Shown here piece by piece: positions 1 to 64,000 of a stretch of 64,000 nt of DNA. Made by a program: the position numbers and the translations under genes. The DNA is from Bifidobacterium asteroides (GTDB lineage Bacteria > Actinomycetota > Actinomycetes > Actinomycetales > Bifidobacteriaceae): contig NZ_WKKW01000001.1 in assembly GCF_009683175.1 (NCBI RefSeq), positions 744,001-808,000 on the forward strand, given 5' to 3'. The notes below the pieces were generated by a model. It did not search any database. It saw nothing but the letters and a program-made list of their open reading frames with translations, and was not told the DNA's origin. Position 1 is the first letter of the stretch. Each line of letters starts with the position of its first letter.

Positions 1-2286
1 GACTCCGCCTGGCTCTGGCCCGTCAGGGAAACCCGCCGCAAGGTGGCAAGAACCGTCTCAAATGTCTTGGCTTTGATGGACGAGGATCCGGAATTCACCT
101 ACGCCATGAGCTCCGCCCAGCAATATGCCTGGCTTGAGGAAGGCTACCCGGATCTGTTCGCCAGGGTCAAGGCACGAGTAGCCGAGGGCAGGTTCATTCC
201 CGTGGGAGGCATGTGGGTTGAATCCGACGGTATGCTGCCCAGCGGTGAATCCCTAATCCGACAAATATCCTACGGACAACGGTACTTCCGGGACAGGTTC
301 GGACTTAGCCCCAAGGGAATCTGGCTGCCTGACAGCTTCGGCTACACCGGCGCTTTCCCGCAAATCGCCCGGCGCAGCGGCTACCAGTGGTTCCTTACGC
401 AGAAGATCGCCTGGTCAGACACCACCCGCTTCCCCCATCACTCCTTCCTCTGGCAAGGAATCGATGGGTCGCAGATCCTCACCCATTTCCCGCCCTCCGA
501 CACCTATGGGGCCCAGGTTAGCGCCAAGGAACTGCAGTACTCAGAGCACAATTTCAAGGACAAGGACCTTTCGGACCAGGCCATGATTCTGTACGGCTAC
601 GGCGATGGCGGCGGGGGTCCTACAAGGCAGATGCTGGGCCGGGTCCACAGATTCGCTGATCTGCAAGGGGTGCCGCCGGTGACCATCGGCACTCCGGATG
701 AGTTCTTCGAGTCTCTTGGCCGGAAAATGCCGGCAACCGCCGGAGCGGAGATGCCGGTCTGGAAGGGCGAGCTCTATCTGGAACTCCACCGGGCAACGTT
801 GACCTCTCAACAGGACATGAAGCGGGGATGCCGCCAGGAGGAGTCCCTTCTGCGCATGGCCGAGTATCTATGCGCCATGGCGGCGCTGGACGGAGGGTCA
901 TACGTCTATCCCCGCCAGGACCTCGACCGGATCTGGAAGACCCTCCTGCTCAACCAGTTCCATGACATTCTGCCCGGATCAGCCATCGCTTGGGTGCATC
1001 GCCAGGCCCGGGAGGCCTACAAGCGAGACCTAGCCAAGCTTGAAACCCTGATCCGATCGGCCTGCGACGCTCTGACGGCAAACCATCCCGACCTTCCGAT
1101 CCTGCCTCAGGCGCAATTGCTTCCCTTTGCGCAGGCAGGCGGCTCCTGGACTCCACAGTCCCCAATCCGTCAAGGTCGGGCAGTCAACCTCACCCAGACC
1201 GAAGAAGGCTGCTTGCTAGACAATGGGTTCCTGCGGGTTCGGCTGAATGCCGCCGGGGCAGTCACCTCCTGCGTGGATACAGCCCGAAACCTAGAAATGG
1301 TCGCCGAGGGCGAGACCATGGGCGTCTATGAGCTCTTCATCGATCAACCCTCCATGTGGGATGCCTGGGATATCGAGCGCGATGCGCTCCTGACTGGGAA
1401 GACCGTGACCGACTCCAGGATCGTCCAAGCGAAAGTCAATCAGAACGGTTCGGCCGAAGTCACTGTAGAGGCCGGATACGGAACCAGCAGCTTCCGCACC
1501 ATGATCAGCCTGTCTCCCGGGTCAAGCTCCCTGGACTTCTCAGCTCGGATCGACTGGCGCGAGAAGGAGCGCTTCCTGAAGGTCCGCATGCCAGTCTCAA
1601 TCATCGCAGACCAGGGCCAGTTCGAATGCCAGTATGGGTATGTGAATCGGCCTGTGACCAAGAACACGCCTGGAGACGAGGCCAAGTTCGAAAGCTGCAC
1701 ACATCGATTCGTCCGAATCGCGGATTCGCGCCAAGCCGTGTCGGTGGTCAACGCCAGCACCTACGGAGCCGATGCCTACCCGCTTCGGAATGATTCGAAC
1801 GAACCATCCGGCACCATGGTCAGGCTGTCTCTTCTGGAATCGCCGATTTTCCCCGACCCGGACACGGATACAGGCATTCACGACTTCCACTGGACCGTCT
1901 CGGCCGGCAACAACCTGGCCGACACCCTGGACGAGGCCAATCGGGTCAACGCGCCGATCCTGAACGACGTGCCCGGAATCGAGCCGCCGGTGACCCTGGA
2001 CACCCTGGAAGGAACCGTGGTCATCGATTGGATCAAACTGGCTGACGACGGGAGCGGAGACCTGATCCTACGCCTCTACGAGGCGGCTGGATCCACCGCC
2101 AAGGTCCGTTTGAAACCCTCCTCGACCTTCGCCGGGGCCGTCGTGCGCGAAACGGACACTCTTGAGGGTGATAACCTGCCCGCTGACGAACATAAAGCCC
2201 TGACCTGCCCTAACGGTTCAGCAATCAGTTCAGCCGAACTCGTCTTCTCCCCCTTCCAGCTCGCCACCCTGCGAGTGACCCGCTGA
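1..2286 (+). CDS. GH38 alpha-mannosidase, 5'-truncated by the window edge
   Basis: The product hydrolyses alpha-mannosidic bonds, probably in the cytoplasm on imported mannosides. The frame is open from base 1 and begins DSAWLWPVRETRRK. This is the GH38 block whose Asp belongs to the zinc-binding HxD pair; its His would lie two codons outside the window. WLPDSFGY at codons 108-115 carries the expected nucleophile Asp (codon 111), and FHDILPGSA near codon 320 is another family signature. The last 350 or so codons fit the C-terminal beta-sandwich region. There are 761 codons here, while cytosolic bacterial members run to about 1000 residues, so roughly a quarter is missing to the left. A GTG at 43 is internal and is not the true start. 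A sugar-binding protein gene follows 48 bases downstream on the same strand, with a GH5-like and a GH125 gene beyond, which supports a mannoside-utilisation role. There is no signal peptide to judge, as the N-terminus is absent. Confidence 0.93.
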   Translation, partial: DSAWLWPVRETRRKVARTVSNVLALMDEDPEFTYAMSSAQQYAWLEEGYPDLFARVKARVAEGRFIPVGGMWVESDGMLPSGESLIRQISYGQRYFRDRFGLSPKGIWLPDSFGYTGAFPQIARRSGYQWFLTQKIAWSDTTRFPHHSFLWQGIDGSQILTHFPPSDTYGAQVSAKELQYSEHNFKDKDLSDQAMILYGYGDGGGGPTRQMLGRVHRFADLQGVPPVTIGTPDEFFESLGRKMPATAGAEMPVWKGELYLELHRATLTSQQDMKRGCRQEESLLRMAEYLCAMAALDGGSYVYPRQDLDRIWKTLLLNQFHDILPGSAIAWVHRQAREAYKRDLAKLETLIRSACDALTANHPDLPILPQAQLLPFAQAGGSWTPQSPIRQGRAVNLTQTEEGCLLDNGFLRVRLNAAGAVTSCVDTARNLEMVAEGETMGVYELFIDQPSMWDAWDIERDALLTGKTVTDSRIVQAKVNQNGSAEVTVEAGYGTSSFRTMISLSPGSSSLDFSARIDWREKERFLKVRMPVSIIADQGQFECQYGYVNRPVTKNTPGDEAKFESCTHRFVRIADSRQAVSVVNASTYGADAYPLRNDSNEPSGTMVRLSLLESPIFPDPDTDTGIHDFHWTVSAGNNLADTLDEANRVNAPILNDVPGIEPPVTLDTLEGTVVIDWIKLADDGSGDLILRLYEAAGSTAKVRLKPSSTFAGAVVRETDTLEGDNLPADEHKALTCPNGSAISSAELVFSPFQLATLRVTR

Positions 2287-2334
2287 CCAAGTACCTCACC
2301 TCATATACCGATAGTTAGGAAAGGAAACGCAATC

Positions 2335-3612
2335 ATGAATACGACCAGAATCACGAAACTCATAGCAGCCTGCGGGGCTCTTGCCATGATGACAGGACTG
2401 GCATCCTGCGGATCGTCAGACAAGAGCGCCGACAAGGAAAACAGCACGATCAGCTTCCAGACCAAAAACCTTGAAAGCGTCTACAAGGACTACTTCAACG
2501 GGCTCATTGCCAAGTTCGAAAAGCAAAACCCCGGCATCAAGGTCAAGTGGATCGATCAACCCGGCGACGGATACGCCAACAAACTCTCGACCGATGCCGC
2601 TGCTAACCAGCTGCCTGACGTAATGGACATGATGCCCAAGGATGCATACATCCTGGCCAAGTCCGGAGCCATCGACAATGTCTCCAAAGCCAATCCGGAC
2701 ATCGAAAAGGAGTACACCAAGGGGACTTGGAAGAGCGTGACCTTCAAGGGCTTCGGCGACGACGGAGCCTATGCATACCCCTGGTACCTGACGCTTGGTC
2801 CGACTTTCTACAACAAGAAGATCCTGACCGAATGCGGCATGGACACAGCCAAGCTGCCGGACTCCTGGGAATCCTACTTCGAGGCCTCCCATCAGATGGC
2901 CGCGACCTGCAAGGGCAAGTACCAGTGGTCCGCAGCTCTGCCCACCATCGGCACCTTCGGCGAGTACGGCGCTGAAATCATGAACAAGGACCAGACCAAG
3001 TTCACTTTCAACTCGCCCAAGGGCGTGGAGCTGGTTCAGCACTACGTCGATATGTACAAGGACGGCATGATGAGCAAGGAGGCCGTCGCCGCGTCGGGAT
3101 CGCAAACCACTGACTTGTTCAAGCAAGGATCTGTAGCCACCCGCAGCGGTTTCATGTACGACCTGAAGGACTTCAAGCAGAATGCGCCCGAAATCTATAA
3201 GAATCTTGCCGTGGCTCCAGCCATCACACGCGGGCATCAAAGCCTCAATGCGGAGGTTCTGGCTGTGAGTTCACAGTCCAAGCACAAGGACGCCGCCCAC
3301 AAGTTCGCTGCCTTCGTGACCAACAACACCAACCAGGTGGACTTCGCCAAGAGCTCCCAAACCTTCCCCTCCACAGCCAAGGGCGTGGATGACCCCTACT
3401 TCCGGAAGGATGATGGGAGCCTCGAGTCCAAGACCTTGGTCATGCTGGCTGCCAATATCAAGAACGGCGAGGTCATGGATCCTCCACAGTTCATCCAGTC
3501 CGACCTGGATGAACTGGGCGAGCAGCTTCAGCAGGCCGTCATCGGGCAGATCTCTGCCAAGCAGGCCCTGGACACCGCCGTCAAGGACGCCAACGACAGG
3601 CTGGCCCAATGA
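2335..3612 (+). CDS. ABC sugar transporter substrate-binding lipoprotein
   Basis: Extracellular solute-binding protein (family 1 type, 425 aa) that captures an oligosaccharide for the two permeases encoded next. The N-terminus is a classic lipoprotein signal: Lys/Arg near the start, a hydrophobic stretch (about residues 9-24) and the lipobox LASC, followed by GSSDKS. The mature protein would therefore be lipid-anchored on the outer face of the membrane. A strong ribosome binding site (AGGAAAGG, 2318-2325) precedes the ATG. The stop overlaps the start of the first permease by four bases. The substrate is inferred from the flanking GH38, GH5-like and GH125 genes to be a mannose-containing oligosaccharide such as an N-glycan fragment; the sequence itself does not prove this. 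No ATPase is encoded here, so a shared MsiK-type ATPase is probably used. Confidence 0.92.
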   Translation: MNTTRITKLIAACGALAMMTGLASCGSSDKSADKENSTISFQTKNLESVYKDYFNGLIAKFEKQNPGIKVKWIDQPGDGYANKLSTDAAANQLPDVMDMMPKDAYILAKSGAIDNVSKANPDIEKEYTKGTWKSVTFKGFGDDGAYAYPWYLTLGPTFYNKKILTECGMDTAKLPDSWESYFEASHQMAATCKGKYQWSAALPTIGTFGEYGAEIMNKDQTKFTFNSPKGVELVQHYVDMYKDGMMSKEAVAASGSQTTDLFKQGSVATRSGFMYDLKDFKQNAPEIYKNLAVAPAITRGHQSLNAEVLAVSSQSKHKDAAHKFAAFVTNNTNQVDFAKSSQTFPSTAKGVDDPYFRKDDGSLESKTLVMLAANIKNGEVMDPPQFIQSDLDELGEQLQQAVIGQISAKQALDTAVKDANDRLAQ

Positions 3613-4580
3613 GCCTGGCCGCCAACCAGAAAGCGGGGGCCCGTGTGACCCCCGCCCATGATGCTGATCAGCATCAGCCACAGAAGGGTAAGGGCTCAAG
3701 GTCCATTTCGACCATGAAGCCTTGGTCCCCCTGGCTCTTCCTGATCATTCCCATCATCTTTACCCTGGTTTTTACGATTTATCCGTTCCTGAACACGATC
3801 CGGCTCTCTTTCACGAATTCGACGCTCCTGCGTACAGGGAAATTCGTGGGACTTAGCCAGTACTCGGCCGTTCTGGCCGACACCAAGGTTCACACAGCCC
3901 TGCTGAACTCAACGATCTACGCCCTATGCATGGCTCCCTGCATGGTAATACTGCCTCTTATCCTGGCTGTACTGGTCAATAAGAAGACTAAGATCATGAG
4001 CTTCTTCAGGACGGCCTTCTACGTGCCCGCAGTAGCCGGATCGGTCATATCAGGACTGATCTGGACCAATATGATGAGCGCCAAGGGCCTGGTCAACGCA
4101 ATCTTCATGGGCCTGAAGTGGATCAAAGAACCCATTCCCTTCCTCCAGGATCGTTGGTTGCTCCTCTTCAGCGCCATGCTGGTCACCATTTGGGGAGGCC
4201 TGGGATACTACATGGTCATCTATCTGGCAGCTCTGGCCAACATAGACGACAGCCTTTACGAAGCTGCCTCCATCGATGGAGCCGGTCCGGTTCGCCAGTT
4301 CATTTCGGTGACCATGCCCGGCTGCAGGATGACCATGGTGCTCATCCTGCTCCTTTCATCCATCGCAGCCTTCCGAGTCTTCAATGAGGTCTACATGCTT
4401 ACCGGCGGCACCGGAGGAATGGGCGGGAAGGACGTCACCATGTCCATGCTGATCATGCGCGAGGGCACGGGTCTGACCGCCAGAACCGGCTATGCCAGCG
4501 CCCTGAGCATCATCATGTTCTTCATCCTGGGCATCATCACCTCAATCGAGTTCTATGTGCAGAGGAAGGCGGACAACTGA
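3609..4580 (+). CDS. ABC sugar transporter permease, MalF/UgpA type
   Basis: Inner-membrane permease of a carbohydrate ABC importer (323 aa). After a hydrophilic N-terminal tail of about 35 residues there are six predicted hydrophobic segments, the first around PWLFLIIPIIFTLVF. The EAA loop that contacts the ATPase is visible at about residues 217-236 (YEAASIDGAGPVRQF). The start overlaps the stop of the binding-protein gene (ATGA) and the stop overlaps the next permease (TGATG), so the three genes are translationally coupled. The paired permease and binding protein define a CUT1-type importer. Substrate specificity is inferred from the neighbouring mannosidases. Confidence 0.93.
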   Translation: MSLAANQKAGARVTPAHDADQHQPQKGKGSRSISTMKPWSPWLFLIIPIIFTLVFTIYPFLNTIRLSFTNSTLLRTGKFVGLSQYSAVLADTKVHTALLNSTIYALCMAPCMVILPLILAVLVNKKTKIMSFFRTAFYVPAVAGSVISGLIWTNMMSAKGLVNAIFMGLKWIKEPIPFLQDRWLLLFSAMLVTIWGGLGYYMVIYLAALANIDDSLYEAASIDGAGPVRQFISVTMPGCRMTMVLILLLSSIAAFRVFNEVYMLTGGTGGMGGKDVTMSMLIMREGTGLTARTGYASALSIIMFFILGIITSIEFYVQRKADN

Positions 4581-5413
4581 TGCGCGCGAACAGAATCACC
4601 CCGGGGACCGTCATCCGGTACTTGGCATGCACCGTCTTGTTCATCCTTCTGGTGGGTCCCATCATCTGGCAGGTCTCATTGGCCTTCAAAGGACGCGGAG
4701 ACAACATCTACGCCATCCCGCCCTATTTCATCCCCAAGGACTTCACCTGGGACAACTTCATCAGGGTCTTTCATCAGATCCCGATTCTGCATTATGCCCT
4801 CAACTCGCTGATCGTCACCATCATCAACGTCGTAGGCAATCTGGTGACGGCCACACTTGCGGGATATGCCCTGGGCAGGCTCAAGTTCCCCGGCAAGAAG
4901 CTGGTGGCCGGATTCATCTTCGGATGCATGCTGATCCCCGGCGAAACCGTTCTGGTCTCGCAGTTCCTGACCATTCGGGGACTACACCTGAACAACTCCC
5001 TGCTGGGAGTCGTCCTGCCCGGACTGTGCGGAGCCATGAACATCCTGCTAATGATGACGGCATTTGCTTCGATCCCTCACGAACTGGAAGAGGCGGCCGA
5101 GGTGGACGGCGCCAATGTCTGGCAGAGGTTCATCCACATCTGCCTGCCCCAAGTCAGAGGCACGGCGATGGTAGTCGCCATCTTCTCCTTCGTGGGAGCA
5201 TGGAACGACTTCATGTGGCCTTTGGTGGTCATCGGAGACGAGTCCAAGTACACCCTGACCATCGGACTGAACAAGCTCAAGGGCGCCTTCGTCACCGATC
5301 CGCGGTTGATTGCAGCCGGAGCCGTCATTGCCCTAATCCCAATCATCATCTTCTTCGTGGCCTTCCAACGCTACTTCTTCGACGGCGTGGAGACCGGCGG
5401 AGTCAAGGAGTAA
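4580..5413 (+). CDS. ABC sugar transporter permease, MalG/UgpE type
   Basis: Second membrane subunit of the importer (277 aa, the usual length). It has six hydrophobic segments and an EAA loop at about residues 170-190 (EEAAEVDGANVWQRF), diagnostic of binding-protein-dependent permeases. It starts inside the stop codon of the preceding permease (TGATG), so its translation should be coupled to it. A GH5-family hydrolase gene begins six bases after its stop, which places uptake and degradation in one transcript. Confidence 0.93.
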   Translation: MRANRITPGTVIRYLACTVLFILLVGPIIWQVSLAFKGRGDNIYAIPPYFIPKDFTWDNFIRVFHQIPILHYALNSLIVTIINVVGNLVTATLAGYALGRLKFPGKKLVAGFIFGCMLIPGETVLVSQFLTIRGLHLNNSLLGVVLPGLCGAMNILLMMTAFASIPHELEEAAEVDGANVWQRFIHICLPQVRGTAMVVAIFSFVGAWNDFMWPLVVIGDESKYTLTIGLNKLKGAFVTDPRLIAAGAVIALIPIIIFFVAFQRYFFDGVETGGVKE

Positions 5414-5419
5414 GCAGGG

Positions 5420-6679
5420 ATGAGATTCGGCGTCAACTACACACCCTCACACGGATGGTTCCATACCTGGCTGAACCCTGACTGGCAGGCAATCGGCCGG
5501 GACCTGGACCAGATTGCCTCTCTGGGGGCAGACCACATCAGGGTCTTCCCCCTCTGGCCAATCCTTCAACCCAACCGAACCATGATCAATCGTCAAGGGT
5601 TGGACGACCTGCATCAAATGGTCGACATGGCCGGGCAACGTGGTCTTGACTCCTTCGTGGACGTGATCCAGGGGCACCTGTCAAGCTTCGACTTCCTGCC
5701 TTCTTGGGTAACCACATGGCATGCCAGGAACATATTCACTGACGAACCGACCGTCCAGGCCGAGGCCGACCTGATCTTCCAGGTCTATAGGAGCCTTGAA
5801 GACCTGGACGGGTTCCGGGGGCTGACAGTGGGCAACGAGTGCAACCAGTTTCTTGGAACAGCGCACCCACTGGGCATGACGGCGACCAGCGAGCAGGTCG
5901 AAGCCTGGATTGACGCCTTGATCAGCCCTTTGGCTGCCCGTGCTGAGCAGGACCATCGCATTCTGGTCCATAGCGAAGACGATGCGGTCTGGTACCTGCC
6001 CGGCCACGCCTTCACCCCGGTTCAGCAGGGGCATATCGGCAGCCTGTCTACGGTCCATGCCTGGGTATTCAACGGCGTCGCCAGCAAATACGGGCCCGTC
6101 AGCCCGGAGTGTCTGAACCACGGCCGCTACCTGATTGAACTGGCCAAAGCCTACGAGGATCAAGCCCATCGGCAAGTTTGGGCCCAGGAGATCGGTGCCC
6201 CGCTCAACGTCATGACCGCCGCCCAAGCACCAACCTTCATGCAGGAATCCGTCAGAAGGATGGCGCAGGCCGAGGATCTGTTCGGCATCACCTGGTGGTG
6301 TTCCCATGACGTGAACCGTAGCCTGGCCGACTTCCCGGATCTGGAGTATGACCTGGGGCTGATTGATCAGGAAGGACAGGTCAAGGAGATCGGACGACTC
6401 TTCGCCAGTCTGGCCGAGGAGATCCACAACCTCCCGAATGACCGGCAGGACGGTGGCAACGCAAATCGGGATCGCGTCGCCATCGTCCTCCCCTCGGACC
6501 CAGAGGGAATGTCGCAAATCCGAAGTGCTTGCGCACCTGGCGGGCGTATTTTCGAAGCCTGGATGAATGACGCAGACTCAGGCGAATCCCCCCTATTCAC
6601 TAACCAGGATCGCGCGAACGATGCTGCCTACCTGGCAGAACGCGGGATTGCCAGGCTGGTCACAGCTGAATCGCTCTAG
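5420..6679 (+). CDS. GH5-family glycoside hydrolase, probable beta-mannosidase (GH5_18-like)
   Basis: A (beta/alpha)8 retaining glycosidase of 419 aa with no signal peptide, so probably cytoplasmic. The sequence starts MRFGVNYTPS, and GADHIRVFP marks an early strand of the barrel. The acid/base Glu lies in VGNECNQF (E140) and the nucleophile Glu in WAQEIGAPLN (E257), the NE and E arrangement expected for clan GH-A. It is the last gene of the mannosidase/ABC operon, preceded by the site AAGGAGTAAGCAGGG. Established knowledge: Bifidobacterium longum has a GH5_18 beta-mannosidase that cleaves Man-beta-1,4-GlcNAc from N-glycan cores alongside GH38 and GH125 enzymes. The matching gene set here makes the same role likely, but the subfamily assignment is inference. 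It ends 18 bases from the convergent GH125 gene. Confidence 0.8.
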   Translation: MRFGVNYTPSHGWFHTWLNPDWQAIGRDLDQIASLGADHIRVFPLWPILQPNRTMINRQGLDDLHQMVDMAGQRGLDSFVDVIQGHLSSFDFLPSWVTTWHARNIFTDEPTVQAEADLIFQVYRSLEDLDGFRGLTVGNECNQFLGTAHPLGMTATSEQVEAWIDALISPLAARAEQDHRILVHSEDDAVWYLPGHAFTPVQQGHIGSLSTVHAWVFNGVASKYGPVSPECLNHGRYLIELAKAYEDQAHRQVWAQEIGAPLNVMTAAQAPTFMQESVRRMAQAEDLFGITWWCSHDVNRSLADFPDLEYDLGLIDQEGQVKEIGRLFASLAEEIHNLPNDRQDGGNANRDRVAIVLPSDPEGMSQIRSACAPGGRIFEAWMNDADSGESPLFTNQDRANDAAYLAERGIARLVTAESL

Positions 6680-6697
6680 CAGCGGTCTGAGCCGAAG

Positions 6698-7993
6698 CTA
6701 CTGTTCGACCCGAATGCCGAAATAGTCCATGGCAAGTTCGCAGAACATCATATTGGCCCAGCTGAACCAAGGGCGGGTGTACTTGCTCGGATCGTTGACG
6801 TCGAATCCCTCATGCATCAGATGAGTGCCGGCATCGGTTTGAACCAGGATGTCTAATATTCTGCCCTGTTCGTCATGGTCCTTGGTTGTCAGTCCCTCCA
6901 TGGCCAGCGCTATAGGCCAGACATAGTCGGCTGGAGTGTGGGAGGATCCGATTCCCTTGGCCCAGGATCCTTCGTAGTAGTATGGATTCTCCGGGCTGAG
7001 CAAGGTACGACGCGTCTCCAGATAAATCGGATCGTCAAAGGTACAGAACCCTATATAAGGAGCCGAAATCAGGTTGGGAACATTGGCGTCGTCCATGACA
7101 CTGACCCCGCCCAGTCCATCCACCTCATAGGCATAGATGGCTTTCCCTGCCGCATTCCTGGTGATCCCATGCTGTTCTATGCCCAGGCGGATGGCGCGGC
7201 CGAGCCTGTCTGCACGGTCTGCCAACCCTGCATCATCCAAGGGGCCAGTAAAGATTCGCTTCAGGAGGTCCATGGCCACTGAAGCGAACATGTTGGAGGG
7301 AACAAGATAGTTGTAGGTGCAGGCATCATCGCTGGGGCGAAAACCCGACCAGGTCATCCCTGTCGGAGCCACCGGATGGCCACGACCCTCTTCGGACGAA
7401 GTATCCTGGGCAAGATCGGTCTTCCTGATGAAGAAATAAGGCGAGCGGGCATGATCCTGTTCCAGCTCGAAGACATCCAGAATTCGGCGGACCCCCTTGA
7501 TGAAGTTGGCGTCAAATTGGTCCGTCCGTCCCGTGTTGCGATAGAGCAGCCAGGCCAACTGAACCGGATAGCAGAGGGAATCCACCTCATACTTGCGCTC
7601 CCAAAGCCAGGGGCTGGCAAAGTCCGACCGGTCATCGGGATCCCAGGCAGCCCCTGAAGGGGTCTCATTGAAGGCGTTGGCATATGGATCTATGCAGATG
7701 TAGGCGAATTGCCTTCTGACCAGGCCCGATATCATGGCAGCCATATCGTCATCGTCGCGTGCGATGACCAGATAGGGACGTACCTGCGCCGTGGAATCTC
7801 GCAGCCACATGGCCGGTATGTCTCCAGTGAGCAGGAAAGTAGTGCCGTCATCCTCCCTCCTGACCGTGGTTGAAAGCGTGTTGGCGAAAGCCTCCTGGAA
7901 AACCCTGGCCCAAGCCGGATGCCGGTCCCCGCATAAATCGGTCACCCGCTCGATGAATGACGATACTGAAACGGGAATATTCTGATCGGTCAT
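6698..7993 (-). CDS. GH125 exo-alpha-1,6-mannosidase
   Basis: Metal-independent inverting alpha-mannosidase of GH125 (431 aa from the chosen start), expected to trim alpha-1,6-linked mannose from the non-reducing end. Family blocks visible include IPAMWLRDSTAQVRPYL near the N-terminus, TGMTWSGFRPSDDAC and YNYLVPSNMF in the middle, and YYEGSWAKGIGSSHTP towards the C-terminus. The reading frame is open 17 codons further upstream, but the start MTDQNIPVS at 7993 agrees better with the family N-terminus. No signal peptide is present, so it is probably cytoplasmic. It faces the GH5-like gene tail to tail and complements the GH38 enzyme, since the two act on different mannose linkages of the same glycans. 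Confidence 0.9.
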   Translation of the reverse strand: MTDQNIPVSVSSFIERVTDLCGDRHPAWARVFQEAFANTLSTTVRREDDGTTFLLTGDIPAMWLRDSTAQVRPYLVIARDDDDMAAMISGLVRRQFAYICIDPYANAFNETPSGAAWDPDDRSDFASPWLWERKYEVDSLCYPVQLAWLLYRNTGRTDQFDANFIKGVRRILDVFELEQDHARSPYFFIRKTDLAQDTSSEEGRGHPVAPTGMTWSGFRPSDDACTYNYLVPSNMFASVAMDLLKRIFTGPLDDAGLADRADRLGRAIRLGIEQHGITRNAAGKAIYAYEVDGLGGVSVMDDANVPNLISAPYIGFCTFDDPIYLETRRTLLSPENPYYYEGSWAKGIGSSHTPADYVWPIALAMEGLTTKDHDEQGRILDILVQTDAGTHLMHEGFDVNDPSKYTRPWFSWANMMFCELAMDYFGIRVEQ

Positions 7994-8084
7994 AGTTGCG
8001 CCCTTGCCTCTTGCGTGGCAGTGGATGCCGCCGATGCCAACCACGCATCAGGACAACCCCTAGCCAAAAGCCAAACATGGAAAA

Positions 8085-8166
8085 CTCCCACGCACCCGCC
8101 AGAGGCCACTTACCCTTGCTGCATTCCTGCCCTGGGGGGATTGGGTGACATAACGCCACGTGAGAG
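8085..8166 (-). ncRNA. ffs: Signal recognition particle RNA (small, 4.5S type)
   Basis: Reading the minus strand, the block CCCCCCAGGGCAGGAATGC followed by AGCAAGGGTAAG is the conserved apical domain of actinobacterial SRP RNA: a GGAA tetraloop closed by GCA/TGC and flanked by the CAGG and AGCA sides of the symmetric loop that binds Ffh. The ends pair as CTCTCACG with CGTGGGAG (one G-U pair), giving an 82-nt molecule followed by a GTTTT run that fits a terminator. This RNA works with Ffh and with FtsY, which is encoded at 50495-51712. The exact 5' end is inferred from base pairing. Confidence 0.9.
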
Positions 8167-8387
8167 CAAGTCACTATGATAGCAGACGGGCTCCATTTGT
8201 CCACCGGAAAGCGCCGATCCACCCATGCCAGGTGCGTATTCGGTCGATATTGCCGCCCACAGCTTCCCTGACCCGACCTGTCCGCTAGCATGTAGGCAAC
8301 AGGATCGCCGTACTCCAGCGGTTGATCACGGATCATGCCGGAACCTGGCAATAGATAATAGTCAGCCCGGCATCACAGCGACGAGGG

Positions 8388-9584
8388 ATGGATGGCTTAA
8401 GACGAATGGCTGACATGGATGCTGATTTGGTGATTGTGGGCGCTGGCCTGTTCGGTCTGACCGTGGCCCAGCAGGCGGTCGAGCACAGCGGGGCCCGGGT
8501 ACGGATCATCGACGTGCGCGACCACATCGGCGGCAATGCATACTCCTACATGGATGAGGAGACGGGAGCCGAAATCCACAAGTATGGGGCCCACCTCTTC
8601 CACACCTCCAACCGCAAGGTCTGGGAGTACGTCAATCGCTTCACCGAATTCACCGACTACACCCATCGGGTCTACACCACCCACAAGGGCGAGGTCTACC
8701 CCCTGCCCATCAACCTGGGCACCATCAATCAGTTCTTCCACGCCCACTACACCCCCCAGCAGGCCCGGGAACTGATCCGGGAGCAAGCCGGCGAGCTGGC
8801 CGGGACCGACCCGGGCAACCTGAACGACCAAGGCATCTCTCTGATCGGTCGCCCCCTATACGAGGCCTTCATCAAGAATTACACGGCCAAGCAATGGCAG
8901 ACCGACCCCTCCCAGCTGCCCGCCTCCATCATCAAGCGGCTCCCGGTGCGGTTCAACTACGACAACCACTACTTCAAAGACACATGGGAGGGCCTGCCCA
9001 AGGACGGCTACACCGCCTGGTTCGAGCGGATGATCGACGATCCCCGCATCCAGGTGAGCCTGAAGACCGATTTCTTCGACAACTCCCAGCCCTGGAATCG
9101 GGATGCTCTGGTGGGACAGGTCCCCGTGGTCTACACCGGCCCGGTTGACCGCTACTTCGACTACCGTCTGGGCGAGCTCAAATGGCGGACCGTGGACTTC
9201 AAGGAGCGCCGCTACGACGAGGACGACCACTTCGGCTGCCCGGTCATGAATTTCTCGGATCCTGACGTGCCCTACACCCGCGCCATAGAGTTCAAGAACT
9301 TCAACCCCGAACGCTACGACCGGCAGAACCATGAGCGCACCGTGGTCTGGGAGGAATACAGCCGCTTCGCCGGCAAGGGCGATGAGCCCTACTACCCCAT
9401 CAACACCAGCGACGACCGGGCCCTCTACACCCAGTACAAGCAACTGGCAGCCCAGCAGCCAAAGGTGGTCTTCGGCGGCCGCCTGGGCACCTACGCTTAC
9501 TACGACATGCACCAGGTCATCAACTCAGCCCTGGATGCCTGGGACAAGCGGATCGCTCCCCTGGTAGGCCCCGCCAAGGACTGA
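8388..9584 (+). CDS. glf: UDP-galactopyranose mutase
   Basis: FAD enzyme that interconverts UDP-galactopyranose and UDP-galactofuranose, the donor for galactofuranose in cell-surface polysaccharides. The N-terminus carries the dinucleotide-binding motif VGAGLFG and the mutase signature IGGNAYSY. Further conserved blocks are HKYGAHLFHTS, YPLPINLGTINQFF, and near the C-terminus GRLGTYAYYDMHQ. The length of about 390 aa is normal. The start is uncertain: ATGs at 8388, 8406 and 8415 are all in frame, a GAGGG abuts the first, and homologues as I recall them fit the later ones better. It stands alone, with no galactofuranosyltransferase beside it. The 220 bases before it, after the SRP RNA promoter side, show no other gene. 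Confidence 0.93.
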   Translation: MDGLRRMADMDADLVIVGAGLFGLTVAQQAVEHSGARVRIIDVRDHIGGNAYSYMDEETGAEIHKYGAHLFHTSNRKVWEYVNRFTEFTDYTHRVYTTHKGEVYPLPINLGTINQFFHAHYTPQQARELIREQAGELAGTDPGNLNDQGISLIGRPLYEAFIKNYTAKQWQTDPSQLPASIIKRLPVRFNYDNHYFKDTWEGLPKDGYTAWFERMIDDPRIQVSLKTDFFDNSQPWNRDALVGQVPVVYTGPVDRYFDYRLGELKWRTVDFKERRYDEDDHFGCPVMNFSDPDVPYTRAIEFKNFNPERYDRQNHERTVVWEEYSRFAGKGDEPYYPINTSDDRALYTQYKQLAAQQPKVVFGGRLGTYAYYDMHQVINSALDAWDKRIAPLVGPAKD

Positions 9585-9610
9585 AACAGAACCCGATTCC
9601 TGCCGACCCT

Positions 9611-10333
9611 CTAGCGGCAATGATCCCACTGGGGTGACGGGAAGAGAATGGGTTCCGCCTTTGTCCACAGGGCGATCATGTCGTCGTCGGGATTGGTCAG
9701 CGCCTGGATCTGCACTCCATCCATGGTGCAATAAACGGTTCTAATCAACCGATGGAAGGCCGACCGATCCTGATAGGGCTCAGGCAGCTTCCAACGGATC
9801 CCATCCATAAAGTCGATCATCCGGGCATGACGATCACGGTAGTATTCATGTGCGGGATGAGCCGGATCGTGAGCCTCCACAGCCAAATGCATGAAGAGCA
9901 TGACCAGGACCATACGCTCGGCGTTCTCCTTGATCAGACGACGCAGATAACCCGGCAGCGAATAGAGGGGATGCCCCTCCCGGTCTCGACCAATGGCCAG
10001 CTCATCGCGCTCGCCGGGCTTGGACCCAAAGGTGAAGGAACCCTGGTCGTAGTAGACCTGGATGACCAGGGAGAGCAGCTCCTCGCGCGTGCGGACGTAA
10101 TGACGCAGTCCCGGCAAGGTCAGACCGACGGCATCCGCAATGGCCTGCATGGAGACACCATAAGTGCCGTAGTAGGCGATCATCTGGGCGGCGACCTGGG
10201 CTATCTGTCTGCGGCGTTCATCAGGGGCCATCCGCTGACGGGCGCCGATCGGGCGGCCCGGAAGGCGTCCGACCTGATCTCCGCCCGCCCTACTGGTGGT
10301 CTTCCTATTCGCATCACTCATCAGAATCATCAT
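9611..10333 (-). CDS. TetR-family transcriptional regulator
   Basis: DNA-binding repressor-type protein of about 236-240 aa. The helix-turn-helix lies in the first third: MAPDERRRQIAQVAAQMI, then YGVSMQAIADAVGLTLPGL and HYVRTREELLSLVI, the usual TetR pattern. The rest is a variable ligand-binding domain. It is divergent from the MFS transporter and GH51 arabinofuranosidase genes, with 182 bases between, so it probably controls them in response to an arabinoside or sugar. An inverted repeat overlaps the promoter in that gap (10429-10451). The start could be any of three ATGs at 10333, 10330 or 10321; none has a clear ribosome binding site. Confidence 0.88.
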   Translation of the reverse strand: MMILMSDANRKTTSRAGGDQVGRLPGRPIGARQRMAPDERRRQIAQVAAQMIAYYGTYGVSMQAIADAVGLTLPGLRHYVRTREELLSLVIQVYYDQGSFTFGSKPGERDELAIGRDREGHPLYSLPGYLRRLIKENAERMVLVMLFMHLAVEAHDPAHPAHEYYRDRHARMIDFMDGIRWKLPEPYQDRSAFHRLIRTVYCTMDGVQIQALTNPDDDMIALWTKAEPILFPSPQWDHCR

Positions 10334-10421
10334 ACCGTTGGCCGACAGACCGTCCTAGGCCGTACATAGCCCCTTTCTCTAGACGCTCCCTTGACGGAAC
10401 CGCCCACAAGGACCTGCCCTC

Positions 10422-10451
10422 TTGCTTATTTCATATATTTAAGATATAAAA
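10422..10451 (+). promoter_or_regulatory. Promoter with overlapping inverted repeat, upstream of the MFS gene
   Basis: A -35-like TTGCTT (10422-10427) and a -10-like TATAAA (10445-10450) are 17 bases apart. Within the spacer and -10 region lies an inverted repeat, TTTCATAT, seven bases, ATATAAAA (10429-10451), with one mismatch per arm. Its position is what a repressor operator would occupy, and the divergent TetR gene is the obvious candidate regulator. This is inference from sequence symmetry only. Confidence 0.45.
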
Positions 10452-10515
10452 CAATACAGGAAGCACGGCGCTTCCCCACTGTGCACAGACGCACCGAAAG
10501 AGAGGGAGTCGGATA

Positions 10516-11766
10516 ATGACACAAGCCGATTCAGCAGGCAGGCAGGAGCTCGGCACCGCAGCTAAAAGCCGATACTGCATTGCCTTCTTCGTTTTCAATC
10601 TGTTCTGGATGATGGCCCTGTCCATCGTCGCCTCGGTCCTGCTGCCCCAACGCCTGACCGACATCGCTCCGGGGTCCAAGGTGGCCATATCCGGGGTCTT
10701 CAACGCCACCACGGCCCTGACCTCCCTGGTGTCCAACCTGATCGTGGGCAACCTGTCCGACAGGACCCGTTCCATCTTTGGCCGCAGAACCCCCTGGGTC
10801 GTTTCCGGCGGCCTTATAGCCGGCATCTCGCTCTTCCTCATGGGCGTCATCGCCAATGTCTGGGCCATCGGCATCTTCTACTGCCTGGCCATGGTCGGCC
10901 TGAACATGATGATCTCGCCAGTGGTCGCCTCCCTGTCCGACCGTGTTCCTGAATCACAGCGGGCCACCATGTCGGCATTCATATCGGCAGGCAATCTGGT
11001 GGGCAACTCCCTGGGCACCCTGGTCGGCGCCCGCTTTATCACCATGCAGATTCCCGGCTGGATCATGTCCGGCCTGGTCATGGGCGTGGCCGGCCTGGTC
11101 ACGGTGGTCATCTGGCCCAAGGAACCCTCTTCCAAGGACATGCCCGCCTTGAGCAGCAGCCTGCGCTCCATCCTGGAATCCTTCCGTCCGCCTCGCCACG
11201 CGCCCGACTTTTGGATGGCCTTCGTGGGACGTTCACTGCTCCTGTTCAGTTACTACATGATCCTCAACTACCAGCTCTTCATCCTTCAGGACTACATGGG
11301 CCAGTCCGTCAAAGACTCGGCGGCCACCATGTCGACCATGTCCCTGGTGTTGATTGTGGTCTCCATGATCGCCGCCCTGGGAGCAGGCCCGATCTCCGAC
11401 AGGATCGGCCGCAGGAAGATGCCCGTGGTCATCGCCAGCCTGCTTCTGGCCCTGGGCTATGCCATGCCCTGGATCATCCACAGCCCCCTGGGCATGATTC
11501 TGTTCACCGCCATCGGCGGCTTCGGCTACGGCATGTACGGGTCGGTCGATCAGGCGCTCAACGTTGACGTTCTGCCCAATGCCGAGGAGGCCGGCAAGGA
11601 TCTGGGCATCCTCAACATCGCCACCACCCTGGGCCAGATGGTGGGGCCCATGGTGACCTCGCTGATCGTCTCGGTGACCAAGTCCTACCAGCTGGTCTTT
11701 CCCACCGCCATCGTCCTGGTGCTGCTGGCCTGCATCTTCATCAGCCGCATCCGCACCATCAAGTAA
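10516..11766 (+). CDS. MFS sugar transporter
   Basis: Twelve-helix membrane transporter of the major facilitator superfamily (416 aa). The cytoplasmic loop motif between helices 2 and 3 is clear (GNLSDRTRSIFGRRTPW), and a second copy occurs between helices 8 and 9 (GPISDRIGRRKMP). It is preceded by a good ribosome binding site (AGAGGGAG) and is followed 12 bases later by a GH51 arabinofuranosidase, whose ribosome binding site overlaps this gene's stop codon. It probably imports arabinosides or a breakdown product for that enzyme; the substrate is not provable from sequence. The divergent TetR gene is the likely regulator. Confidence 0.88.
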   Translation: MTQADSAGRQELGTAAKSRYCIAFFVFNLFWMMALSIVASVLLPQRLTDIAPGSKVAISGVFNATTALTSLVSNLIVGNLSDRTRSIFGRRTPWVVSGGLIAGISLFLMGVIANVWAIGIFYCLAMVGLNMMISPVVASLSDRVPESQRATMSAFISAGNLVGNSLGTLVGARFITMQIPGWIMSGLVMGVAGLVTVVIWPKEPSSKDMPALSSSLRSILESFRPPRHAPDFWMAFVGRSLLLFSYYMILNYQLFILQDYMGQSVKDSAATMSTMSLVLIVVSMIAALGAGPISDRIGRRKMPVVIASLLLALGYAMPWIIHSPLGMILFTAIGGFGYGMYGSVDQALNVDVLPNAEEAGKDLGILNIATTLGQMVGPMVTSLIVSVTKSYQLVFPTAIVLVLLACIFISRIRTIK

Positions 11767-11778
11767 GGAGTCCAAACA

Positions 11779-13302
11779 GTGAGCATCCATATCGACCCGC
11801 GCCTGACCACCGGCACCATCAGCCCCTACTTGCACGGCCAGTTCATCGAATTCCTCGGCGAGTGCATCGATCAGGGACTATGGGTTGGCACGGATTCCTC
11901 CATTCCCAACACCGACGGCATCCGTACGGACGCCCTCAAGGCCCTGAAAGCACTGAAGCCTCCCCTGTTGCGCTGGCCCGGCGGCTGCTATGCCGACACC
12001 TACCACTGGCGTCAGGGGGTCGGGCCCCGCAATCAGCGTCCGGTGGGATACAACGAGAACTTCGGTACCTACCAACCTGACGGGCATGGTTTCGGCACCG
12101 ACGAGTTCCTCCGCCTGTGCCAGGCCATTGGCGCCGAACCCTGGATCAACGTGAACATGCTGAGCGGATCCGTGGCCGAGATGCGCGACTGGATGGAGTA
12201 CTGCAACCGTCCATCGGGCACGGCCATGTCAGCCATGCGGGCCGCCAACGGCCACCCCTCCCCCTATGGCGTGAAGTTCTGGGGTCTGGGGAACGAGCCC
12301 TGGGCCGGCGGGGGGACGATGACCCCGTCCATGTACGCGGACCGCTATCGGTTGTTCGCCTCGGCCATGCCCACCTTCGCCGAGAACGGGGATCAGCCCC
12401 CGATGATCCGGCCCATCGCCTGCGGCCCAGACGGAAACAAGCCTATGGAACGGGTGCGCTGGACCAGGGACTTCTTCCAGGCTTTGGCCCAGTACCGCCA
12501 GCCGCCCATCGCCGCCTACGACCTGCACTTCTACAACTGGAATATCGACCACCCCGACGACACTTCCACTCAGTTTGATCAGGACGGCTGGAATCGTGTG
12601 ATTCAAGGCGCCCTTGAGCTCGGTGAGGTCATCGATCAGCAGTGGGATCTGATGCAGGCCTGCCTGGCCACCATGCCCCACCCTGAGAGCACCATGGATT
12701 CCAGGCTGACAAGGGTCGACCTGGTCATGGGCGAATGGGGCAACTGGCATGGCGATGCCTTCACGGCTCGTCCGGCGCTCCGGCAGCAGGTGACTATACG
12801 CGACGCGGTCACATCGGCTCTGACGCTGGATATCCTTCAGTCCAGATGCGACAAGGTGTCCATGGCCTGCAATGCCCAGACCCTGAACGTCCTCAACTCG
12901 TTGATCCTGACCGAGGACGACGCCACCATCCTGACCCCCAACTACGACGTCTTCATGATGTACCGGTGCCACCAGGGGGCCCGCGCAATTCAGAGCCTGC
13001 CGGAGGCCGACAACCCGGCCCTGCACGTCTTTGCCTCGGTCAAGAACGGACACATCATGGTGGACCTGGTCAACACCGACATGGCTTCAGCCGCCGAAGC
13101 GACGCTGACCCTGCCCGAGCCTGTGCGTCCTGCGGGCATGCAAAGCCTTTCTGCACAGGATCCACATGCCTGCAATACCCGATCCGACCCGGACCAGGTC
13201 AGGGCTCGCCAGGTCGATGTCTCGGGCATCTCCGAAGGACGTGAAATTACGGTCCGTCTGGAACCGGCCTCAGTGAATGTGCTTGACCTGGCCATGGTCT
13301 GA
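11779..13302 (+). CDS. GH51 alpha-L-arabinofuranosidase
   Basis: Intracellular retaining enzyme that removes terminal alpha-L-arabinofuranose from arabinans, arabinoxylans or arabino-oligosaccharides (507 aa). The acid/base Glu is in GLGNEPWAGG (E173) and the nucleophile Glu in VMGEWGNWHG (E319), both typical of GH51. The N-terminal HGQFIEFLGECID also matches the family. It starts with GTG, supported by AAGGAG overlapping the stop of the transporter gene, so the two are co-transcribed and probably coupled. No signal peptide is seen. A 10-bp hairpin follows its stop. Confidence 0.93.
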   Translation: MSIHIDPRLTTGTISPYLHGQFIEFLGECIDQGLWVGTDSSIPNTDGIRTDALKALKALKPPLLRWPGGCYADTYHWRQGVGPRNQRPVGYNENFGTYQPDGHGFGTDEFLRLCQAIGAEPWINVNMLSGSVAEMRDWMEYCNRPSGTAMSAMRAANGHPSPYGVKFWGLGNEPWAGGGTMTPSMYADRYRLFASAMPTFAENGDQPPMIRPIACGPDGNKPMERVRWTRDFFQALAQYRQPPIAAYDLHFYNWNIDHPDDTSTQFDQDGWNRVIQGALELGEVIDQQWDLMQACLATMPHPESTMDSRLTRVDLVMGEWGNWHGDAFTARPALRQQVTIRDAVTSALTLDILQSRCDKVSMACNAQTLNVLNSLILTEDDATILTPNYDVFMMYRCHQGARAIQSLPEADNPALHVFASVKNGHIMVDLVNTDMASAAEATLTLPEPVRPAGMQSLSAQDPHACNTRSDPDQVRARQVDVSGISEGREITVRLEPASVNVLDLAMV

Positions 13303-13319
13303 GAATCAAGAGCAGCGAT

Positions 13320-13352
13320 CGGCGGGCTGGGCACTATGCCTGCAGCCCGCCG
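13320..13352 (+). terminator. Hairpin after the GH51 gene
   Basis: CGGCGGGCTG (13320-13329) pairs perfectly with CAGCCCGCCG (13343-13352) around a 13-base loop, 18 bases after the stop of the arabinofuranosidase gene. The downstream bases are not T-rich, so it may be a weak or factor-assisted terminator. Confidence 0.5.
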
Positions 13353-13397
13353 GTTCAAATCCACGATCCAACTATATAAAAACCAAAGATATAAACA

Positions 13398-13436
13398 GCA
13401 TGTGGCCGATCCCCGAAGGAGGGACCGGCCACATGC
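13398..13436 (-). terminator. Terminator of the inositol-phosphate synthase gene
   Basis: An 11-bp stem, GCATGTGGCCG (13398-13408) with CGGCCACATGC (13426-13436), has further internal pairing. On the minus strand it is followed by a T-rich stretch (TGTTTATATC, then TTTTTATA), as expected for intrinsic termination 38 bases after the stop codon of the inositol-phosphate synthase gene. Confidence 0.75.
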
Positions 13437-13474
13437 TCATATCAGATGCCTGACAGCAACTGGCGGAGTTCTAC

Positions 13475-14617
13475 TCAGGCGTGCCAGACGTCCTTGCCGT
13501 TCTCCTTTGCGGCCTTGACATCGGCATCCAGGGCGCTCTCGTCACCCTCCACCTTGCCGGCGATGTAATCCTCGACCAGCTGGCGGGCCTCGTTGTCCTC
13601 ATGCTGGACAGCGGGCGACTTCATGAAGTAGGAGCTGGGTGCCAGCACCGGGCCGGACAGGTGGCGGTCCAGGGCGATCTTGGCGGCGCGCAAGGCATCG
13701 ATGACGATACCGGCCGAGTTGGGCGAATCCCAGACCTCCAGCTTGTACTCCAGATTCAGCGGGACATCACCGAAGGTGGTGCCCTCCAGACGCACGAAGG
13801 CGAACTTGCGGTCATCCAGCCAGGCCACATAGTCGGAAGGACCGATGTGGACGTTGTGGGGATCCATGTCGTGAGGAACGATGGAGGTGACTGCACGGGT
13901 CTTGGAAACCTTCTTGGACTCCAGACGAGTGCGCTGCAGCATGTTCATGAAGTCCATGTTGCCGCCCACGTTCAGCTGGTAGGTGCGGTCCAGACGCACG
14001 CCGCGATCCTCGAAGAGCCGGGCCATGACCCTGTGGGTGATGGTGGCGCCCACCTGGCTCTTGATGTCGTCACCCACGATGGGCAGGCCGGCATCGCGGA
14101 ACTTCTGGGCCCACTCGGGGTCTGAGGCGATGAAGACAGGCAGGCAGTTGACGAAGGCGCAACCGGCCTCGATGGCGGCGGTGGCGTAGGCCTTGTCAGC
14201 CTGTTCAGAGCCGACGGGCAGGTAGGAGACCAGCACATCGACCTTCTTGTCGCGCAGGACCTGGGCCACATCCACGGGCTCGGCATCCGACTCGGTGATC
14301 ATCTTCTTGTAGTACTCGCCCAGTCCGTCGCCGGTCGGCCCGCGCAGGACCTCCACGCCCTTGTTGGGGACGTCGCAGAACTTGTAGGTGTTGTTTTGCG
14401 AGGCGAAGATGGCCTCGCTCAGGTCCTTGCCGACCTTGAGTGAATCCACATCGAAGGCGGTCACGAACTCCACGTCACGAATGCGGTAGCCACCGAAGTT
14501 GGCGTGCATGATGCCGGGGATCTTGTCATCATCCTTGGCGTCCTTGTAATACTCGACTCCCTGTACCAGCGAGGAAGCGCAGTTGCCCACGCCCGCTATA
14601 GCTACACGGATGCTCAT
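13475..14617 (-). CDS. ino1: Inositol-3-phosphate synthase
   Basis: NAD-dependent synthase that converts glucose 6-phosphate to inositol 3-phosphate, the precursor of phosphatidylinositol and other inositol compounds in actinobacteria (380 aa). The N-terminal Rossmann motif is [48 protein letters not shown] and [13 protein letters not shown] are the conserved synthase blocks with catalytic lysines. A good ribosome binding site (GAGGAG) precedes the ATG. It is divergent from the penicillin-binding protein gene and ends in an intrinsic terminator. Confidence 0.95.
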
Positions 14618-14788
14618 ACAAACTCCTCTGATTTACTGAGTTATTCCAACCTAAGCATACCTTCTCCCGATGAATAGCATGGTGGAATGAGCAGTACAGA
14701 ACTCCAAGGATGGCGCAAACGTACGAAAATGATGAACGTTCAGCCTTAGGTCGAACAGTTTTCAGCCCCGCCGGATAGCGTGGTTGGC

Positions 14789-17041
14789 ATGGCCAATCAG
14801 ACTCGTTCAGTCAGTTCGACCTCTCCCACACGCAGGACCCAGTCCGGAACGCGCGGCAGCAGGAATCGCGCCGACAGGCTCACCTCGCGGCATGCCGACC
14901 GGAAACCCCGGGGCGGCGGACCCCGTCGCGGACGGCCCCACAAATCGCATCGCGTACTTAAGTGGACCCTGGCCCTGCTGGGACTGGTACTGGTCGCCGG
15001 GGCGGTGACCTTCGCATACCTGTATCTGACCACTGAAATCATCCCGCCTGAGAAGCAGGCCCTGGCACAAAAGACCACGGTCTACTATGCGGACGGCACC
15101 ACCCCCATCGGAACCTACGCCAATCAGAACCGGGAGATCATCAACTGCTCGGTCCTGCCCAAGTATGTGGGCAATGCGGTAGTCGCCTCGGAGAACCGCA
15201 CCTTCTACAAGGACAACGGCATCGACCTCAAAGGCATCAGCCGAGCGCTCTTCAACAACGTGACCAAGGGCACCCGACAGGGCGGATCCACCATCACCCA
15301 GCAGTATGCCGAGCGCTACTATCTGGGCGAGACCACCACCTACAAGGGCAAGCTACGCGAGGCCATTCTCTCCTTGAAGATTTCCAGGACTGAGGATAAG
15401 GACACCGTCCTTTGCAACTATCTGAACACCATCTACTTCGGACGTGGCGCTTACGGGATCCAGGCCGCCGCGCAAAACTACTTCGGCAAGGACGCCAAGG
15501 ACCTGACCATGCCTGAGTCGGCCATGCTGGCTGGCATTATCCCTGCCCCTGCCTCCTGGGACCCGGCGGTCAACCCCAAGCAGGCCGAGTCGCGCTTCCG
15601 CCGCGTGCTGGCCATCATGGAGGAGGACCACTACATCAGCCATCAGGACCGGGCCAGCGCCCAAATGCCGCAGACCATCAAATACATGCCGCAGAACGTC
15701 TACCAGGGACCCAACGGCTACCTGCTGCGCATGGTCCGCAACGAGCTGTCCTCCGGCAAAAAGGCCCCATTCACCGCAGACGACCTGGACACAGGCGGCT
15801 ACCGGATCATCACCACCATTCAAAAGGACAAGCAGGATCTGATGTTCCAGGTGGCCAGTCCGTCCACAGGCAACAAGCATCTGCCGCCCACCCTGCAGAT
15901 CGGGGGGCTCTCGGTCGACCCCAAGACCGGGGCCATCATCTCCCTGTACGCCGGTGACGACTACCTGACCCACCAGCTCAACAACGTGGATCAGGCGACC
16001 TTCCAGGTGGGTTCGACCATGAAGGCCTACACACTCCTGGGCGCCATCCAGGACGGGGTCAGCCTGAACACGGTCTTCAACGGCAATTCACCGCGTACCT
16101 TCTCCAGCGTGGGCAAGTCCGTAGCCAACGCCGGAAATGTCAGCTACGGGTACATCAACCTCTACTCGGCATTCGCCAACTCGGTCAACACGGTCTTCAT
16201 GGATCTAGGCGAACACGTGACCTCGCAAAAGATTGCCCAAGTGGCCCACACAGCCGGCATCACCGGGAAAATCGACGATACGACCACCTTCGACACCCTG
16301 GGTGTGGACGCTCTCTCGGTCTATGACGTGACCCAGGGTTACGCCACCCTGGCCAATGGAGGGCAACGGCCCAAGTTGCACCTGGTGGCCCAGGTCAAAG
16401 ACACCAAGGATCAGGAGCTCTACACGGCTGCAATCCAGTCGGATCAGGTCTTCAACGCCGATCAGGTGGCCCTGCTGCAGAAGGCCATGACCACCACGGT
16501 CCAGCGCGGCACTGCATCCTATGCCCGTTCCCTGGGGCGGCCCATCGCGGGCAAGACCGGCACGGCCAATGACCAGACCGCCATCTCCTTCATCGGATTC
16601 ACCCCCTCGCTCCTGACCACCTTCGCCGTTTGGAACCAGGGGCAGGACGGCGGCGCCCTGAAGGTGCCGGATCACTATCACGACAACTTCTATGCGGTCC
16701 AGCTCTTCACCCAATATATGAAGTCGGCTCTGGGCAACAGTCCGGTGGAACGTTTCCCGGATGCCGAAGACCACGGAAAGGTCGGTGGCCCGGAAGGCAA
16801 CTGGGGCACCGGATCCAGGCAGAGCAGCTCGTCCACGCGCAACCGTGAATACTCATACGCACCCAGGCAACGCTCCCAGCGCCAGAACTCCGAGCAGGAG
16901 CAGTCCGGGTCCGGCAGTGGTTCGGGCGCTGGTGCTGGAGGCGGAACGGAGAACGAAGACAACAGCGGCAGCAGTGAGGGCGGCAACGAAGGCAGCACTC
17001 AGGGTCAGGGCAACTCCGGGGCCGAGTCATCCCAGCAGTAA
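14789..17041 (+). CDS. Bifunctional penicillin-binding protein (class A)
   Basis: Peptidoglycan synthase with transglycosylase and transpeptidase domains (750 aa). A basic cytoplasmic tail of about 60 residues is followed by one membrane span (WTLALLGLVLVAGAVTFAYL). The transglycosylase domain shows the catalytic Glu block VVASENRTFYKDNGID and GGSTITQQYAE. The transpeptidase domain shows the SxxK motif GSTMK, the SxN motif NSVN and the KTG motif GKTGTAND. The last 100 residues are low-complexity, rich in Ser, Gly, Gln and Glu, probably an extracellular spacer. The start is taken as ATG 14789; a GTG at 14780 is also in frame and no ribosome binding site decides between them. Confidence 0.94.
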   Translation: MANQTRSVSSTSPTRRTQSGTRGSRNRADRLTSRHADRKPRGGGPRRGRPHKSHRVLKWTLALLGLVLVAGAVTFAYLYLTTEIIPPEKQALAQKTTVYYADGTTPIGTYANQNREIINCSVLPKYVGNAVVASENRTFYKDNGIDLKGISRALFNNVTKGTRQGGSTITQQYAERYYLGETTTYKGKLREAILSLKISRTEDKDTVLCNYLNTIYFGRGAYGIQAAAQNYFGKDAKDLTMPESAMLAGIIPAPASWDPAVNPKQAESRFRRVLAIMEEDHYISHQDRASAQMPQTIKYMPQNVYQGPNGYLLRMVRNELSSGKKAPFTADDLDTGGYRIITTIQKDKQDLMFQVASPSTGNKHLPPTLQIGGLSVDPKTGAIISLYAGDDYLTHQLNNVDQATFQVGSTMKAYTLLGAIQDGVSLNTVFNGNSPRTFSSVGKSVANAGNVSYGYINLYSAFANSVNTVFMDLGEHVTSQKIAQVAHTAGITGKIDDTTTFDTLGVDALSVYDVTQGYATLANGGQRPKLHLVAQVKDTKDQELYTAAIQSDQVFNADQVALLQKAMTTTVQRGTASYARSLGRPIAGKTGTANDQTAISFIGFTPSLLTTFAVWNQGQDGGALKVPDHYHDNFYAVQLFTQYMKSALGNSPVERFPDAEDHGKVGGPEGNWGTGSRQSSSSTRNREYSYAPRQRSQRQNSEQEQSGSGSGSGAGAGGGTENEDNSGSSEGGNEGSTQGQGNSGAESSQQ

Positions 17042-17140
17042 ACCAGCCAACGGTATACCTGTTCAGACAATTTGGCACGATCCGGGCGTAACTGTGCGTC
17101 CGGATCGGGCCTAAAGGACCGGTATTGGATTTTCTGGCCT

Positions 17141-19051
17141 TCAGCCGCGCTGAAAACGGTTGAGCGCCGAGATGATGGCCTTGAGGGAGCTGGTGGAGAT
17201 GGACGAGTCGATGCCCACACCCCAGATCACCCGGGACCTGGCCGGTTCACCCACCTGGCATTCCACGTAGGAAGCCGCCAGAGCATCCGTACCGGCGGTC
17301 ATGGCGTGCTCGGCGTAATCCAGGACCGAGACGGTCTGATCCAGGGACTTGAGTGCATCCAGGAAGGCCGCAATAGGACCATTCCCATGTCCCTGAACAC
17401 GACGACGCTCTTCGGGATCGCCCGGGGTAAGCCCCCGGTCCAGCAGGTTGGCATCCAGGACTGTGTCGGAACCGTCCTCGCCGGAGGTGACCGCCACATT
17501 CAGCAGCTTGAAGCGTCCCCACTGGCGCAGGGTCTCGTCGCGCTGGTCGGCCATGGACTCACCGCCGACCACGCTTCCGCCGGCCTCCACAGGCAGGTAC
17601 TCATCCTTGAAGAGCCGCCAGATATCGGCGTCCTTGACCTCATGTTTGGTCCTGTCGGCATAGCTTTGGACCAGCCGTTCGAACTCCACCTGGAGGCGCT
17701 TGGGCAGATCCAGATGGTGGTTGGCCTTGAGCAGGTAGGCCATGCCGCCCTTGCCCGACTGGGAGTTGACCCGGATGATGGCCTCATAGTTGCCGCCCAC
17801 ATCCTTGGGATCAATGGGCAGGTAGGGCACCAGCCAGAGGAAGTCGTCGGGGTTGGCGTTGGCGCGCAGAGCCGCCTGCTGCCTGGCATCCAGACCCTTC
17901 TTGATGGCATCCTGGTGGGAGCCAGAGAAGGCTGTGAAGACGAAGTTGCCCACATAGGGGTGCCGTTCGGAGACGGCGATCTGATTGCAGTACTCCACCG
18001 TCCGACGGATGCCGGGCATGTCGGAGAAGTCCAGCTGGGGATCGATTCCCTGGACCAGCAGGTTCAGCCCCACCGTGCAGATGTCGACATTGCCTGTGCG
18101 CTCGCCATTGCCCAGCAGGCAGCCCTCCACCCGGTCGGCCCCAGCCAGCAGGCTGAGCTCGGTGGCGGCCACGGCCATGCCCTCGTCGTTGTGAGGATGC
18201 AGGGAGAGCACCACCGCATCCCGGTCCTTGAGGTTGGTTGATATGTACTCCACCTCGTCGGCGAAGACGTTGGGGGTGGTCATCTCCACGGTGTTGGGCA
18301 GGTTGATGATCATGGGGTGTTCCGGCGTGGGCCTGATCACGTCGATGACCGCGTTGCAGACCTCCAGGGAATACTCAGGCTCTGCGCCGGAGAAGGACTC
18401 GGGCGAGTACTCATAGGAAAGATCAGTGCCCCCGGCATCGGCCTCCAGGGAGCGGCAGAGCTCGGCAGCGTCGGTGGCCAGCTTCTTGATTCCGGCCTTG
18501 TCCTTGTGGAAGACAACCTCCCGCTGCAGGACCGAGACCGAGTTGTAGAAGTGGACCACAGCCCGCTTGGCCCCACGCAGGGCCTCATAGGTACGGCGAA
18601 TCAGGTGCTCGCGGGCCTGGGTCAGGACCACGATGGTCACATCGTCGGGAATCAGCTCGCGCTCTATCAGGAGGCGAATGAAATCGTAATCGGTCTCGGA
18701 GGCCGAGGGGAAGCCCACCTCGATCTCCTTGAAGCCCATGGAGATCAGCAGATTCCAGAATCTCAGCTTGCGCTCGGAATCCATGGGGTCGACCAGGGCC
18801 TGGTTGCCGTCGCGAAGATCCACCGAGCACCAGCGGGGCGCCCGCTTCAGGGTCTTGCCCGGCCAGGTGCGCTGCGGATAGTCAAAGGGGACCTGCTTGT
18901 TGTAGGCCACATATTTGTTGTATGGCATCGCGCTGGGCTTCTGCGGCGAACCCACGAACCTGGGGGGAGGCAGCAGCAGGTCGTTGTTCCCTCCATTGGA
19001 TGCCGCGGCCTGGGCCGCAAGATCAAACACGGATGCACGATCCTGATCCAT
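17141..19051 (-). CDS. leuA: 2-isopropylmalate synthase
   Basis: First committed enzyme of leucine synthesis, joining acetyl-CoA and 2-ketoisovalerate (636 aa, the long actinobacterial form). The catalytic barrel has VDLRDGNQAL at the metal and substrate site and the metal-binding LHPHNDEG; GNGERTGN marks the CoA end. The C-terminal third holds the LeuA dimer domain, which binds leucine for feedback inhibition. The ATG is preceded by GAAGGAGGAG. The 262 bases upstream were examined for a leucine-rich leader peptide and none was seen. Confidence 0.95.
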   Translation of the reverse strand: MDQDRASVFDLAAQAAASNGGNNDLLLPPPRFVGSPQKPSAMPYNKYVAYNKQVPFDYPQRTWPGKTLKRAPRWCSVDLRDGNQALVDPMDSERKLRFWNLLISMGFKEIEVGFPSASETDYDFIRLLIERELIPDDVTIVVLTQAREHLIRRTYEALRGAKRAVVHFYNSVSVLQREVVFHKDKAGIKKLATDAAELCRSLEADAGGTDLSYEYSPESFSGAEPEYSLEVCNAVIDVIRPTPEHPMIINLPNTVEMTTPNVFADEVEYISTNLKDRDAVVLSLHPHNDEGMAVAATELSLLAGADRVEGCLLGNGERTGNVDICTVGLNLLVQGIDPQLDFSDMPGIRRTVEYCNQIAVSERHPYVGNFVFTAFSGSHQDAIKKGLDARQQAALRANANPDDFLWLVPYLPIDPKDVGGNYEAIIRVNSQSGKGGMAYLLKANHHLDLPKRLQVEFERLVQSYADRTKHEVKDADIWRLFKDEYLPVEAGGSVVGGESMADQRDETLRQWGRFKLLNVAVTSGEDGSDTVLDANLLDRGLTPGDPEERRRVQGHGNGPIAAFLDALKSLDQTVSVLDYAEHAMTAGTDALAASYVECQVGEPARSRVIWGVGIDSSISTSSLKAIISALNRFQRG

Positions 19052-19313
19052 CTCTCCTCCTTCTTTCGTTCGTCGGAAACCACAATGTCACCCGGCTGTA
19101 GGTGTTCGGGCAGGCCGAAATCGTACCGGGGTGCCATTATTTTACCGGAGGAGAGCCGGGACATGCGGTCCGGGTCCGCATTCCGACGCAGGGGACGGGG
19201 AGCGCGCAGGGTTTGGCATAATCCGCAGGGTTGCCAAGGATACAAACACCGCACGATGCAAGCACTAACAGAGTGCTCACTGCATAGGATTCATAAGATT
19301 CGGTGGAAGAGAT

Positions 19314-19934
19314 TCACTGGAAGAGGGAGACGCCGCGACGGCCCTCGCAGTAGGCGTTGCCCAGCCAGGTGTGGCGCGAGTTGGGCCAGACCGAGCCCAG
19401 GCGGGGGGCGTTCTGACTCATCCAGATGCTGGGCACGCGCCCATCGGCGCTGTGGGAACCCAGCAGATTGAAGCCGTTCTTGACCGCCAGCCAGTCAGGA
19501 TGCTGGGTGGCGATGGCCAGCCCCTCCTCCAAGGTCAGGGGAAGACGATCGTCGGAGTCAATCAGCTTGCGGGCCACGTCGGGTTCGCGGTTGGTGTAGC
19601 AGGTGCCGGTGTGCGGCTCCAGGACGATGTAGAAAGGCCCCTCGGGCGGCTCGAACCCGTTCTGGGGCAGAAAGCTGGCGATGTCGCGCGGCGGCATAGT
19701 GGTAAAGCCGGCCATGCGGTTGATGCTGGTCCGGGCGATCAGCGACTCAGGTGAGACCAGCTCCCTGGTAGGGATGAGCAGGATCTGTTCGCCCAGCTCA
19801 GTGGACTCCAGCGCGGAGATCAGGGGCTGGGCCAAGGCTCTGAACGCGGCGGCGCTGATGTCCGCCACATCCGGATAGCCCAGGGCCACAATCCGATCCA
19901 GTTGCCGCTGCACTTCTTGGGAAGATCTGGTCAT
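19314..19934 (-). CDS. Conserved protein of unknown function (DUF5701-like)
   Basis: A 206-residue soluble protein that I recognise as resembling the actinobacterial DUF5701 family, through the C-terminal block NGFNLLGSHSADGRVPSIW and HTWLGNAYCEGRRGV. No catalytic motif is evident and no membrane segment or signal peptide is present. It sits between leuA and asd on the same strand but is separated from each by its own gap (262 and 42 bases). The function is unknown. Confidence 0.75.
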   Translation of the reverse strand: MTRSSQEVQRQLDRIVALGYPDVADISAAAFRALAQPLISALESTELGEQILLIPTRELVSPESLIARTSINRMAGFTTMPPRDIASFLPQNGFEPPEGPFYIVLEPHTGTCYTNREPDVARKLIDSDDRLPLTLEEGLAIATQHPDWLAVKNGFNLLGSHSADGRVPSIWMSQNAPRLGSVWPNSRHTWLGNAYCEGRRGVSLFQ

Positions 19935-19976
19935 GGTCTCCAGTCTAATCGGCGCCCCGCGGGCAAACCGGTCATC

Positions 19977-21646
<1,670 letters not shown>

Positions 21647-21659
21647 GACCTTCCTTCCG

Positions 21660-22475
21660 TCATATCCCGTTGCCTGTCGGTGTGTGCAGCGGGGGATCCG
21701 GCAACTGGCCGGTCTCCAGATTGGGAATCTTGTCGACATCGACATCGTCGGGCATAATCAGCGTGCCCGGACGATGGGAAAAGGAGCTGCGCACATGGAT
21801 GGGCATGCGGAAGCGCTGGGCATACTCCACGCAGCGCAGGGCCAGCACCTTGGATCCGCCGGCCGCCATCTCCAGCATTTCCTCGTATGAGATGCGAGCG
21901 ATTCTTCGGGCGGTGGGCACAATGCGCGGATCAGCGGTAAAGACGCCGTCCACATCGGTATAGATCTCGCAGACATCCGCCTTGAGTGCCACAGCCAAGG
22001 CCACAGCCGAGGTGTCCGAACCGCCGCGGCCCAGAGTGGTGGCATCGCCGTCGGCGTTGACCCCCTGGAAGCCTGCTACGATTCCCACTTCACCTCGGTC
22101 CAGAGCCTTCATGACTCGCTGGGGTCGGACATGGCGGATGTGGGCTGCACCGTAGCGTGCATCAGTCATGAATCCCGCCTGCGAACCGGTGAAGGAATGG
22201 GCATGCTCACCTTGTGCATGGATGCTCATGGCCAGTAGGCTCATGGAAATGCGTTCCCCCGCCGTCATAAGCATGTCCATCTCACGGGCCGGAGGATTGG
22301 AGTCCACATCCATGGCCTGATCGATCAGATCGTCAGTGGTGTCCCCCATGGCGGAAACCACCACGGCGATGTCATTGCCGGCGCGCTTGGTATCGATGAT
22401 GCGCTTGGCCACACGCTTGATGGAGTCCGAGTCCGCCACTGAAGACCCGCCATATTTCTGAACGATAAGTGCCAC
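21660..22475 (-). CDS. lysC: Aspartokinase catalytic subunit
   Basis: Amino-acid kinase domain that phosphorylates aspartate (271 aa). The N-terminal [11 protein letters not shown] is the ATP and aspartate site; [20 protein letters not shown] and [16 protein letters not shown] are diagnostic of aspartokinases. It ends straight after the kinase fold, whereas one-piece enzymes run to about 420 residues with ACT domains. Those domains are encoded by the next gene. Two TATAAT-like boxes lie upstream on the minus strand at 22539-22544 and 22530-22535. Confidence 0.94.
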
Positions 22476-22529
22476 TGCTGTTCCATCCCGCGACGGTTAA
22501 GCCACTAGACCATCATCTGCAACATATTG

Positions 22530-22544
22530 ATTATATGGATTATA
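22530..22544 (-). promoter_or_regulatory. Tandem -10-like boxes upstream of lysC
   Basis: On the minus strand two TATAAT sequences lie nine bases apart (22539-22544 and 22530-22535), 55-70 bases before the aspartokinase start. No convincing -35 element was found at 16-18 bases. The short AT-rich stretch stands out in this high-GC region. Confidence 0.35.
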
Positions 22545-22603
22545 CGAACGACACCGTTTTATCAGACCCTCTCCACCAACATGCGAAACTATGACTGCGG
22601 GCC

Positions 22604-23206
22604 TTACAGATCGCGGCGGCCGGAAATCGCCCGACCAAGGGTGATCTCGTCAGCATATTCCAGATCACTGCCGACAGGCAGGCCGCTGGCCAGCCTAGTG
22701 ACCCGAAGATCCAGAGGACCCAGCAGCCGTCCCAAGTAGGTGGTGGTGGCCTCGCCTTCGATGTTGGGGTCCAGGGCCAGCATGACCTCTTTGACCTGAT
22801 CAGTGCCCAACCGTTTCAAGAGCTCGGGAATGCGCAGATCGCCGGGCCCAACGTTGGACATAGGATCGATGGCCCCGCCCAGCACATGATATAAGCCCCG
22901 GTATTCTCCAGTACGTTCGATACTCATGACGTCCTTGGGCTCCTCGACCACACAGATGATGCTGCGGTCACGCCTCGGATCCTGACAAATGGGGCATGGG
23001 CTGGTCTCGCAAACATTGCCGCAAATCTCGCAAAACCGGACCTTCTCCTTGGCGGCGACGATGGCGTCGGCCAGATCCTGAGCACTGCGCCGATCGGCTC
23101 CCAGAATGTAGAAGGCGATGCGTTGCGCCCCTTTGGGACCAATGCCCGGCAGTTGAGCAAAAGCATCAATGAGCTCTTGAATGGCTCCATCATAGGTAGC
23201 AGCCAT
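22604..23206 (-). CDS. recR: Recombination protein RecR
   Basis: Part of the RecFOR pathway that loads RecA at gaps (200 aa). It has an N-terminal helix-hairpin-helix ([17 protein letters not shown]), a four-cysteine zinc finger ([16 protein letters not shown]) and a Toprim domain ([19 protein letters not shown]). Two adjacent ATGs exist. The second (23206) is chosen because GGAGG is then six bases away; it overlaps the dnaX stop by one base, so dnaX and recR are coupled, a common bacterial arrangement. Confidence 0.95.
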
Positions 23207-26115
23207 CATTCACCTCCCTGTCGCTGCGCCTGTTCCTGCCGGCGCTTTTGGACGTTGATCGGATTCTGAGGGTCGTCAGCAGCAAAATCCTCCACCTTGG
23301 TCACATCGAACATTTTGGTCAGTTCATCCTGGTTCATGGCGTTGTCCGCCCCGAGCCTGGCATCGTCCATGGAATAGACATCGTCCTCAGGATCCACAGA
23401 AGGCCCCGAGGCCTGGGAGGAGCTAGAGGCTGAACTAGCGAAGCCTGCTGGCATTCTCCTGTCAACAGATCCGGATGCATCGGCCATTGCCTGGGGGCCA
23501 TCCGAACCACCGGCAGCATTGGAACCGTGTCCGTCGCTCTGCACGTCCGACGAGATTGATATGCTAGTCGCCAGGGCTCCGGCATCGGAAACCGATTCGG
23601 TCCCCGATGCCGGAGCCGAGGTTGCACCCGTAGCGCTTCCTTGACCGGGCGAATCAGCCGATTTCGAAACTGCAAGGCCTTGGTCCGAATCTTCATGGCC
23701 CTGACTGCTGGAGGACTCTGCAGAGGTTGCGGCGCTGTTCCCGGGATCGGGCACGGCCCAAGGATCCGTGTCATCACTCATGTCCGGCAGAGCTACCTTT
23801 TTGGACTCATGGTCTTTCCGGCCATTGGATCCGTCGCTGCTCTCACCAGGCTGCCAGGTCTTCTGCGGTGCATGCGTTGCAGGCATAGGGTGGGCCCAGG
23901 GATCATCGTCCGGCAATACCGTAGATGCAGTTGAGCCAAAGCCCGCAGCCGGCAGCGATTCCGGCGACGATTGGACCGGACCGCCGACCGGGTGGTGGGC
24001 GTCGTCGGAGTTCCCGTCGCCTGCAGCTTTCCCAGGGGTGGACCTTCCCTCCGATGCCGATGCTCCGGTCTCGCCTTGATGACCAGTCGAAGTCGTCATC
24101 TCCCTAGGGGCATGCCCCTGCTCCGTGGCCGCATGAGGCATGACCGCCGCCCCAAGGTTCATGGTGGCCAAGCCAGCACGTGCCAAAGCCACTTCCTTCT
24201 TGACCTCTGCCCGGCGCTGAGGAGACATCTTGTTGACGGACTCTACCGTCTCGCCATTGGCAGCCGTCCCGGATGGGGCGATCATGGTGGCTTGTCCAAA
24301 CTCCTGGCGAGCGCGGACCATGACGATACGCGGCACCTTGGTCTCCCCGTCAACCGACTGCGCAGCCACGGCCATGGCGAAGGCATGCTGGCTGAGTGGA
24401 CGGTCGAAGGTCATAGACAGTCGCTTGCGACCAGAGGGATCTGCTTTCATGGCCACGGTAGGCACCCGGTCCCGCACCACATACTGGCGTACCTCATCAG
24501 GCAGGGCGGCCACCAGGGCATCCCAGCGCTTATCCAGCTCCGTACCAGTCGGCACCTCGTTTGTCTGCCCCTGCGTGGCCTCCTGCTGCACTGACCGAGG
24601 CGGTTCAGCAGATTGGGCGGGCCTGTCAGAATTGGGTAATCCGGCCTGCCCCGCCGGCTGTCGAGTCGATGAGGAGAGGGCTTCCTTGCGCTCAGGTCGG
24701 GTAGAGCCTGAACGGGGATGGGTGGGCCGTCGTCCTTCGCCCTCTTGCTGTCCACCAGCAGAGGAATCGGGATGGGGACCTGCCATGTTCTGCGGCCGAG
24801 CAAAGGTGGCGGGGGCCGCAGCAGACAACGAACCTGCCTTGCCTGGCTGTTCGGGGCGATCAGCCCCGCCAGCAGGACCAGGTTGGGCTGCACTGGACGG
24901 CCGACTGTTCTGCTGAGACCTGTTAGCGCCAATGAACCCACTGCGGGCGGGCACCGGGGCCGCACCAGCGGTGGAAGCTGCTGCTTCAGCCGGTGCCTGC
25001 TCCATAGGCTCGCAGCCAATTGCCAGCAGCCTGGCGGCCAGCAGCTCCAAGCGCATCCTGGGTGAGGTGGCCCCGTTCATTCCCGCCAGTGCATCATTGA
25101 TGATGTCAGCCATTCTGGTCAAGACCTGCAAATCCAAAGCATTCGCCTGACGATGCAGATCGGCCACCTGGTCGTCGTCCGCATCCTCACTAAGCACGCT
25201 TTCGGCCCGCTCTCCCGCCAGTTTGAGAACCAGCAGGTCGCGGACATGGGCCAGCAGATCCTCGACGAAGCGCTGGGGCTCGAACCCGCCGACGACCACT
25301 TTTTGAATGACCCCGTAGAGGCCAGCTCCATCGTGGGCGATCAGTGCATCCACAGCTTCGCCGATCAGTGCGGCAGGAGTGAACCCCAGCAAAGCAACCG
25401 CAGCATCATAGGTGATGGTGTGCTCGTCAGCGCCTACCATGAGCTGATCCAGCACGGAAAGGGTGTCACGCACCGATCCGCCTCCGGCCCGCATGGCCAG
25501 CTTGAGTACACCGGGCTCGGCCTTAATGCCCTCCTTATCGCAAATGCCTTCCAAGTAAGGCCCCATGACTTCCTGAGGCACCAGACGGAAGGGGTAATGG
25601 TGGGTACGGGAGCGGATGGTGCCAATCACCTTCTCCGGCTCTGTGGTGGCGAAGATGAACATGACGTGTTCCGGCGGCTCCTCAACGATCTTCAGCAGGG
25701 CATTGAATCCTTGCTGGGTGACCATATGAGCCTCGTCCAGAATGAAGATCTTGTAGCGGTCACGCACAGGGGCGAAGCCTGCTCGCTCCCTGAGTTCCCT
25801 TGCATCGTCAACGCCATTGTGGCTGGCGGCGTCAATCTCCACCACATCGATGGAACCAGGGCCTCCTGTGGCCAGATCCTTGCAGCTGTCGCATTCGCCA
25901 CAGGGATGGCTGGTCGGTCCTTTGGCGCAGTTGACGCAACGGGCGAAAATCCTGGCACTGCTGGTCTTGCCGCATCCCCTGGGACCAGAAAAGAGGTAGG
26001 CATGGGTCAGCCGGTTCTCATCCAGAGCTCGGGTAAGGGGCACCGTGACCTGCTTCTGACCGATGATGCCGTCAAAAGTGTCAGGCCGATACCGCCGATA
26101 GAGTGCTAGTGCCAT
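23206..26115 (-). CDS. dnaX: DNA polymerase III subunit gamma/tau
   Basis: Clamp-loader ATPase of the replicative polymerase (969 aa). Residues 1-370 form the conserved AAA+ part: Walker [13 protein letters not shown], the zinc module CVNC...CGECDSC, Walker B DEAHM and a sensor region FATTEPEKV. From about residue 380 the protein is an unusually long, low-complexity region rich in Ser, Ala, Gly, Pro and Gln, with a short conserved patch around [14 protein letters not shown]. The last 60 residues are acidic and more ordered. The length well exceeds the roughly 640 residues of E. coli tau. No obvious slippery frameshift site was noted. It is followed directly by recR. Confidence 0.95.
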
Positions 26116-26185
26116 GGTTCAAGGCTATCCATTTCTTTAGACACGTTCGCTTTCCTTCCTAAGGCTTTCGCCCCGCTTCCTCCTC

Positions 26186-26581
26186 TCATCCACAGGGCTC
26201 TGGACCTGCCCGGGCAGACTGGACCAAGCGGGACATCATCGGGACTCCGGTGTCTACTCCCACCGATACCCTCACGTCGCCTCCATCCACCTGACAATCC
26301 GTTAGGACACCACGGTTGAGACGGGCAACCCGGGAAGCCAGAGTACAGGGCTTCGTCTGTCCTTCGTCCAGGGCAGAAGCTGCGGCAAGAGCGGAAACAT
26401 CGGCGCCGGTGCGTGCGCGTGTCCGGCAGATCATGAGATTGCCCAGCAGCGCCGCCAGAATCAGACCCAGGCTAACCAGAGCCATCAGCATGATGCCCAA
26501 AACCGTGCCGGAGCCCGGATCCGAACCCCTTATCCATGAATCGGCACGCTCGACGCGCGTCTTTCCGACATGTCCGTGCAT
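26186..26581 (-). CDS. TadE/TadG-like pilus-assembly protein (Rv3654c-like)
   Basis: A 131-residue protein with a single N-terminal hydrophobic segment (GTVLGIMLMALVSLGLILAAL) preceded by SDPGS, followed by a small secreted domain with ARTGADVSALAAASAL, the pattern of helicase/secretion-neighbourhood TadE-like proteins in actinobacterial Tad loci. It is the last gene of the Tad operon, starting three bases after the TadE gene and ending 70 bases before dnaX. It probably acts as a minor pseudopilin at the membrane. Confidence 0.75.
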   Translation of the reverse strand: MHGHVGKTRVERADSWIRGSDPGSGTVLGIMLMALVSLGLILAALLGNLMICRTRARTGADVSALAAASALDEGQTKPCTLASRVARLNRGVLTDCQVDGGDVRVSVGVDTGVPMMSRLVQSARAGPEPCG

Positions 26582-26584
26582 GAC

Positions 26585-26962
26585 TCATTCCTCCAATATG
26601 GCCACGGCATCGCCATGAACCTGTGCAGGCAGCACGCCCATGGGACCGGAAACCACTGGGCATGACACCCTGACTGCCGTCTGTCCGGCTGATGGACTCA
26701 ACCTCACCTGGGCATGTGGCCCGGCCATCCTGTTCACCAGCTCCTGGGAATCGCCCTTGCCCTGGGTGACGATCAGGTCTCTGGCAGCCGCGTTGGCCGC
26801 ATCCTGACAGACCATGCCGACCCTGATTGTCTGAGTCAGCGTCAGCAGTATGAGAGCCAGGACCATGACAGCGGGAAGAACGATGGCGAACTCGGCCGTT
26901 ATTGCACCGTTATCGGATCGCCACCGTCGTCTCCGCTCGGACCGTCTCTCAGCCGACGGCAC
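26585..26962 (-). CDS. tadE: TadE-family pseudopilin
   Basis: Membrane-anchored minor pilin-like protein (125 aa). A basic N-terminus is followed by NGAITAEFAIVLPAVMVLAL, a type IVb prepilin-like motif: Gly19 before the cleavage point, Glu at +5, then the hydrophobic segment. The remainder is a periplasm-side domain with two cysteines far apart. Its start overlaps the end of the pilin gene by 14 bases. It is part of the Tad operon running from 30816 to 26186. Confidence 0.82.
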   Translation of the reverse strand: MPSAERRSERRRRWRSDNGAITAEFAIVLPAVMVLALILLTLTQTIRVGMVCQDAANAAARDLIVTQGKGDSQELVNRMAGPHAQVRLSPSAGQTAVRVSCPVVSGPMGVLPAQVHGDAVAILEE

Positions 26963-27338
26963 TGAGCGCCTTCTTCACCAGTCCCATCAGCAAAGTGCGC
27001 GTGGAAGAGGATTTGACGATGGCCAACAGTACACCGGCCAGCGTGGCGGCCACCACCATGATCACGGCATATTCAGCAGTGATAGCCCCCGATTCAGGCC
27101 TGGCCAGCACCACGCTCAGCCGCGCATGCAGGGCGCGCACTCCAGAATCCATAGACTGGCTGATGCGAACGTACAAAGCCGTCATGTACCGGTTGGAACG
27201 CTGCCTTATTCTTTGCAACAACCCGGATCCGGCACCTGCAGCAGGCCATGTCGCAGCCGGTACCAACTGACCTCCTGCCTGCCTGTTCTGCAGATGGAAG
27301 ACCGTCGCAACCTCCTGTGAATATGTCATCGTTTTCAC
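26949..27338 (-). CDS. Flp/DUF4244-type pilin
   Basis: Major pilin candidate of the Tad system. The prepilin motif is ESGAITAEYAVIMVVAATL, with Gly84 at the processing point and Glu at +5 of the mature chain; the mature pilin would be only 45 residues. From the GTG start at 27338 the leader would be 84 residues, far longer than the usual 10-25, so an internal start such as ATG 27185 or 27152 is possible. Neither of those has a clear ribosome binding site, while GGAAAGG lies just before the GTG. A TadV-type prepilin peptidase is needed but none is encoded in the window. Confidence 0.78.
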   Translation of the reverse strand: MKTMTYSQEVATVFHLQNRQAGGQLVPAATWPAAGAGSGLLQRIRQRSNRYMTALYVRISQSMDSGVRALHARLSVVLARPESGAITAEYAVIMVVAATLAGVLLAIVKSSSTRTLLMGLVKKALSAVG

Positions 27339-27481
27339 CCTTGCCTTTCCTTGTCTTCCCCGCCCCGGCGAATGGCCGTTCCTCAGGGAATCGGCATCCG
27401 GTACCTTTCACTGTGCCCGTTCCTGTCCACTTCGGTCGACTTGTCAGATACATGTGGACGAGCGGAGCTTAACCGCCAGCC

Positions 27482-27490
27482 TGTGGATAA
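27482..27490 (-). promoter_or_regulatory. DnaA-box-like 9-mer between pilin and tadC genes
   Basis: TGTGGATAA is the exact complement of the consensus DnaA box TTATCCACA. It stands alone in the 177-base gap between the pilin and tadC-like genes, so it may be a chance match. Confidence 0.3.
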
Positions 27491-27515
27491 CTGTGCCCGC
27501 AAGAGCTCCATACCC

Positions 27516-28058
27516 TCAGGACATCCCACCCGCAAAAGCCGCAATACAGGGAATGACTCCGATCAGCACGAAGGCCGGCAGAATGCACAGCCCTGTCGGC
27601 ACCAGCAGCCTGACGGTGATCGTCGCCGTGGCCCGGGCCAGCACGCTGCGGGCATGGTGATCCAGCTGGCGCATGGTCGTCTCGATACGTGTTAGAGGCG
27701 ATGATCCCAAACGCCAGGAGGGCTCCAGACAGTCAGCCAGGACCTGCATGGACCGCCCGTAATCAGGATCGCCAATCGCTCCTGACCAGGACAGATCCCA
27801 TCCGTTGCCACCTGCGAGCAGGTGAGCCACGCGAACCATTCGAAACCCATAAGGTCCTGGCAGCAGACCGCCAACCGCACCCAGGGCCCTGGGCAGGGAG
27901 GCCCCTTGACGAACAGCGACTCCCAGCAAGGCCAGCACCAGGCTCAAGGGCGGCGGGGAGACCTGCTCATAGGCTAATCGGTCACCCGAACCGTCGGACT
28001 CTATGAGCAGGAGGGCCAGTATGCTCGACAGAGCGGCAATCAGCGGTTTCAGATCCAT
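27516..28058 (-). CDS. tadC: Tad secretion inner-membrane protein, TadC-like
   Basis: Type II secretion F-domain membrane protein (180 aa). It shows hydrophobic segments at the N-terminus (LKPLIAALSSILALLLI) and C-terminus (LVPTGLCILPAFVLIGVI), with a cytoplasmic helical domain between. Shorter than proteobacterial TadC, as is usual in actinobacterial loci. It overlaps the end of the tadB-like gene by ten bases, so the two platform subunits are coupled. Confidence 0.82.
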   Translation of the reverse strand: MDLKPLIAALSSILALLLIESDGSGDRLAYEQVSPPPLSLVLALLGVAVRQGASLPRALGAVGGLLPGPYGFRMVRVAHLLAGGNGWDLSWSGAIGDPDYGRSMQVLADCLEPSWRLGSSPLTRIETTMRQLDHHARSVLARATATITVRLLVPTGLCILPAFVLIGVIPCIAAFAGGMS

Positions 28059-28711
28059 AGATCCTCCCTGTTCAGATCATTCATCAGCAGATGCATCCAA
28101 ACCAGACCAAGAACATAGAAGGCCACACCAAGGATCAGGCAGATGGTTCCCGGGCCTGGGCGACATAGGAAGGCCAGTGGTCGCGCACCCATAAACTCTC
28201 CCATGATGATTGTCAACGCTGGCAGGGTCGACAGGAGACGAATCGTGGCCTTGGGCACAGCAAAGGCTTTCTCCTGGGCCTCATCCAGTGCCGCCCGCCG
28301 CCTCTGCATGGCTGCCACGGTCCGCAGCCCATCCGAAGCCCGGCAACCCAGGATGGCGCTGAGCCCATAGCAGGCCATCAGAGCCTGAGCCATAATCGTC
28401 AGAGTCGGCCCCCGTTCCTGGGGCAGGCATCGGTTCTCCAACATGGCCATGACACGTTCCTGTGTGACCTCCCGGGTGGCGAACCGCCGCCCGGATGCCT
28501 CTTCGAAAGCCTCTACCAGACCGCCTCCATTGTCGACATAGGCAAGCAGGGAAGCGATCAGCACCGCGAGACCGGGCCGATCTGACTGTGCGGGGGGCCT
28601 GATTGACATGGCCTTCAGTCTTGCGGCTGCGCAGCCTCTATGCGGAAGCAGAGCCAGACAGGCAAAAGTCGTCATCATCGCAGCCAACCAGGCTGCAGTC
28701 TCGTCATTCAT
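28049..28711 (-). CDS. tadB: Tad secretion inner-membrane protein, TadB-like
   Basis: Platform protein of the Tad machine with a type II secretion F domain (220 aa). It has an N-terminal span (AWLAAMMTTFACLALLP), a central helical domain with CYGLSAILGCRASDGLR, and two C-terminal spans (including PGTICLILGVAFYVLGLVWM). It lies 12 bases after the ATPase gene and overlaps the tadC-like gene. Confidence 0.82.
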   Translation of the reverse strand: MNDETAAWLAAMMTTFACLALLPHRGCAAARLKAMSIRPPAQSDRPGLAVLIASLLAYVDNGGGLVEAFEEASGRRFATREVTQERVMAMLENRCLPQERGPTLTIMAQALMACYGLSAILGCRASDGLRTVAAMQRRRAALDEAQEKAFAVPKATIRLLSTLPALTIIMGEFMGARPLAFLCRPGPGTICLILGVAFYVLGLVWMHLLMNDLNREDLWI

Positions 28712-28723
28712 GATCCACCTCGG

Positions 28724-29812
28724 CTACGGAGTGCTCGTCGAGTTGCTGGTCACAATGCCCCACCGCCTTGCAAACTTCGACCAAGCCGTTCCGTAAGTAG
28801 CGGCCCCTCGGCCCGTCCAGGTGCAGACAGTCTCCCCAAGAAGCCGACCGTCGGCGGCCGTTGTCAGTCGGCCAATCTGTGCGATATGTCTATGACCGCC
28901 GGAACGTTCCAGATGGATAACAACGTCAAACGCCCCTTGGGCCAGAGCCGCCAGTGCCTTCGGCTGCAGCCCCGCGAGCAACCCCAGGGTTGCCAGTCTC
29001 GCTGGAACACGTTCCACGTTGTCGGCATGCAGAGTCGCCATACCACCCCGATGACCAGAATTGAAAGCCCGCAGCAGATCAGCTATCTCCTCGCCCCGGC
29101 ACTCGCCCAGGATGATTCGATCGGGCCGCATGCGCAGTGTGGCCTTGACCAGATCGACAAGCCCCACGCCCCCTGCTCCTTCAACATTGGACTCTCTGAC
29201 AGCCAGGGAAACTATATTTCTATGTCCGGCAATACGACCAAGCTCACGGACTTCCTCCACGACGACCAGCCGTTGCTCCTGCGGACACATGCCCAGCAGA
29301 GCCCGCAAGAGTGTGGTCTTGCCGGCACCCGTGCCACCGGTAACCAGAATGCTGGCCCGATTGACCACCAGCGCCCGAAGAATGAAGAGCCAGCTGGCGG
29401 GACACAGCCCGGCAGCAGCCAGCTCCTCCAGACCGGGCGGGTGTCTGTTGGGCAGCCTGATGGAAATGGCGGCGCCCTCGGGAACGAGCGGAGCCAGTAC
29501 AGCGTGGACTCTGATCCCCTCTCTGCTGGAAGCGTCGGCCATGGGACGAGCATCGTCGAGGCGACGCCCCAGCTGAGCGCATAACTGCACAGCAAAGTCC
29601 CTCACTGCCCGAGGGCCTGTGAACCCAGGCCGAAGCAGAACCTCCTCCATACCCGAGCCCCGGTCAATCCAGACATCACCCCGACCCGTCACCGCGATGT
29701 CAGTCACCGCAGGATCGCTCACCAGCCCATCCAAATAGCCGAAAGTGGGCGGCTGAGCCGATTCGTCATCGGAAAATGAACCTTCAAGGCTTTCCCCACC
29801 TCCCCTGCTCAT
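28724..29812 (-). CDS. tadA: Tad pilus assembly ATPase TadA/CpaF
   Basis: Hexameric secretion ATPase that powers pilus extrusion (362 aa). The N-terminal domain (SDPAVTDIAVTG) precedes the catalytic domain with Walker A GGTGAGKTTLLRALL, an Asp/Glu box near VVVEEVRELG, Walker B RPDRIILGECRGEE and the His box GGMATLHADN. Its start overlaps the stop of the tadZ-like gene (ATGA). Confidence 0.93.
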   Translation of the reverse strand: MSRGGGESLEGSFSDDESAQPPTFGYLDGLVSDPAVTDIAVTGRGDVWIDRGSGMEEVLLRPGFTGPRAVRDFAVQLCAQLGRRLDDARPMADASSREGIRVHAVLAPLVPEGAAISIRLPNRHPPGLEELAAAGLCPASWLFILRALVVNRASILVTGGTGAGKTTLLRALLGMCPQEQRLVVVEEVRELGRIAGHRNIVSLAVRESNVEGAGGVGLVDLVKATLRMRPDRIILGECRGEEIADLLRAFNSGHRGGMATLHADNVERVPARLATLGLLAGLQPKALAALAQGAFDVVIHLERSGGHRHIAQIGRLTTAADGRLLGETVCTWTGRGAATYGTAWSKFARRWGIVTSNSTSTP

Positions 29813-30816
29813 TTGACAGCCTCAGACCGAGTCAATCCGCCAGAAGAGACCCGCTCTTCCTTTCTTTCGCCGACGACGACCATCCCTGCGATTCGCTCCG
29901 CCAGGGGTTGAAGGGCCCGGGCGTAAGCACGTGGGACCCGTTCCATGCCACGACCATCCAGCACGGATGCCGACAGCCTCGGCTGTGGCTTGAGGACCAC
30001 GTCCACCGATCGGCCCAGAAACTCCTCCGCCTGTTCCGGGTCGACGCCATGGCTGACCCGATGCTGGGTGGGCATCATCCCAATCAGAGCCATGGGAGGT
30101 CTACAGGAGACCAACGGACGGTCTTGGTTTCGATCACCAGCACCTCTGCGGCCGTTCAGAGCATGGAGAAGCGCCTTCGCCCGCGCAAGGCCCAGCACGG
30201 TCATGTCCACCATCAACAACGAAGGAAGTCCCTTCAGCGAGCGCAGATTACCCAGGCCCTGGCCCCGACCGGCATCGATCAGTAGGAGATCAGCAAATCC
30301 AGCCATAGCGCTCACGGCTGCGTCCACGTCCCACCAGCCCTGTGGCGGGGCACTCCAGGGATCGTTGCTGAGCAGCGGAATGCCATCCCAGACTGGCAGC
30401 TCTTCACGAAGGGCCTGAGGATCCACCCGGCCCAGGGGAGCGCGGATCCGTCCCAGCCGCATGCCAGGCGCCCCCTCGATGCCGACAAGGACATCCATCC
30501 CTCCGCCATCCAGGTCCAAATCCACCAGAGCGCATGACAGGGCCATGTCCCGAAGCTGTTTGGCCATCAGGGCTGTCATGGCCGTCAGCCCAATGCCCCC
30601 CGAGGCTGAGAGAAAGACCAGCCCCGTCACAGCGGACCCATATTCTGCTTCTGAGCCACTCCGTCCGATGCGGGCATCTCCGCCCGCCGCCCTCTCTGGC
30701 CGGTGTTCCAAAGACGACCCGACTGCATTAAAAGAGCGAGGAGTCCATTCAGGCCCCCGCCCTTTCACGCGGCCTTTTATCATCGTCGGCGGTCTGTCTA
30801 TGCTCATTCCAGTCAT
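29809..30816 (-). CDS. TadZ/CpaE-like septum-site or pole-localising protein
   Basis: MinD/ParA-like protein at the head of the Tad operon (335 aa), resembling mycobacterial Rv3660c (Ssd) in position and type. The P-loop region reads SASGGIGLTAMTALMA: the glycines are kept but the usual lysines of KGGVGKT are absent, as in many TadZ proteins, so ATP hydrolysis may be weak or lost. LVDLDLDGGGMDVLVG and DLLLIDAGRG match later MinD motifs. It overlaps tadA by four bases. The start is uncertain (30816 or 30807); neither has a strong ribosome binding site. Confidence 0.78.
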   Translation of the reverse strand: MTGMSIDRPPTMIKGRVKGRGPEWTPRSFNAVGSSLEHRPERAAGGDARIGRSGSEAEYGSAVTGLVFLSASGGIGLTAMTALMAKQLRDMALSCALVDLDLDGGGMDVLVGIEGAPGMRLGRIRAPLGRVDPQALREELPVWDGIPLLSNDPWSAPPQGWWDVDAAVSAMAGFADLLLIDAGRGQGLGNLRSLKGLPSLLMVDMTVLGLARAKALLHALNGRRGAGDRNQDRPLVSCRPPMALIGMMPTQHRVSHGVDPEQAEEFLGRSVDVVLKPQPRLSASVLDGRGMERVPRAYARALQPLAERIAGMVVVGERKEERVSSGGLTRSEAVK

Positions 30817-31103
30817 GGCTACCAGTACACCCGCCTCCTGGCATCAGCACCAGTCCACGGAGCCGATGTGGTCGAACGACCGTATGCTTCCACATTGTTG
30901 CACCCTCTCTGTGCACAAATGCATCAACACCGCGACACGCCTCGAATTGCAGCATTTTTGAGACCATACCCATGAAAGGCCACAGATGCTCACATGGAAG
31001 CGACAGATTCCTCCAAAACCGGCGTATTCGACCTGCCTGAATGCACGCAATCGCACAAAAGACCAAGCCGGTAGCCTTCTGCGCTCCAACGGGATGAACA
31101 TGC

Positions 31104-31131
31104 TTGCCATCGGCCTCGAACCTGGCATAAT
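31104..31131 (+). promoter_or_regulatory. Promoter of a candidate small RNA upstream of ppk
   Basis: TTGCCA (31104-31109) and CATAAT (31126-31131) are 16 bases apart and match the housekeeping -35 and -10 consensus at four or five of six positions each. The predicted start of transcription, about 31139, coincides with the beginning of the long terminal stem of the RNA described next. Confidence 0.6.
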
Positions 31132-31139
31132 AGCTTATA

Positions 31140-31305
31140 CAAGGACGGTTCGAGAGCACGGAAGCCCACAAAGTGTATGGCCACTAGGACCGATACGTTG
31201 GACGGGTGTATAAGACTTGACCGTTGCAACGATGATGTTGTGCAGAGATTCCATCTGGACCGACCTTGTGGGAACGGCCTCCTGCGGGGGGCCGTTCCTA
31301 TTTAT
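31140..31305 (+). ncRNA. Candidate structured small RNA or ppk leader of unknown class
   Basis: No protein gene is credible in the 545 bases between the Tad operon and ppk. Within it, CAAGGACGGTTC (31140-31151) pairs with GGACCGACCTTG (31257-31268) apart from one A-A mismatch, forming a closing stem of 11 pairs. Inside, CGTTGGACGG (31196-31205) pairs with CCGTTGCAACG (31221-31231) with a small bulge. A good promoter ends just before the 5' stem and an intrinsic terminator hairpin follows the 3' stem. The layout is that of a free-standing RNA of about 165 nt, or of a riboswitch-like leader ending in a terminator 60 bases before ppk. I do not recognise the family; it is not tmRNA, RNase P RNA or SRP RNA. 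Confidence 0.55.
31271..31305 (+). terminator. Intrinsic terminator ahead of ppk
   Basis: GGAACGGCC (31271-31279) pairs perfectly with GGCCGTTCC (31290-31298), followed by TATTTAT. It lies immediately after the closing stem of the candidate RNA and 60 bases before the ppk start. Confidence 0.75.
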
Positions 31306-31310
31306 CCACA
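31302..31310 (+). promoter_or_regulatory. DnaA-box-like 9-mer upstream of ppk
   Basis: TTATCCACA is an exact match to the consensus DnaA box, lying between the terminator and the ppk start. It is a single copy, so functional binding is unproven. Confidence 0.35.
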
Positions 31311-31361
31311 AGCTTTATCAACGATTGCAGAGGACGGCACCTGCGAATAGAGTGCTATGGT

Positions 31362-33608
31362 ATGGTTCAGAAATTTGACGCACCCTCCAAGGCCTTGCTA
31401 CGCAGCCAGATCGCGGAGCATATTGCCGAGACCGACGGCCAGGCACGGCATGTATCCAGGCACTCGGATCACCCGGTCTCGCCCTTGCCTGAGGACCGCT
31501 ATTTCGACCGGGAGCTGAGCTGGCTCAAATTCAACAAGCGTGTGCTTGAGCTGGCCGAAGACGAGAGCGTACCCCTGCTGGAGCGCGCCAACTTCGCCGC
31601 AATTTTCGCCAGCAATCTCGATGAGTTCTTCATGGTCCGCGTGGCGGGTCTGAAGCGTCGCGTGGACACCGGCATCGCTGTGACAGCTGCCAGCGGGATG
31701 AGCCCTCGCCAGCAACTGAGGGCCATCTCCGAGCAGGCGCACAAGCTTCAGGACGAGCATGCCCACTACGTCATCAACCACATCCTGCCGGATCTGGCCG
31801 CCGAAAGCATCATCCTGCTGAGCTGGACACAACTGAGCAGCCAGGAGCAGGAACGGCTCACCAACTTCTTCCGCAACCAGGTCTTCCCCGTCCTGACCCC
31901 GCTGGCCGTCGACCCGGCACACCCCTTCCCCTATATCTCAGGCAACTCCCTGAATCTGGCGGTCCTGGTGGAGAATCCGACCTCGGGCAAGACCCACTTC
32001 GCCCGCGTCAAGATTCCCGACAATCTCTCCCGTCTGGTTCCTGTTGACGATCTGACCGATGAGGAGGGCCGGGAGGAGCGCTATGGGTTCATCACCATGG
32101 AGAACCTGATCATCGCCCACCTGGAATACCTCTTCCCAGGCATGATCATCAAGGAGGCCCGCTCCTTCCGCGTCACCCGCAACGAGGATATTGACGTCGA
32201 GGAGGACGACGCCGAAAACCTGCTCAACGCCATGGAGAAGGAGCTGCTGCAGCGGCGGTTCGGACCGCCCATCCGCCTGGAGATTTCCGACTCCGCTTCT
32301 CCCTTCCTCTCCCAGCTGCTGGCCAGCAAGCTCCGGGTCAACCAGGAAGAGGTCTATCGGCTGCCCGCCCCCTTGGACTGCACGGTCCTGTTCGAGCTGC
32401 AGTCCATCGACCGGGCCGACCTCAAGTTTCGCCCCTTCATTCCCACCACCAACCGACAGATAGCCGAGGTGGAATCCAGCCAGGCCCAAGACATCTTCGC
32501 CGCCATCCGCGAGCATGACATCCTCCTTCACCACCCCTATGACTCCTTCTCCACTTCGGTCCAGGCCTTCCTGGAACAGGCGGCGGCCGATCCGCGAGTG
32601 CTGGCCATCAAACAGACCCTCTACCGAACCTCAGGCAACTCGCCCATCATCAATGCCCTAGTGGATGCCGCACACGCCGGCAAGCAGGTTCTGGCTCTGG
32701 TCGAGATCAAGGCCCGGTTTGATGAGGAGGCCAACATCGCCTGGGCTCGTCAGCTGGAACGGGCCGGTGTCCATGTGGTCTACGGGATCGTGGGCTTGAA
32801 AACCCACTGCAAACTCTCTCTGGTGGTTCGTCAGGAGCAGGACGGCCTGCGTCGTTACTGCCACGTGGGCACCGGCAACTACAACCCCAAGACCGCCCGC
32901 CAGTACACCGACCTGGGCCTGCTCACCTGTGACCCCGTGGTGGGACAGGACCTGACACGGCTCTTCAACCAGCTGTCAGGCTATGCGCCCAAGTCCTCCT
33001 TCCACCGCCTGCTGGTAGCCCCACGCACGGTTCGCTCCGGGCTTCTGCAGCGGATCGCCCGTGAGGAAGAGACCGCCCTGAACGGCAAGCCTGCATGGAT
33101 ACGAATCAAGGTCAACTCCTTGGTGGATGAAAAAATCATTGATGCCCTCTACCGGGCCAGCCAGGCAGGGGTCCGCATCGACATCGTGGAGCGCGGCATA
33201 TGCGCCCTGAAGCCAGGTGTGCCCGGGCTGAGCGAAAATATCCGAGTCCACTCCATCCTGGGGCGGTTCCTGGAACACAGCCGCATCTTCGCCTTTGCCA
33301 ACTCCCAGGGTCCTCAGATCGGCGAGGGCCCCCTGGCCGGGCCGGAGGTCTGGATAGGTTCTGCTGACCTGATGCACCGCAACCTGGACCGCCGTGTGGA
33401 GGCGCTGGTCCGCATCACTGCGCCCGAGCAGGTGCAGGGACTGATCGACTACGTGGATCTGCAGATGGCCGACACCACCAGCTCCTGGCACATGCAGCCT
33501 GACGGCACCTACGTTCGTCACAGCCGCGATGATCAGGGCCGACCTTTGGTCGACTCGCAGGAGTACCTGATCGACCGTCACACCCGAACACCCAGGGCCA
33601 GGCGATAA
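31362..33608 (+). CDS. ppk: Polyphosphate kinase 1
   Basis: Makes and degrades inorganic polyphosphate at the expense of ATP (748 aa). The N domain starts [20 protein letters not shown]. The catalytic region shows [27 protein letters not shown] with the phosphorylatable histidine region, and [20 protein letters not shown]. The frame is open further upstream, through the terminator, but the start at 31362 ([10 protein letters not shown]) gives the normal family length and lies after the terminator. A MutT1-like gene follows 61 bases later on the same strand. That linkage is frequent in actinobacteria. Confidence 0.94.
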
Positions 33609-33669
33609 TGATGTGCCTCCAGGCCGGCGAGTCCGCTGCCGAGGCGGACGATCAGGATGGCATTCGGCC

Positions 33670-34749
33670 ATGAGCAGGACGGTCGAGGCAGCAGGAGCCA
33701 TCCTTTACCGGTGGCGTACTAGCTTCCAGGGATGGATGAAATTCAGCGACGACGGCCGGGCAGCCCCAGGAGCCGACCCACGCTCCGACCTCGATGACCT
33801 GGAGCTCTGCCTGGTACATCGTCCCAAGTACGACGACTGGAGCTGGCCAAAGGGCAAGCTGGAGAACCGTGAGACCCACATGCGGGCGGCCGTGCGCGAG
33901 GTTGGCGAGGAAACAGGCTGTCTTGTCCGCCTTGGTCCCTACCTAGGGGATGCCGAATATCCGCTGAACAACGAGGGCCGACGCCGGGGCGGCAAAGGTG
34001 GCAGGCTCAAGCATATCTGCTACTGGATGGCTACACCGACCGACTCGGAACACGCCGCCGGTCAGAGCGCACTGCTGGGACCCATCCACCGGCCTGATTC
34101 CAGGGAAGTCGACCAGATCCGATGGGTCGGAGCCTCTGAAGCCCGCAAATTATTGACCCACCCCAGCGACAGAACCATACTGGATGCCTTCGTGGACCGT
34201 GTGGAGCAGGGCGGTATCCGGGCTCGTCAGCTAATCATCGTCCGTCACGGCAAGGCGGTGGCCCGGAAGGAGTGGACAGGCAAGGATGCAAATCGTCCTC
34301 TGACCCCCAAAGGCGCCGGCACCTCCTACGCCCTGGCTCGGGAACTGGCCTGCTTCGCGCCCGACCGCCTCCTGTCCTCCCCCTGGATTCGCTGTGTGCA
34401 GACATTGCGACCCTACGCCGATGAGGTAGGTCTGCCCATGGAGATGGTGGCCTGCCTGACGGAGTCCTCCTACCACCGCCGCCCCGAACAGGCCCACAAC
34501 TGGCTGGACAGGCAGATGGCCGACCTGCTGACAGGCAACCAAACGACCATGATCTGCATGCATCGCCCGGTCCTGGGAGGTATCTTTGAAAAGCTGCGCG
34601 GGTTGTGCTCCAGCGGATCGCTGTCCAAACGGCTGCCCGACGACTCCCCCTTCATGCCCACCGGCAACGCCGTCGTCCTCAGTCTGACCGGCGATCCCAA
34701 CCATCCGACCATCATCGACATACAGAAGGTGACTCCCATTGTCTACTGA
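33670..34749 (+). CDS. Nudix hydrolase fused to histidine phosphatase (MutT1-like)
   Basis: A 359-residue two-domain enzyme. Residues 1-180 form a Nudix domain with the box GKLENRETHMRAAVREVGEE; the catalytic REVGEE core is intact. Residues 190-359 form a histidine-phosphatase (SixA-like) domain starting LIIVRHGKAVARKEW, where RHGKA contains the phosphate-accepting His. Mycobacterial MutT1 has the same fusion and removes 8-oxo-GTP/dGTP and diadenosine polyphosphates. The ATG at 33670 is chosen because the Nudix fold begins at MSRTVEAAGAILYR. It lies 61 bases after ppk and overlaps the next gene by 11 bases. Confidence 0.9.
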   Translation: MSRTVEAAGAILYRWRTSFQGWMKFSDDGRAAPGADPRSDLDDLELCLVHRPKYDDWSWPKGKLENRETHMRAAVREVGEETGCLVRLGPYLGDAEYPLNNEGRRRGGKGGRLKHICYWMATPTDSEHAAGQSALLGPIHRPDSREVDQIRWVGASEARKLLTHPSDRTILDAFVDRVEQGGIRARQLIIVRHGKAVARKEWTGKDANRPLTPKGAGTSYALARELACFAPDRLLSSPWIRCVQTLRPYADEVGLPMEMVACLTESSYHRRPEQAHNWLDRQMADLLTGNQTTMICMHRPVLGGIFEKLRGLCSSGSLSKRLPDDSPFMPTGNAVVLSLTGDPNHPTIIDIQKVTPIVY

Positions 34750-35458
34750 CAGCAACTCCAGAATCGGCTCATCCTCAATCCGCTCCTCCCGCACGGGATT
34801 CGTGGCCTCCGGCACCGGAGCATCCCGACCCTCACGCCCCGGCCAGCTGGACCCGGCCATCGCCGACCAGCTCTCCGGAGGAATGGATCCGCAGCAGATC
34901 AGCGAGATGAGCCATGTATCAGCAGCCTCCCTGCTGGACCGGGTCCACCACAGTGCCGACCCGGCCATCGTCAAACGAGTCCTGACCCTGGTAGACCGCG
35001 AAGGCGTGGATATAGTGGCCGAGCTCTGGAGCGACAGTGACCCCGACTCTCTGCCGGGCATCCTTTGGCGGCTCTACATGCTTCGCAGCTGGATGCGTAA
35101 GGACGCTGATGGAATAAGTCGTCTATGGCGGCTGGGCGAGCCCACCGACACCGCTGCATCAGCCATCGCTGGCGTCGATCAGGCCCCGGAGGCCGACGAC
35201 ATCATCCGAACCGCCGATTCCATCCTTTCCGGAGCCTTCACCGGCGACTTCGCCATAGCCTTGGAACGGGCCGGAGCATTCTGCGATGTGATCGCCCGTG
35301 GCATCAAGACCACCATCCGGGACGCCCAGAGCCGGCAGCTGGACGGTCAGGAAGCCAAGGAGGTCGACGCTGCACAGCGCACCGTCAACTCCCTCAATCA
35401 GACGGCCCGTGACTTCATGCGTGGCGCCTCACTCTGGCGGAGGGGACGGCTGGAGTAG
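34739..35458 (+). CDS. Hypothetical protein, helical, following the MutT1-like gene
   Basis: A 239-residue protein that I cannot assign. It starts with TTG, supported by AAGGTGA seven bases upstream, and overlaps the MutT1-like gene by 11 bases, so it is translationally coupled. The first 40 residues are Ser/Arg-rich and probably disordered; the rest looks helical and soluble, with LPGILWRLYMLRSWMRKDADG and a C-terminal DAAQRTVNSLNQTARDF. There is no signal peptide or membrane span. The coupling suggests a link to nucleotide or polyphosphate housekeeping, but that is only contextual. Confidence 0.75.
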   Translation: MSTDSNSRIGSSSIRSSRTGFVASGTGASRPSRPGQLDPAIADQLSGGMDPQQISEMSHVSAASLLDRVHHSADPAIVKRVLTLVDREGVDIVAELWSDSDPDSLPGILWRLYMLRSWMRKDADGISRLWRLGEPTDTAASAIAGVDQAPEADDIIRTADSILSGAFTGDFAIALERAGAFCDVIARGIKTTIRDAQSRQLDGQEAKEVDAAQRTVNSLNQTARDFMRGASLWRRGRLE

Positions 35459-35525
35459 AACCCGCCACCCTTTCAAGCCGGAAGCGTAAGCGCGTCGTGA
35501 GCACAGATCAGACTCCGGCATGCCC

Positions 35526-35637
35526 TACAATGGGGACTGCGTCGGACCATGGCTAAGCCCCGGGCTCCGTTTGTTGCCGCTGCGAGCGGCGTTTGCGCCG
35601 ACAGGCGCTTGCATGGTTCGGCGTTTTCATTTTCATT
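35526..35637 (+). ncRNA. Candidate four-way-junction RNA in the leader of upp
   Basis: A -10-like TACAAT (35526-35531) precedes a compact fold. GTCGGACCATG (35541-35551) pairs with CATGGTTCGGC (35612-35622) as 11 pairs including two G-U. It encloses three hairpins: AGCC/GGCT (35556-35566), GCCGCT/AGCGGC with loop GCG (35576-35590), and GCGCC/GGCGC with loop GACA (35595-35608). The sequence after the closing stem is GTTTTCATTTTCATT, as expected for an intrinsic terminator. The upp start is 70 bases further on. It could be a regulatory leader of upp or an independent small RNA. I do not recognise a known riboswitch or a PyrR site in it. No good -35 was found. Confidence 0.5.
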
Positions 35638-35706
35638 CCCAAATCGCAGGCAGCATGGCTTGCCGGTCGCTACCAGAAGCCGACCCGCTGAGCTACGCTG
35701 AGAGGT

Positions 35707-36345
35707 ATGGAACTTCACGTACTGGAACACCCGCTGATCGAGCACAAGCTGACCGTACTGCGGGACAAAAACACCCCTTCCAACACCTTCCGCGAGCTGA
35801 TCAGCGAACTGGTCATGCTTGAGGCCTACGAGGCCACCCGCAATCTGGACATCGAGGACCACCCCATCGAAACCCCGGTCGCTCCCATGGTCGGCAAGAA
35901 GCTCTGCTCCCCGCGCCCCATGGTGGTTCCCATTCTGCGCGCCGGACTGGGCATGCTTGACGGCATGACCCGACTGCTGCCCACCGCCGAGGTCGGATTC
36001 CTTGGCCTCAAGCGCGACGAGAATACCCTGGACATCATCACCTACGCCAACCGCCTGCCTGAGGACCTCTCTGGACGTCAGTGCTTCCTGCTGGATCCCA
36101 TGCTGGCCACCGGCGGCACCCTGATCGCCGCCACCAAATACCTGGCTGAGCGCGGCGCCAAGGACGTGACCTCCATCAACATTCTGGCTGCTCCCGAGGG
36201 CCTAAACCGCCTCAAGGAGGAGATGGACCCCTCCATCAACCTCAAGGTGGTGGTCTGCGCAGTCGATCAGAAACTGAACGAGCACGCCTACATCGTGCCC
36301 GGCCTGGGCGATGCCGGCGATCGCCTTTACGGCGTCATTGACTAA
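35707..36345 (+). CDS. upp: Uracil phosphoribosyltransferase
   Basis: Pyrimidine salvage enzyme making UMP from uracil and PRPP (212 aa, normal length). The PRPP-binding loop is [15 protein letters not shown], and the C-terminal uracil-binding block ends [13 protein letters not shown]. The start [15 protein letters not shown] aligns with the family N-terminus, although GAGAGG almost touches the ATG, an unusually short spacing. It is preceded by a candidate structured leader and followed by a strong intrinsic terminator. Confidence 0.96.
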
Positions 36346-36385
36346 GCCGATAAATTGACAGGGGCACAGACCCCAAATCTGCCGA

Positions 36386-36419
36386 GGATCCGAACTTTGC
36401 TCAGTTCGGGTCCTTTTTT
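36386..36419 (+). terminator. Intrinsic terminator of upp
   Basis: GGATCCGAAC (36386-36395) pairs with GTTCGGGTCC (36404-36413), with one G-U pair, followed immediately by six T. It lies 40 bases after the upp stop. Confidence 0.9.
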
Positions 36420-36605
36420 CAATTGCCTTCTATGGAAACCCCTGCTGATGGCACTTGGCAGGGTGGCCATTCCCCCCGCCAAGCGCACAATCGCTCATTG
36501 GCACCCTGGTTCTCCCCTGGTCTGACCCTGAAAACACCCTGAGTGGACCTTCGCGCGGTGTTGCAATAGGAACAGCAGCATTCAAGGGCGAGAAAGGAGC
36601 ACACC

Positions 36606-38681
36606 ATGGAGGGCAATTCCCTTTCCCTAGGTGAATCAATCACAGGAACCGGGACCTCAGGACCGATGGGCGGGGGCGGCTCGCAAACCGCAGGTCGAAC
36701 CGAGGCACGCACTCCTGGCCTAGCCTCCCTGGTGCGTTCCTTCCTGCATGAGCATCGGTCCTCCTACACGGTCATGGTCCTGGCGGTCATGGCCGCTTCG
36801 GTCCTTACCAGCGCCTGGGTCCAGGTAGCCATTGCCGCTCGGAAGGGCGACGGAATGCCGGATACACGCGCAATGAATTCCTACGACCGCGCTATGACCC
36901 TGTCCTTCCAAGACGGCGCTTCACAGATATCCATAGGGTACGCCTGCATATGCGGGTTCGTCTCCATCTTCCTGGTCATCACTTCTGTGGGGTTCCTGAT
37001 CGAGCGCCGTCGTCGCGAGTATGCCATGATGCGGCTTTCAGGCGCCTCTCCCAGGACCGTGAGATTCATCTCCCTACTGGAATTCATGATTCCGGTAGGT
37101 TTGGCCGCCCTCTTGGGCAGTTTGGCGGGATGCCTGCTGGTGCCCGCATTCGCCAAGTCCCTAATCAACTCAGGCTTTGAAGCGCTGGAAATGACCGCGC
37201 ATCCCCACCCCATGGGAATTTTCTTCACTTTCGTAGGGATACTCCTGGCAGGCCTCTTGGGAACCTGGTTCGCTGCCAGGAGGATTACCGCGATCTCTCC
37301 CATCGAGGCCCTGCAGGACTCGGGAAATCGGTCAGGGACCAAGTCAATCGGTCCTCTTCGCCTGATAATCGCCCTGGCCGGCCTGGCTGGAGGACTGGCC
37401 ATGGTCTATCATCGCTTCAAGGGCATGGACATTGAAATCCAGATCATGGCCTCGACCAGCTGTCTGCTCGTCATCATCGGCGCCCTGGCCCCTGTCCTGG
37501 TTCCGGCCTGTGCCAACCTGATCGGCATCCCCTTCCAACTGGCCTTCCGAGGCGCCGGTCTCCTGGCGCGGCAAAGGGCGCGGAAGGAAAACCGGAGCTC
37601 CACCGCCGTAGCAGTGCCGATCATACTGATGCTGGTCATCGTAACCGGATTTATAGCCCTGGGACGATCCGGCTGGGCACAAGAAGCCATAAGCCGGTAT
37701 AAGCCGATCGCTGCCGAAACCATGATCAACGCAGAGACCAATGATCCAAGAGACCTGGATCGCCGACTTCGGTCCATTGCAGACATCGAATCCGCAGTCA
37801 CCTATAGCGAGGGATCCTGGACAACTGCGGACAAGGAAGATAATGGCGGCAATGACGAACCTTCCGTCATGGCTATGCACGTCAACAAAGCAGGCAAGAG
37901 CGTCAATACAATTAGCCCAATCTTCATCAAGGGCTCCGCTGCTGACCTGGGGCCGGGCAAGATCGCCGTTATTGCAAGTGGCCGCACCCAGGAGAAAAAC
38001 CCTATTGGTCGCAAGCTGACTCTGATCGACAGGTACGACAAAGGCCATACGCTGACCATCACCGCCGTAGTCGATATGACCCCGACAGGGCAGACGGGCG
38101 AATACCTGATGACGGATGCAGACCTGTCGCAACTGGCGCCCGACAACAGTGGATCGACCACCCTGGCCAGGACCGCCCCAGGAGTTCGGACAGGCAATCT
38201 GATCAGTCAACTCAATGCTTCATGGGACAGGAAGGGTATCAAGGCCTGCACCAAGAAGGAGTACATTCGTTCCAACATCCAAAGGTCACAGAAGGTGCAA
38301 CGGGCCATGCCCCAGATAGCGAACGGGGCCATCGTCCTAACGGCCATATTCCTGATCCAGGCATGCGCCATCGCAGTCAATGAACGCCGCCAGGAGAATC
38401 GGAGAATGCAGGCTGCCGGTGTTTCACGTGGAACATTGGTCTGCTCCTCGATTTGGGAGTCAGTAATCGATGCCCTTTCGGCCATCCTTCTTTCAGCCCT
38501 GGCCATGGCGGGGGTGCTTGCCGTCATCTTCCACCAGTTGTCCGGCCAGATAGACATGAGCGTCGTGCCTCTCCCCTACGGCTACTTCCTGACCATGGCC
38601 CTCTGGGCGATAGGCCTGGCCGCTGCGGCCTCAGGGCTGTATAGCTGGTTCAGCTCTCGGGCAGATACGATTCGAAGATGA
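36606..38681 (+). CDS. FtsX-like ABC transporter permease
   Basis: A 691-residue membrane protein with the MacB/FtsX arrangement. One span lies near the N-terminus (YTVMVLAVMAASVLTSAWV), with FtsX-domain spans around residues 115-225 and again over the last 110 residues. A large extracytoplasmic region lies in between (about residues 370-560). ERRRREYAMMRLSGASPRTVRF is the typical cytoplasmic loop of FtsX domains (here shortened to its core REYAMMRLSGAS). It has a good ribosome binding site (AAAGGAG). The usual partner ATPase is not adjacent on either side. Its 3' end overlaps the convergent phosphodiesterase gene by 32 bases. The role is likely export of a lipid, peptide or antimicrobial; this is inference. 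Confidence 0.85.
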   Translation: MEGNSLSLGESITGTGTSGPMGGGGSQTAGRTEARTPGLASLVRSFLHEHRSSYTVMVLAVMAASVLTSAWVQVAIAARKGDGMPDTRAMNSYDRAMTLSFQDGASQISIGYACICGFVSIFLVITSVGFLIERRRREYAMMRLSGASPRTVRFISLLEFMIPVGLAALLGSLAGCLLVPAFAKSLINSGFEALEMTAHPHPMGIFFTFVGILLAGLLGTWFAARRITAISPIEALQDSGNRSGTKSIGPLRLIIALAGLAGGLAMVYHRFKGMDIEIQIMASTSCLLVIIGALAPVLVPACANLIGIPFQLAFRGAGLLARQRARKENRSSTAVAVPIILMLVIVTGFIALGRSGWAQEAISRYKPIAAETMINAETNDPRDLDRRLRSIADIESAVTYSEGSWTTADKEDNGGNDEPSVMAMHVNKAGKSVNTISPIFIKGSAADLGPGKIAVIASGRTQEKNPIGRKLTLIDRYDKGHTLTITAVVDMTPTGQTGEYLMTDADLSQLAPDNSGSTTLARTAPGVRTGNLISQLNASWDRKGIKACTKKEYIRSNIQRSQKVQRAMPQIANGAIVLTAIFLIQACAIAVNERRQENRRMQAAGVSRGTLVCSSIWESVIDALSAILLSALAMAGVLAVIFHQLSGQIDMSVVPLPYGYFLTMALWAIGLAAAASGLYSWFSSRADTIRR

Positions 38682-39735
38682 TCCCGTCGAAGTCCGGGCT
38701 GGCCGCCTCCTGCGCGCGCTCGGAACGGACTGTCCAGGCGATGGGAGTTCCACCCAGGAACCGATAGAGACGCATGGGCAGCGAATGCCCGCTGTGCCAC
38801 TCGCAGGCCACAAAGTCCGGCCGCCCCAGCCAATTGAAGAGGAGGGACCCGGCCATCCAGCGCACAGCCGAGGAACAGGTGTCTACGCGACCGTGATAGG
38901 GAGCGACCAGTTGTCCCCTGGTAACGCCTGGGTGGTGGACCCGATACCAGGCAAGGGCCAGGACGTTGAAAGATTCAATCACGTAAGGGCCCTGGTACCT
39001 GGACAGAAGTGCATCGGTCCGACGCATAAGCTCTCTATTCAAGCCCTTGTCCATCTTGATCTCGACAACCAGGGGCACCCGGCCATCCACCAGATCAAGC
39101 ACCTCGGACAGAAGAGGCACATGCTGCACTTCAGGATCGTTCAGGCTCCCGTCCTCGCCCTCCGTTTCGGGACCGCCATCGTGGTCGGCAGAGGCGGGAA
39201 TCCCTTCCCCGGACTCAAGAGCCTGGGCAGGGCTTGGGCACAGGGGGATCCTCCGCAGCTGATCGCAGGTCAGGTCCGCCACTGCTCGGTTGACGCCAGC
39301 CACCCGCTGCAGGTCCCCATCGTGGATGACCACCACCTGGCCGTCCCGGCTCAGATGGACGTCCAACTCGATTCCATAGCCGGCCCTGCAGGCCGCTTCG
39401 AAGGCAGCCAGCGAATTTTCGGGCGCCACCACCCGACGTGGGTTGGCCGGAGCCGAGGCATGCCTGCCCAAGGGCCTGCCGGACGCAACCTTCAGGCATT
39501 CATGAATACGGTGCAGGTAGGCGGACTGACCAGGATTGGGATTGGTCGTCTCCATCCCAGAGCCAGCATTGTGCAGACCCCTGTGGGCATAGGGACGCGA
39601 GGATAGGCCGACGGGCTTTCTCCGGCCCGCAACCACCGAAAGGCCGGGGGCCAGGGCCCAGCACCAGGCCCCCAAAAAACCCAATCCCAGACCCAGTGCG
39701 ACCTTGCCGGCCAATCGTGCTTTGGACCCCATCAT
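38650..39735 (-). CDS. Glycerophosphodiester phosphodiesterase family protein
   Basis: Membrane-anchored phosphodiesterase (361 aa). An N-terminal hydrophobic segment (VALGLGLGFLGAWCWAL) precedes the GDPD domain: PYAHRGLHN with the first catalytic His, VVAPENSLAAFEAAC, IELDVHLSRDGQVVVIHDG with metal ligands and the second His. A linker of about 40 residues separates the first block from the rest, and another insertion (EGIPASADHDGGPETEG) sits mid-domain. It would release glycerol phosphate from glycerophosphodiesters or lipoteichoic-type polymers at the membrane. It overlaps the FtsX-like gene tail to tail. Confidence 0.9.
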   Translation of the reverse strand: MMGSKARLAGKVALGLGLGFLGAWCWALAPGLSVVAGRRKPVGLSSRPYAHRGLHNAGSGMETTNPNPGQSAYLHRIHECLKVASGRPLGRHASAPANPRRVVAPENSLAAFEAACRAGYGIELDVHLSRDGQVVVIHDGDLQRVAGVNRAVADLTCDQLRRIPLCPSPAQALESGEGIPASADHDGGPETEGEDGSLNDPEVQHVPLLSEVLDLVDGRVPLVVEIKMDKGLNRELMRRTDALLSRYQGPYVIESFNVLALAWYRVHHPGVTRGQLVAPYHGRVDTCSSAVRWMAGSLLFNWLGRPDFVACEWHSGHSLPMRLYRFLGGTPIAWTVRSERAQEAASPDFDGIIFESYLPES

Positions 39736-39913
39736 CGCCTCCAGCCATCAGCTACTTCACTACCCACGCTAGCATCGCAGGGGCCCGGACGCGCTTTGCC
39801 GGCTTGACTTCAAGCTGCTTCAAGGCCTTATCCTTGAACAAGCAGATTTGAGAGGCATGCCCCGCCTTTAACCAACTCCGTCAAGCAATCTGCCAAGAAA
39901 GAAGCACAACACC

Positions 39914-40774
39914 ATGCAGAATGATTCATCCACGTCCGTCCCGTCCGTCAAACTCAACAACGGCGTCCTCATGCCCATGGAAGGCTTCGGCGTCTACCAA
40001 ATCGCCGACCTGGACGAGTGCCGCCGCTCGGTTCTGGATGCTCTGGAGACCGGGTACCGGGCCATCGACACGGCCCAGGCCTATGGAAACGAGCAAGCCG
40101 TCGGAGATGCCCTGGCCCAGAGCGGCCTCGACCGCGACCAGGTCTTCCTGACCACCAAGGTCTGGATCACCAACTACGGATATGACAAGACCAAGGCCTC
40201 GGTCGAGGAGTCCATGAAGAAGCTGGGCACGGACCACCTGGACCTGGTCCTCCTCCACCAGCCCTTCAACGACTACTACGCAGCCTGGCATGCCCTCGAG
40301 GACCTCTATGACCAGGGTGTCCTGCGGGCCATCGGCGTCTCGAACTTCTATGCCGACCGGTATGTGGACTTGGTCAAGTTCAACAGAATCGTCCCGGCCG
40401 TCAACCAGCTGGAGACCCACGTCTTCCACCAGCGTCCCCAGGAACGCACCTACATGGACAAGTACGGCACCCGGATCGAGTCCTGGGGACCCTTCGCCGA
40501 GGGACGCCAAGGCATGTTCACCAATCCGACCCTGACCGAAATCGGGCAAGCGCACGGCCGGACCGCAGCCCAGGTGGCCCTGCGCTTCCTGGTCCAGGAC
40601 GGGGTCATCGTCATCCCCAAGACCACCCACCGCGAGCGCATGCGCGAGAACCTCGACATCTGGGACTTCCAGCTCAGCGACCAGGAGATGGCCCGCCTGC
40701 GGGCCATGGACACCGGCAAATCCGCCTTCATGAACCACGAGGATCCTGAAACCGTGGAGGACTTCGCCAGCTGA
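39914..40774 (+). CDS. Aldo/keto reductase (2,5-diketo-D-gluconate reductase type)
   Basis: NADPH-dependent carbonyl reductase of the AKR superfamily (286 aa). Visible motifs are IDTAQAYGNEQAVG with the catalytic Asp and Tyr, the catalytic Lys in FLTTKVWITNYG, the active-site His in LVLLHQPFND, AIGVSNFY, and the cofactor-binding VIPKTTHRERMREN near the C-terminus. It is a single-gene unit facing the ubiB-like gene; the physiological substrate is unknown. Confidence 0.93.
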   Translation: MQNDSSTSVPSVKLNNGVLMPMEGFGVYQIADLDECRRSVLDALETGYRAIDTAQAYGNEQAVGDALAQSGLDRDQVFLTTKVWITNYGYDKTKASVEESMKKLGTDHLDLVLLHQPFNDYYAAWHALEDLYDQGVLRAIGVSNFYADRYVDLVKFNRIVPAVNQLETHVFHQRPQERTYMDKYGTRIESWGPFAEGRQGMFTNPTLTEIGQAHGRTAAQVALRFLVQDGVIVIPKTTHRERMRENLDIWDFQLSDQEMARLRAMDTGKSAFMNHEDPETVEDFAS

Positions 40775-40824
40775 TTCAGCATCAGACAGTATCTGTATCT
40801 GTGCAGGATGGACGGGCTCTCAGC

Positions 40825-42543
40825 CTAGGCTTCGCCGTTGCGTCGCCGACGCTTGAGGGCCCGATGCTTGATCAGGATGTCCAGGACTATCCAGACCGAA
40901 AGGATGAAGGCCACCACGTATCCCAGCATGCTGACCACCGGGATACCGAAGACCACCGGCTTGATGCGGGCGAAGTAGACGATTGAGGAGCCCACATAGA
41001 GGCCGACGACGATGAGGGCCATGGTCAGCCTGTTGACCATGTCAGACAGCTGCTGCAGGGGTTCCTCGGAGCCTACAAGCTGCACATTGGCGCGCAGCTG
41101 CCCCCGTGTCAGCATCTTGGTTGCGGTCTGGGACTCAGCCAGGGCGCCCAAAAGGCCATGCAGGGCCAAGTCGCCTTGGACGCCCAGCTTCCGGGTCTCC
41201 TCCTTGAGGATGGATCCCGTGCCCTGGCTGTAGGCGACATGATCGGTGATGATCTGCACGATGTTGGCCTCGGGCAGGAACTCGTCCAAGAGTCCTTCAA
41301 GGGTGACCAGGCACCGCGCCACCATGGTGACCGACCCCGGCACCTTGATGCCATGCCGGGCGGCCAGCTTCATAACGGCATTGACATATTCGGCGATGTC
41401 CAGATCGGCCAGATCCAGCTTGCCGAACCGCTGGACGACCGCATCCAGGTCGGCCAGAAGATAGGGGTAGTCCTCGGCCCTGGCCTCGCCCGTGCCGGCG
41501 AAGCGGAGCAGTCCCTGGGCAAGGGCCGGTGAATCCTCGCGGCCCACCGCAAAAATCATGTCCTTCAAAGCCGATTTGGTCACCTTATCCAGACGTCCGA
41601 CCATGCCAAGGTCTATCAGCACTATGCAGCCATCGCGGATGATGATGTTGCCGGGGTGCGGATCGGCGTGGAAGAAGCCCCGGTCCATGATCTGAGTGGC
41701 ATAGTTGTCGACCAGCTTGGTGCCTATCTCCTTCAGGTCATAGCCCTGAGCCACCAGTTGGGCAGGCCGTGAGAGGGATATCCCGTCGATGTATTCCATC
41801 ACCACTACATGCTTGGTGCACAGTTCGGGATAGGGCTTCGGGCAGTCGATGTAAGCGTATGAGTCGCAGAAATCCTTGAATTCAGCCAGATTGGCGGCCT
41901 CCTGCTGGAAGTCGACCTCGGACTGGAAGGTCTCCCAGAGCTCCTCGACAACCCCGCGGATGTCGATCACCTGGGTACTGCGAACGAACCGGGAGGCCCA
42001 CTTGACCATACTGCGCAGAATGTCGATGTCCTGGGCCATGGTCTCTTGAATCCCTGGGCGTTGGACCTTGACGGCCACGTCCTCACCGCTGACCAGGCGG
42101 GCACGATGCACCTGCGCCAGGGAAGCCGACCCCAGGGGAACAGGATCTATGGAGGAGAAGATCTGGTCAAGCGGACGGCCGTACTCGGTGGCCAGTGTGC
42201 TGATCACCACGGAATACGGAATGGGATCCGCGTCGGCGCGCAACTTGGAGAGCTCACGGCAAAAGGCCTCCGGCAGGATCTCCGAACGCATGGAGAGAAT
42301 CTGGCCCACCTTGACGAAAGTGGGCCCGAGCGCCTCGAACAATCGGCGCATGGTGACCGGGGTCAGACCATGGATGATGTCGAACCGGTTGGCAATGCGG
42401 ATCATCTCGGCCAGTCGACGGGCCCTGCCACGCCTGTGCCGGATCCTTACTGCCGCCCCCTGCCGCTCTCCCGTGCCGACCCCGAAGAGGCCGATGGTCT
42501 GCACAGGGGCATCATGCCCGTTCATGGCATCCATACTCACCAC
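40825..42543 (-). CDS. ABC1/UbiB family atypical kinase
   Basis: Protein-kinase-like ATPase of the UbiB/COQ8 family (572 aa). The KxGQ motif occurs in PTFVKVGQILSMRSEILP. The nucleotide-site lysine follows in VAVKVQRPG. The catalytic and metal residues are in HADPHPGNIIIRDG and IDLGM. Two membrane spans at the C-terminus (ALIVVGLYVGSSIVYFA and VVSMLGYVVAFILSVWIVL) anchor it. In quinone-making bacteria the family supports ubiquinone synthesis. In an anaerobic or microaerophilic actinobacterium the role is less clear, perhaps lipid homeostasis. A phasin-like gene lies 83 bases upstream on the same strand. Confidence 0.92.
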   Translation of the reverse strand: MVSMDAMNGHDAPVQTIGLFGVGTGERQGAAVRIRHRRGRARRLAEMIRIANRFDIIHGLTPVTMRRLFEALGPTFVKVGQILSMRSEILPEAFCRELSKLRADADPIPYSVVISTLATEYGRPLDQIFSSIDPVPLGSASLAQVHRARLVSGEDVAVKVQRPGIQETMAQDIDILRSMVKWASRFVRSTQVIDIRGVVEELWETFQSEVDFQQEAANLAEFKDFCDSYAYIDCPKPYPELCTKHVVVMEYIDGISLSRPAQLVAQGYDLKEIGTKLVDNYATQIMDRGFFHADPHPGNIIIRDGCIVLIDLGMVGRLDKVTKSALKDMIFAVGREDSPALAQGLLRFAGTGEARAEDYPYLLADLDAVVQRFGKLDLADLDIAEYVNAVMKLAARHGIKVPGSVTMVARCLVTLEGLLDEFLPEANIVQIITDHVAYSQGTGSILKEETRKLGVQGDLALHGLLGALAESQTATKMLTRGQLRANVQLVGSEEPLQQLSDMVNRLTMALIVVGLYVGSSIVYFARIKPVVFGIPVVSMLGYVVAFILSVWIVLDILIKHRALKRRRRNGEA

Positions 42544-42626
42544 TCACCTGCGTCCTTTATCCGCATGGCCGACCAGCGGCAGACATTCCGGCGCAGACGA
42601 CCGACGCTGACAGTAATCGACCGCCT

Positions 42627-42998
42627 TCAGCCCTGCTGACCCGCAATGGGATCATTGGATGTGATGGGAATGGACCCTGACCGACGATTCGGCATTGGTG
42701 CCAGGGGCTCATGGTCTGGACGGCGGGGATCAGGAGCAACATGAGTCGCAGGCCTGGGCGCGCCAGCAGCCGGTGCAGGAGCGCTGTCAGCAGGTGCAGA
42801 TGCAGGTGCAGGTGCGGGAGGGTTCTGTCTGTTCCGCTTGAGCTCAGTGTTGAGAATCTTTCCCTGCTCGACCGTCAGCTCACCCTTCTTGACCAGGTTG
42901 TCAATGACCTCCTGGCCCTTCTCCACGCCTGTGGCCAAGGCTCCGATGCCAGCCAGAAGCACCTTGTGCAATCCGTCACCGATATGCAAATCCGACAT
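42627..42998 (-). CDS. Small phasin-like protein with Pro/Ala-rich tail
   Basis: A 123-residue protein. The first 50 residues resemble PhaF/phasin-like helical proteins (LLAGIGALATGVEKGQEVID, then NLVKKGELTVEQGK). The second half is a Pro/Ala-rich, probably disordered tail. The start at 42998 is chosen because GGGAGG lies nine bases upstream; the frame is open seven codons further. It precedes the UbiB-like gene on the same strand. The function is unknown; similar small proteins are often annotated as phasin or polyhydroxyalkanoate regulators without evidence in actinobacteria. Confidence 0.75.
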   Translation of the reverse strand: MSDLHIGDGLHKVLLAGIGALATGVEKGQEVIDNLVKKGELTVEQGKILNTELKRNRQNPPAPAPASAPADSAPAPAAGAPRPATHVAPDPRRPDHEPLAPMPNRRSGSIPITSNDPIAGQQG

Positions 42999-43223
42999 GA
43001 TATGCCTCCCAGCATTCATACGCCCTTGAAGTAACGGGCTCTTTTGACCGCCAAGAGACGAGCGGCCGTCTCTCTTTACAGTCTAGCCGGTAATCATTGA
43101 CCGATCCGATTCGACACCATGGCAAGAGGGACCGCAGCACCTTTCCCCGGCACTGCCCTCTGATTCCTGATCAGAATCTCTGCCGCAACCGAAGGAACCA
43201 TAGACGGAACCGCAGGCTCCCCT

Positions 43224-44054
43224 TCATCTGGGCCTGGAGGCTGCGATACGGCTGGCCTGATCTGCCAGGGAGTCCAGGCGCTCCAGCTCGCTCCGGCTCT
43301 TCTGGTCCATGGCAGTCTTCATCTGGGCGAAGGTGCCCTGGCCGTACCGCCTTTCGGCTGCCCCCTCGATAAGGAAGTCCGTGATGGCCGGGTTCTTCGG
43401 CAGCAGCGACCCGTGCATATAGGTGCCGATGACCTTCTTCCAGCGGGCCCCCTCGGTGTGGTCCTTGCCGTTGTTGCCGCGTCCATCCTCGGTCACCATG
43501 CCCAGGGGTTGGGCCCCCTCCCCTAGGTAGGTCAGGCCCGAGTGGTTCTCGTAGCCGACCACCCTGCCGAAATCCTCTGCCTGCTCCACCAGGTTGCCAA
43601 TCATCCGCTCGGGCTTGGCAACGGTATGCACGTCAAGGATGCCGACCCCCTCCAGGCGCTCATGGTCGGAGGTCTCGAAATAATGGCCGAAGAGCTGATA
43701 GAGCCCGCAGATCATCAGCATGGGCACATCCTGGTCGGCCAGATCATGTAGAAGCCCGCCCCGCTCTCGCAGGTCGTCGATGATCCGTTCCTGGCCATGG
43801 TCCTGGCCGCCGCCGCCCAGAATCATATCGATCCGCTCCGGCCAGGCATCACCGGGATCGTAATAGCGGACCGTGGGACGGAATCCGTACAGCTCGGCCC
43901 TGCGGGTCACGCTGAGTATGTTGCCCGAATCCCCGTAGATGTTCATGTCACGGTGATAGAGGGAGAGGATCTGCAGTGGCGGATGGTCTCCCACGGCCTT
44001 GGTCTTATCCTGCGGCTGCAGCATTCCTGCGCTCCTTTTGGTTCGCTCGCTCAT
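43224..44054 (-). CDS. gatD: Lipid II glutamine amidotransferase subunit GatD
   Basis: Glutaminase subunit (276 aa) that supplies ammonia to MurT for amidation of D-glutamate in lipid II. It is a class I, CobB/CobQ-like amidotransferase. The nucleophile is Cys116 in MLMICGLYQLFG and the catalytic His214 is in GTYMHGSLL. The substrate-tunnel block LSLYHRDMNIYGDSGN is typical of GatD. It overlaps murT by four bases (ATGA), so the two subunits are co-translated. Confidence 0.92.
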   Translation of the reverse strand: MSERTKRSAGMLQPQDKTKAVGDHPPLQILSLYHRDMNIYGDSGNILSVTRRAELYGFRPTVRYYDPGDAWPERIDMILGGGGQDHGQERIIDDLRERGGLLHDLADQDVPMLMICGLYQLFGHYFETSDHERLEGVGILDVHTVAKPERMIGNLVEQAEDFGRVVGYENHSGLTYLGEGAQPLGMVTEDGRGNNGKDHTEGARWKKVIGTYMHGSLLPKNPAITDFLIEGAAERRYGQGTFAQMKTAMDQKSRSELERLDSLADQASRIAASRPR

Positions 44055-45442
44055 GCGCCCACCCCGGCATCGTCCACGCTCGTGATCCTGCCGAGGGCGG
44101 ACCGGAGCCGAAGCATTGAGGTGTAAGTGCAGTAGATTCGCTTGGGTCGGCCTGGGTGCACCTCAAGGAAGGCCGTCAGCGCCCGATCCAGGTCGGTCTC
44201 GATCGCATCCGTGGGCACCTGGTCATAGGCCAGGCGCAGGGCCATGTCGTAGGCCCGGGTGCCGGAGACCATGGCCACACCGGTATCCCTGAGCGAGGTG
44301 AAGTCCACATCCCAGAGCCAGCTCATGTCACGCCCGTCCGCATACTCGTCGCGGATGGCGATCATGGTGTCCTGGCCGGCAGGGTCGAAGGAGGACAGGG
44401 CCAGTCGGAAGCCCATGGGGTTCTTGACCAGGACCAGCTCAACCGGCGCGCCCTGGTAGGTGATGACCTCGCCACGGCCGAAGGCGGGCGTCACCTTGGA
44501 CAGGGCATCCATGAGCGCTGCATCATCAGGCTCCTTGTCCTCCAGAACGACCCTCACCAACGCCAGGGCAGCGGCCGCATTGTAGAGGTTGTAGACACCT
44601 TCCAGGCGCAGATCGGTCTCCAGAAGCCGACCGTCCAGGCGGAAGGAGGCCCTGTGGTCCATGACCCGTTCCAGGGTCACCTCGGCTGGCAACCGGTGAC
44701 CGGGGCGGACCGGACGGGAAGCGCTGATCGCACCGGCACCATCGGCGTCCCGGTCCGAGGCATGCATGTCGTCATCAGTGGGGAAATAGGTCAGCAGGTC
44801 ATCTGACAGACCGAAGTAGGCCACACCGGTCCGGGCCGGCGTCTGGGCGGCCAACCTGGCGATGCGTGGATCCTCACGGTTGAGGACCACCGTGCCCGTG
44901 GTGGCCTGTGCCACCTGACCCAGCAGCCGGGCAGTAGTATCGATTTCCCCAAACCGGTCCAGCTGGTCACGCATGACGTTGAGCAGGAGGGCGTAGCGGG
45001 GCTTGACCTGTCGCACAAAGTGGACCGCATAGGCCTCGTCCAGCTCCAGGACGGCAATGTCGGCATGCAGCCGGCCGGACAGCCCCAATGTAGAGACCAA
45101 GGCCGAGACCACGCCACGGGTGAAGTTGGACCCGGTCGGGTTGGTGAAGACCTTGAGGCCCAGGGATTCCAGCATAGAGGCCACCATCCGGGTGGTAGTG
45201 GTCTTGCCGTTGGTCCCCGAGACCAGAACCACACCACGGGGCAGCCCCGACAGGGTCCTGGCCAGGAAGCCCGGGTCGATCCGCTCGACCACCTTGCCAG
45301 GCAGGGCCGAACCGCCATGATGGGACAGACGCGAAACGAGGCGCACCGCCTTGCCGACCAGAAGGGCCAGGAGCGAACGCCAAGGCCGACGGGGACGACC
45401 GGGCTGATCGGCAGGCTGCGTCTTGGAAGTCGTGGACCGCAT
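44051..45442 (-). CDS. murT: Lipid II isoglutaminyl synthase subunit MurT
   Basis: Mur-ligase-like subunit (463 aa) that activates the D-Glu carboxylate of lipid II with ATP for amidation by GatD. The P-loop is VSGTNGKTTTTRMVAS; LELDEAYAVHF and LLLNVMRDQLDRFGE follow as Mur-ligase blocks; the C-terminal third matches the MurT-specific DUF1727 domain. S. aureus and S. pneumoniae MurT carry a four-cysteine zinc ribbon in the middle domain. The corresponding region here (about residues 215-255) contains no cysteine, and the whole chain has only one. The gene follows dnaB by two bases. Confidence 0.92.
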   Translation of the reverse strand: MRSTTSKTQPADQPGRPRRPWRSLLALLVGKAVRLVSRLSHHGGSALPGKVVERIDPGFLARTLSGLPRGVVLVSGTNGKTTTTRMVASMLESLGLKVFTNPTGSNFTRGVVSALVSTLGLSGRLHADIAVLELDEAYAVHFVRQVKPRYALLLNVMRDQLDRFGEIDTTARLLGQVAQATTGTVVLNREDPRIARLAAQTPARTGVAYFGLSDDLLTYFPTDDDMHASDRDADGAGAISASRPVRPGHRLPAEVTLERVMDHRASFRLDGRLLETDLRLEGVYNLYNAAAALALVRVVLEDKEPDDAALMDALSKVTPAFGRGEVITYQGAPVELVLVKNPMGFRLALSSFDPAGQDTMIAIRDEYADGRDMSWLWDVDFTSLRDTGVAMVSGTRAYDMALRLAYDQVPTDAIETDLDRALTAFLEVHPGRPKRIYCTYTSMLRLRSALGRITSVDDAGVGA

Positions 45443-45444
45443 GA

Positions 45445-46860
45445 TCAGACCCCTCCCTGCTGGTAGTCCTGGGGCATGTCCTTGAACTTGGACTTCTCGC
45501 CCAGGAAGGCCAGCTTGAAGGTGTCGGTGGGGCCGTTGCGGTGCTTGGCCAGGATGATGTCGGCCTCACCCGGGCGGTCCTCCTTGTCGTAGAAGTCCGG
45601 CCGGTGGACCAGGAAGACCACGTCAGCATCCTGCTCGATGGATCCCGACTCGCGCAGGTCGGAGAGCATGGGCTTCTTGTCGTTGCGCATCTCGGGACCG
45701 CGGTTGAGCTGGCTCAGCGCCACCACCGGAACCTCCAGCTCCTTGGCCAGCAGCTTCAGGGCGCGCGAGAAGTCGGAGACCTCCTGCTGGCGGGATTCGA
45801 CCCGCTTGCCCGAGGTCATCAGCTGCAGGTAGTCGATGACCACCAGCTTCAGGTCGTTGGTCTGTTTGAGCCGGCGGCACTTGGCGCGGATCTCCATCAG
45901 GCTCATGTTGGGCGAATCGTCCAGGAAGAGCGGAGCATCCTGGAGTCTGCTCCAGAAGGTGTTCAGGGTGTTCCAGCGCTCGGGGGTGATGTCGTCCGCC
46001 CGGCGCAGGGCCACCAGGGGGATGTCGGTCTCGGCCGAGATGATGCGCTGGGCCAGCTCGGTCTTGCTCATCTCCAGGGAGAAGACCACCGTGGTCATGT
46101 TGTTGTGGAGGGCCGCGGCGCGGGCGAAGTCGATGCCCAGGGTGGACTTGCCCATGGCAGGGCGGCCGGCCACCACAATCATCTGCCCGGGCTGCAGGCC
46201 CTGGGTCACGTCGTCGATGCTCTTGAAGCCTGTGGGCACGCCCCGCTCCATGTCGCCGTTCTGCAGCTTGTCCAACTGGTCCAGGGTGTCATGGACGACC
46301 GGACCGATGGCCTCGTAATCCTGACGGACCCTGCCCACACTCATCTCGTAGACCTCGGCCTGGGCCAGGTTGACGATGTCCTCGGCCTGGGAGCCCTCGG
46401 CCGAGTAGCCCAGCTGGGCGATCTTGGTGCCGGCCGCGATCACATTGCGCAGGATGGCCCGCTGGTGGACGATTTCCGCATAATAGGTGGCGTTGGCGGC
46501 TGTCGGGACCGAGGCCACCAGGGAGTGCAGATAGTCGGTGCCCCCCACCTTCTCCAGGTCGCCGGACTTGAGCAGCTCGTTGGCCACCAGGACCGCATCC
46601 ACCGGCTGGGAGGCCGAGAAGAGGGTGACGATGGCCTCGTAGATGGTCTGGTGCTTGGGCTGGTAGAAGTCGGATATCTCAATCATCTGGCTGACCTCGC
46701 CGATGGCATCCTTGCTCATGAGCATGCCGCCCAGCACGGCCATCTCCGCATCGTCATCATGCGGGGGCACCCGATCGAAGAGCATGTCACGGCCGGTCTG
46801 GGCATGATCGGTGGGACGCTGTTCGGGATGGGTGTAGTCGGTATAGTCGTCGGAAGCCAT
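45445..46860 (-). CDS. dnaB: Replicative DNA helicase
   Basis: Hexameric helicase of the replication fork (471 aa, normal). The N-terminal domain begins PPHDDDAEMAVLGGMLMS. The RecA-like C-terminal domain has Walker A VAGRPAMGKSTLG, Walker B VVIDYLQLM, and LSQLNRGPEMR and ESGSIEQDADVV, signature blocks of DnaB. No intein is present. The start is taken at ATG 46860; a GTG at 46866 is in frame. Two DnaA-box-like sequences lie 130-180 bases upstream. Confidence 0.96.
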   Translation of the reverse strand: MASDDYTDYTHPEQRPTDHAQTGRDMLFDRVPPHDDDAEMAVLGGMLMSKDAIGEVSQMIEISDFYQPKHQTIYEAIVTLFSASQPVDAVLVANELLKSGDLEKVGGTDYLHSLVASVPTAANATYYAEIVHQRAILRNVIAAGTKIAQLGYSAEGSQAEDIVNLAQAEVYEMSVGRVRQDYEAIGPVVHDTLDQLDKLQNGDMERGVPTGFKSIDDVTQGLQPGQMIVVAGRPAMGKSTLGIDFARAAALHNNMTTVVFSLEMSKTELAQRIISAETDIPLVALRRADDITPERWNTLNTFWSRLQDAPLFLDDSPNMSLMEIRAKCRRLKQTNDLKLVVIDYLQLMTSGKRVESRQQEVSDFSRALKLLAKELEVPVVALSQLNRGPEMRNDKKPMLSDLRESGSIEQDADVVFLVHRPDFYDKEDRPGEADIILAKHRNGPTDTFKLAFLGEKSKFKDMPQDYQQGGV

Positions 46861-46990
46861 AGCCACGATTCTACGAAGAGGACCGTCCTTGGCAGCCCCA
46901 AGAGACGGATTTCACCCAAGGCATTCACCGGGACGCGCCGACCGTACTGGACGGGCACAGGGTCGCCATGTATGTGTACAGAAAAATAAG

Positions 46991-47041
46991 TTATCCACAT
47001 TCAAGGCGTGTCCTAGAGGACATGTGCGCAACTTATCCACC
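46991..47041. promoter_or_regulatory. Two DnaA-box-like sequences upstream of dnaB
   Basis: TTATCCACA (46991-46999) is an exact consensus DnaA box and TTATCCACC (47033-47041) differs by one base; both face the same way, 42 bases apart, in the 331-base gap between dnaB and the divergent MATE gene. They could place dnaB under DnaA control. Two boxes are too few, and the region not AT-rich enough, to propose a chromosomal origin. The rest of the gap holds no gene. Confidence 0.45.
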
Positions 47042-47191
47042 TCATGGGTACAACTCTGTGCAAAACTTGGGGACAGTCTTCCACATCACCAATCCAGCTT
47101 GCGCTCAGAGCTGTTTGGTGATATTGCACCTACCGGCAGGGCGTCCACGGACTGGCTTTCCGGGGTTGTGTCTTCAGTCCAGAGCATTAGC

Positions 47192-48592
47192 ATGGCGTCC
47201 ATGCGTAGCCACAGGAACATCCCCGAAACCAAGCCCGGATCAATCACGCCGGAAGAGCGGCGGGCGACCTACCGGACCATCGCTGGATTGGCCATACCCA
47301 CCTTCGGCCAGCTGATCGCCTCCCCGCTCTTCGTCATGATCGACACCGCCATCGTGGGCCACATCAGCGACTCGGCCCTGGCCGGGCTCTCCATCGGATC
47401 CACCGTGGTGTTGACCACCGTGGGGCTCTGCATCTTTCTGGCCTACGGGACCACCTCCCAGGTGGCCCGACTCATGGGCGCCGGTCGTCGCCGGGAGGGG
47501 ATGCAGGCCGGTGTGGACGGCATGTGGCTGGCCTTCGTCATCGGCCTGGTCGTCTGCGCTGTTCTCCTGGCTTTGAGCCGGCCCATCTGCAGCCTGATGG
47601 GAGCCCGTGGGCCGGTCCTGCAGGCGGCGCAGACCTATCTGAATGCTTTGGTCTTCGGCCTCCCGGCTATGCTCCTGGTCTACGCAGCCAACGGCATTTT
47701 CCGCGGACTTCAAAAGGTAAAGATCACCCTGGTGGCCGCCGTGTCAGGCGCCATCCTCAATACCGTCCTGGAGGTCCTTTTGGTCTTCGGCCTGCACATG
47801 GACATTCTGGGTTCGGGCGTGGCCACCCTGATCGCCGAGTGGGCCATGGGGCTCTTCCTGACCATTCCCGCCCTGGTTTGGGCCCGTCGGGAAGGCGCCC
47901 AGCTACGGCCCCGGCTCTCAGGTATGGCGGCCAGCATGGGCGACGGTTTCCCGCTCTTCCTGCGGACCCTGGCCCTGCGGGTCTGCCTCTTTATGACCGT
48001 GGTGGCTGCAGCCCACCTGGGCGAGCAGGTGCTGGCGGCCTATCAGGGGGTCAACTCGGCCTGGAACTTCGGCCTGAACATGCTGGATGCCGTAGGCATC
48101 GCCGGTCAGTCATTGGTAGCCACCGAACTGGGCGCCGGACAGCGGTCACGGGCACGAGTCATGACCGACCTGTCAGCCAGGGCCGGCATGGCCATGGGAG
48201 TGCTGGTCGGACTGGTCATGATCGTCTTGGGACTCTTCGCCGCTCCCCTGTTCAGCCCCACGCCAGCCATCAGGTCGCTGATCACCGTGGGCATGATCGT
48301 TCAGGGAGTCTTCATGCCCGTCGCCGGATGGATGTGGGCACTGGACGGGATCCTGATCGGGGCCGGGGACTATCGCTACCTGGCAGCCACCTGCTCCCTG
48401 ACGGCTGTGATCTACCTGATCGGCCTGCTGGGTATGACGGCTCTGGCCATGAACTGGACGCCCACCTGGCGGATAGCCATGCTCTGGGCCGTACTCAATG
48501 TCCTCTTCATCGGCGTCAGGGCCATCTGCAATGGCTTGAGAACGCACACCGATGTCTGGATGGGGACGATAAGCCAAGCCAAGGAAGCCTGA
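47192..48592 (+). CDS. MATE family efflux transporter (DinF-like)
   Basis: Multidrug/oligosaccharide-lipid flippase superfamily exporter (466 aa) with about twelve spans in two MatE halves. The N-terminal block PLFVMIDTAIVGHISDSALAG matches DinF-like members, and MLDAVGIAGQSLVATELGAG opens the second half. It probably uses a Na+ or H+ gradient to expel cationic compounds. The frame is open far upstream, but ATG 47192 gives the normal N-terminus. A bidirectional hairpin separates it from glnB. Confidence 0.9.
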   Translation: MASMRSHRNIPETKPGSITPEERRATYRTIAGLAIPTFGQLIASPLFVMIDTAIVGHISDSALAGLSIGSTVVLTTVGLCIFLAYGTTSQVARLMGAGRRREGMQAGVDGMWLAFVIGLVVCAVLLALSRPICSLMGARGPVLQAAQTYLNALVFGLPAMLLVYAANGIFRGLQKVKITLVAAVSGAILNTVLEVLLVFGLHMDILGSGVATLIAEWAMGLFLTIPALVWARREGAQLRPRLSGMAASMGDGFPLFLRTLALRVCLFMTVVAAAHLGEQVLAAYQGVNSAWNFGLNMLDAVGIAGQSLVATELGAGQRSRARVMTDLSARAGMAMGVLVGLVMIVLGLFAAPLFSPTPAIRSLITVGMIVQGVFMPVAGWMWALDGILIGAGDYRYLAATCSLTAVIYLIGLLGMTALAMNWTPTWRIAMLWAVLNVLFIGVRAICNGLRTHTDVWMGTISQAKEA

Positions 48593-48606
48593 AAAGACAT
48601 AGAAAA

Positions 48607-48658
48607 GCAGGACCCCGACCGCCGGACCATGAAATTGGCCACAGCGGCGGGATCCTGC
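48607..48658. terminator. Bidirectional hairpin between the MATE gene and glnB
   Basis: GCAGGACCCCG (48607-48617) pairs with CGGGATCCTGC (48648-48658) with one mismatch. It lies between two convergent genes and could end transcripts from both sides. There is no long T run. Confidence 0.5.
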
Positions 48659-48682
48659 GAAACTGGTCAGCAGGTGGCTGCC

Positions 48683-50304
<1,622 letters not shown>

Positions 50305-50494
50305 GCCTACACCTCTCTTTTCCCCATCCGGGCGGGCAGTTCCCAATAACGAGGACTTCCCTCCGGACAGCCTACGTCAGATTCTCTTCCACTTCCCGAT
50401 TCATCAAACAGGAAGAGGATGACGGTCAGGTCACCGCCGCATTACCTGTGGGTGACTATTGGATGACCACCTTATGACCAACCGGCCGGCCGGA

Positions 50495-51712
50495 CTACTC
50501 GTCTCCCAGGATGCCGTCGACAAAGGACTCGGGATCGAAAACGGCCAGATCGTCGGGCCCCTCGCCCAGCCCGACCAGCTTGACGGGCACGCCCAGCTCC
50601 CGCTGGACAGATATGACAATGCCGCCCTTGGCCGAGCCGTCCAGCTTGGTCAGGACAATGCCTGTGACCCCGATGGCCTGGGCGAAGACCTTGGCCTGGA
50701 TCATCCCGTTCTGCCCGGTAGTGGCATCCAGGACCAGCAGAACCTCGTCCACGGGCAGGTTCTTCTCGATCACCCGCCGGATCTTGCCCAGCTGATCCAT
50801 GAGGTTGGCCTTGTTCTGGAGGCGCCCGGCGGTGTCCACAATGAGAACATCTGCCTGATCATTTTTGGCCCGTTCGGCCGCTTCAAAGGCCACCGAGGCC
50901 GGGTCGGCACCGTCACGGTCGCTGCGGACCACAGGCACGCCCACCTTGCCGCCCCAGGTTTCCAGCTGGTCAGCGGCGGCGGCACGGAAGGTGTCGGCGG
51001 CCCCCATGACCACCGACTTGCCATCGGCCACGAAGAGCCGGGCCAGCTTGCCCGCCGTGGTGGTCTTGCCCGTGCCGTTGACACCCACCATGATGATGAC
51101 CGACGGCCTGTTGGCCTGAGGTCGGGTAGCCGCCAGAGTTCGGTCCATATTGGGGTCGACCAGATCGATCAGGCGCTGACGAAGGCCACGACGCACTGCT
51201 GCGGGGTCCTTCTGCCCTGTGATCCGAGCATCGTCGCGCAGCTGCTTCACCAGCTGTTCGCTGGCCTCGGCGCCCACATCCGCCATGAGCAGTGTGTCTT
51301 CCACATCCTCCCAGTCGGATTCGCTCAGATGATCCTTGGTCAGAATGGCAAAAAGAGCCTTGCCGAAGGGGTTGGGGCTCTTGGCCAGCCTGGCCTTGAG
51401 TCTGGTCATACGGGATGCAGAGGCCTCCGGATGAGCCAGCTCCTCCTGCGCCGACGATGCCGCTTGCTCAACCGAGGACGGCTGACTGGACTCCTTTGAA
51501 TCGACTGAGCCGGAACCCGTAGAAGCGTCCAGATTGGGGGAAGCACCCGATGCATGCGAATCCGCTGGGGAGGCATCAGACTCTTGCACCCTGTCGGAGC
51601 GAGTGGAATCCCCCTGGGACCGGCGTTTACGGACCGCCACCAGAATGCCGACCACGGCCAGCACCAGGACGATCAGCACCGCGATAAGAATAAGGAGCTG
51701 CTGTGTTGTCAT
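50495..51712 (-). CDS. ftsY: Signal recognition particle receptor FtsY
   Basis: SRP receptor GTPase (405 aa) that delivers ribosomes to the translocon together with Ffh and the SRP RNA at 8085-8166. It starts with a membrane span (LLILIAVLIVLVLAVVGILVAV), as in other actinobacteria, then a Ser/Glu-rich linker of about 80 residues, and the NG domain. GTPase motifs are GVNGTGKTTTAGKLA (G1), VDTAGRLQNK (G3) and LTKLDGSAKGG (G4). ATG 51712 is chosen over an upstream in-frame ATG because it starts just before the membrane span. Confidence 0.95.
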   Translation of the reverse strand: MTTQQLLILIAVLIVLVLAVVGILVAVRKRRSQGDSTRSDRVQESDASPADSHASGASPNLDASTGSGSVDSKESSQPSSVEQAASSAQEELAHPEASASRMTRLKARLAKSPNPFGKALFAILTKDHLSESDWEDVEDTLLMADVGAEASEQLVKQLRDDARITGQKDPAAVRRGLRQRLIDLVDPNMDRTLAATRPQANRPSVIIMVGVNGTGKTTTAGKLARLFVADGKSVVMGAADTFRAAAADQLETWGGKVGVPVVRSDRDGADPASVAFEAAERAKNDQADVLIVDTAGRLQNKANLMDQLGKIRRVIEKNLPVDEVLLVLDATTGQNGMIQAKVFAQAIGVTGIVLTKLDGSAKGGIVISVQRELGVPVKLVGLGEGPDDLAVFDPESFVDGILGDE

Positions 51713-51761
51713 AGGTACCAGCCTAAAGGCGAAAAGGGACACAGACGGTCACCACCAACGA

Positions 51762-52334
51762 TCACTTTCCGCTTGGATAGCTCGTTCCCGCCTGCGAACC
51801 GCTCTTGACTGCAGGCATGACGTCGGAGGTGGTGGACTGAGGCTCCCGTCGCTGCGAACGCGAAGGCTCAGGGCTGGGTGATCGCAGGGTGGAGCTCCTG
51901 GGAGCTGGAGGCCCAGAGGCCGTAGAAGCCAACTGCGCGGCATTCTTCTGTTGTCTCGGGCTGACCGACGATGCGGAATCGCTGCTCGGTGGCGGGGGCA
52001 GATTTATTTCGTCCGTGGAATCGGAGGCCAGCATACCTCGAACTTCCACCACGGAGGAGGAATTGACATAGACCGGATAGGGATGTTCGGAATCTTCAGC
52101 GGTTGATGCATCCTCGCCCGATCCAGGGGCGAAAGACAGATGCCCCCCTGCTACACGCGGCAGCTGATTCTCTCGCTCCTGCTGACGGCGGGCGGCCCTG
52201 TGCACACGCTCATTCAGCGACTGAGAGAAAGCACGGTCCTGGGACTCGCCAAGCGCCAGACGCATGACGAATACGATGAATGCCGCCACCACCAGCACCC
52301 ATATCAGGACAATCAGCCAGACCATACACGCCAT
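51762..52334 (-). CDS. Hypothetical membrane-anchored protein
   Basis: A 190-residue protein (or 187 if it starts at the ATG at 52325). One N-terminal span (VWLIVLIWVLVVAAFIVFV) is followed by a charged helical stretch (SLNERVHRAARRQQERENQ) and a long Ser/Pro/Arg-rich, probably disordered cytoplasmic tail. No domain is recognised. It sits 49 bases upstream of ftsY on the same strand and may be co-transcribed with it. Confidence 0.65.
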   Translation of the reverse strand: MACMVWLIVLIWVLVVAAFIVFVMRLALGESQDRAFSQSLNERVHRAARRQQERENQLPRVAGGHLSFAPGSGEDASTAEDSEHPYPVYVNSSSVVEVRGMLASDSTDEINLPPPPSSDSASSVSPRQQKNAAQLASTASGPPAPRSSTLRSPSPEPSRSQRREPQSTTSDVMPAVKSGSQAGTSYPSGK

Positions 52335-52573
52335 TCTCTCAGAAGAACGCCACAGACGCGCTAAGACACGAGGAATCTATCGGTCTCTTTCACACTGATG
52401 GGTCAGCGGATGCTCAGTATCTTTCTTATACGCGAGGCGGCTGCAAGTGAGAAGTAACGCTTCTGCGGGAATCACGCTCTGCCAGGTCTGCAATTACCAT
52501 TCAAGAAATCAAGACATTCAAAAATCGACAAGTCCCTTGCAATGGCGGTAACGGTACATAACCGCCACCAGTA
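52335..52573. other. Intergenic segment with a hairpin
   Basis: No gene is seen in these 239 bases. A small hairpin, GGCGGT (52544-52549) with ACCGCC (52561-52566), lies just after the end of the ABC-2 permease remnant and may act as a weak terminator for it on the minus strand. From here rightwards the base composition becomes noticeably more AT-rich. Confidence 0.5.
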
Positions 52574-53304
52574 TTATTTCCAGCGAAAACCGTATATGGA
52601 AACAAGTCCTAAGGTAATGCAGCCCACAGCCAGGTATAGGATCCCGAGCCAGGCATGAGGCCAGGTCCCCGATCCGATCAGCATCATCGACAAGGCCTCC
52701 CTCATATGATATAGAGGCGTATACGGGGCAATGGTCTGCACCCAGGACGGTAGCATATTGAGCGGCATCATGGCTCCGCCGATGAAGCCAAGGGGCAGAA
52801 TAATGATGTTCGCAAGGATGGATACCCCTGCGATGGAGTAAATTATCATGGCGATAATGACACCCAGGAAAAAGAACAAAAGATAGCCAAGAACGAGGGG
52901 AAGCAATCCCGACAAAAATGTCGGTTTCAGCCTCATTCCCATAATGATTCCCAAGAGACAAGCACTACAGCCTGCGCCAGGAGGACGACGATACCCACAA
53001 CAGCCTGGGAGAGGATAATCACATTCCAGGATAGAGGAAAATTGCGAACCGTCTGAAGCATGCCATTCTCACGCCAGAGAGCAAGGTGCGAAGCACCTGC
53101 AAAAATACCCACATAGGCCGCGCCAAATGCAATGACATTGGCGCTGATTTGACTGGCAATATCAACTCCAGGAACGTAGCTCTTAAAAGACAGGACCAGC
53201 GCCAATAACAGAGCTATCGGAAAGAGAAAGGTAAAAACCAGGGTGGACCAGTCACGAATATCGTAGTGGAACATCAATTTGAATAGAGTTTTGAAGCTGC
53301 TCAT
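52574..53304 (-). pseudogene. ABC-2 type transporter permease, broken by a frameshift
   Basis: Two overlapping frames together make one ABC-2 permease of about 245 residues. The first (53304 down to 52933) starts MSSFKTLFKLMFHYDIRDW and covers the N-terminal cytoplasmic part and the first spans, ending in a stop after VVLVSWESLWE. The second, readable from 52954 to 52574, carries the rest: MGMRLKPTFLSGLLPLVLGYL, GFIGGAMMPLNMLPSWVQTI and the last span. The junction near 52940-52955 needs a single-base insertion to restore one chain. The ATPase gene just upstream is intact and overlaps this start by four bases. Programmed frameshifting or a sequencing error is possible but less likely than a mutation. 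Confidence 0.8.
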
Positions 53305-54209
53305 TTGACGTTCTCCTTTTCGAGAAGGCGAAGGTAGACATCCTCCAGACGCCCATCCTTGACTTGCGCCTGGCTTGTATTGATCCCTGAATCAACCAAT
53401 TTTGCGAAAGTAACTCCGGTATCCCGGGTGCGTACTGTTAGACCATCGGGCGTGACCTTTACATAGTCGTCCCCCACGAGATGGGCTACTTGATCAGCGT
53501 GATCCAAGGCATTTGGAAGAAGAATGGTCGATTCCATCTCTGCTTGCGCAATAAGCTTGCTGGGACTGGCCGTCACGAGAATATGCTTATCCGCCAAGAT
53601 CGAAACCATGCTGCACAACCGCTCCGCCTCATCCAGATGGTGCGTCGTATAAAGAACCGTGGCGGCCAATTGCTGATTCGATTTGAGCAAGCTCACAAGA
53701 TCATGGCGTGACTCCGGATCGAGGGCGGCAGTGGGCTCATCTAGAAAGAGCAGCCGAGGATGATGGACGATGGCCGTAGCGATAGCCAATCTCTGCTGTT
53801 CGCCGCCGGATAATGATTCAACCTTGTTGGATGCCACATGATCCAGTTTCAATGCATCAATAAGATCGTCCACACGCGACCGGGGCACCTGGTAGATATC
53901 CGCCACTGCGGTAAGGTGCTCAAAGAGCGTCGTTTTAGGGAAGAAGGACGACTTTTGAGGCTGGATGCCTATTCGGCGGAGCAGGGCCAAGTTGCGTGGA
54001 TAGGGCGTCTTGCCCAGAACGGAGACCGTTCCCTCAGCCGGTTTTTGCAGTCCTTCCAAGACGGTGAACAGGGTTGTCTTCCCAGCGCCATTTGGCCCGA
54101 TGACCCCATGGAAGGCCCCTTCTTCAACCTCCAATGAAAGATGAGAGAGAATCGTTTTGTTCTTTATTCGAACAGTAAGGTTCGATACGCTTACTTCGAT
54201 ATTGCCCAT
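53301..54209 (-). CDS. ABC transporter ATP-binding protein
   Basis: ATPase of an ABC-2 exporter (302 aa). Walker A is IGPNGAGKTTLF, the Q-loop region IGIQPQKSSFF, the signature LSGGEQQRLAIA, Walker B RLLFLDEPTAALDP, and the switch His is in TTHHLDEAERL. The C-terminal 90 residues form the usual extra domain of drug or bacteriocin exporters. The start at 54209 (MGNIEVSVSN) is preferred over 54230. It overlaps the permease start (ATGA); because that permease is frameshifted, the exporter may be inactive. Confidence 0.9.
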   Translation of the reverse strand: MGNIEVSVSNLTVRIKNKTILSHLSLEVEEGAFHGVIGPNGAGKTTLFTVLEGLQKPAEGTVSVLGKTPYPRNLALLRRIGIQPQKSSFFPKTTLFEHLTAVADIYQVPRSRVDDLIDALKLDHVASNKVESLSGGEQQRLAIATAIVHHPRLLFLDEPTAALDPESRHDLVSLLKSNQQLAATVLYTTHHLDEAERLCSMVSILADKHILVTASPSKLIAQAEMESTILLPNALDHADQVAHLVGDDYVKVTPDGLTVRTRDTGVTFAKLVDSGINTSQAQVKDGRLEDVYLRLLEKENVK

Positions 54210-54849
54210 TCCAGAGCCTTTCAGCGTCAATACTGATGTGGTAAAGCGCGGGTTGTGTCGTCTATTGCTGCTTGTCTATTCATGACCATTTCAATTTGCT
54301 GAGTCTGCGCAGGTGGAGGAAAGAATCAGTCCAAATTCCGGCCCAGCATAGTATGGTGATTTTGGCTCCGATGGTCTTTTCCATGAGACCATCTGCTTCA
54401 ACTACGATAGCTTATTAATCCATATTCTTTCCTCACCCATGAGCCCAGAATTTCAGGCATTTTCTAATAAAATACAAGCTGGATCAGACATAAAACCGCC
54501 ACCGTCCCACAAATTATGGCATCCAAGAGCACGTACTGGCAAACACTGATTCCACTACTGGTTTACCTGCAGCTGGAACAGCATATTCCCATTTATCAAG
54601 CGGGCCACCAAGGGGCGGACGGGTACATCTACTTTGTTCCCAATCGGCACTTTGGTAAGAGAAGCCATACCAGTATCAGTAAAAGCGGATATTGAGAAAA
54701 GTGCGATGCTTGTTCCCCCGGCTCATGCTCACCAGTGGGGAGGTTGACCGCCGACAACAGTAGACCGCGCGAACGAACAGCGACGGCGATGATGCGAAAC
54801 TCTGCAAGTTATCGACGGAACCCACTATTTCGCCCTTTTCGCGTATTGG
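54210..54849. other. 640-base AT-richer gap without a convincing gene
   Basis: Six-frame inspection gives only short, stop-rich frames. One minus-strand stretch around 54560-54700 reads for about 45 codons without a stop but matches nothing I recognise. The promoter of the ABC genes must lie at the left end. The low GC and absence of genes suggest decayed accessory DNA. Confidence 0.5.
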
Positions 54850-55071
54850 CTATCTCGAATGATGCTGGCCTTCACCGTTTCGCCGCCAGTCTCTTACCAT
54901 CATGAAGACAATCATCATTAGCCAAGCTACTGGGTATGTGCATGAACCCCAGAACTGTGAACCGGTGGCAAACGATATAACATGGGCGAGAATAAATGCC
55001 AGGGCAAAAAACCTGACAGCAATGACTTGCGGCTTATCGGATGGTTTCTGTGTCGAAGCTGTTTGTCTCAT
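54850..55071 (-). CDS. Small hypothetical membrane protein
   Basis: A 73-residue protein with two hydrophobic segments (VIAVRFFALAFILAHVISFA and YPVAWLMMIVFMMV) and a basic C-terminus (RDWRRNGEGQHHSR), which predicts both ends in the cytoplasm. The start at 55071 is chosen for AAAGGAACC upstream of ATGAGACAA; the frame is open for 23 more codons. No family is recognised. Confidence 0.5.
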   Translation of the reverse strand: MRQTASTQKPSDKPQVIAVRFFALAFILAHVISFATGSQFWGSCTYPVAWLMMIVFMMVRDWRRNGEGQHHSR

Positions 55072-55270
55072 GGCGGTTCCTTTGCCGTCGTACATAATGC
55101 ACGGAATGTGCATAAAAACAAAATATACACTAACCGGCATTCGCTCAAAATAAGCTTAAAATAAGTTCGCGTTCTGGATGCGCATATACGTCATAGCCGG
55201 AGAAAATCATTGCAGAGAGCCTAGCCAGGAAGCAATTACATGAAAGCTGCTTTTGCATCCAAGATTGCGT

Positions 55271-55834
55271 TTACCGATCTGTTCGTTTCGTAGACAAATC
55301 AATCCAATACCGTTCTACTGGCTGACCAGATCTGCTGGAGAGCACATTCTCCAGTTGCCCGCCACGCGAAAGGATGGTCCGGCGGCTGGCCAGATTCGAC
55401 GGGGAACAAGTAATCAGGACCCTACTCATGCCCAGAGTGGCAGCTTGTCGAAGACATTCATCCAGCATCAGCCCGGCATAGCCCAGCCGGCGACAATCCG
55501 GACGAACTGAATAGCCGATGTTGCCGCCCACTCGCAGAAGCGCCTGCGTAAGCTGCAACCTCAGCTGAATCATCCCCACCAGTTTGCCGCTGGGGTCCAT
55601 GGCGGCGAACTGCAGAGCTGGCACAAACCCCGGCGGCAGATCATCACCACGCGCCTGACGAGCCACCTCCGGCAGACCAAACCGACGAACCTCATCCAGG
55701 CTGTGGCAGCCCTCCAAGGGGCCGAGACCAGCCGCTTCATCCTGAGGCTGAGAACGGCAGGCCTGCAGATATTCCCAGATCATTTCGGCATCCACCGCCC
55801 CCGGCCGGTCCAACCTCACCAGATGGATTCTCAT
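55271..55834 (-). CDS. GNAT-family N-acetyltransferase
   Basis: Acetyl-CoA-dependent acetyltransferase (187 aa). The GNAT core is visible as LVGMIQLRLQLTQALLRVGG, then the acetyl-CoA-binding motif A, VRPDCRRLGYAGLMLDECL, and the motif B region MSRVLITCSPSNLASRR. The strong site GAGGAGGTGG precedes the ATG. A 76-base copy of the motif A segment occurs at 57522-57597. The substrate is unknown. Confidence 0.88.
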   Translation of the reverse strand: MRIHLVRLDRPGAVDAEMIWEYLQACRSQPQDEAAGLGPLEGCHSLDEVRRFGLPEVARQARGDDLPPGFVPALQFAAMDPSGKLVGMIQLRLQLTQALLRVGGNIGYSVRPDCRRLGYAGLMLDECLRQAATLGMSRVLITCSPSNLASRRTILSRGGQLENVLSSRSGQPVERYWIDLSTKRTDR

Positions 55835-56133
55835 GGTCCACCTCCTCTGTCGAGTGCTTGACCACCACTTTGTGTTTCAGCTTACCTGAGCAGCATTCAA
55901 CGGAACTGGGGTTTTCAAAGAGGACAAGCGCCACAGGGACATCGCACACATGGGTGAATAGTCGGAACTCAATACAGCAAGAATCACAATGTTCAACAAG
56001 GTTCTTCCAAACTTAAGTTCTGTTCTTCAGTTCCCAGCTTCAGCTTCATCAGGTCAACGAAAGCGTAGCTCTGGAATCTATTGTTCTTTCTGCTTTTCTC
56101 CTCGCGATGCCCGGAACAACTGATCAGGGATCG

Positions 56134-56517
56134 TCAGTCAGACATTCCGGCCTGAAACCATGTGATGACAATTTGCGTACGATCTCGCAGACCGGTCTTG
56201 TCGAGTATGCGACTTACGTAGCGCCGGACGGAAGTAGTTTCGAGAGTGAGGCGCTGGGCTATTTCCCGGTTGGAGAGCCCTTGAGCGATGAGCCCGGCTA
56301 TCTCGTACTCCCTGGGGGTCAACTTATCCAGCTGCTGTCTGGCCTGTGGATCACTGACCTCATGCCGGGCATAGGCTCTGTCGCGGTTGATGAGCTCTGC
56401 TGTAATGCGGGGGGTGAGCACTGCGTCCCCATCGGCCACTGCGTGAATGGCTCGGTGCAGATCTCTGGTAGACATATCCTTAACTTGAGAGCCTAGACTC
56501 GTGCCCTGGCAACTGCT
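56134..56517 (-). pseudogene. NarL-type response regulator remnant (HTH only)
   Basis: The C-terminal LuxR/NarL helix-turn-helix is complete: LTPREYEIAGLIAQGLSNRE, then IAQRLTLETTSVRRYVSRIL. Ahead of it is the typical inter-domain linker HRAIHAVADGDAVLTP. An ATG at 56475 could start a 113-residue protein, but the same frame continues upstream to 56517 as GSQVKDMSTRDLHRA, which looks like the end of a receiver domain (the K of its conserved Lys block). A stop then follows and the rest of the receiver is missing. It is therefore most likely the 3' stump of a response regulator. It could still be expressed as a DNA-binding fragment. No histidine kinase is nearby. Confidence 0.7.
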
Positions 56518-56990
56518 CTACCAACAATTCAGTTCATCGAACGTTACGAGAAGTTTTAAACAAAGTTTCAAGAAGTCTGTTGATCGCGTCTATGAAGCTT
56601 ATCGGGGTGTGAGCATCATCGACGACTGGAAAGCCGGCGAATGGTTCTAGAGCCGCCATAGCAGATCTTATCGGATTCGGATATCCCACAGTCCGGCGAA
56701 ACAGGAGTGAGTCTTGCCCCCAAAGCTACGCTTGCTATCCCCAAAATAGACGTTTGGTGTGGAACAAAAATAGGTAGCAAGCATAGTAAATGTGCGTACG
56801 AGTCCGTCCAATTACTCACTTATGCCGGACAACCGAACCCAATAATTGCGTAGACTTGGCAGATGAATACCTGTGCTCTTGTCGTCGCTGTGAATGTGTC
56901 AACCGCTAGACAACGTTGGATGTTCTAGGCAACATTCCGGTTCTTCGCATGATGAGATAGAGCTTTGAATAATATTGGAGGGAGTGCATT
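56518..56990. other. AT-richer gap without a convincing gene
   Basis: About 470 bases with only short stop-interrupted frames on both strands. The missing receiver domain of the NarL-type remnant cannot be read here. The right end must hold the promoter of the small TTG-start gene. Confidence 0.45.
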
Positions 56991-57314
56991 TTGTCAGGGA
57001 ACAGTATCGAACGGAACGGCGTTGAAGACTTCTCTGTTACTTTGCAGTATGGAGTAACGGCCCGCTTTTCCAGACAGGAAAATACCAGTGACTACGAAGT
57101 CAAATACGAGAACGTTCCCGTATTCCTCAGGGATTACTTGCATGACGCAACCATAGGAAGAACGCAGCTTGCAGTTCCCAAGCACAAGATGGAACAATTC
57201 AATGCACGTCTGATCGAACTGATCAATGAGATTTTCGCTCCGGAAACCACAAGAGAAGATTTAATCGAATCCGCCATTCAGGATATTAACAATGCTGTGA
57301 AAGAAGCCGAATAG
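56991..57314 (+). CDS. Small hypothetical protein
   Basis: A 107-residue acidic soluble protein starting with TTG, supported by GGAGGGAG seven bases upstream. It contains FSVTLQYGVTARF near the start and a helical C-terminus (ETTREDLIESAIQDINNAV). No signal peptide, membrane span or family is recognised. It is AT-richer than the core genes and lies among decayed genes, so it was probably acquired. Confidence 0.6.
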   Translation: MSGNSIERNGVEDFSVTLQYGVTARFSRQENTSDYEVKYENVPVFLRDYLHDATIGRTQLAVPKHKMEQFNARLIELINEIFAPETTREDLIESAIQDINNAVKEAE

Positions 57315-57521
57315 CGGATTCGATAACATACGACTAGCGTCTGCAGATTACGGAGATTTCTTTCGACCAGCCTCATGCAGCCGGATCTGCGTAGTGCAAT
57401 AAATCAACATCTACCCATGCTTTATACTTGTACGTTTTACCGACGGGGCAGTTGTAGTGAGCGGTTGCTCTTTGAGCTTTCCCACCACCAGGTAACGTAA
57501 CAATGTTGCCCTGAGACCCAA

Positions 57522-57597
57522 CATCAGCCCGGCATAGCCCCGCCGACGACAATCCGGGCGAACCGAATAGCCGATGTTGCCGCCCGTGCGCAGAAGC
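57522..57597 (-). pseudogene. Relic copy of the GNAT motif A segment
   Basis: These 76 bases match 55466-55541 of the GNAT gene at 69 positions. They still read NIGYSVRPDCRRRGYAGLML on the minus strand, but the rest of the gene is absent. It indicates a duplicated, largely deleted acetyltransferase gene. Confidence 0.8.
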
Positions 57598-57683
57598 CCC
57601 GGCAGATTGTTCAATACCCCGTCTATCCAGTCACAGCGGCCAGCCACACGATGGTGGCAGCCTGCCTTAGCCCCGTGTTTGTC

Positions 57684-59117
57684 TTACTCGGTCCTGGCAC
57701 CACCCTCGCGGACCAGGCAGGTGTCCAAGGCCACGGGGCCACGTAACCTGGTCACACTGACCTCCAGGTGGCTAGTGGTCAGTGGACCGACCTGTGCGAA
57801 GTGCTGATACCCAACGGCCCCCACCTCTGCCACCTGGCGGAGTTCACCGTCAAGCTCGGCACTGATGACGACCTGTTCCACCCGCTGGCCGACCTCGATG
57901 TGCTCACGAAGGATGAGCCCATCCACCTGTCGGGGACGGTCGAAATCAATGGTAACGGTGGGATGCTCATCATCCGCAGCGGCCAGCCACCAGCCGGAGT
58001 CCACACCAGTGGACAGGAGGGCCTGTGGGTCACTCCCGCAGGCGTTGGAGGAGACGGACACCTTGGCACCCTCGGTGACGGCCCCCTGCCAGAATTCACG
58101 GATCCTGCGGCCCAGACCGGTCAGGGAATCCACATCGGGCTGGCTGATCTTCCCCTGGGCGTTCGACGGCACGTTGAGCACGAGATTGGCATTCCCGCCG
58201 ACAGTGGTGGACCAGATGTCGAAAAGCTCGTCAGCCGTGCGCACCTTGTCGTCCTCGCTGGCATGGTGGAACCAGCCGGGCCGGATGGAGGTGTCGACCT
58301 CAGCCGGGTACCAGACCAGGGGGCCACCATACTGTTCAAGGATCTTGCGGCTGCCCAGATCCTCATCTTCAGAACGCACAACCCAATCGGGGTTGGCGGG
58401 GTGGTCCAGTTCCCCCTTGCCCATCTTCCACTCTGCATGACTGAGGGTTGCTGGAACCACGCTCCACTCGTTTTCGCGTGCCTTGCCGGCCTCGTTGCCA
58501 CACCAACGGACATCAGGTCCGCAGATACTGATGACCGCTTCCGGCTGAAGGGCCCTAATCACGTTGAAATAGCGTTGCCAGTCATAGGCCTGGATCTTGC
58601 CGTTGGGTCCCTCACCATTGGCTCCGTCCATCCAAACACTGAAGACGGGTCCGTAGTGGGTAAGAAGCTCTATCAGCTGGTTGACATAGTAGTCGTCATA
58701 GGCCTTGCCCTGCCCGTAAGTGGCCTCGGTCCTGTCCCAGGGAGACAGGTAGACACCGAACTTGAGGCCGTGACGGTGGGCGGCCTGGGAGACCTCGCGG
58801 ACCACATCGCCCTTCCCTCCTTTCCAGGGAGAGCTGGCCACGCTGTGATCGGTGTAGGCACTGGGCCAGAGGCAGAATCCGTCGTGATGCTTGCAGGTGA
58901 GGATCACCCCTGTCATGCCAGCGGCTTTAAAGGTCTCCATCCACTGGTCGCAGTCCAGGTCCGCCGGGTTGAAGAGGGCAGGATCCTCGTGGCCCAGGCC
59001 CCATTCGCGGTCGGTCATCGTGTTCATGCCAAAGTGCATGAAGGCATACATCTCCATGCGCTGCCAATCAAGCTGACGGCGGGATGGCTTGATATTGGCG
59101 AGATAATCCAGATTCAT
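57684..59117 (-). CDS. GH29 alpha-L-fucosidase with C-terminal F5/8-type (CBM32-like) domain
   Basis: Retaining fucosidase (477 aa) expected to remove alpha-1,3/1,4-linked fucose, as in subfamily B. The GH29 barrel shows MHFGMNTMTDREWG, the substrate block ILTCKHHDGFCLWPS (His77, His78) and the nucleophile Asp164 in FSVWMDGANGEGP. The last 130 residues resemble a discoidin-type domain (AADDEHPTVTIDFDRPRQVDG). No signal peptide is seen, so it may be intracellular. The start at 59117 follows AAGGAAGGA; the frame is open 33 codons further but without family similarity. It lies beside a broken beta-mannosidase gene, so the two may once have formed an N-glycan or fucoside locus. Confidence 0.92.
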   Translation of the reverse strand: MNLDYLANIKPSRRQLDWQRMEMYAFMHFGMNTMTDREWGLGHEDPALFNPADLDCDQWMETFKAAGMTGVILTCKHHDGFCLWPSAYTDHSVASSPWKGGKGDVVREVSQAAHRHGLKFGVYLSPWDRTEATYGQGKAYDDYYVNQLIELLTHYGPVFSVWMDGANGEGPNGKIQAYDWQRYFNVIRALQPEAVISICGPDVRWCGNEAGKARENEWSVVPATLSHAEWKMGKGELDHPANPDWVVRSEDEDLGSRKILEQYGGPLVWYPAEVDTSIRPGWFHHASEDDKVRTADELFDIWSTTVGGNANLVLNVPSNAQGKISQPDVDSLTGLGRRIREFWQGAVTEGAKVSVSSNACGSDPQALLSTGVDSGWWLAAADDEHPTVTIDFDRPRQVDGLILREHIEVGQRVEQVVISAELDGELRQVAEVGAVGYQHFAQVGPLTTSHLEVSVTRLRGPVALDTCLVREGGARTE

Positions 59118-59289
59118 CGAAATCCTTCCTTGGAATTCGTCTTGTCGGTGGGTTTGCCTGGGTCTGCGGTCTTCTGGCGGGTCTTTGCACTTCTTTGTCC
59201 GAATCTGCTCATACACCAGCGGGCAGCCGAGACCTAATTAATTAACTTACCTCACAATTACCACGAAAGGAATTGACACGCATGAGACA

Positions 59290-60285
59290 TGAATAAGGGC
59301 TGTCAGTTCGGCAGCCAGAGGGGAGGTGGAAAGTGCCATGCAGACAGACACCGACCACCCGGCTCGGGCAGGATGGTGGCCATGCCGCCGTCGGTTGAGG
59401 CGGCAGGGTCCGCCTTGCTCACCATGCAGAAGACGTCGGGGGCATACGCCCGAGCAGTCAGGGTCAATCGGTAGCCGCACTCCTCGGCCTCAATAGAGGC
59501 TTCGAGAGAGTCTTGCTGGAGGACCCGGCGACGACCCTGGCCGGATTGTAAATGACCCTAGCAAAACCTGGCCGGTCGGGGCTGAACACCAGAATCTACT
59601 GGGCGGGGCCACAGAAGGTGACCACGGCGGCCTCCAGAACCACCTGGGCCTGCTCCCCTGCCGATCAGTGACCCGGGTGATTTGAGTGGCCAGAACGGTT
59701 CCATCCAAGCGGCGGCGCTCCACCCCCCACTGACCCTCCCAGGCCCGACGGATATCGTTGACCATGACCAAGGCCAGCTGGTCGGTGATGACAGGCATGC
59801 CAGCCCAACTGTACTCAGCCCGGTAGGCCTCTGAGACCTCGGGCTGAATGGAGGCTAGACGAGGAGCGATGAAATCGCGCAAGGGCGAAGCAGAGGGGCT
59901 TGCGATGCCCGTCATAGTCCACCGCCGCCCAGGAGATCACCGGCCAGTCGTCATTGAGCTGCCAGACCAGGGTGCCGGCATTCACTGGCTCCAGCGAGCG
60001 CAGGTACTCCACCCCGAATCGGATAACCTATGCCTGCTGCATCTGACAGGCCCAGTGCCAGTCCACAATGCCCTCCCAGCGGTCACTGGGAATCAGCCAG
60101 GAATGCGGCCCATCCGAACGATGGCCGTTGACCACGCCGCCGTAGCTGATGTCATAGAAGTCACCCGGAGTCAGGTGGGAACGCATGCCCCGGGAGATCT
60201 TGATGTTGCCAGCGATGGCCTTCTGATGGACCAGTATTTGGGTGCCGGAGGGGTCCAAGGGGCTGTCATGGTCCAAGCCCCCTCA
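59290..60285 (-). pseudogene. GH2 beta-mannosidase, degenerate
   Basis: Consecutive minus-strand segments in changing frames give the C-terminal half of a GH2 beta-mannosidase: QKAIAGNIKISRGMRSHL and VDWHWACQMQQA, an in-frame TAG (60028-60030), then FGVEYLRSLEPVNAG and GTLVWQLNDDWPVISWAAVD, KPLCFALARF, and after frame changes YAPDVFCMVSKADPA near the end. The N-terminal sugar-binding and barrel-start regions are not found in the 288 bases before the tRNA gene. With at least one nonsense mutation, several frameshifts and a missing 5' half it cannot be functional. It lies just upstream of the GH29 gene on the same strand. Confidence 0.82.
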
Positions 60286-60573
60286 AGAGGAGTGAATGTG
60301 GATGGGTGATGTGTAAGCATGGTGCTTGTCTTTCTTGTCTCTTGTCTCGCGCTCCGTCGGCAGAGGCTTCACTCTTTCCCCGAAATCCCGTGATGTTCAT
60401 TCAACGCGGTGTACTCCTGCACGACATTAGCAAAGGGACGGGCCGAACATCAGACAGCGACGAGTCTGGCAATCGGAAGAGTCGGCCGGCGGTACCCGGC
60501 CCTATGTGGCCATCCAGTGGACAGGCCGCCGCGATGTGCCGTCGGCCGAGTATGAGGTATACTGTGCCATGTT
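60286..60573. other. Gap holding the tRNA-Lys promoter
   Basis: No gene is seen. A -10-like TATACT (60558-60563) with a weak TGTGCC 17 bases upstream precedes the tRNA gene by ten bases and is probably its promoter. Confidence 0.5.
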
Positions 60574-60649
60574 GCCCCTCTGGCTCAATGGTTAGAGCAG
60601 CGTCCTTTTAAGTCGTGGGTTGTGGGTTCGAGTCCCACGGGGGGCACCA
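60574..60649 (+). tRNA. tRNA-Lys (anticodon UUU)
   Basis: A 76-base cloverleaf. Acceptor GCCCCTC pairs with GGGGGGC, the D arm is GCTC/GAGC, the anticodon loop CTTTTAA gives anticodon TTT, and the T arm is GTGGG-TTCGAGT-CCCAC. CCA is encoded. The anticodon stem has a T-T mismatch at the 30-40 pair. The DNA changes to AT-rich just after the 3' end, as expected when a tRNA gene serves as an integration site. Confidence 0.95.
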
Positions 60650-60693
60650 ATTACATTAAGCCTGGTGCTTTATGCGTAAACTGGACAAGCCAT

Positions 60694-60718
60694 TGGAGGC
60701 ACCCAGTGGAGGCACCAA
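60694..60718 (+). repeat. Direct repeat resembling the tRNA-Lys 3' end
   Basis: TGGAGGCACC occurs at 60694-60703 and again at 60707-60716; the second copy continues as GGAGGCACCAA and differs by one base from the tRNA end GGGGGCACCAA. These may be worn remnants of integration events at the tRNA gene. Confidence 0.4.
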
Positions 60719-60770
60719 GGTAAATTCACGAGTGCAGACTACGCTTCACTAATAGACTTTCTACTCGTCT

Positions 60771-61009
60771 CTAAAAATTTACCAGTTGGACCATTACTCG
60801 TTCACCGATAATCGCTATATCACCGTTCTGACTCTTCTTGGCCCATAAGTCTTTTATGATACGCGGGCTACGGTAGTAAATCGCCTCGCCAACATCACAG
60901 GTGGATTGCTCTTTGAATCAGCCGGAAGAGTCTTGAGACTAATCCAAAACGCGCCATCCTTACTGACAACACACTCTAGACACTCCTTAACAAGCAGAAT
61001 GTATATCAT
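60771..61009 (-). pseudogene. Possible decayed gene of unknown family
   Basis: On the minus strand one frame reads MIYILLVKECLEC and GAFWISLKTLPADS; after a one-base shift another reads EAIYYRSPRIIKDLWAKKSQ and NGDIAIIGERVMVQLVNF to a TAG. The two fit as one frameshifted chain of about 80 residues. No family is recognised and this may be chance. Confidence 0.3.
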
Positions 61010-61369
61010 CGGCCTATTCTTTTAACATCGCAACCCCATCCATATAGTTCTAAAACTGCAGTGAAATGTTTGGATGGACGGCATCTTAAAGCAAGGTGAC
61101 ATAGGTCAAATTGCCGAATTCTGCATTGCGCCCTACCTCGAGTCCAAGATCGGGTGTTAGCTAGCCTAAAATGACACGGTGTCGTAAGCAACGGCTACAT
61201 TGATACCTCAAAAGACACAGCGCACGCCGTGTGGGAAGCAATGGCAGTCATATTCCCTATACTCGATAACGGACATGCCGCGCTATAGCTAAATAGAGAG
61301 TATGCTTTCCTCGCCGATAGAAACTATCTATCCATGGCCGTTACGAGCGGCGGTTTGCTCATATAGCCT
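61010..61369. other. AT-rich gap without a convincing gene
   Basis: All six frames are broken by stops at short intervals. One minus-strand frame of 61 codons (61006-61191) has no ribosome binding site and an arginine-rich, unnatural composition. I regard this as decayed island DNA. Confidence 0.45.
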
Positions 61370-61687
61370 CTATAAACATGACCCTCTGCAACATTTCCAC
61401 TTCTGCAAGGAATACACCCGTCCATCCTGAATGGTAATTCGTATAGATAGATGCAGAATCTGAAGACGGTCTTGAACACGCCTCAGAGTTACACTCGGCT
61501 TTCCTAAAGATTTGTATGCTTCTCTTTTGCAATTAATCCAGACTTTATGACTGTAGAAGCTTCAAAACGGGAAACCCTTTTATAGCCAACAGGATACCGT
61601 TTAAGAACTTTGATGTTACGAATAGAGCTATACGACTCGCCGACAAGTAAAGACAATTTCTAATTCTTCAATAAGTCTATCAAGCAT
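61370..61687 (-). pseudogene. Decayed gene divergent from the nucleotidyltransferase pair
   Basis: Three frames read in succession on the minus strand: MLDRLIEELE from an ATG at 61687; KLSLLVGESYSSIRNIKVLK, RYPVGYKRVSRFEASTVIKS and GLIAKEKHTNL to a stop at 61504; then SLGKPSVTLRRVQDRLQILH and TIQDGRVYSLQKW to a stop at 61370. The composition of each piece is protein-like and they abut end to end, so a single gene with two frameshifts is plausible. It could have encoded a small DNA-binding or regulatory protein, but I do not recognise the family. Confidence 0.4.
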
Positions 61688-61706
61688 TAAGGAACCCGAG
61701 CTTTGA

Positions 61707-62264
61707 ATGAAATTATCCCTCGGCGAGAGTACTATACATGATATGACACTTCCGTCACAATCAGAGTTGATTCAAAAAGGATTGTTACCCTATCGCGGCC
61801 CTGGAAAACCGTATGAATGCAACGATACCGAAGTTGAATCAACTTTTCTATTTAGCGACAGACGCTTTGTTTTATGGCAAGCTTTTAAATTATGGCGCAA
61901 AGAATGTCAATCAACTTTCGGCGACTGTAGATTTCTTGTTAACGGCAGTTTTGTGACATCTAAAAAGGAACCCCACGATATTGATGTAGCTTTTCTGGTC
62001 AACAAGACCAATTTTGAGAACAGTGATCCCCAGTCCATACTTCAATTGACTACTCAGCCCCGCATGCTTGACCGTAAATACCGTGTTCAACCTTTCGGCG
62101 GAATGCTTGACGCATTCGCTGTAGCATGCAAGGATGTCACCAATGCGACGTTTGATGATCCTGCTCTTAAATCGTGGGACGAGCTTTGGAGCGCAGTAAA
62201 CAAGAGCAAGCACTATCTAAACACCGACGAGACCAATAAAGGTTATTTGGAGGTGAAGCAGTAA
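61707..62264 (+). CDS. Nucleotidyltransferase-like protein (DUF6932-like)
   Basis: A 185-residue soluble protein with a minimal nucleotidyltransferase motif: NGSFVTSKKEPHDIDVAFLV, that is Gly80-Ser81 followed after nine residues by Asp91-x-Asp93, the metal-binding pair. Asp135 in GGMLDAFAVA may be the third acidic ligand. The N-terminal LPPYRGPGKPY-like segment (here GLLPYRGPGKPYECN) is a feature I associate with DUF6932-type proteins, a loosely characterised family. The start is 61707 (AAGGAA 12 bases upstream) or 61743. Its stop overlaps the start of the next gene (TAATG), so the two are coupled. The gene is clearly AT-richer than the core. Small nucleotidyltransferases of this kind act as toxins, antitoxins or nucleotide-signal synthases in defence modules; which applies here is unknown. 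Confidence 0.7.
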   Translation: MKLSLGESTIHDMTLPSQSELIQKGLLPYRGPGKPYECNDTEVESTFLFSDRRFVLWQAFKLWRKECQSTFGDCRFLVNGSFVTSKKEPHDIDVAFLVNKTNFENSDPQSILQLTTQPRMLDRKYRVQPFGGMLDAFAVACKDVTNATFDDPALKSWDELWSAVNKSKHYLNTDETNKGYLEVKQ

Positions 62265-63256
62265 TGAAATCAATAGCCTCAGCCAGAGAAGACGATCGCC
62301 AGCGGAACTTTACAAGCATGGTGAACAGCATTCTAACGATAGAAAATGATACGACGCGCATGTTGGCTTTGGACAACCTACATATGGCGGTACAAGGTCT
62401 ATCTGAGGAGCAATTGTTAATTTCTTTAACGGACCCAGAGCAGGCAAAGGCCGTCATTCATATCAATGAACCAAAAACCGAGAATCATGCTGCAACAGCT
62501 GTTAATGTCGGCAAATTCCTGCAATTGATATCAAAAACGGTAAATGAAGTAGCAAAAACTCAGCTACGCGCACAACGGAGGTCTCCACAACTGCTTGTTA
62601 CAGCCTTCACGCCGGGCTCGCTCGCTGTGACGATAGAGGCGCCTAGAGATATTACTGATAGCCGTGACATATTAGAAAATGTGCAAGACGCTGAAAGTGT
62701 CGAGAGCACTGCTTTAAAAAAAGTGTCTATGGTTCTTACAACGGCCTCGGACATAGATGGCGACGACAATAATTCAACACTGGACGCACAATTGTCAGCA
62801 CTATCACCGAAGGCAAGGAAGACACTCAATTCACTGGTAAATACCGTGAAGAAATCAGATTGGACTTTAAGCGGCATTATCATCCAAAAGAATATGAAAC
62901 CGATGCAGTTAAGCTTCACGCAGGATGGCGTTACACGAATAATAGAAGCAATGGAAGCGAATCCCGAAAAGCCAGAAGAGGAAGAGTTGCACGGATACTT
63001 AGATGGTTATAAACGCAGTGAAGGCATACTGTTCGTAAACCCAGCTGCTGGTGACACAAAAAGCTCATATAAAATAGCGGTTAGCGATATGAATCTCATC
63101 CAGCAAGTTGCGATTTATGCTACACATAGCGAACAAAGATATGTGATCAGAACAGATGTTTACAAGACACTCGACAAATTAGGCGATGTCAAACGAACTT
63201 CGCGACTACTAAAGAGCATAAAGCCCGAGAAGGTGTATACCCAAGGTACCCTTTAA
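62264..63256 (+). CDS. Unknown 330-residue partner of the nucleotidyltransferase-like protein
   Basis: A soluble, acidic protein of 330 aa without signal peptide, membrane span or a motif I recognise. The N-terminal 50 residues look helical (RNFTSMVNSILTIENDTTRM). A middle part around residues 95-130 has alternating hydrophobics (RRSPQLLVTAFTPGSLAVTI), suggesting a beta-rich domain. A helical segment LSPKARKTLNSLVNTVKKSD follows, then a second beta-rich part (GYLDGYKRSEGILFVNP), and the C-terminus resembles a substrate- or nucleic-acid-binding beta unit (EQRYVIRTDVYKTLDKLG). Its ATG lies within the stop of the upstream gene, so the pair is made in a fixed ratio. AT-rich codon use marks it as acquired. 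Intact reading frames in otherwise decayed DNA suggest selection. Confidence 0.65.
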   Translation: MKSIASAREDDRQRNFTSMVNSILTIENDTTRMLALDNLHMAVQGLSEEQLLISLTDPEQAKAVIHINEPKTENHAATAVNVGKFLQLISKTVNEVAKTQLRAQRRSPQLLVTAFTPGSLAVTIEAPRDITDSRDILENVQDAESVESTALKKVSMVLTTASDIDGDDNNSTLDAQLSALSPKARKTLNSLVNTVKKSDWTLSGIIIQKNMKPMQLSFTQDGVTRIIEAMEANPEKPEEEELHGYLDGYKRSEGILFVNPAAGDTKSSYKIAVSDMNLIQQVAIYATHSEQRYVIRTDVYKTLDKLGDVKRTSRLLKSIKPEKVYTQGTL

Positions 63257-63544
63257 AGACTCGTTTGCCGACTTTTCTCGTAACTGTATATCATTTTAAG
63301 ATTAGTGGCGTTATAAGTTCATAGGCTCCCGTGATTTTGAGGCAGATAAAGAGTTTGCAATTACTAGGGCCGTCATGAACACATAATGCCGCTTTTGTCT
63401 CGACCTCTCGTTTTAACGATTTGTGATACCCTATAAAATATATTCAACAATAACTGTAGATTTGCTATATCACTCATCGGTTGTGCCTGTACCTTGTAAT
63501 GAGGCAAAGAGCCTACTCCTTTCATGCCTTAACGGACTATAAGC
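63257..63544. other. AT-rich gap without a convincing gene
   Basis: No frame longer than about 40 codons and no recognisable protein segment was found on either strand. The right end precedes a small GTG-start frame. Confidence 0.4.
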
Positions 63545-63700
63545 GTGCGTAAGATATTATCCCCAGTTCACGCGGAGCAATATCTCAAGCCTCCCCTGGA
63601 TATGTGGGTCGGGGAAATATGGCCTTACGATATACCGACTTTCATGGCTGTTTTGCCGGAAAAGAACACGCTAGTTAGACAGTCTTATAAATTCCAATAA
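63545..63700 (+). CDS. Possible small protein or 3' gene remnant
   Basis: From a GTG the frame reads 51 residues with natural composition: VRKILSPVHAEQYLKPPLDM, WVGEIWPYDIPTFMAVLPEK, NTLVRQSYKFQ, then TAA. There is no clear ribosome binding site, and the frame is closed by a stop five codons upstream, so it may be the tail of a decayed gene. I do not recognise the family. It converges on the toxin relic. Confidence 0.35.
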   Translation: MRKILSPVHAEQYLKPPLDMWVGEIWPYDIPTFMAVLPEKNTLVRQSYKFQ

Positions 63701-63709
63701 GCAGCATTA

Positions 63710-64000
63710 TTGACATTATTATCGAAGAGGGCTGTATCGTGTCTATCAGGCTCTGATTGGCAAGGAACTAGTCGGGGATAAAGTTGCAGGACTGCTTCCA
63801 GTAACAAGTCTCGGTGCTGCATGCAAAGGCTTCATACACAGCTGCATAACCTTGCAGAATATGCATCTAATGACACGCCTCCAATATATGAATCAACGCT
63901 TCGGAATTCTCTGCTATCAGATCAAGCACCTCCTCGACCGACTCCAATGGGACGTGCCTGCAAGCCACGCGCTTCAGATCTCTCGCGAAAGCACCAGTGG
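63710..64000 (-). pseudogene. YafQ/RelE-type toxin relic, running off the right edge
   Basis: Entering from the right edge, the minus strand reads TGAFARDLKRVACRHVPLES, VEEVLDLIAENSEALIHILE and ACH, then a TAG (63867-63869). The same frame goes on as MHILQGYAAVYEAFACST. This matches the layout of YafQ-family toxins, in which the helical N-terminal half is followed by a block of the form RRHxMHxLxG; the stop replaces the residue between H and MH. After a frame change DRHDTALFDNN (near 63714-63750) resembles the family's C-terminal RTGTHDELF block. The expected antitoxin would lie outside the window. The gene is non-functional unless the stop is suppressed. Confidence 0.6.

What the first reader, a model, noticed from the sequence alone, without database searches (positions are those of the whole stretch)
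61707..63256. Coupled nucleotidyltransferase-like gene and unknown 330-residue partner in a decayed island
Two AT-rich genes sharing a TAATG overlap are intact in about 3.4 kb of otherwise broken DNA downstream of a tRNA-Lys gene. The first has the GS-x9-DxD metal site of a minimal nucleotidyltransferase; the second matches no family I know. Small nucleotidyltransferases paired with a second protein occur in abortive-infection, toxin-antitoxin and nucleotide-signalling defence modules. Retention of both frames beside decayed genes suggests they are selected, so the pair could be an undescribed defence or toxin-antitoxin module.
Basis: partly seen in the sequence, partly recalled or inferred. 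Interest (0 to 1): 0.7.

Follow-up and report, generated by a model that had tools for sequence, protein, structure and literature searches.

The report
Phage-borne nucleotidyltransferase gene pair, defence candidate
Two overlapping bacterial genes turn out to be a distant version of a predicted but unproven anti-phage pair that temperate phages often carry right behind their repressor gene, which makes it a good candidate for a phage-exclusion system awaiting a laboratory test.

Summary
Two intact, overlapping genes (61707-62264, 62264-63256) lie in a 3.18 kb AT-rich insert (60648-63831) directly behind tRNA-Lys. The rest of the insert has no open frame above 63 codons and no Pfam match. Gene 1 is DUF6932 (PF22014, 2e-20) with an intact nucleotidyltransferase-like acid triad (D91, D93, D135). 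Gene 2 passes no curated cut-off, but a held-out iterated profile and a profile-profile comparison (hhalign 96.8%, 2.4e-10, 276 columns) put it in the family of PADLOC's PDC-M63B. The pair is a divergent member of PDC-M63AB, a predicted, unproven defence system. In the class-wide search 8 of 9 partner genes have DUF6932 just upstream, the ninth a fragment. In E. coli lambdoid, Erwinia, Gordonia and Mycobacterium phages the pair lies directly behind the repressor, the rexAB position in the coliphages. The window's tRNA-Lys site is a variable hotspot that in related genomes carries AIPR, KAP-NTPase, DUF6602 or GmrSD genes. Best reading: a lysogen-expressed phage-exclusion pair, with the nucleotidyltransferase probably as effector. 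Against it: a published deletion test in E. coli found no evidence of defence, and no structure could be obtained here.

The parts
60574..60649 (+). tRNA-Lys (TTT); its 3' end is the left boundary of the variable insert
   Evidence: ARAGORN; homology to 4 same-genus genomes stops at 60647 and to a fifth at 60649
60648..63831 (.). Accessory insert, 3184 bp, 43.7% GC; only the gene pair is recognisable in it
   Evidence: homology to G010 and G007 resumes at 63832, to G009 and G016 at 64846 and 64860; GC and open-frame statistics; no Pfam hit in insert fragments
61707..62264 (+). Gene 1: DUF6932 minimal nucleotidyltransferase-like protein, 185 aa (or 173 aa from ATG 61743); acids D91, D93, D135
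   Evidence: PF22014 2e-20; PDC-M63A 3e-9; phrog_9194 1.1e-8; conserved residues
62250..62255 (+). GAGGTG, likely ribosome-binding site of gene 2 inside the end of gene 1
   Evidence: read by eye from sequence
62264..63256 (+). Gene 2: 330-aa partner, divergent PDC-M63B family protein
   Evidence: no curated family over cut-off, no PADLOC hit, phrog_3243 0.0014; held-out profile scores the E. coli PDC-M63B proteins 1.5e-15 and 1.6e-13; hhalign 96.8%, 2.4e-10

Best explanation
The pair is a mobile, probably prophage-derived phage-exclusion (abortive-infection) module of the PDC-M63AB kind. Shown: conserved two-gene unit; intact nucleotidyltransferase-type acid triad in gene 1; family membership of gene 2; placement of relatives behind phage repressors; location of the window pair in a hotspot that holds defence-type genes in sister genomes. 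Inferred: in a lysogen the pair is co-expressed with the repressor; the partner binds gene 1's product and keeps it silent, or senses an infecting phage; on infection the nucleotidyltransferase transfers a nucleotide to a host or phage target (tRNA or protein) and stops the infection. In the window the parent element has gone and the pair remains as cargo of a tRNA-Lys hotspot.
For: Unit: partner profile hits in 10 of 394 class genomes; one is spurious (antisense to what reads by eye as an acyl-CoA dehydrogenase gene); of the other 9, 8 have full DUF6932 immediately upstream and 1 a C-terminal fragment. All 5 plasmid or phage records hit by gene 2 have DUF6932 just upstream, two of the five being near-identical. 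61 of 89 DUF6932 loci collected have the partner next (most were fetched through gene 1). Gene-1 and gene-2 distances correlate at r=0.795 over 34 loci; best of 5000 permutations 0.397. Active site: DxD in 51 of 55 paired DUF6932 and all three acids in 50 of 55, exact duplicates removed. Position: E. coli mEpX1 and PhiR30_1 and Erwinia phage 59 have cI-DUF6932-partner, upstream of N where N is annotated, as lambda has cI-rexA-rexB-N; the pair is also directly behind the repressor in M. abscessus prophages and Gordonia phage Holliday. Integrase profile hit in the flanks of 12 of 55 paired loci. Neighbours of other copies include BREX and type IIG/IV restriction genes. Window hotspot: relatives carry AIPR, KAP NTPase, DUF6602 or GmrSD behind the same tRNA. 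DUF6932 without the partner is followed in 6 of 13 loci looked at by an XRE-HTH gene and in 3 more by the N-terminal part of that gene alone, as expected if DUF6932 is the toxic part.
Against: The authors of a PDC-M63AB deletion in E. [quoted passage not shown] 4 of 55 paired DUF6932 lack DxD, so catalysis is not universal. Phage_integrase matched only 7 and HTH_3 6 of 119 neighbours scanned, and many other families shown are ordinary (25 of 124 families shown). In 4 of 13 partnerless loci looked at the next called gene was something else. The iterated gene-2 profile also hits two LAPAL-family proteins that have no DUF6932 beside them. No structure model; no PDB sequence relative of gene 1 and none significant of gene 2. 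Nothing here shows expression, toxicity or protection.
Confidence: 0.55

Rival explanations
1. Toxin-antitoxin addiction pair with the roles reversed: gene 2 is the toxin and the nucleotidyltransferase is the antitoxin that modifies it, as MntA modifies HepT.
For: Precedent of a minimal nucleotidyltransferase antitoxin that modifies its partner toxin (PMC7641770, start of abstract in a listing). Overlapping genes, plasmid and phage carriage.
Against: Gene 2 has no HEPN or other toxin match in the libraries scanned; DUF6932 also occurs without gene 2, beside an antitoxin-like HTH gene; some paired copies lack the acids.
Confidence: 0.15
2. Lysogeny-maintenance or host-regulation genes of temperate phages with no defence role; the chromosomal copies are leftovers.
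For: Position next to the repressor and integrase; no evidence of defence in the E. coli deletion test.
Against: The pair is also found on plasmids and chromosomes with no repressor-like gene next to it, sometimes near defence genes, and stands alone in the window's insert.
Confidence: 0.15
3. Ordinary toxin-antitoxin stabilisation module in which DUF6932 is the toxin and gene 2 the antitoxin, without an anti-phage role.
For: Parallel architecture of DUF6932 with an XRE-HTH protein; an Xre-MNT pair is a reported type II system in S. suis (PMC8406773, passages; its relation to DUF6932 was not tested).
Against: At 330 aa gene 2 is larger than a typical antitoxin (recalled), and no DNA-binding domain was detected in it.
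Confidence: 0.15

Closest known systems
PDC-M63AB (PADLOC-DB candidate defence system)
   Same: Same two genes in the same order; gene 1 scores PDC-M63A 3e-9; gene 2 is a profile relative of E. coli PDC-M63B over 276 columns.
   Different: Gene 2 scores no PDC-M63B model at E<=1, so a PADLOC scan would probably miss the pair; carried in a tRNA-Lys insert without a recognisable phage repressor.
lambda RexAB exclusion
   Same: The coliphage relatives occupy the place between cI and N that rexA and rexB take in lambda.
   Different: No sequence relation of gene 2 to RexA (hhalign probability 0.1%); RexB is recalled to be a membrane protein, unlike DUF6932.
HepT-MntA (HEPN/MNT) toxin-antitoxin
   Same: Two-gene unit with a minimal nucleotidyltransferase (recalled, and PMC7641770 listing).
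   Different: Partner has no HEPN match.
DUF6932 with an XRE-HTH protein (HigA-like, name recalled)
   Same: Same Pfam family for gene 1; intact DxD in 28 of 28 partnerless copies.
   Different: Shorter DUF6932, different HTH partner.
LAPAL family NF053583 / PDC-M32A
   Same: Weak similarity to gene 2 (NF053583 0.003); the iterated gene-2 profile hits two of three LAPAL loci (6.8e-6, 0.0017); E. coli PDC-M63B hits PDC-M32A 3.4e-5.
   Different: No DUF6932 found in those three loci; their next genes read by eye as a transposase or an HTH-metalloprotease.

Membership tests
DUF6932 (PF22014) | Score above the curated cut-off (27 bits) | tested here: met
   74.1 bits, 2e-20
Pol-beta-type minimal nucleotidyltransferase | hG[GS]-x9-Dh[DE]h plus third acid (motif recalled) | tested here: met
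   G80 S81, D91, D93, D135
Pol-beta-type minimal nucleotidyltransferase | Fold | not tested
   Gene-1 structure job never accepted; only sub-threshold matches: Polbeta 0.18 for the window and DNA_pol_B_palm 0.044 for an E. coli relative
PDC-M63AB | Gene 1 matches PDC-M63A | tested here: met
   3e-9; PADLOC's own cut-offs not seen
PDC-M63AB | Gene 2 matches a PDC-M63B model directly | tested here: not met
   No PADLOC hit at E<=1
PDC-M63AB | Gene 2 homologous to PDC-M63B proteins over most of its length | tested here: met
   Held-out profile 1.5e-15 and 1.6e-13; hhalign 96.8%, 276 columns
PDC-M63AB | Genes adjacent, same order | tested here: met
PDC-M63AB | Anti-phage activity | not testable with these tools
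   Published E. coli test found no evidence of it
RexAB | RexA homology of partner | tested here: not met
   hhalign probability 0.1%
HepT-MntA | HEPN partner | tested here: not met
   No HEPN hit at E<=1

The most novel reading that the evidence does not exclude
DUF6932 is a widespread effector nucleotidyltransferase used in two separate architectures, with an XRE antitoxin-like gene or with the PDC-M63B partner. The second is a phylum-spanning family of lysogen-expressed exclusion systems, in the rexAB position of coliphages, of a chemistry not yet described.
Probability: 0.4. Interest if true: 0.75.

Novelty: new member of a known kind. Interest (0 to 1): 0.5.

Why it matters
It links a family of unknown function and a bare database code (PDC-M63) from E. 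coli lambdoid phages to Mycobacterium, Gordonia, Rhodococcus and the window's own genus. It shows a repeated position behind phage repressors and a second partner architecture. It names residues and laboratory phages with which the function can be tested directly.

Tried and rejected
A single-protein scan of viral contigs with gene 2 gave no relatives; alignment A2 was too diverse for the search for related loci. PDB sequence searches found nothing for gene 1 and nothing significant for gene 2. 'Phage structural protein' as the function of gene 2 is not accepted: the family name says 'putative' and the direct hit is partial, but distant homology to that family is likely. The NLBH match (7.5e-4, 19.6 bits, below its cut-off of 24.6) was not followed. 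RexA homology rejected. No exact repeat of 11 bases or more of the tRNA 3' region (L105:4601-4690) was found elsewhere in the 19 kb held, so att sites are not shown for the window. Frames from the loci fetched up to then gave, outside the pair, one weak hit in the flank (8e-4, at 63983-64111) and none in the rest of the insert. Loci dropped before the count: L001, L007, L008, L025, L026, L029, L031-L034, L037, L038, L042 (same places or near-duplicates), L016 (spurious), L036 (not confirmed). further dropped L043, L044, L045, L059, L063 and L071 as duplicates. For the neighbour scans 119 of 125 neighbours were given; loci in which the gene caller found no gene 1 are not in them. Overlap lengths (47 of 51 overlapping, 33 of them by 4 bases) are biased: the script chose starts nearest to the stop.

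Full report
Check of the observation. Gene 2 has a good ribosome-binding site within the end of gene 1 (by eye). In 2000 first-order resamples of the insert the longest frame was 200 codons, 4 of 2000 reached 185 and none 330. Gene 1 is DUF6932 (2e-20). Gene 2 passes no curated cut-off in Pfam or NCBIfam and has only weak hits there and in PHROGs, none in PADLOC.

The insert. Five of 27 genus genomes share the left flank of the tRNA in the search listing. Homology to them runs to the end of tRNA-Lys (60647, or 60649 in one). It resumes at 63832 in G010 and G007, at 64846 in G009 and at 64860 in G016; G019 has only short matches further on. The window's insert is therefore 60648-63831. The same interval, to the point where homology resumes, is about 0.3 kb in G007, 5.3 kb in G009, 5.5 kb in G010 and 10.4 kb in G016. 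Behind the same tRNA, G016 and G009 carry AIPR and KAP-NTPase genes, G010 a DUF6602 gene and G019 a GmrSD-type gene; three of the ten frames scanned had no Pfam match. Matches of 33-41 bases to the tRNA 3' end lie further on in G016, G007 and G019; they could be att copies or other tRNA genes, which I did not settle. G007 carries its own pair at a different place, an AT-rich stretch beside tRNA-His next to what reads by eye as an endolysin remnant. In the genus, DUF6932 is in 2 of 27 genomes and gene 2 in the same two.

A conserved two-gene unit. A six-sequence profile of gene 2 hits 10 of 394 class genomes; one hit is spurious, and of the other nine, eight have full DUF6932 immediately upstream and one a C-terminal fragment. 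Five of five phage and plasmid records hit by gene 2 have it too, in R. gordoniae as a frame not listed in the record. PF22014 hits 20 of 394 class genomes with 21 matches; 16 matches have the partner, 4 do not, 1 was not confirmed. Over all collected loci 61 of 89 with DUF6932 have the partner next; 61 of the 62 loci with the partner have DUF6932 before it, the other (L013) a fragment, but most loci were fetched by gene 1. Distances of the two genes correlate at r=0.795 across 34 loci, against at most 0.397 in 5000 permutations; the nearest relative is the same in both genes for 16 of 34. Beyond this family, the iterated profile also hits two LAPAL-family proteins (6.8e-6, 0.0017) in loci with no DUF6932, so the strict pairing holds for the PDC-M63B family and not for the wider superfamily.

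Relation to PDC-M63. The E. coli phage pair scores PDC-M63A 1.8e-41 and PDC-M63B 7.5e-45. Gene 1 of the window scores PDC-M63A 3e-9; gene 2 scores no PDC-M63B model. The six-sequence profile alone did not find the E. coli partners (7.8 for one, nothing for the other). After iteration on loci that exclude the E. coli ones it scores them 1.5e-15 and 1.6e-13; its 62 hits under 0.05 are exactly the 62 partner frames. Profile-profile comparison gives 96.8%, 2.4e-10 over 276 columns. The window pair is therefore a divergent member whose second gene PADLOC does not recognise.

Position. In mEpX1, PhiR30_1 and Erwinia phage 59 the order is cI, DUF6932, partner (Erwinia scored 2.6e-25 and 4.2e-42), in the place lambda uses for rexA and rexB; there is no RexA homology. 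M. abscessus prophages and Gordonia phage Holliday have the pair directly behind the repressor, with an integrase close by. A profile seeded with three repressor-like genes also finds one directly upstream in L009, and a second HTH type lies upstream in L004, L012 and L069 (L048, L004 and L069 were among the seeds, picked by eye). An integrase profile hit lies in the flanks of 12 of 55 paired loci, with flanks of 1.5-6 kb. Other copies are chromosomal. Among 119 neighbours scanned, 7 match Phage_integrase and 6 HTH_3, and PADLOC matches include BrxD/BrxHI, a type IIG enzyme and two type IV enzymes; only 25 of 124 and 25 of 113 families were shown, and many are ordinary genes. Near-identical mEpX1 pairs occur in 18 of 5426 E. 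coli genomes.

Active site. Among 55 paired DUF6932 (exact duplicates removed), 51 keep DxD and 50 keep all three acids; L012, L028, L030 and L035 lack DxD, and L028, L030, L035 and L087 lack the third acid. All 28 partnerless copies keep DxD, 26 of 28 the third acid. Of 13 partnerless loci whose next gene I looked at (L019, L020 and the 11), 6 have an HTH gene, in most with a MITNExxY-like N-terminus, 3 have that N-terminus alone and 4 something else. Pfam confirmed the HTH in L019 and L020 only; the rest is by alignment and eye. The other 15 partnerless loci were not examined in this way.

Mechanism. I favour an exclusion module expressed with the repressor, with the nucleotidyltransferase as effector and the partner as regulator or sensor. 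The choice of effector rests on DUF6932 being the constant element of two architectures, one of them antitoxin-like; it is inference. The main counter-evidence is the deletion test of PDC-M63AB in E. coli NILS69, where no evidence of defence was found (PMC12409345, two passages); [quoted passage not shown] The same passage calls the system never previously verified. Two M. abscessus prophage papers were seen in passages only; neither holds the word nucleotidyltransferase in its main text (PMC8092301, PMC9934374).

Literature limits. 'DUF6932' gave 0 papers and 'PDC-M63' 1 in the held library; the other searches showed no study of this pair in the titles and abstract starts listed. Preprints and most subscription papers are not held, so a description there would have been missed.

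Noticed in passing
window 63870-64000 and beyond (L105:7871-8355, - strand): RelB antitoxin-like frame (1.5e-6) and a YafQ toxin-like piece (0.014), in flank shared in part with G010 and G007.
   Followed up: partly
L105:8845-12681 (just past the window): 1278-aa helicase-like protein (by eye) whose DNA matches four sister genomes at 90-94%; it bounds the hotspot on the right.
   Followed up: no
L088, L093, L098, L086, L082, L083, L090, L019, L020: DUF6932 without the partner is followed by an XRE-HTH gene or by its N-terminal part alone: a likely separate toxin-antitoxin architecture.
   Followed up: partly
L012, L028, L030, L035: Paired DUF6932 proteins that lack the DxD acids, a possible pseudoenzyme branch.
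   Followed up: no
gene 2; L107, L108: Gene 2's profile hits LAPAL-family proteins of transposase-linked loci without DUF6932; the E. coli relative also hits PDC-M32A, suggesting a wider superfamily.
   Followed up: partly
L003:5334-5882: DUF6932 frame with no listed gene in the R. gordoniae plasmid table; the table is known to be incomplete.
   Followed up: yes
L141:2487-3927: In an Enterobacter asburiae plasmid record both genes of the pair are in pieces.
   Followed up: no
window 59490-60276, - strand: Broken frames that look by eye like a glycoside hydrolase remnant, next to an intact fucosidase-like gene; names recalled, not searched.
   Followed up: no
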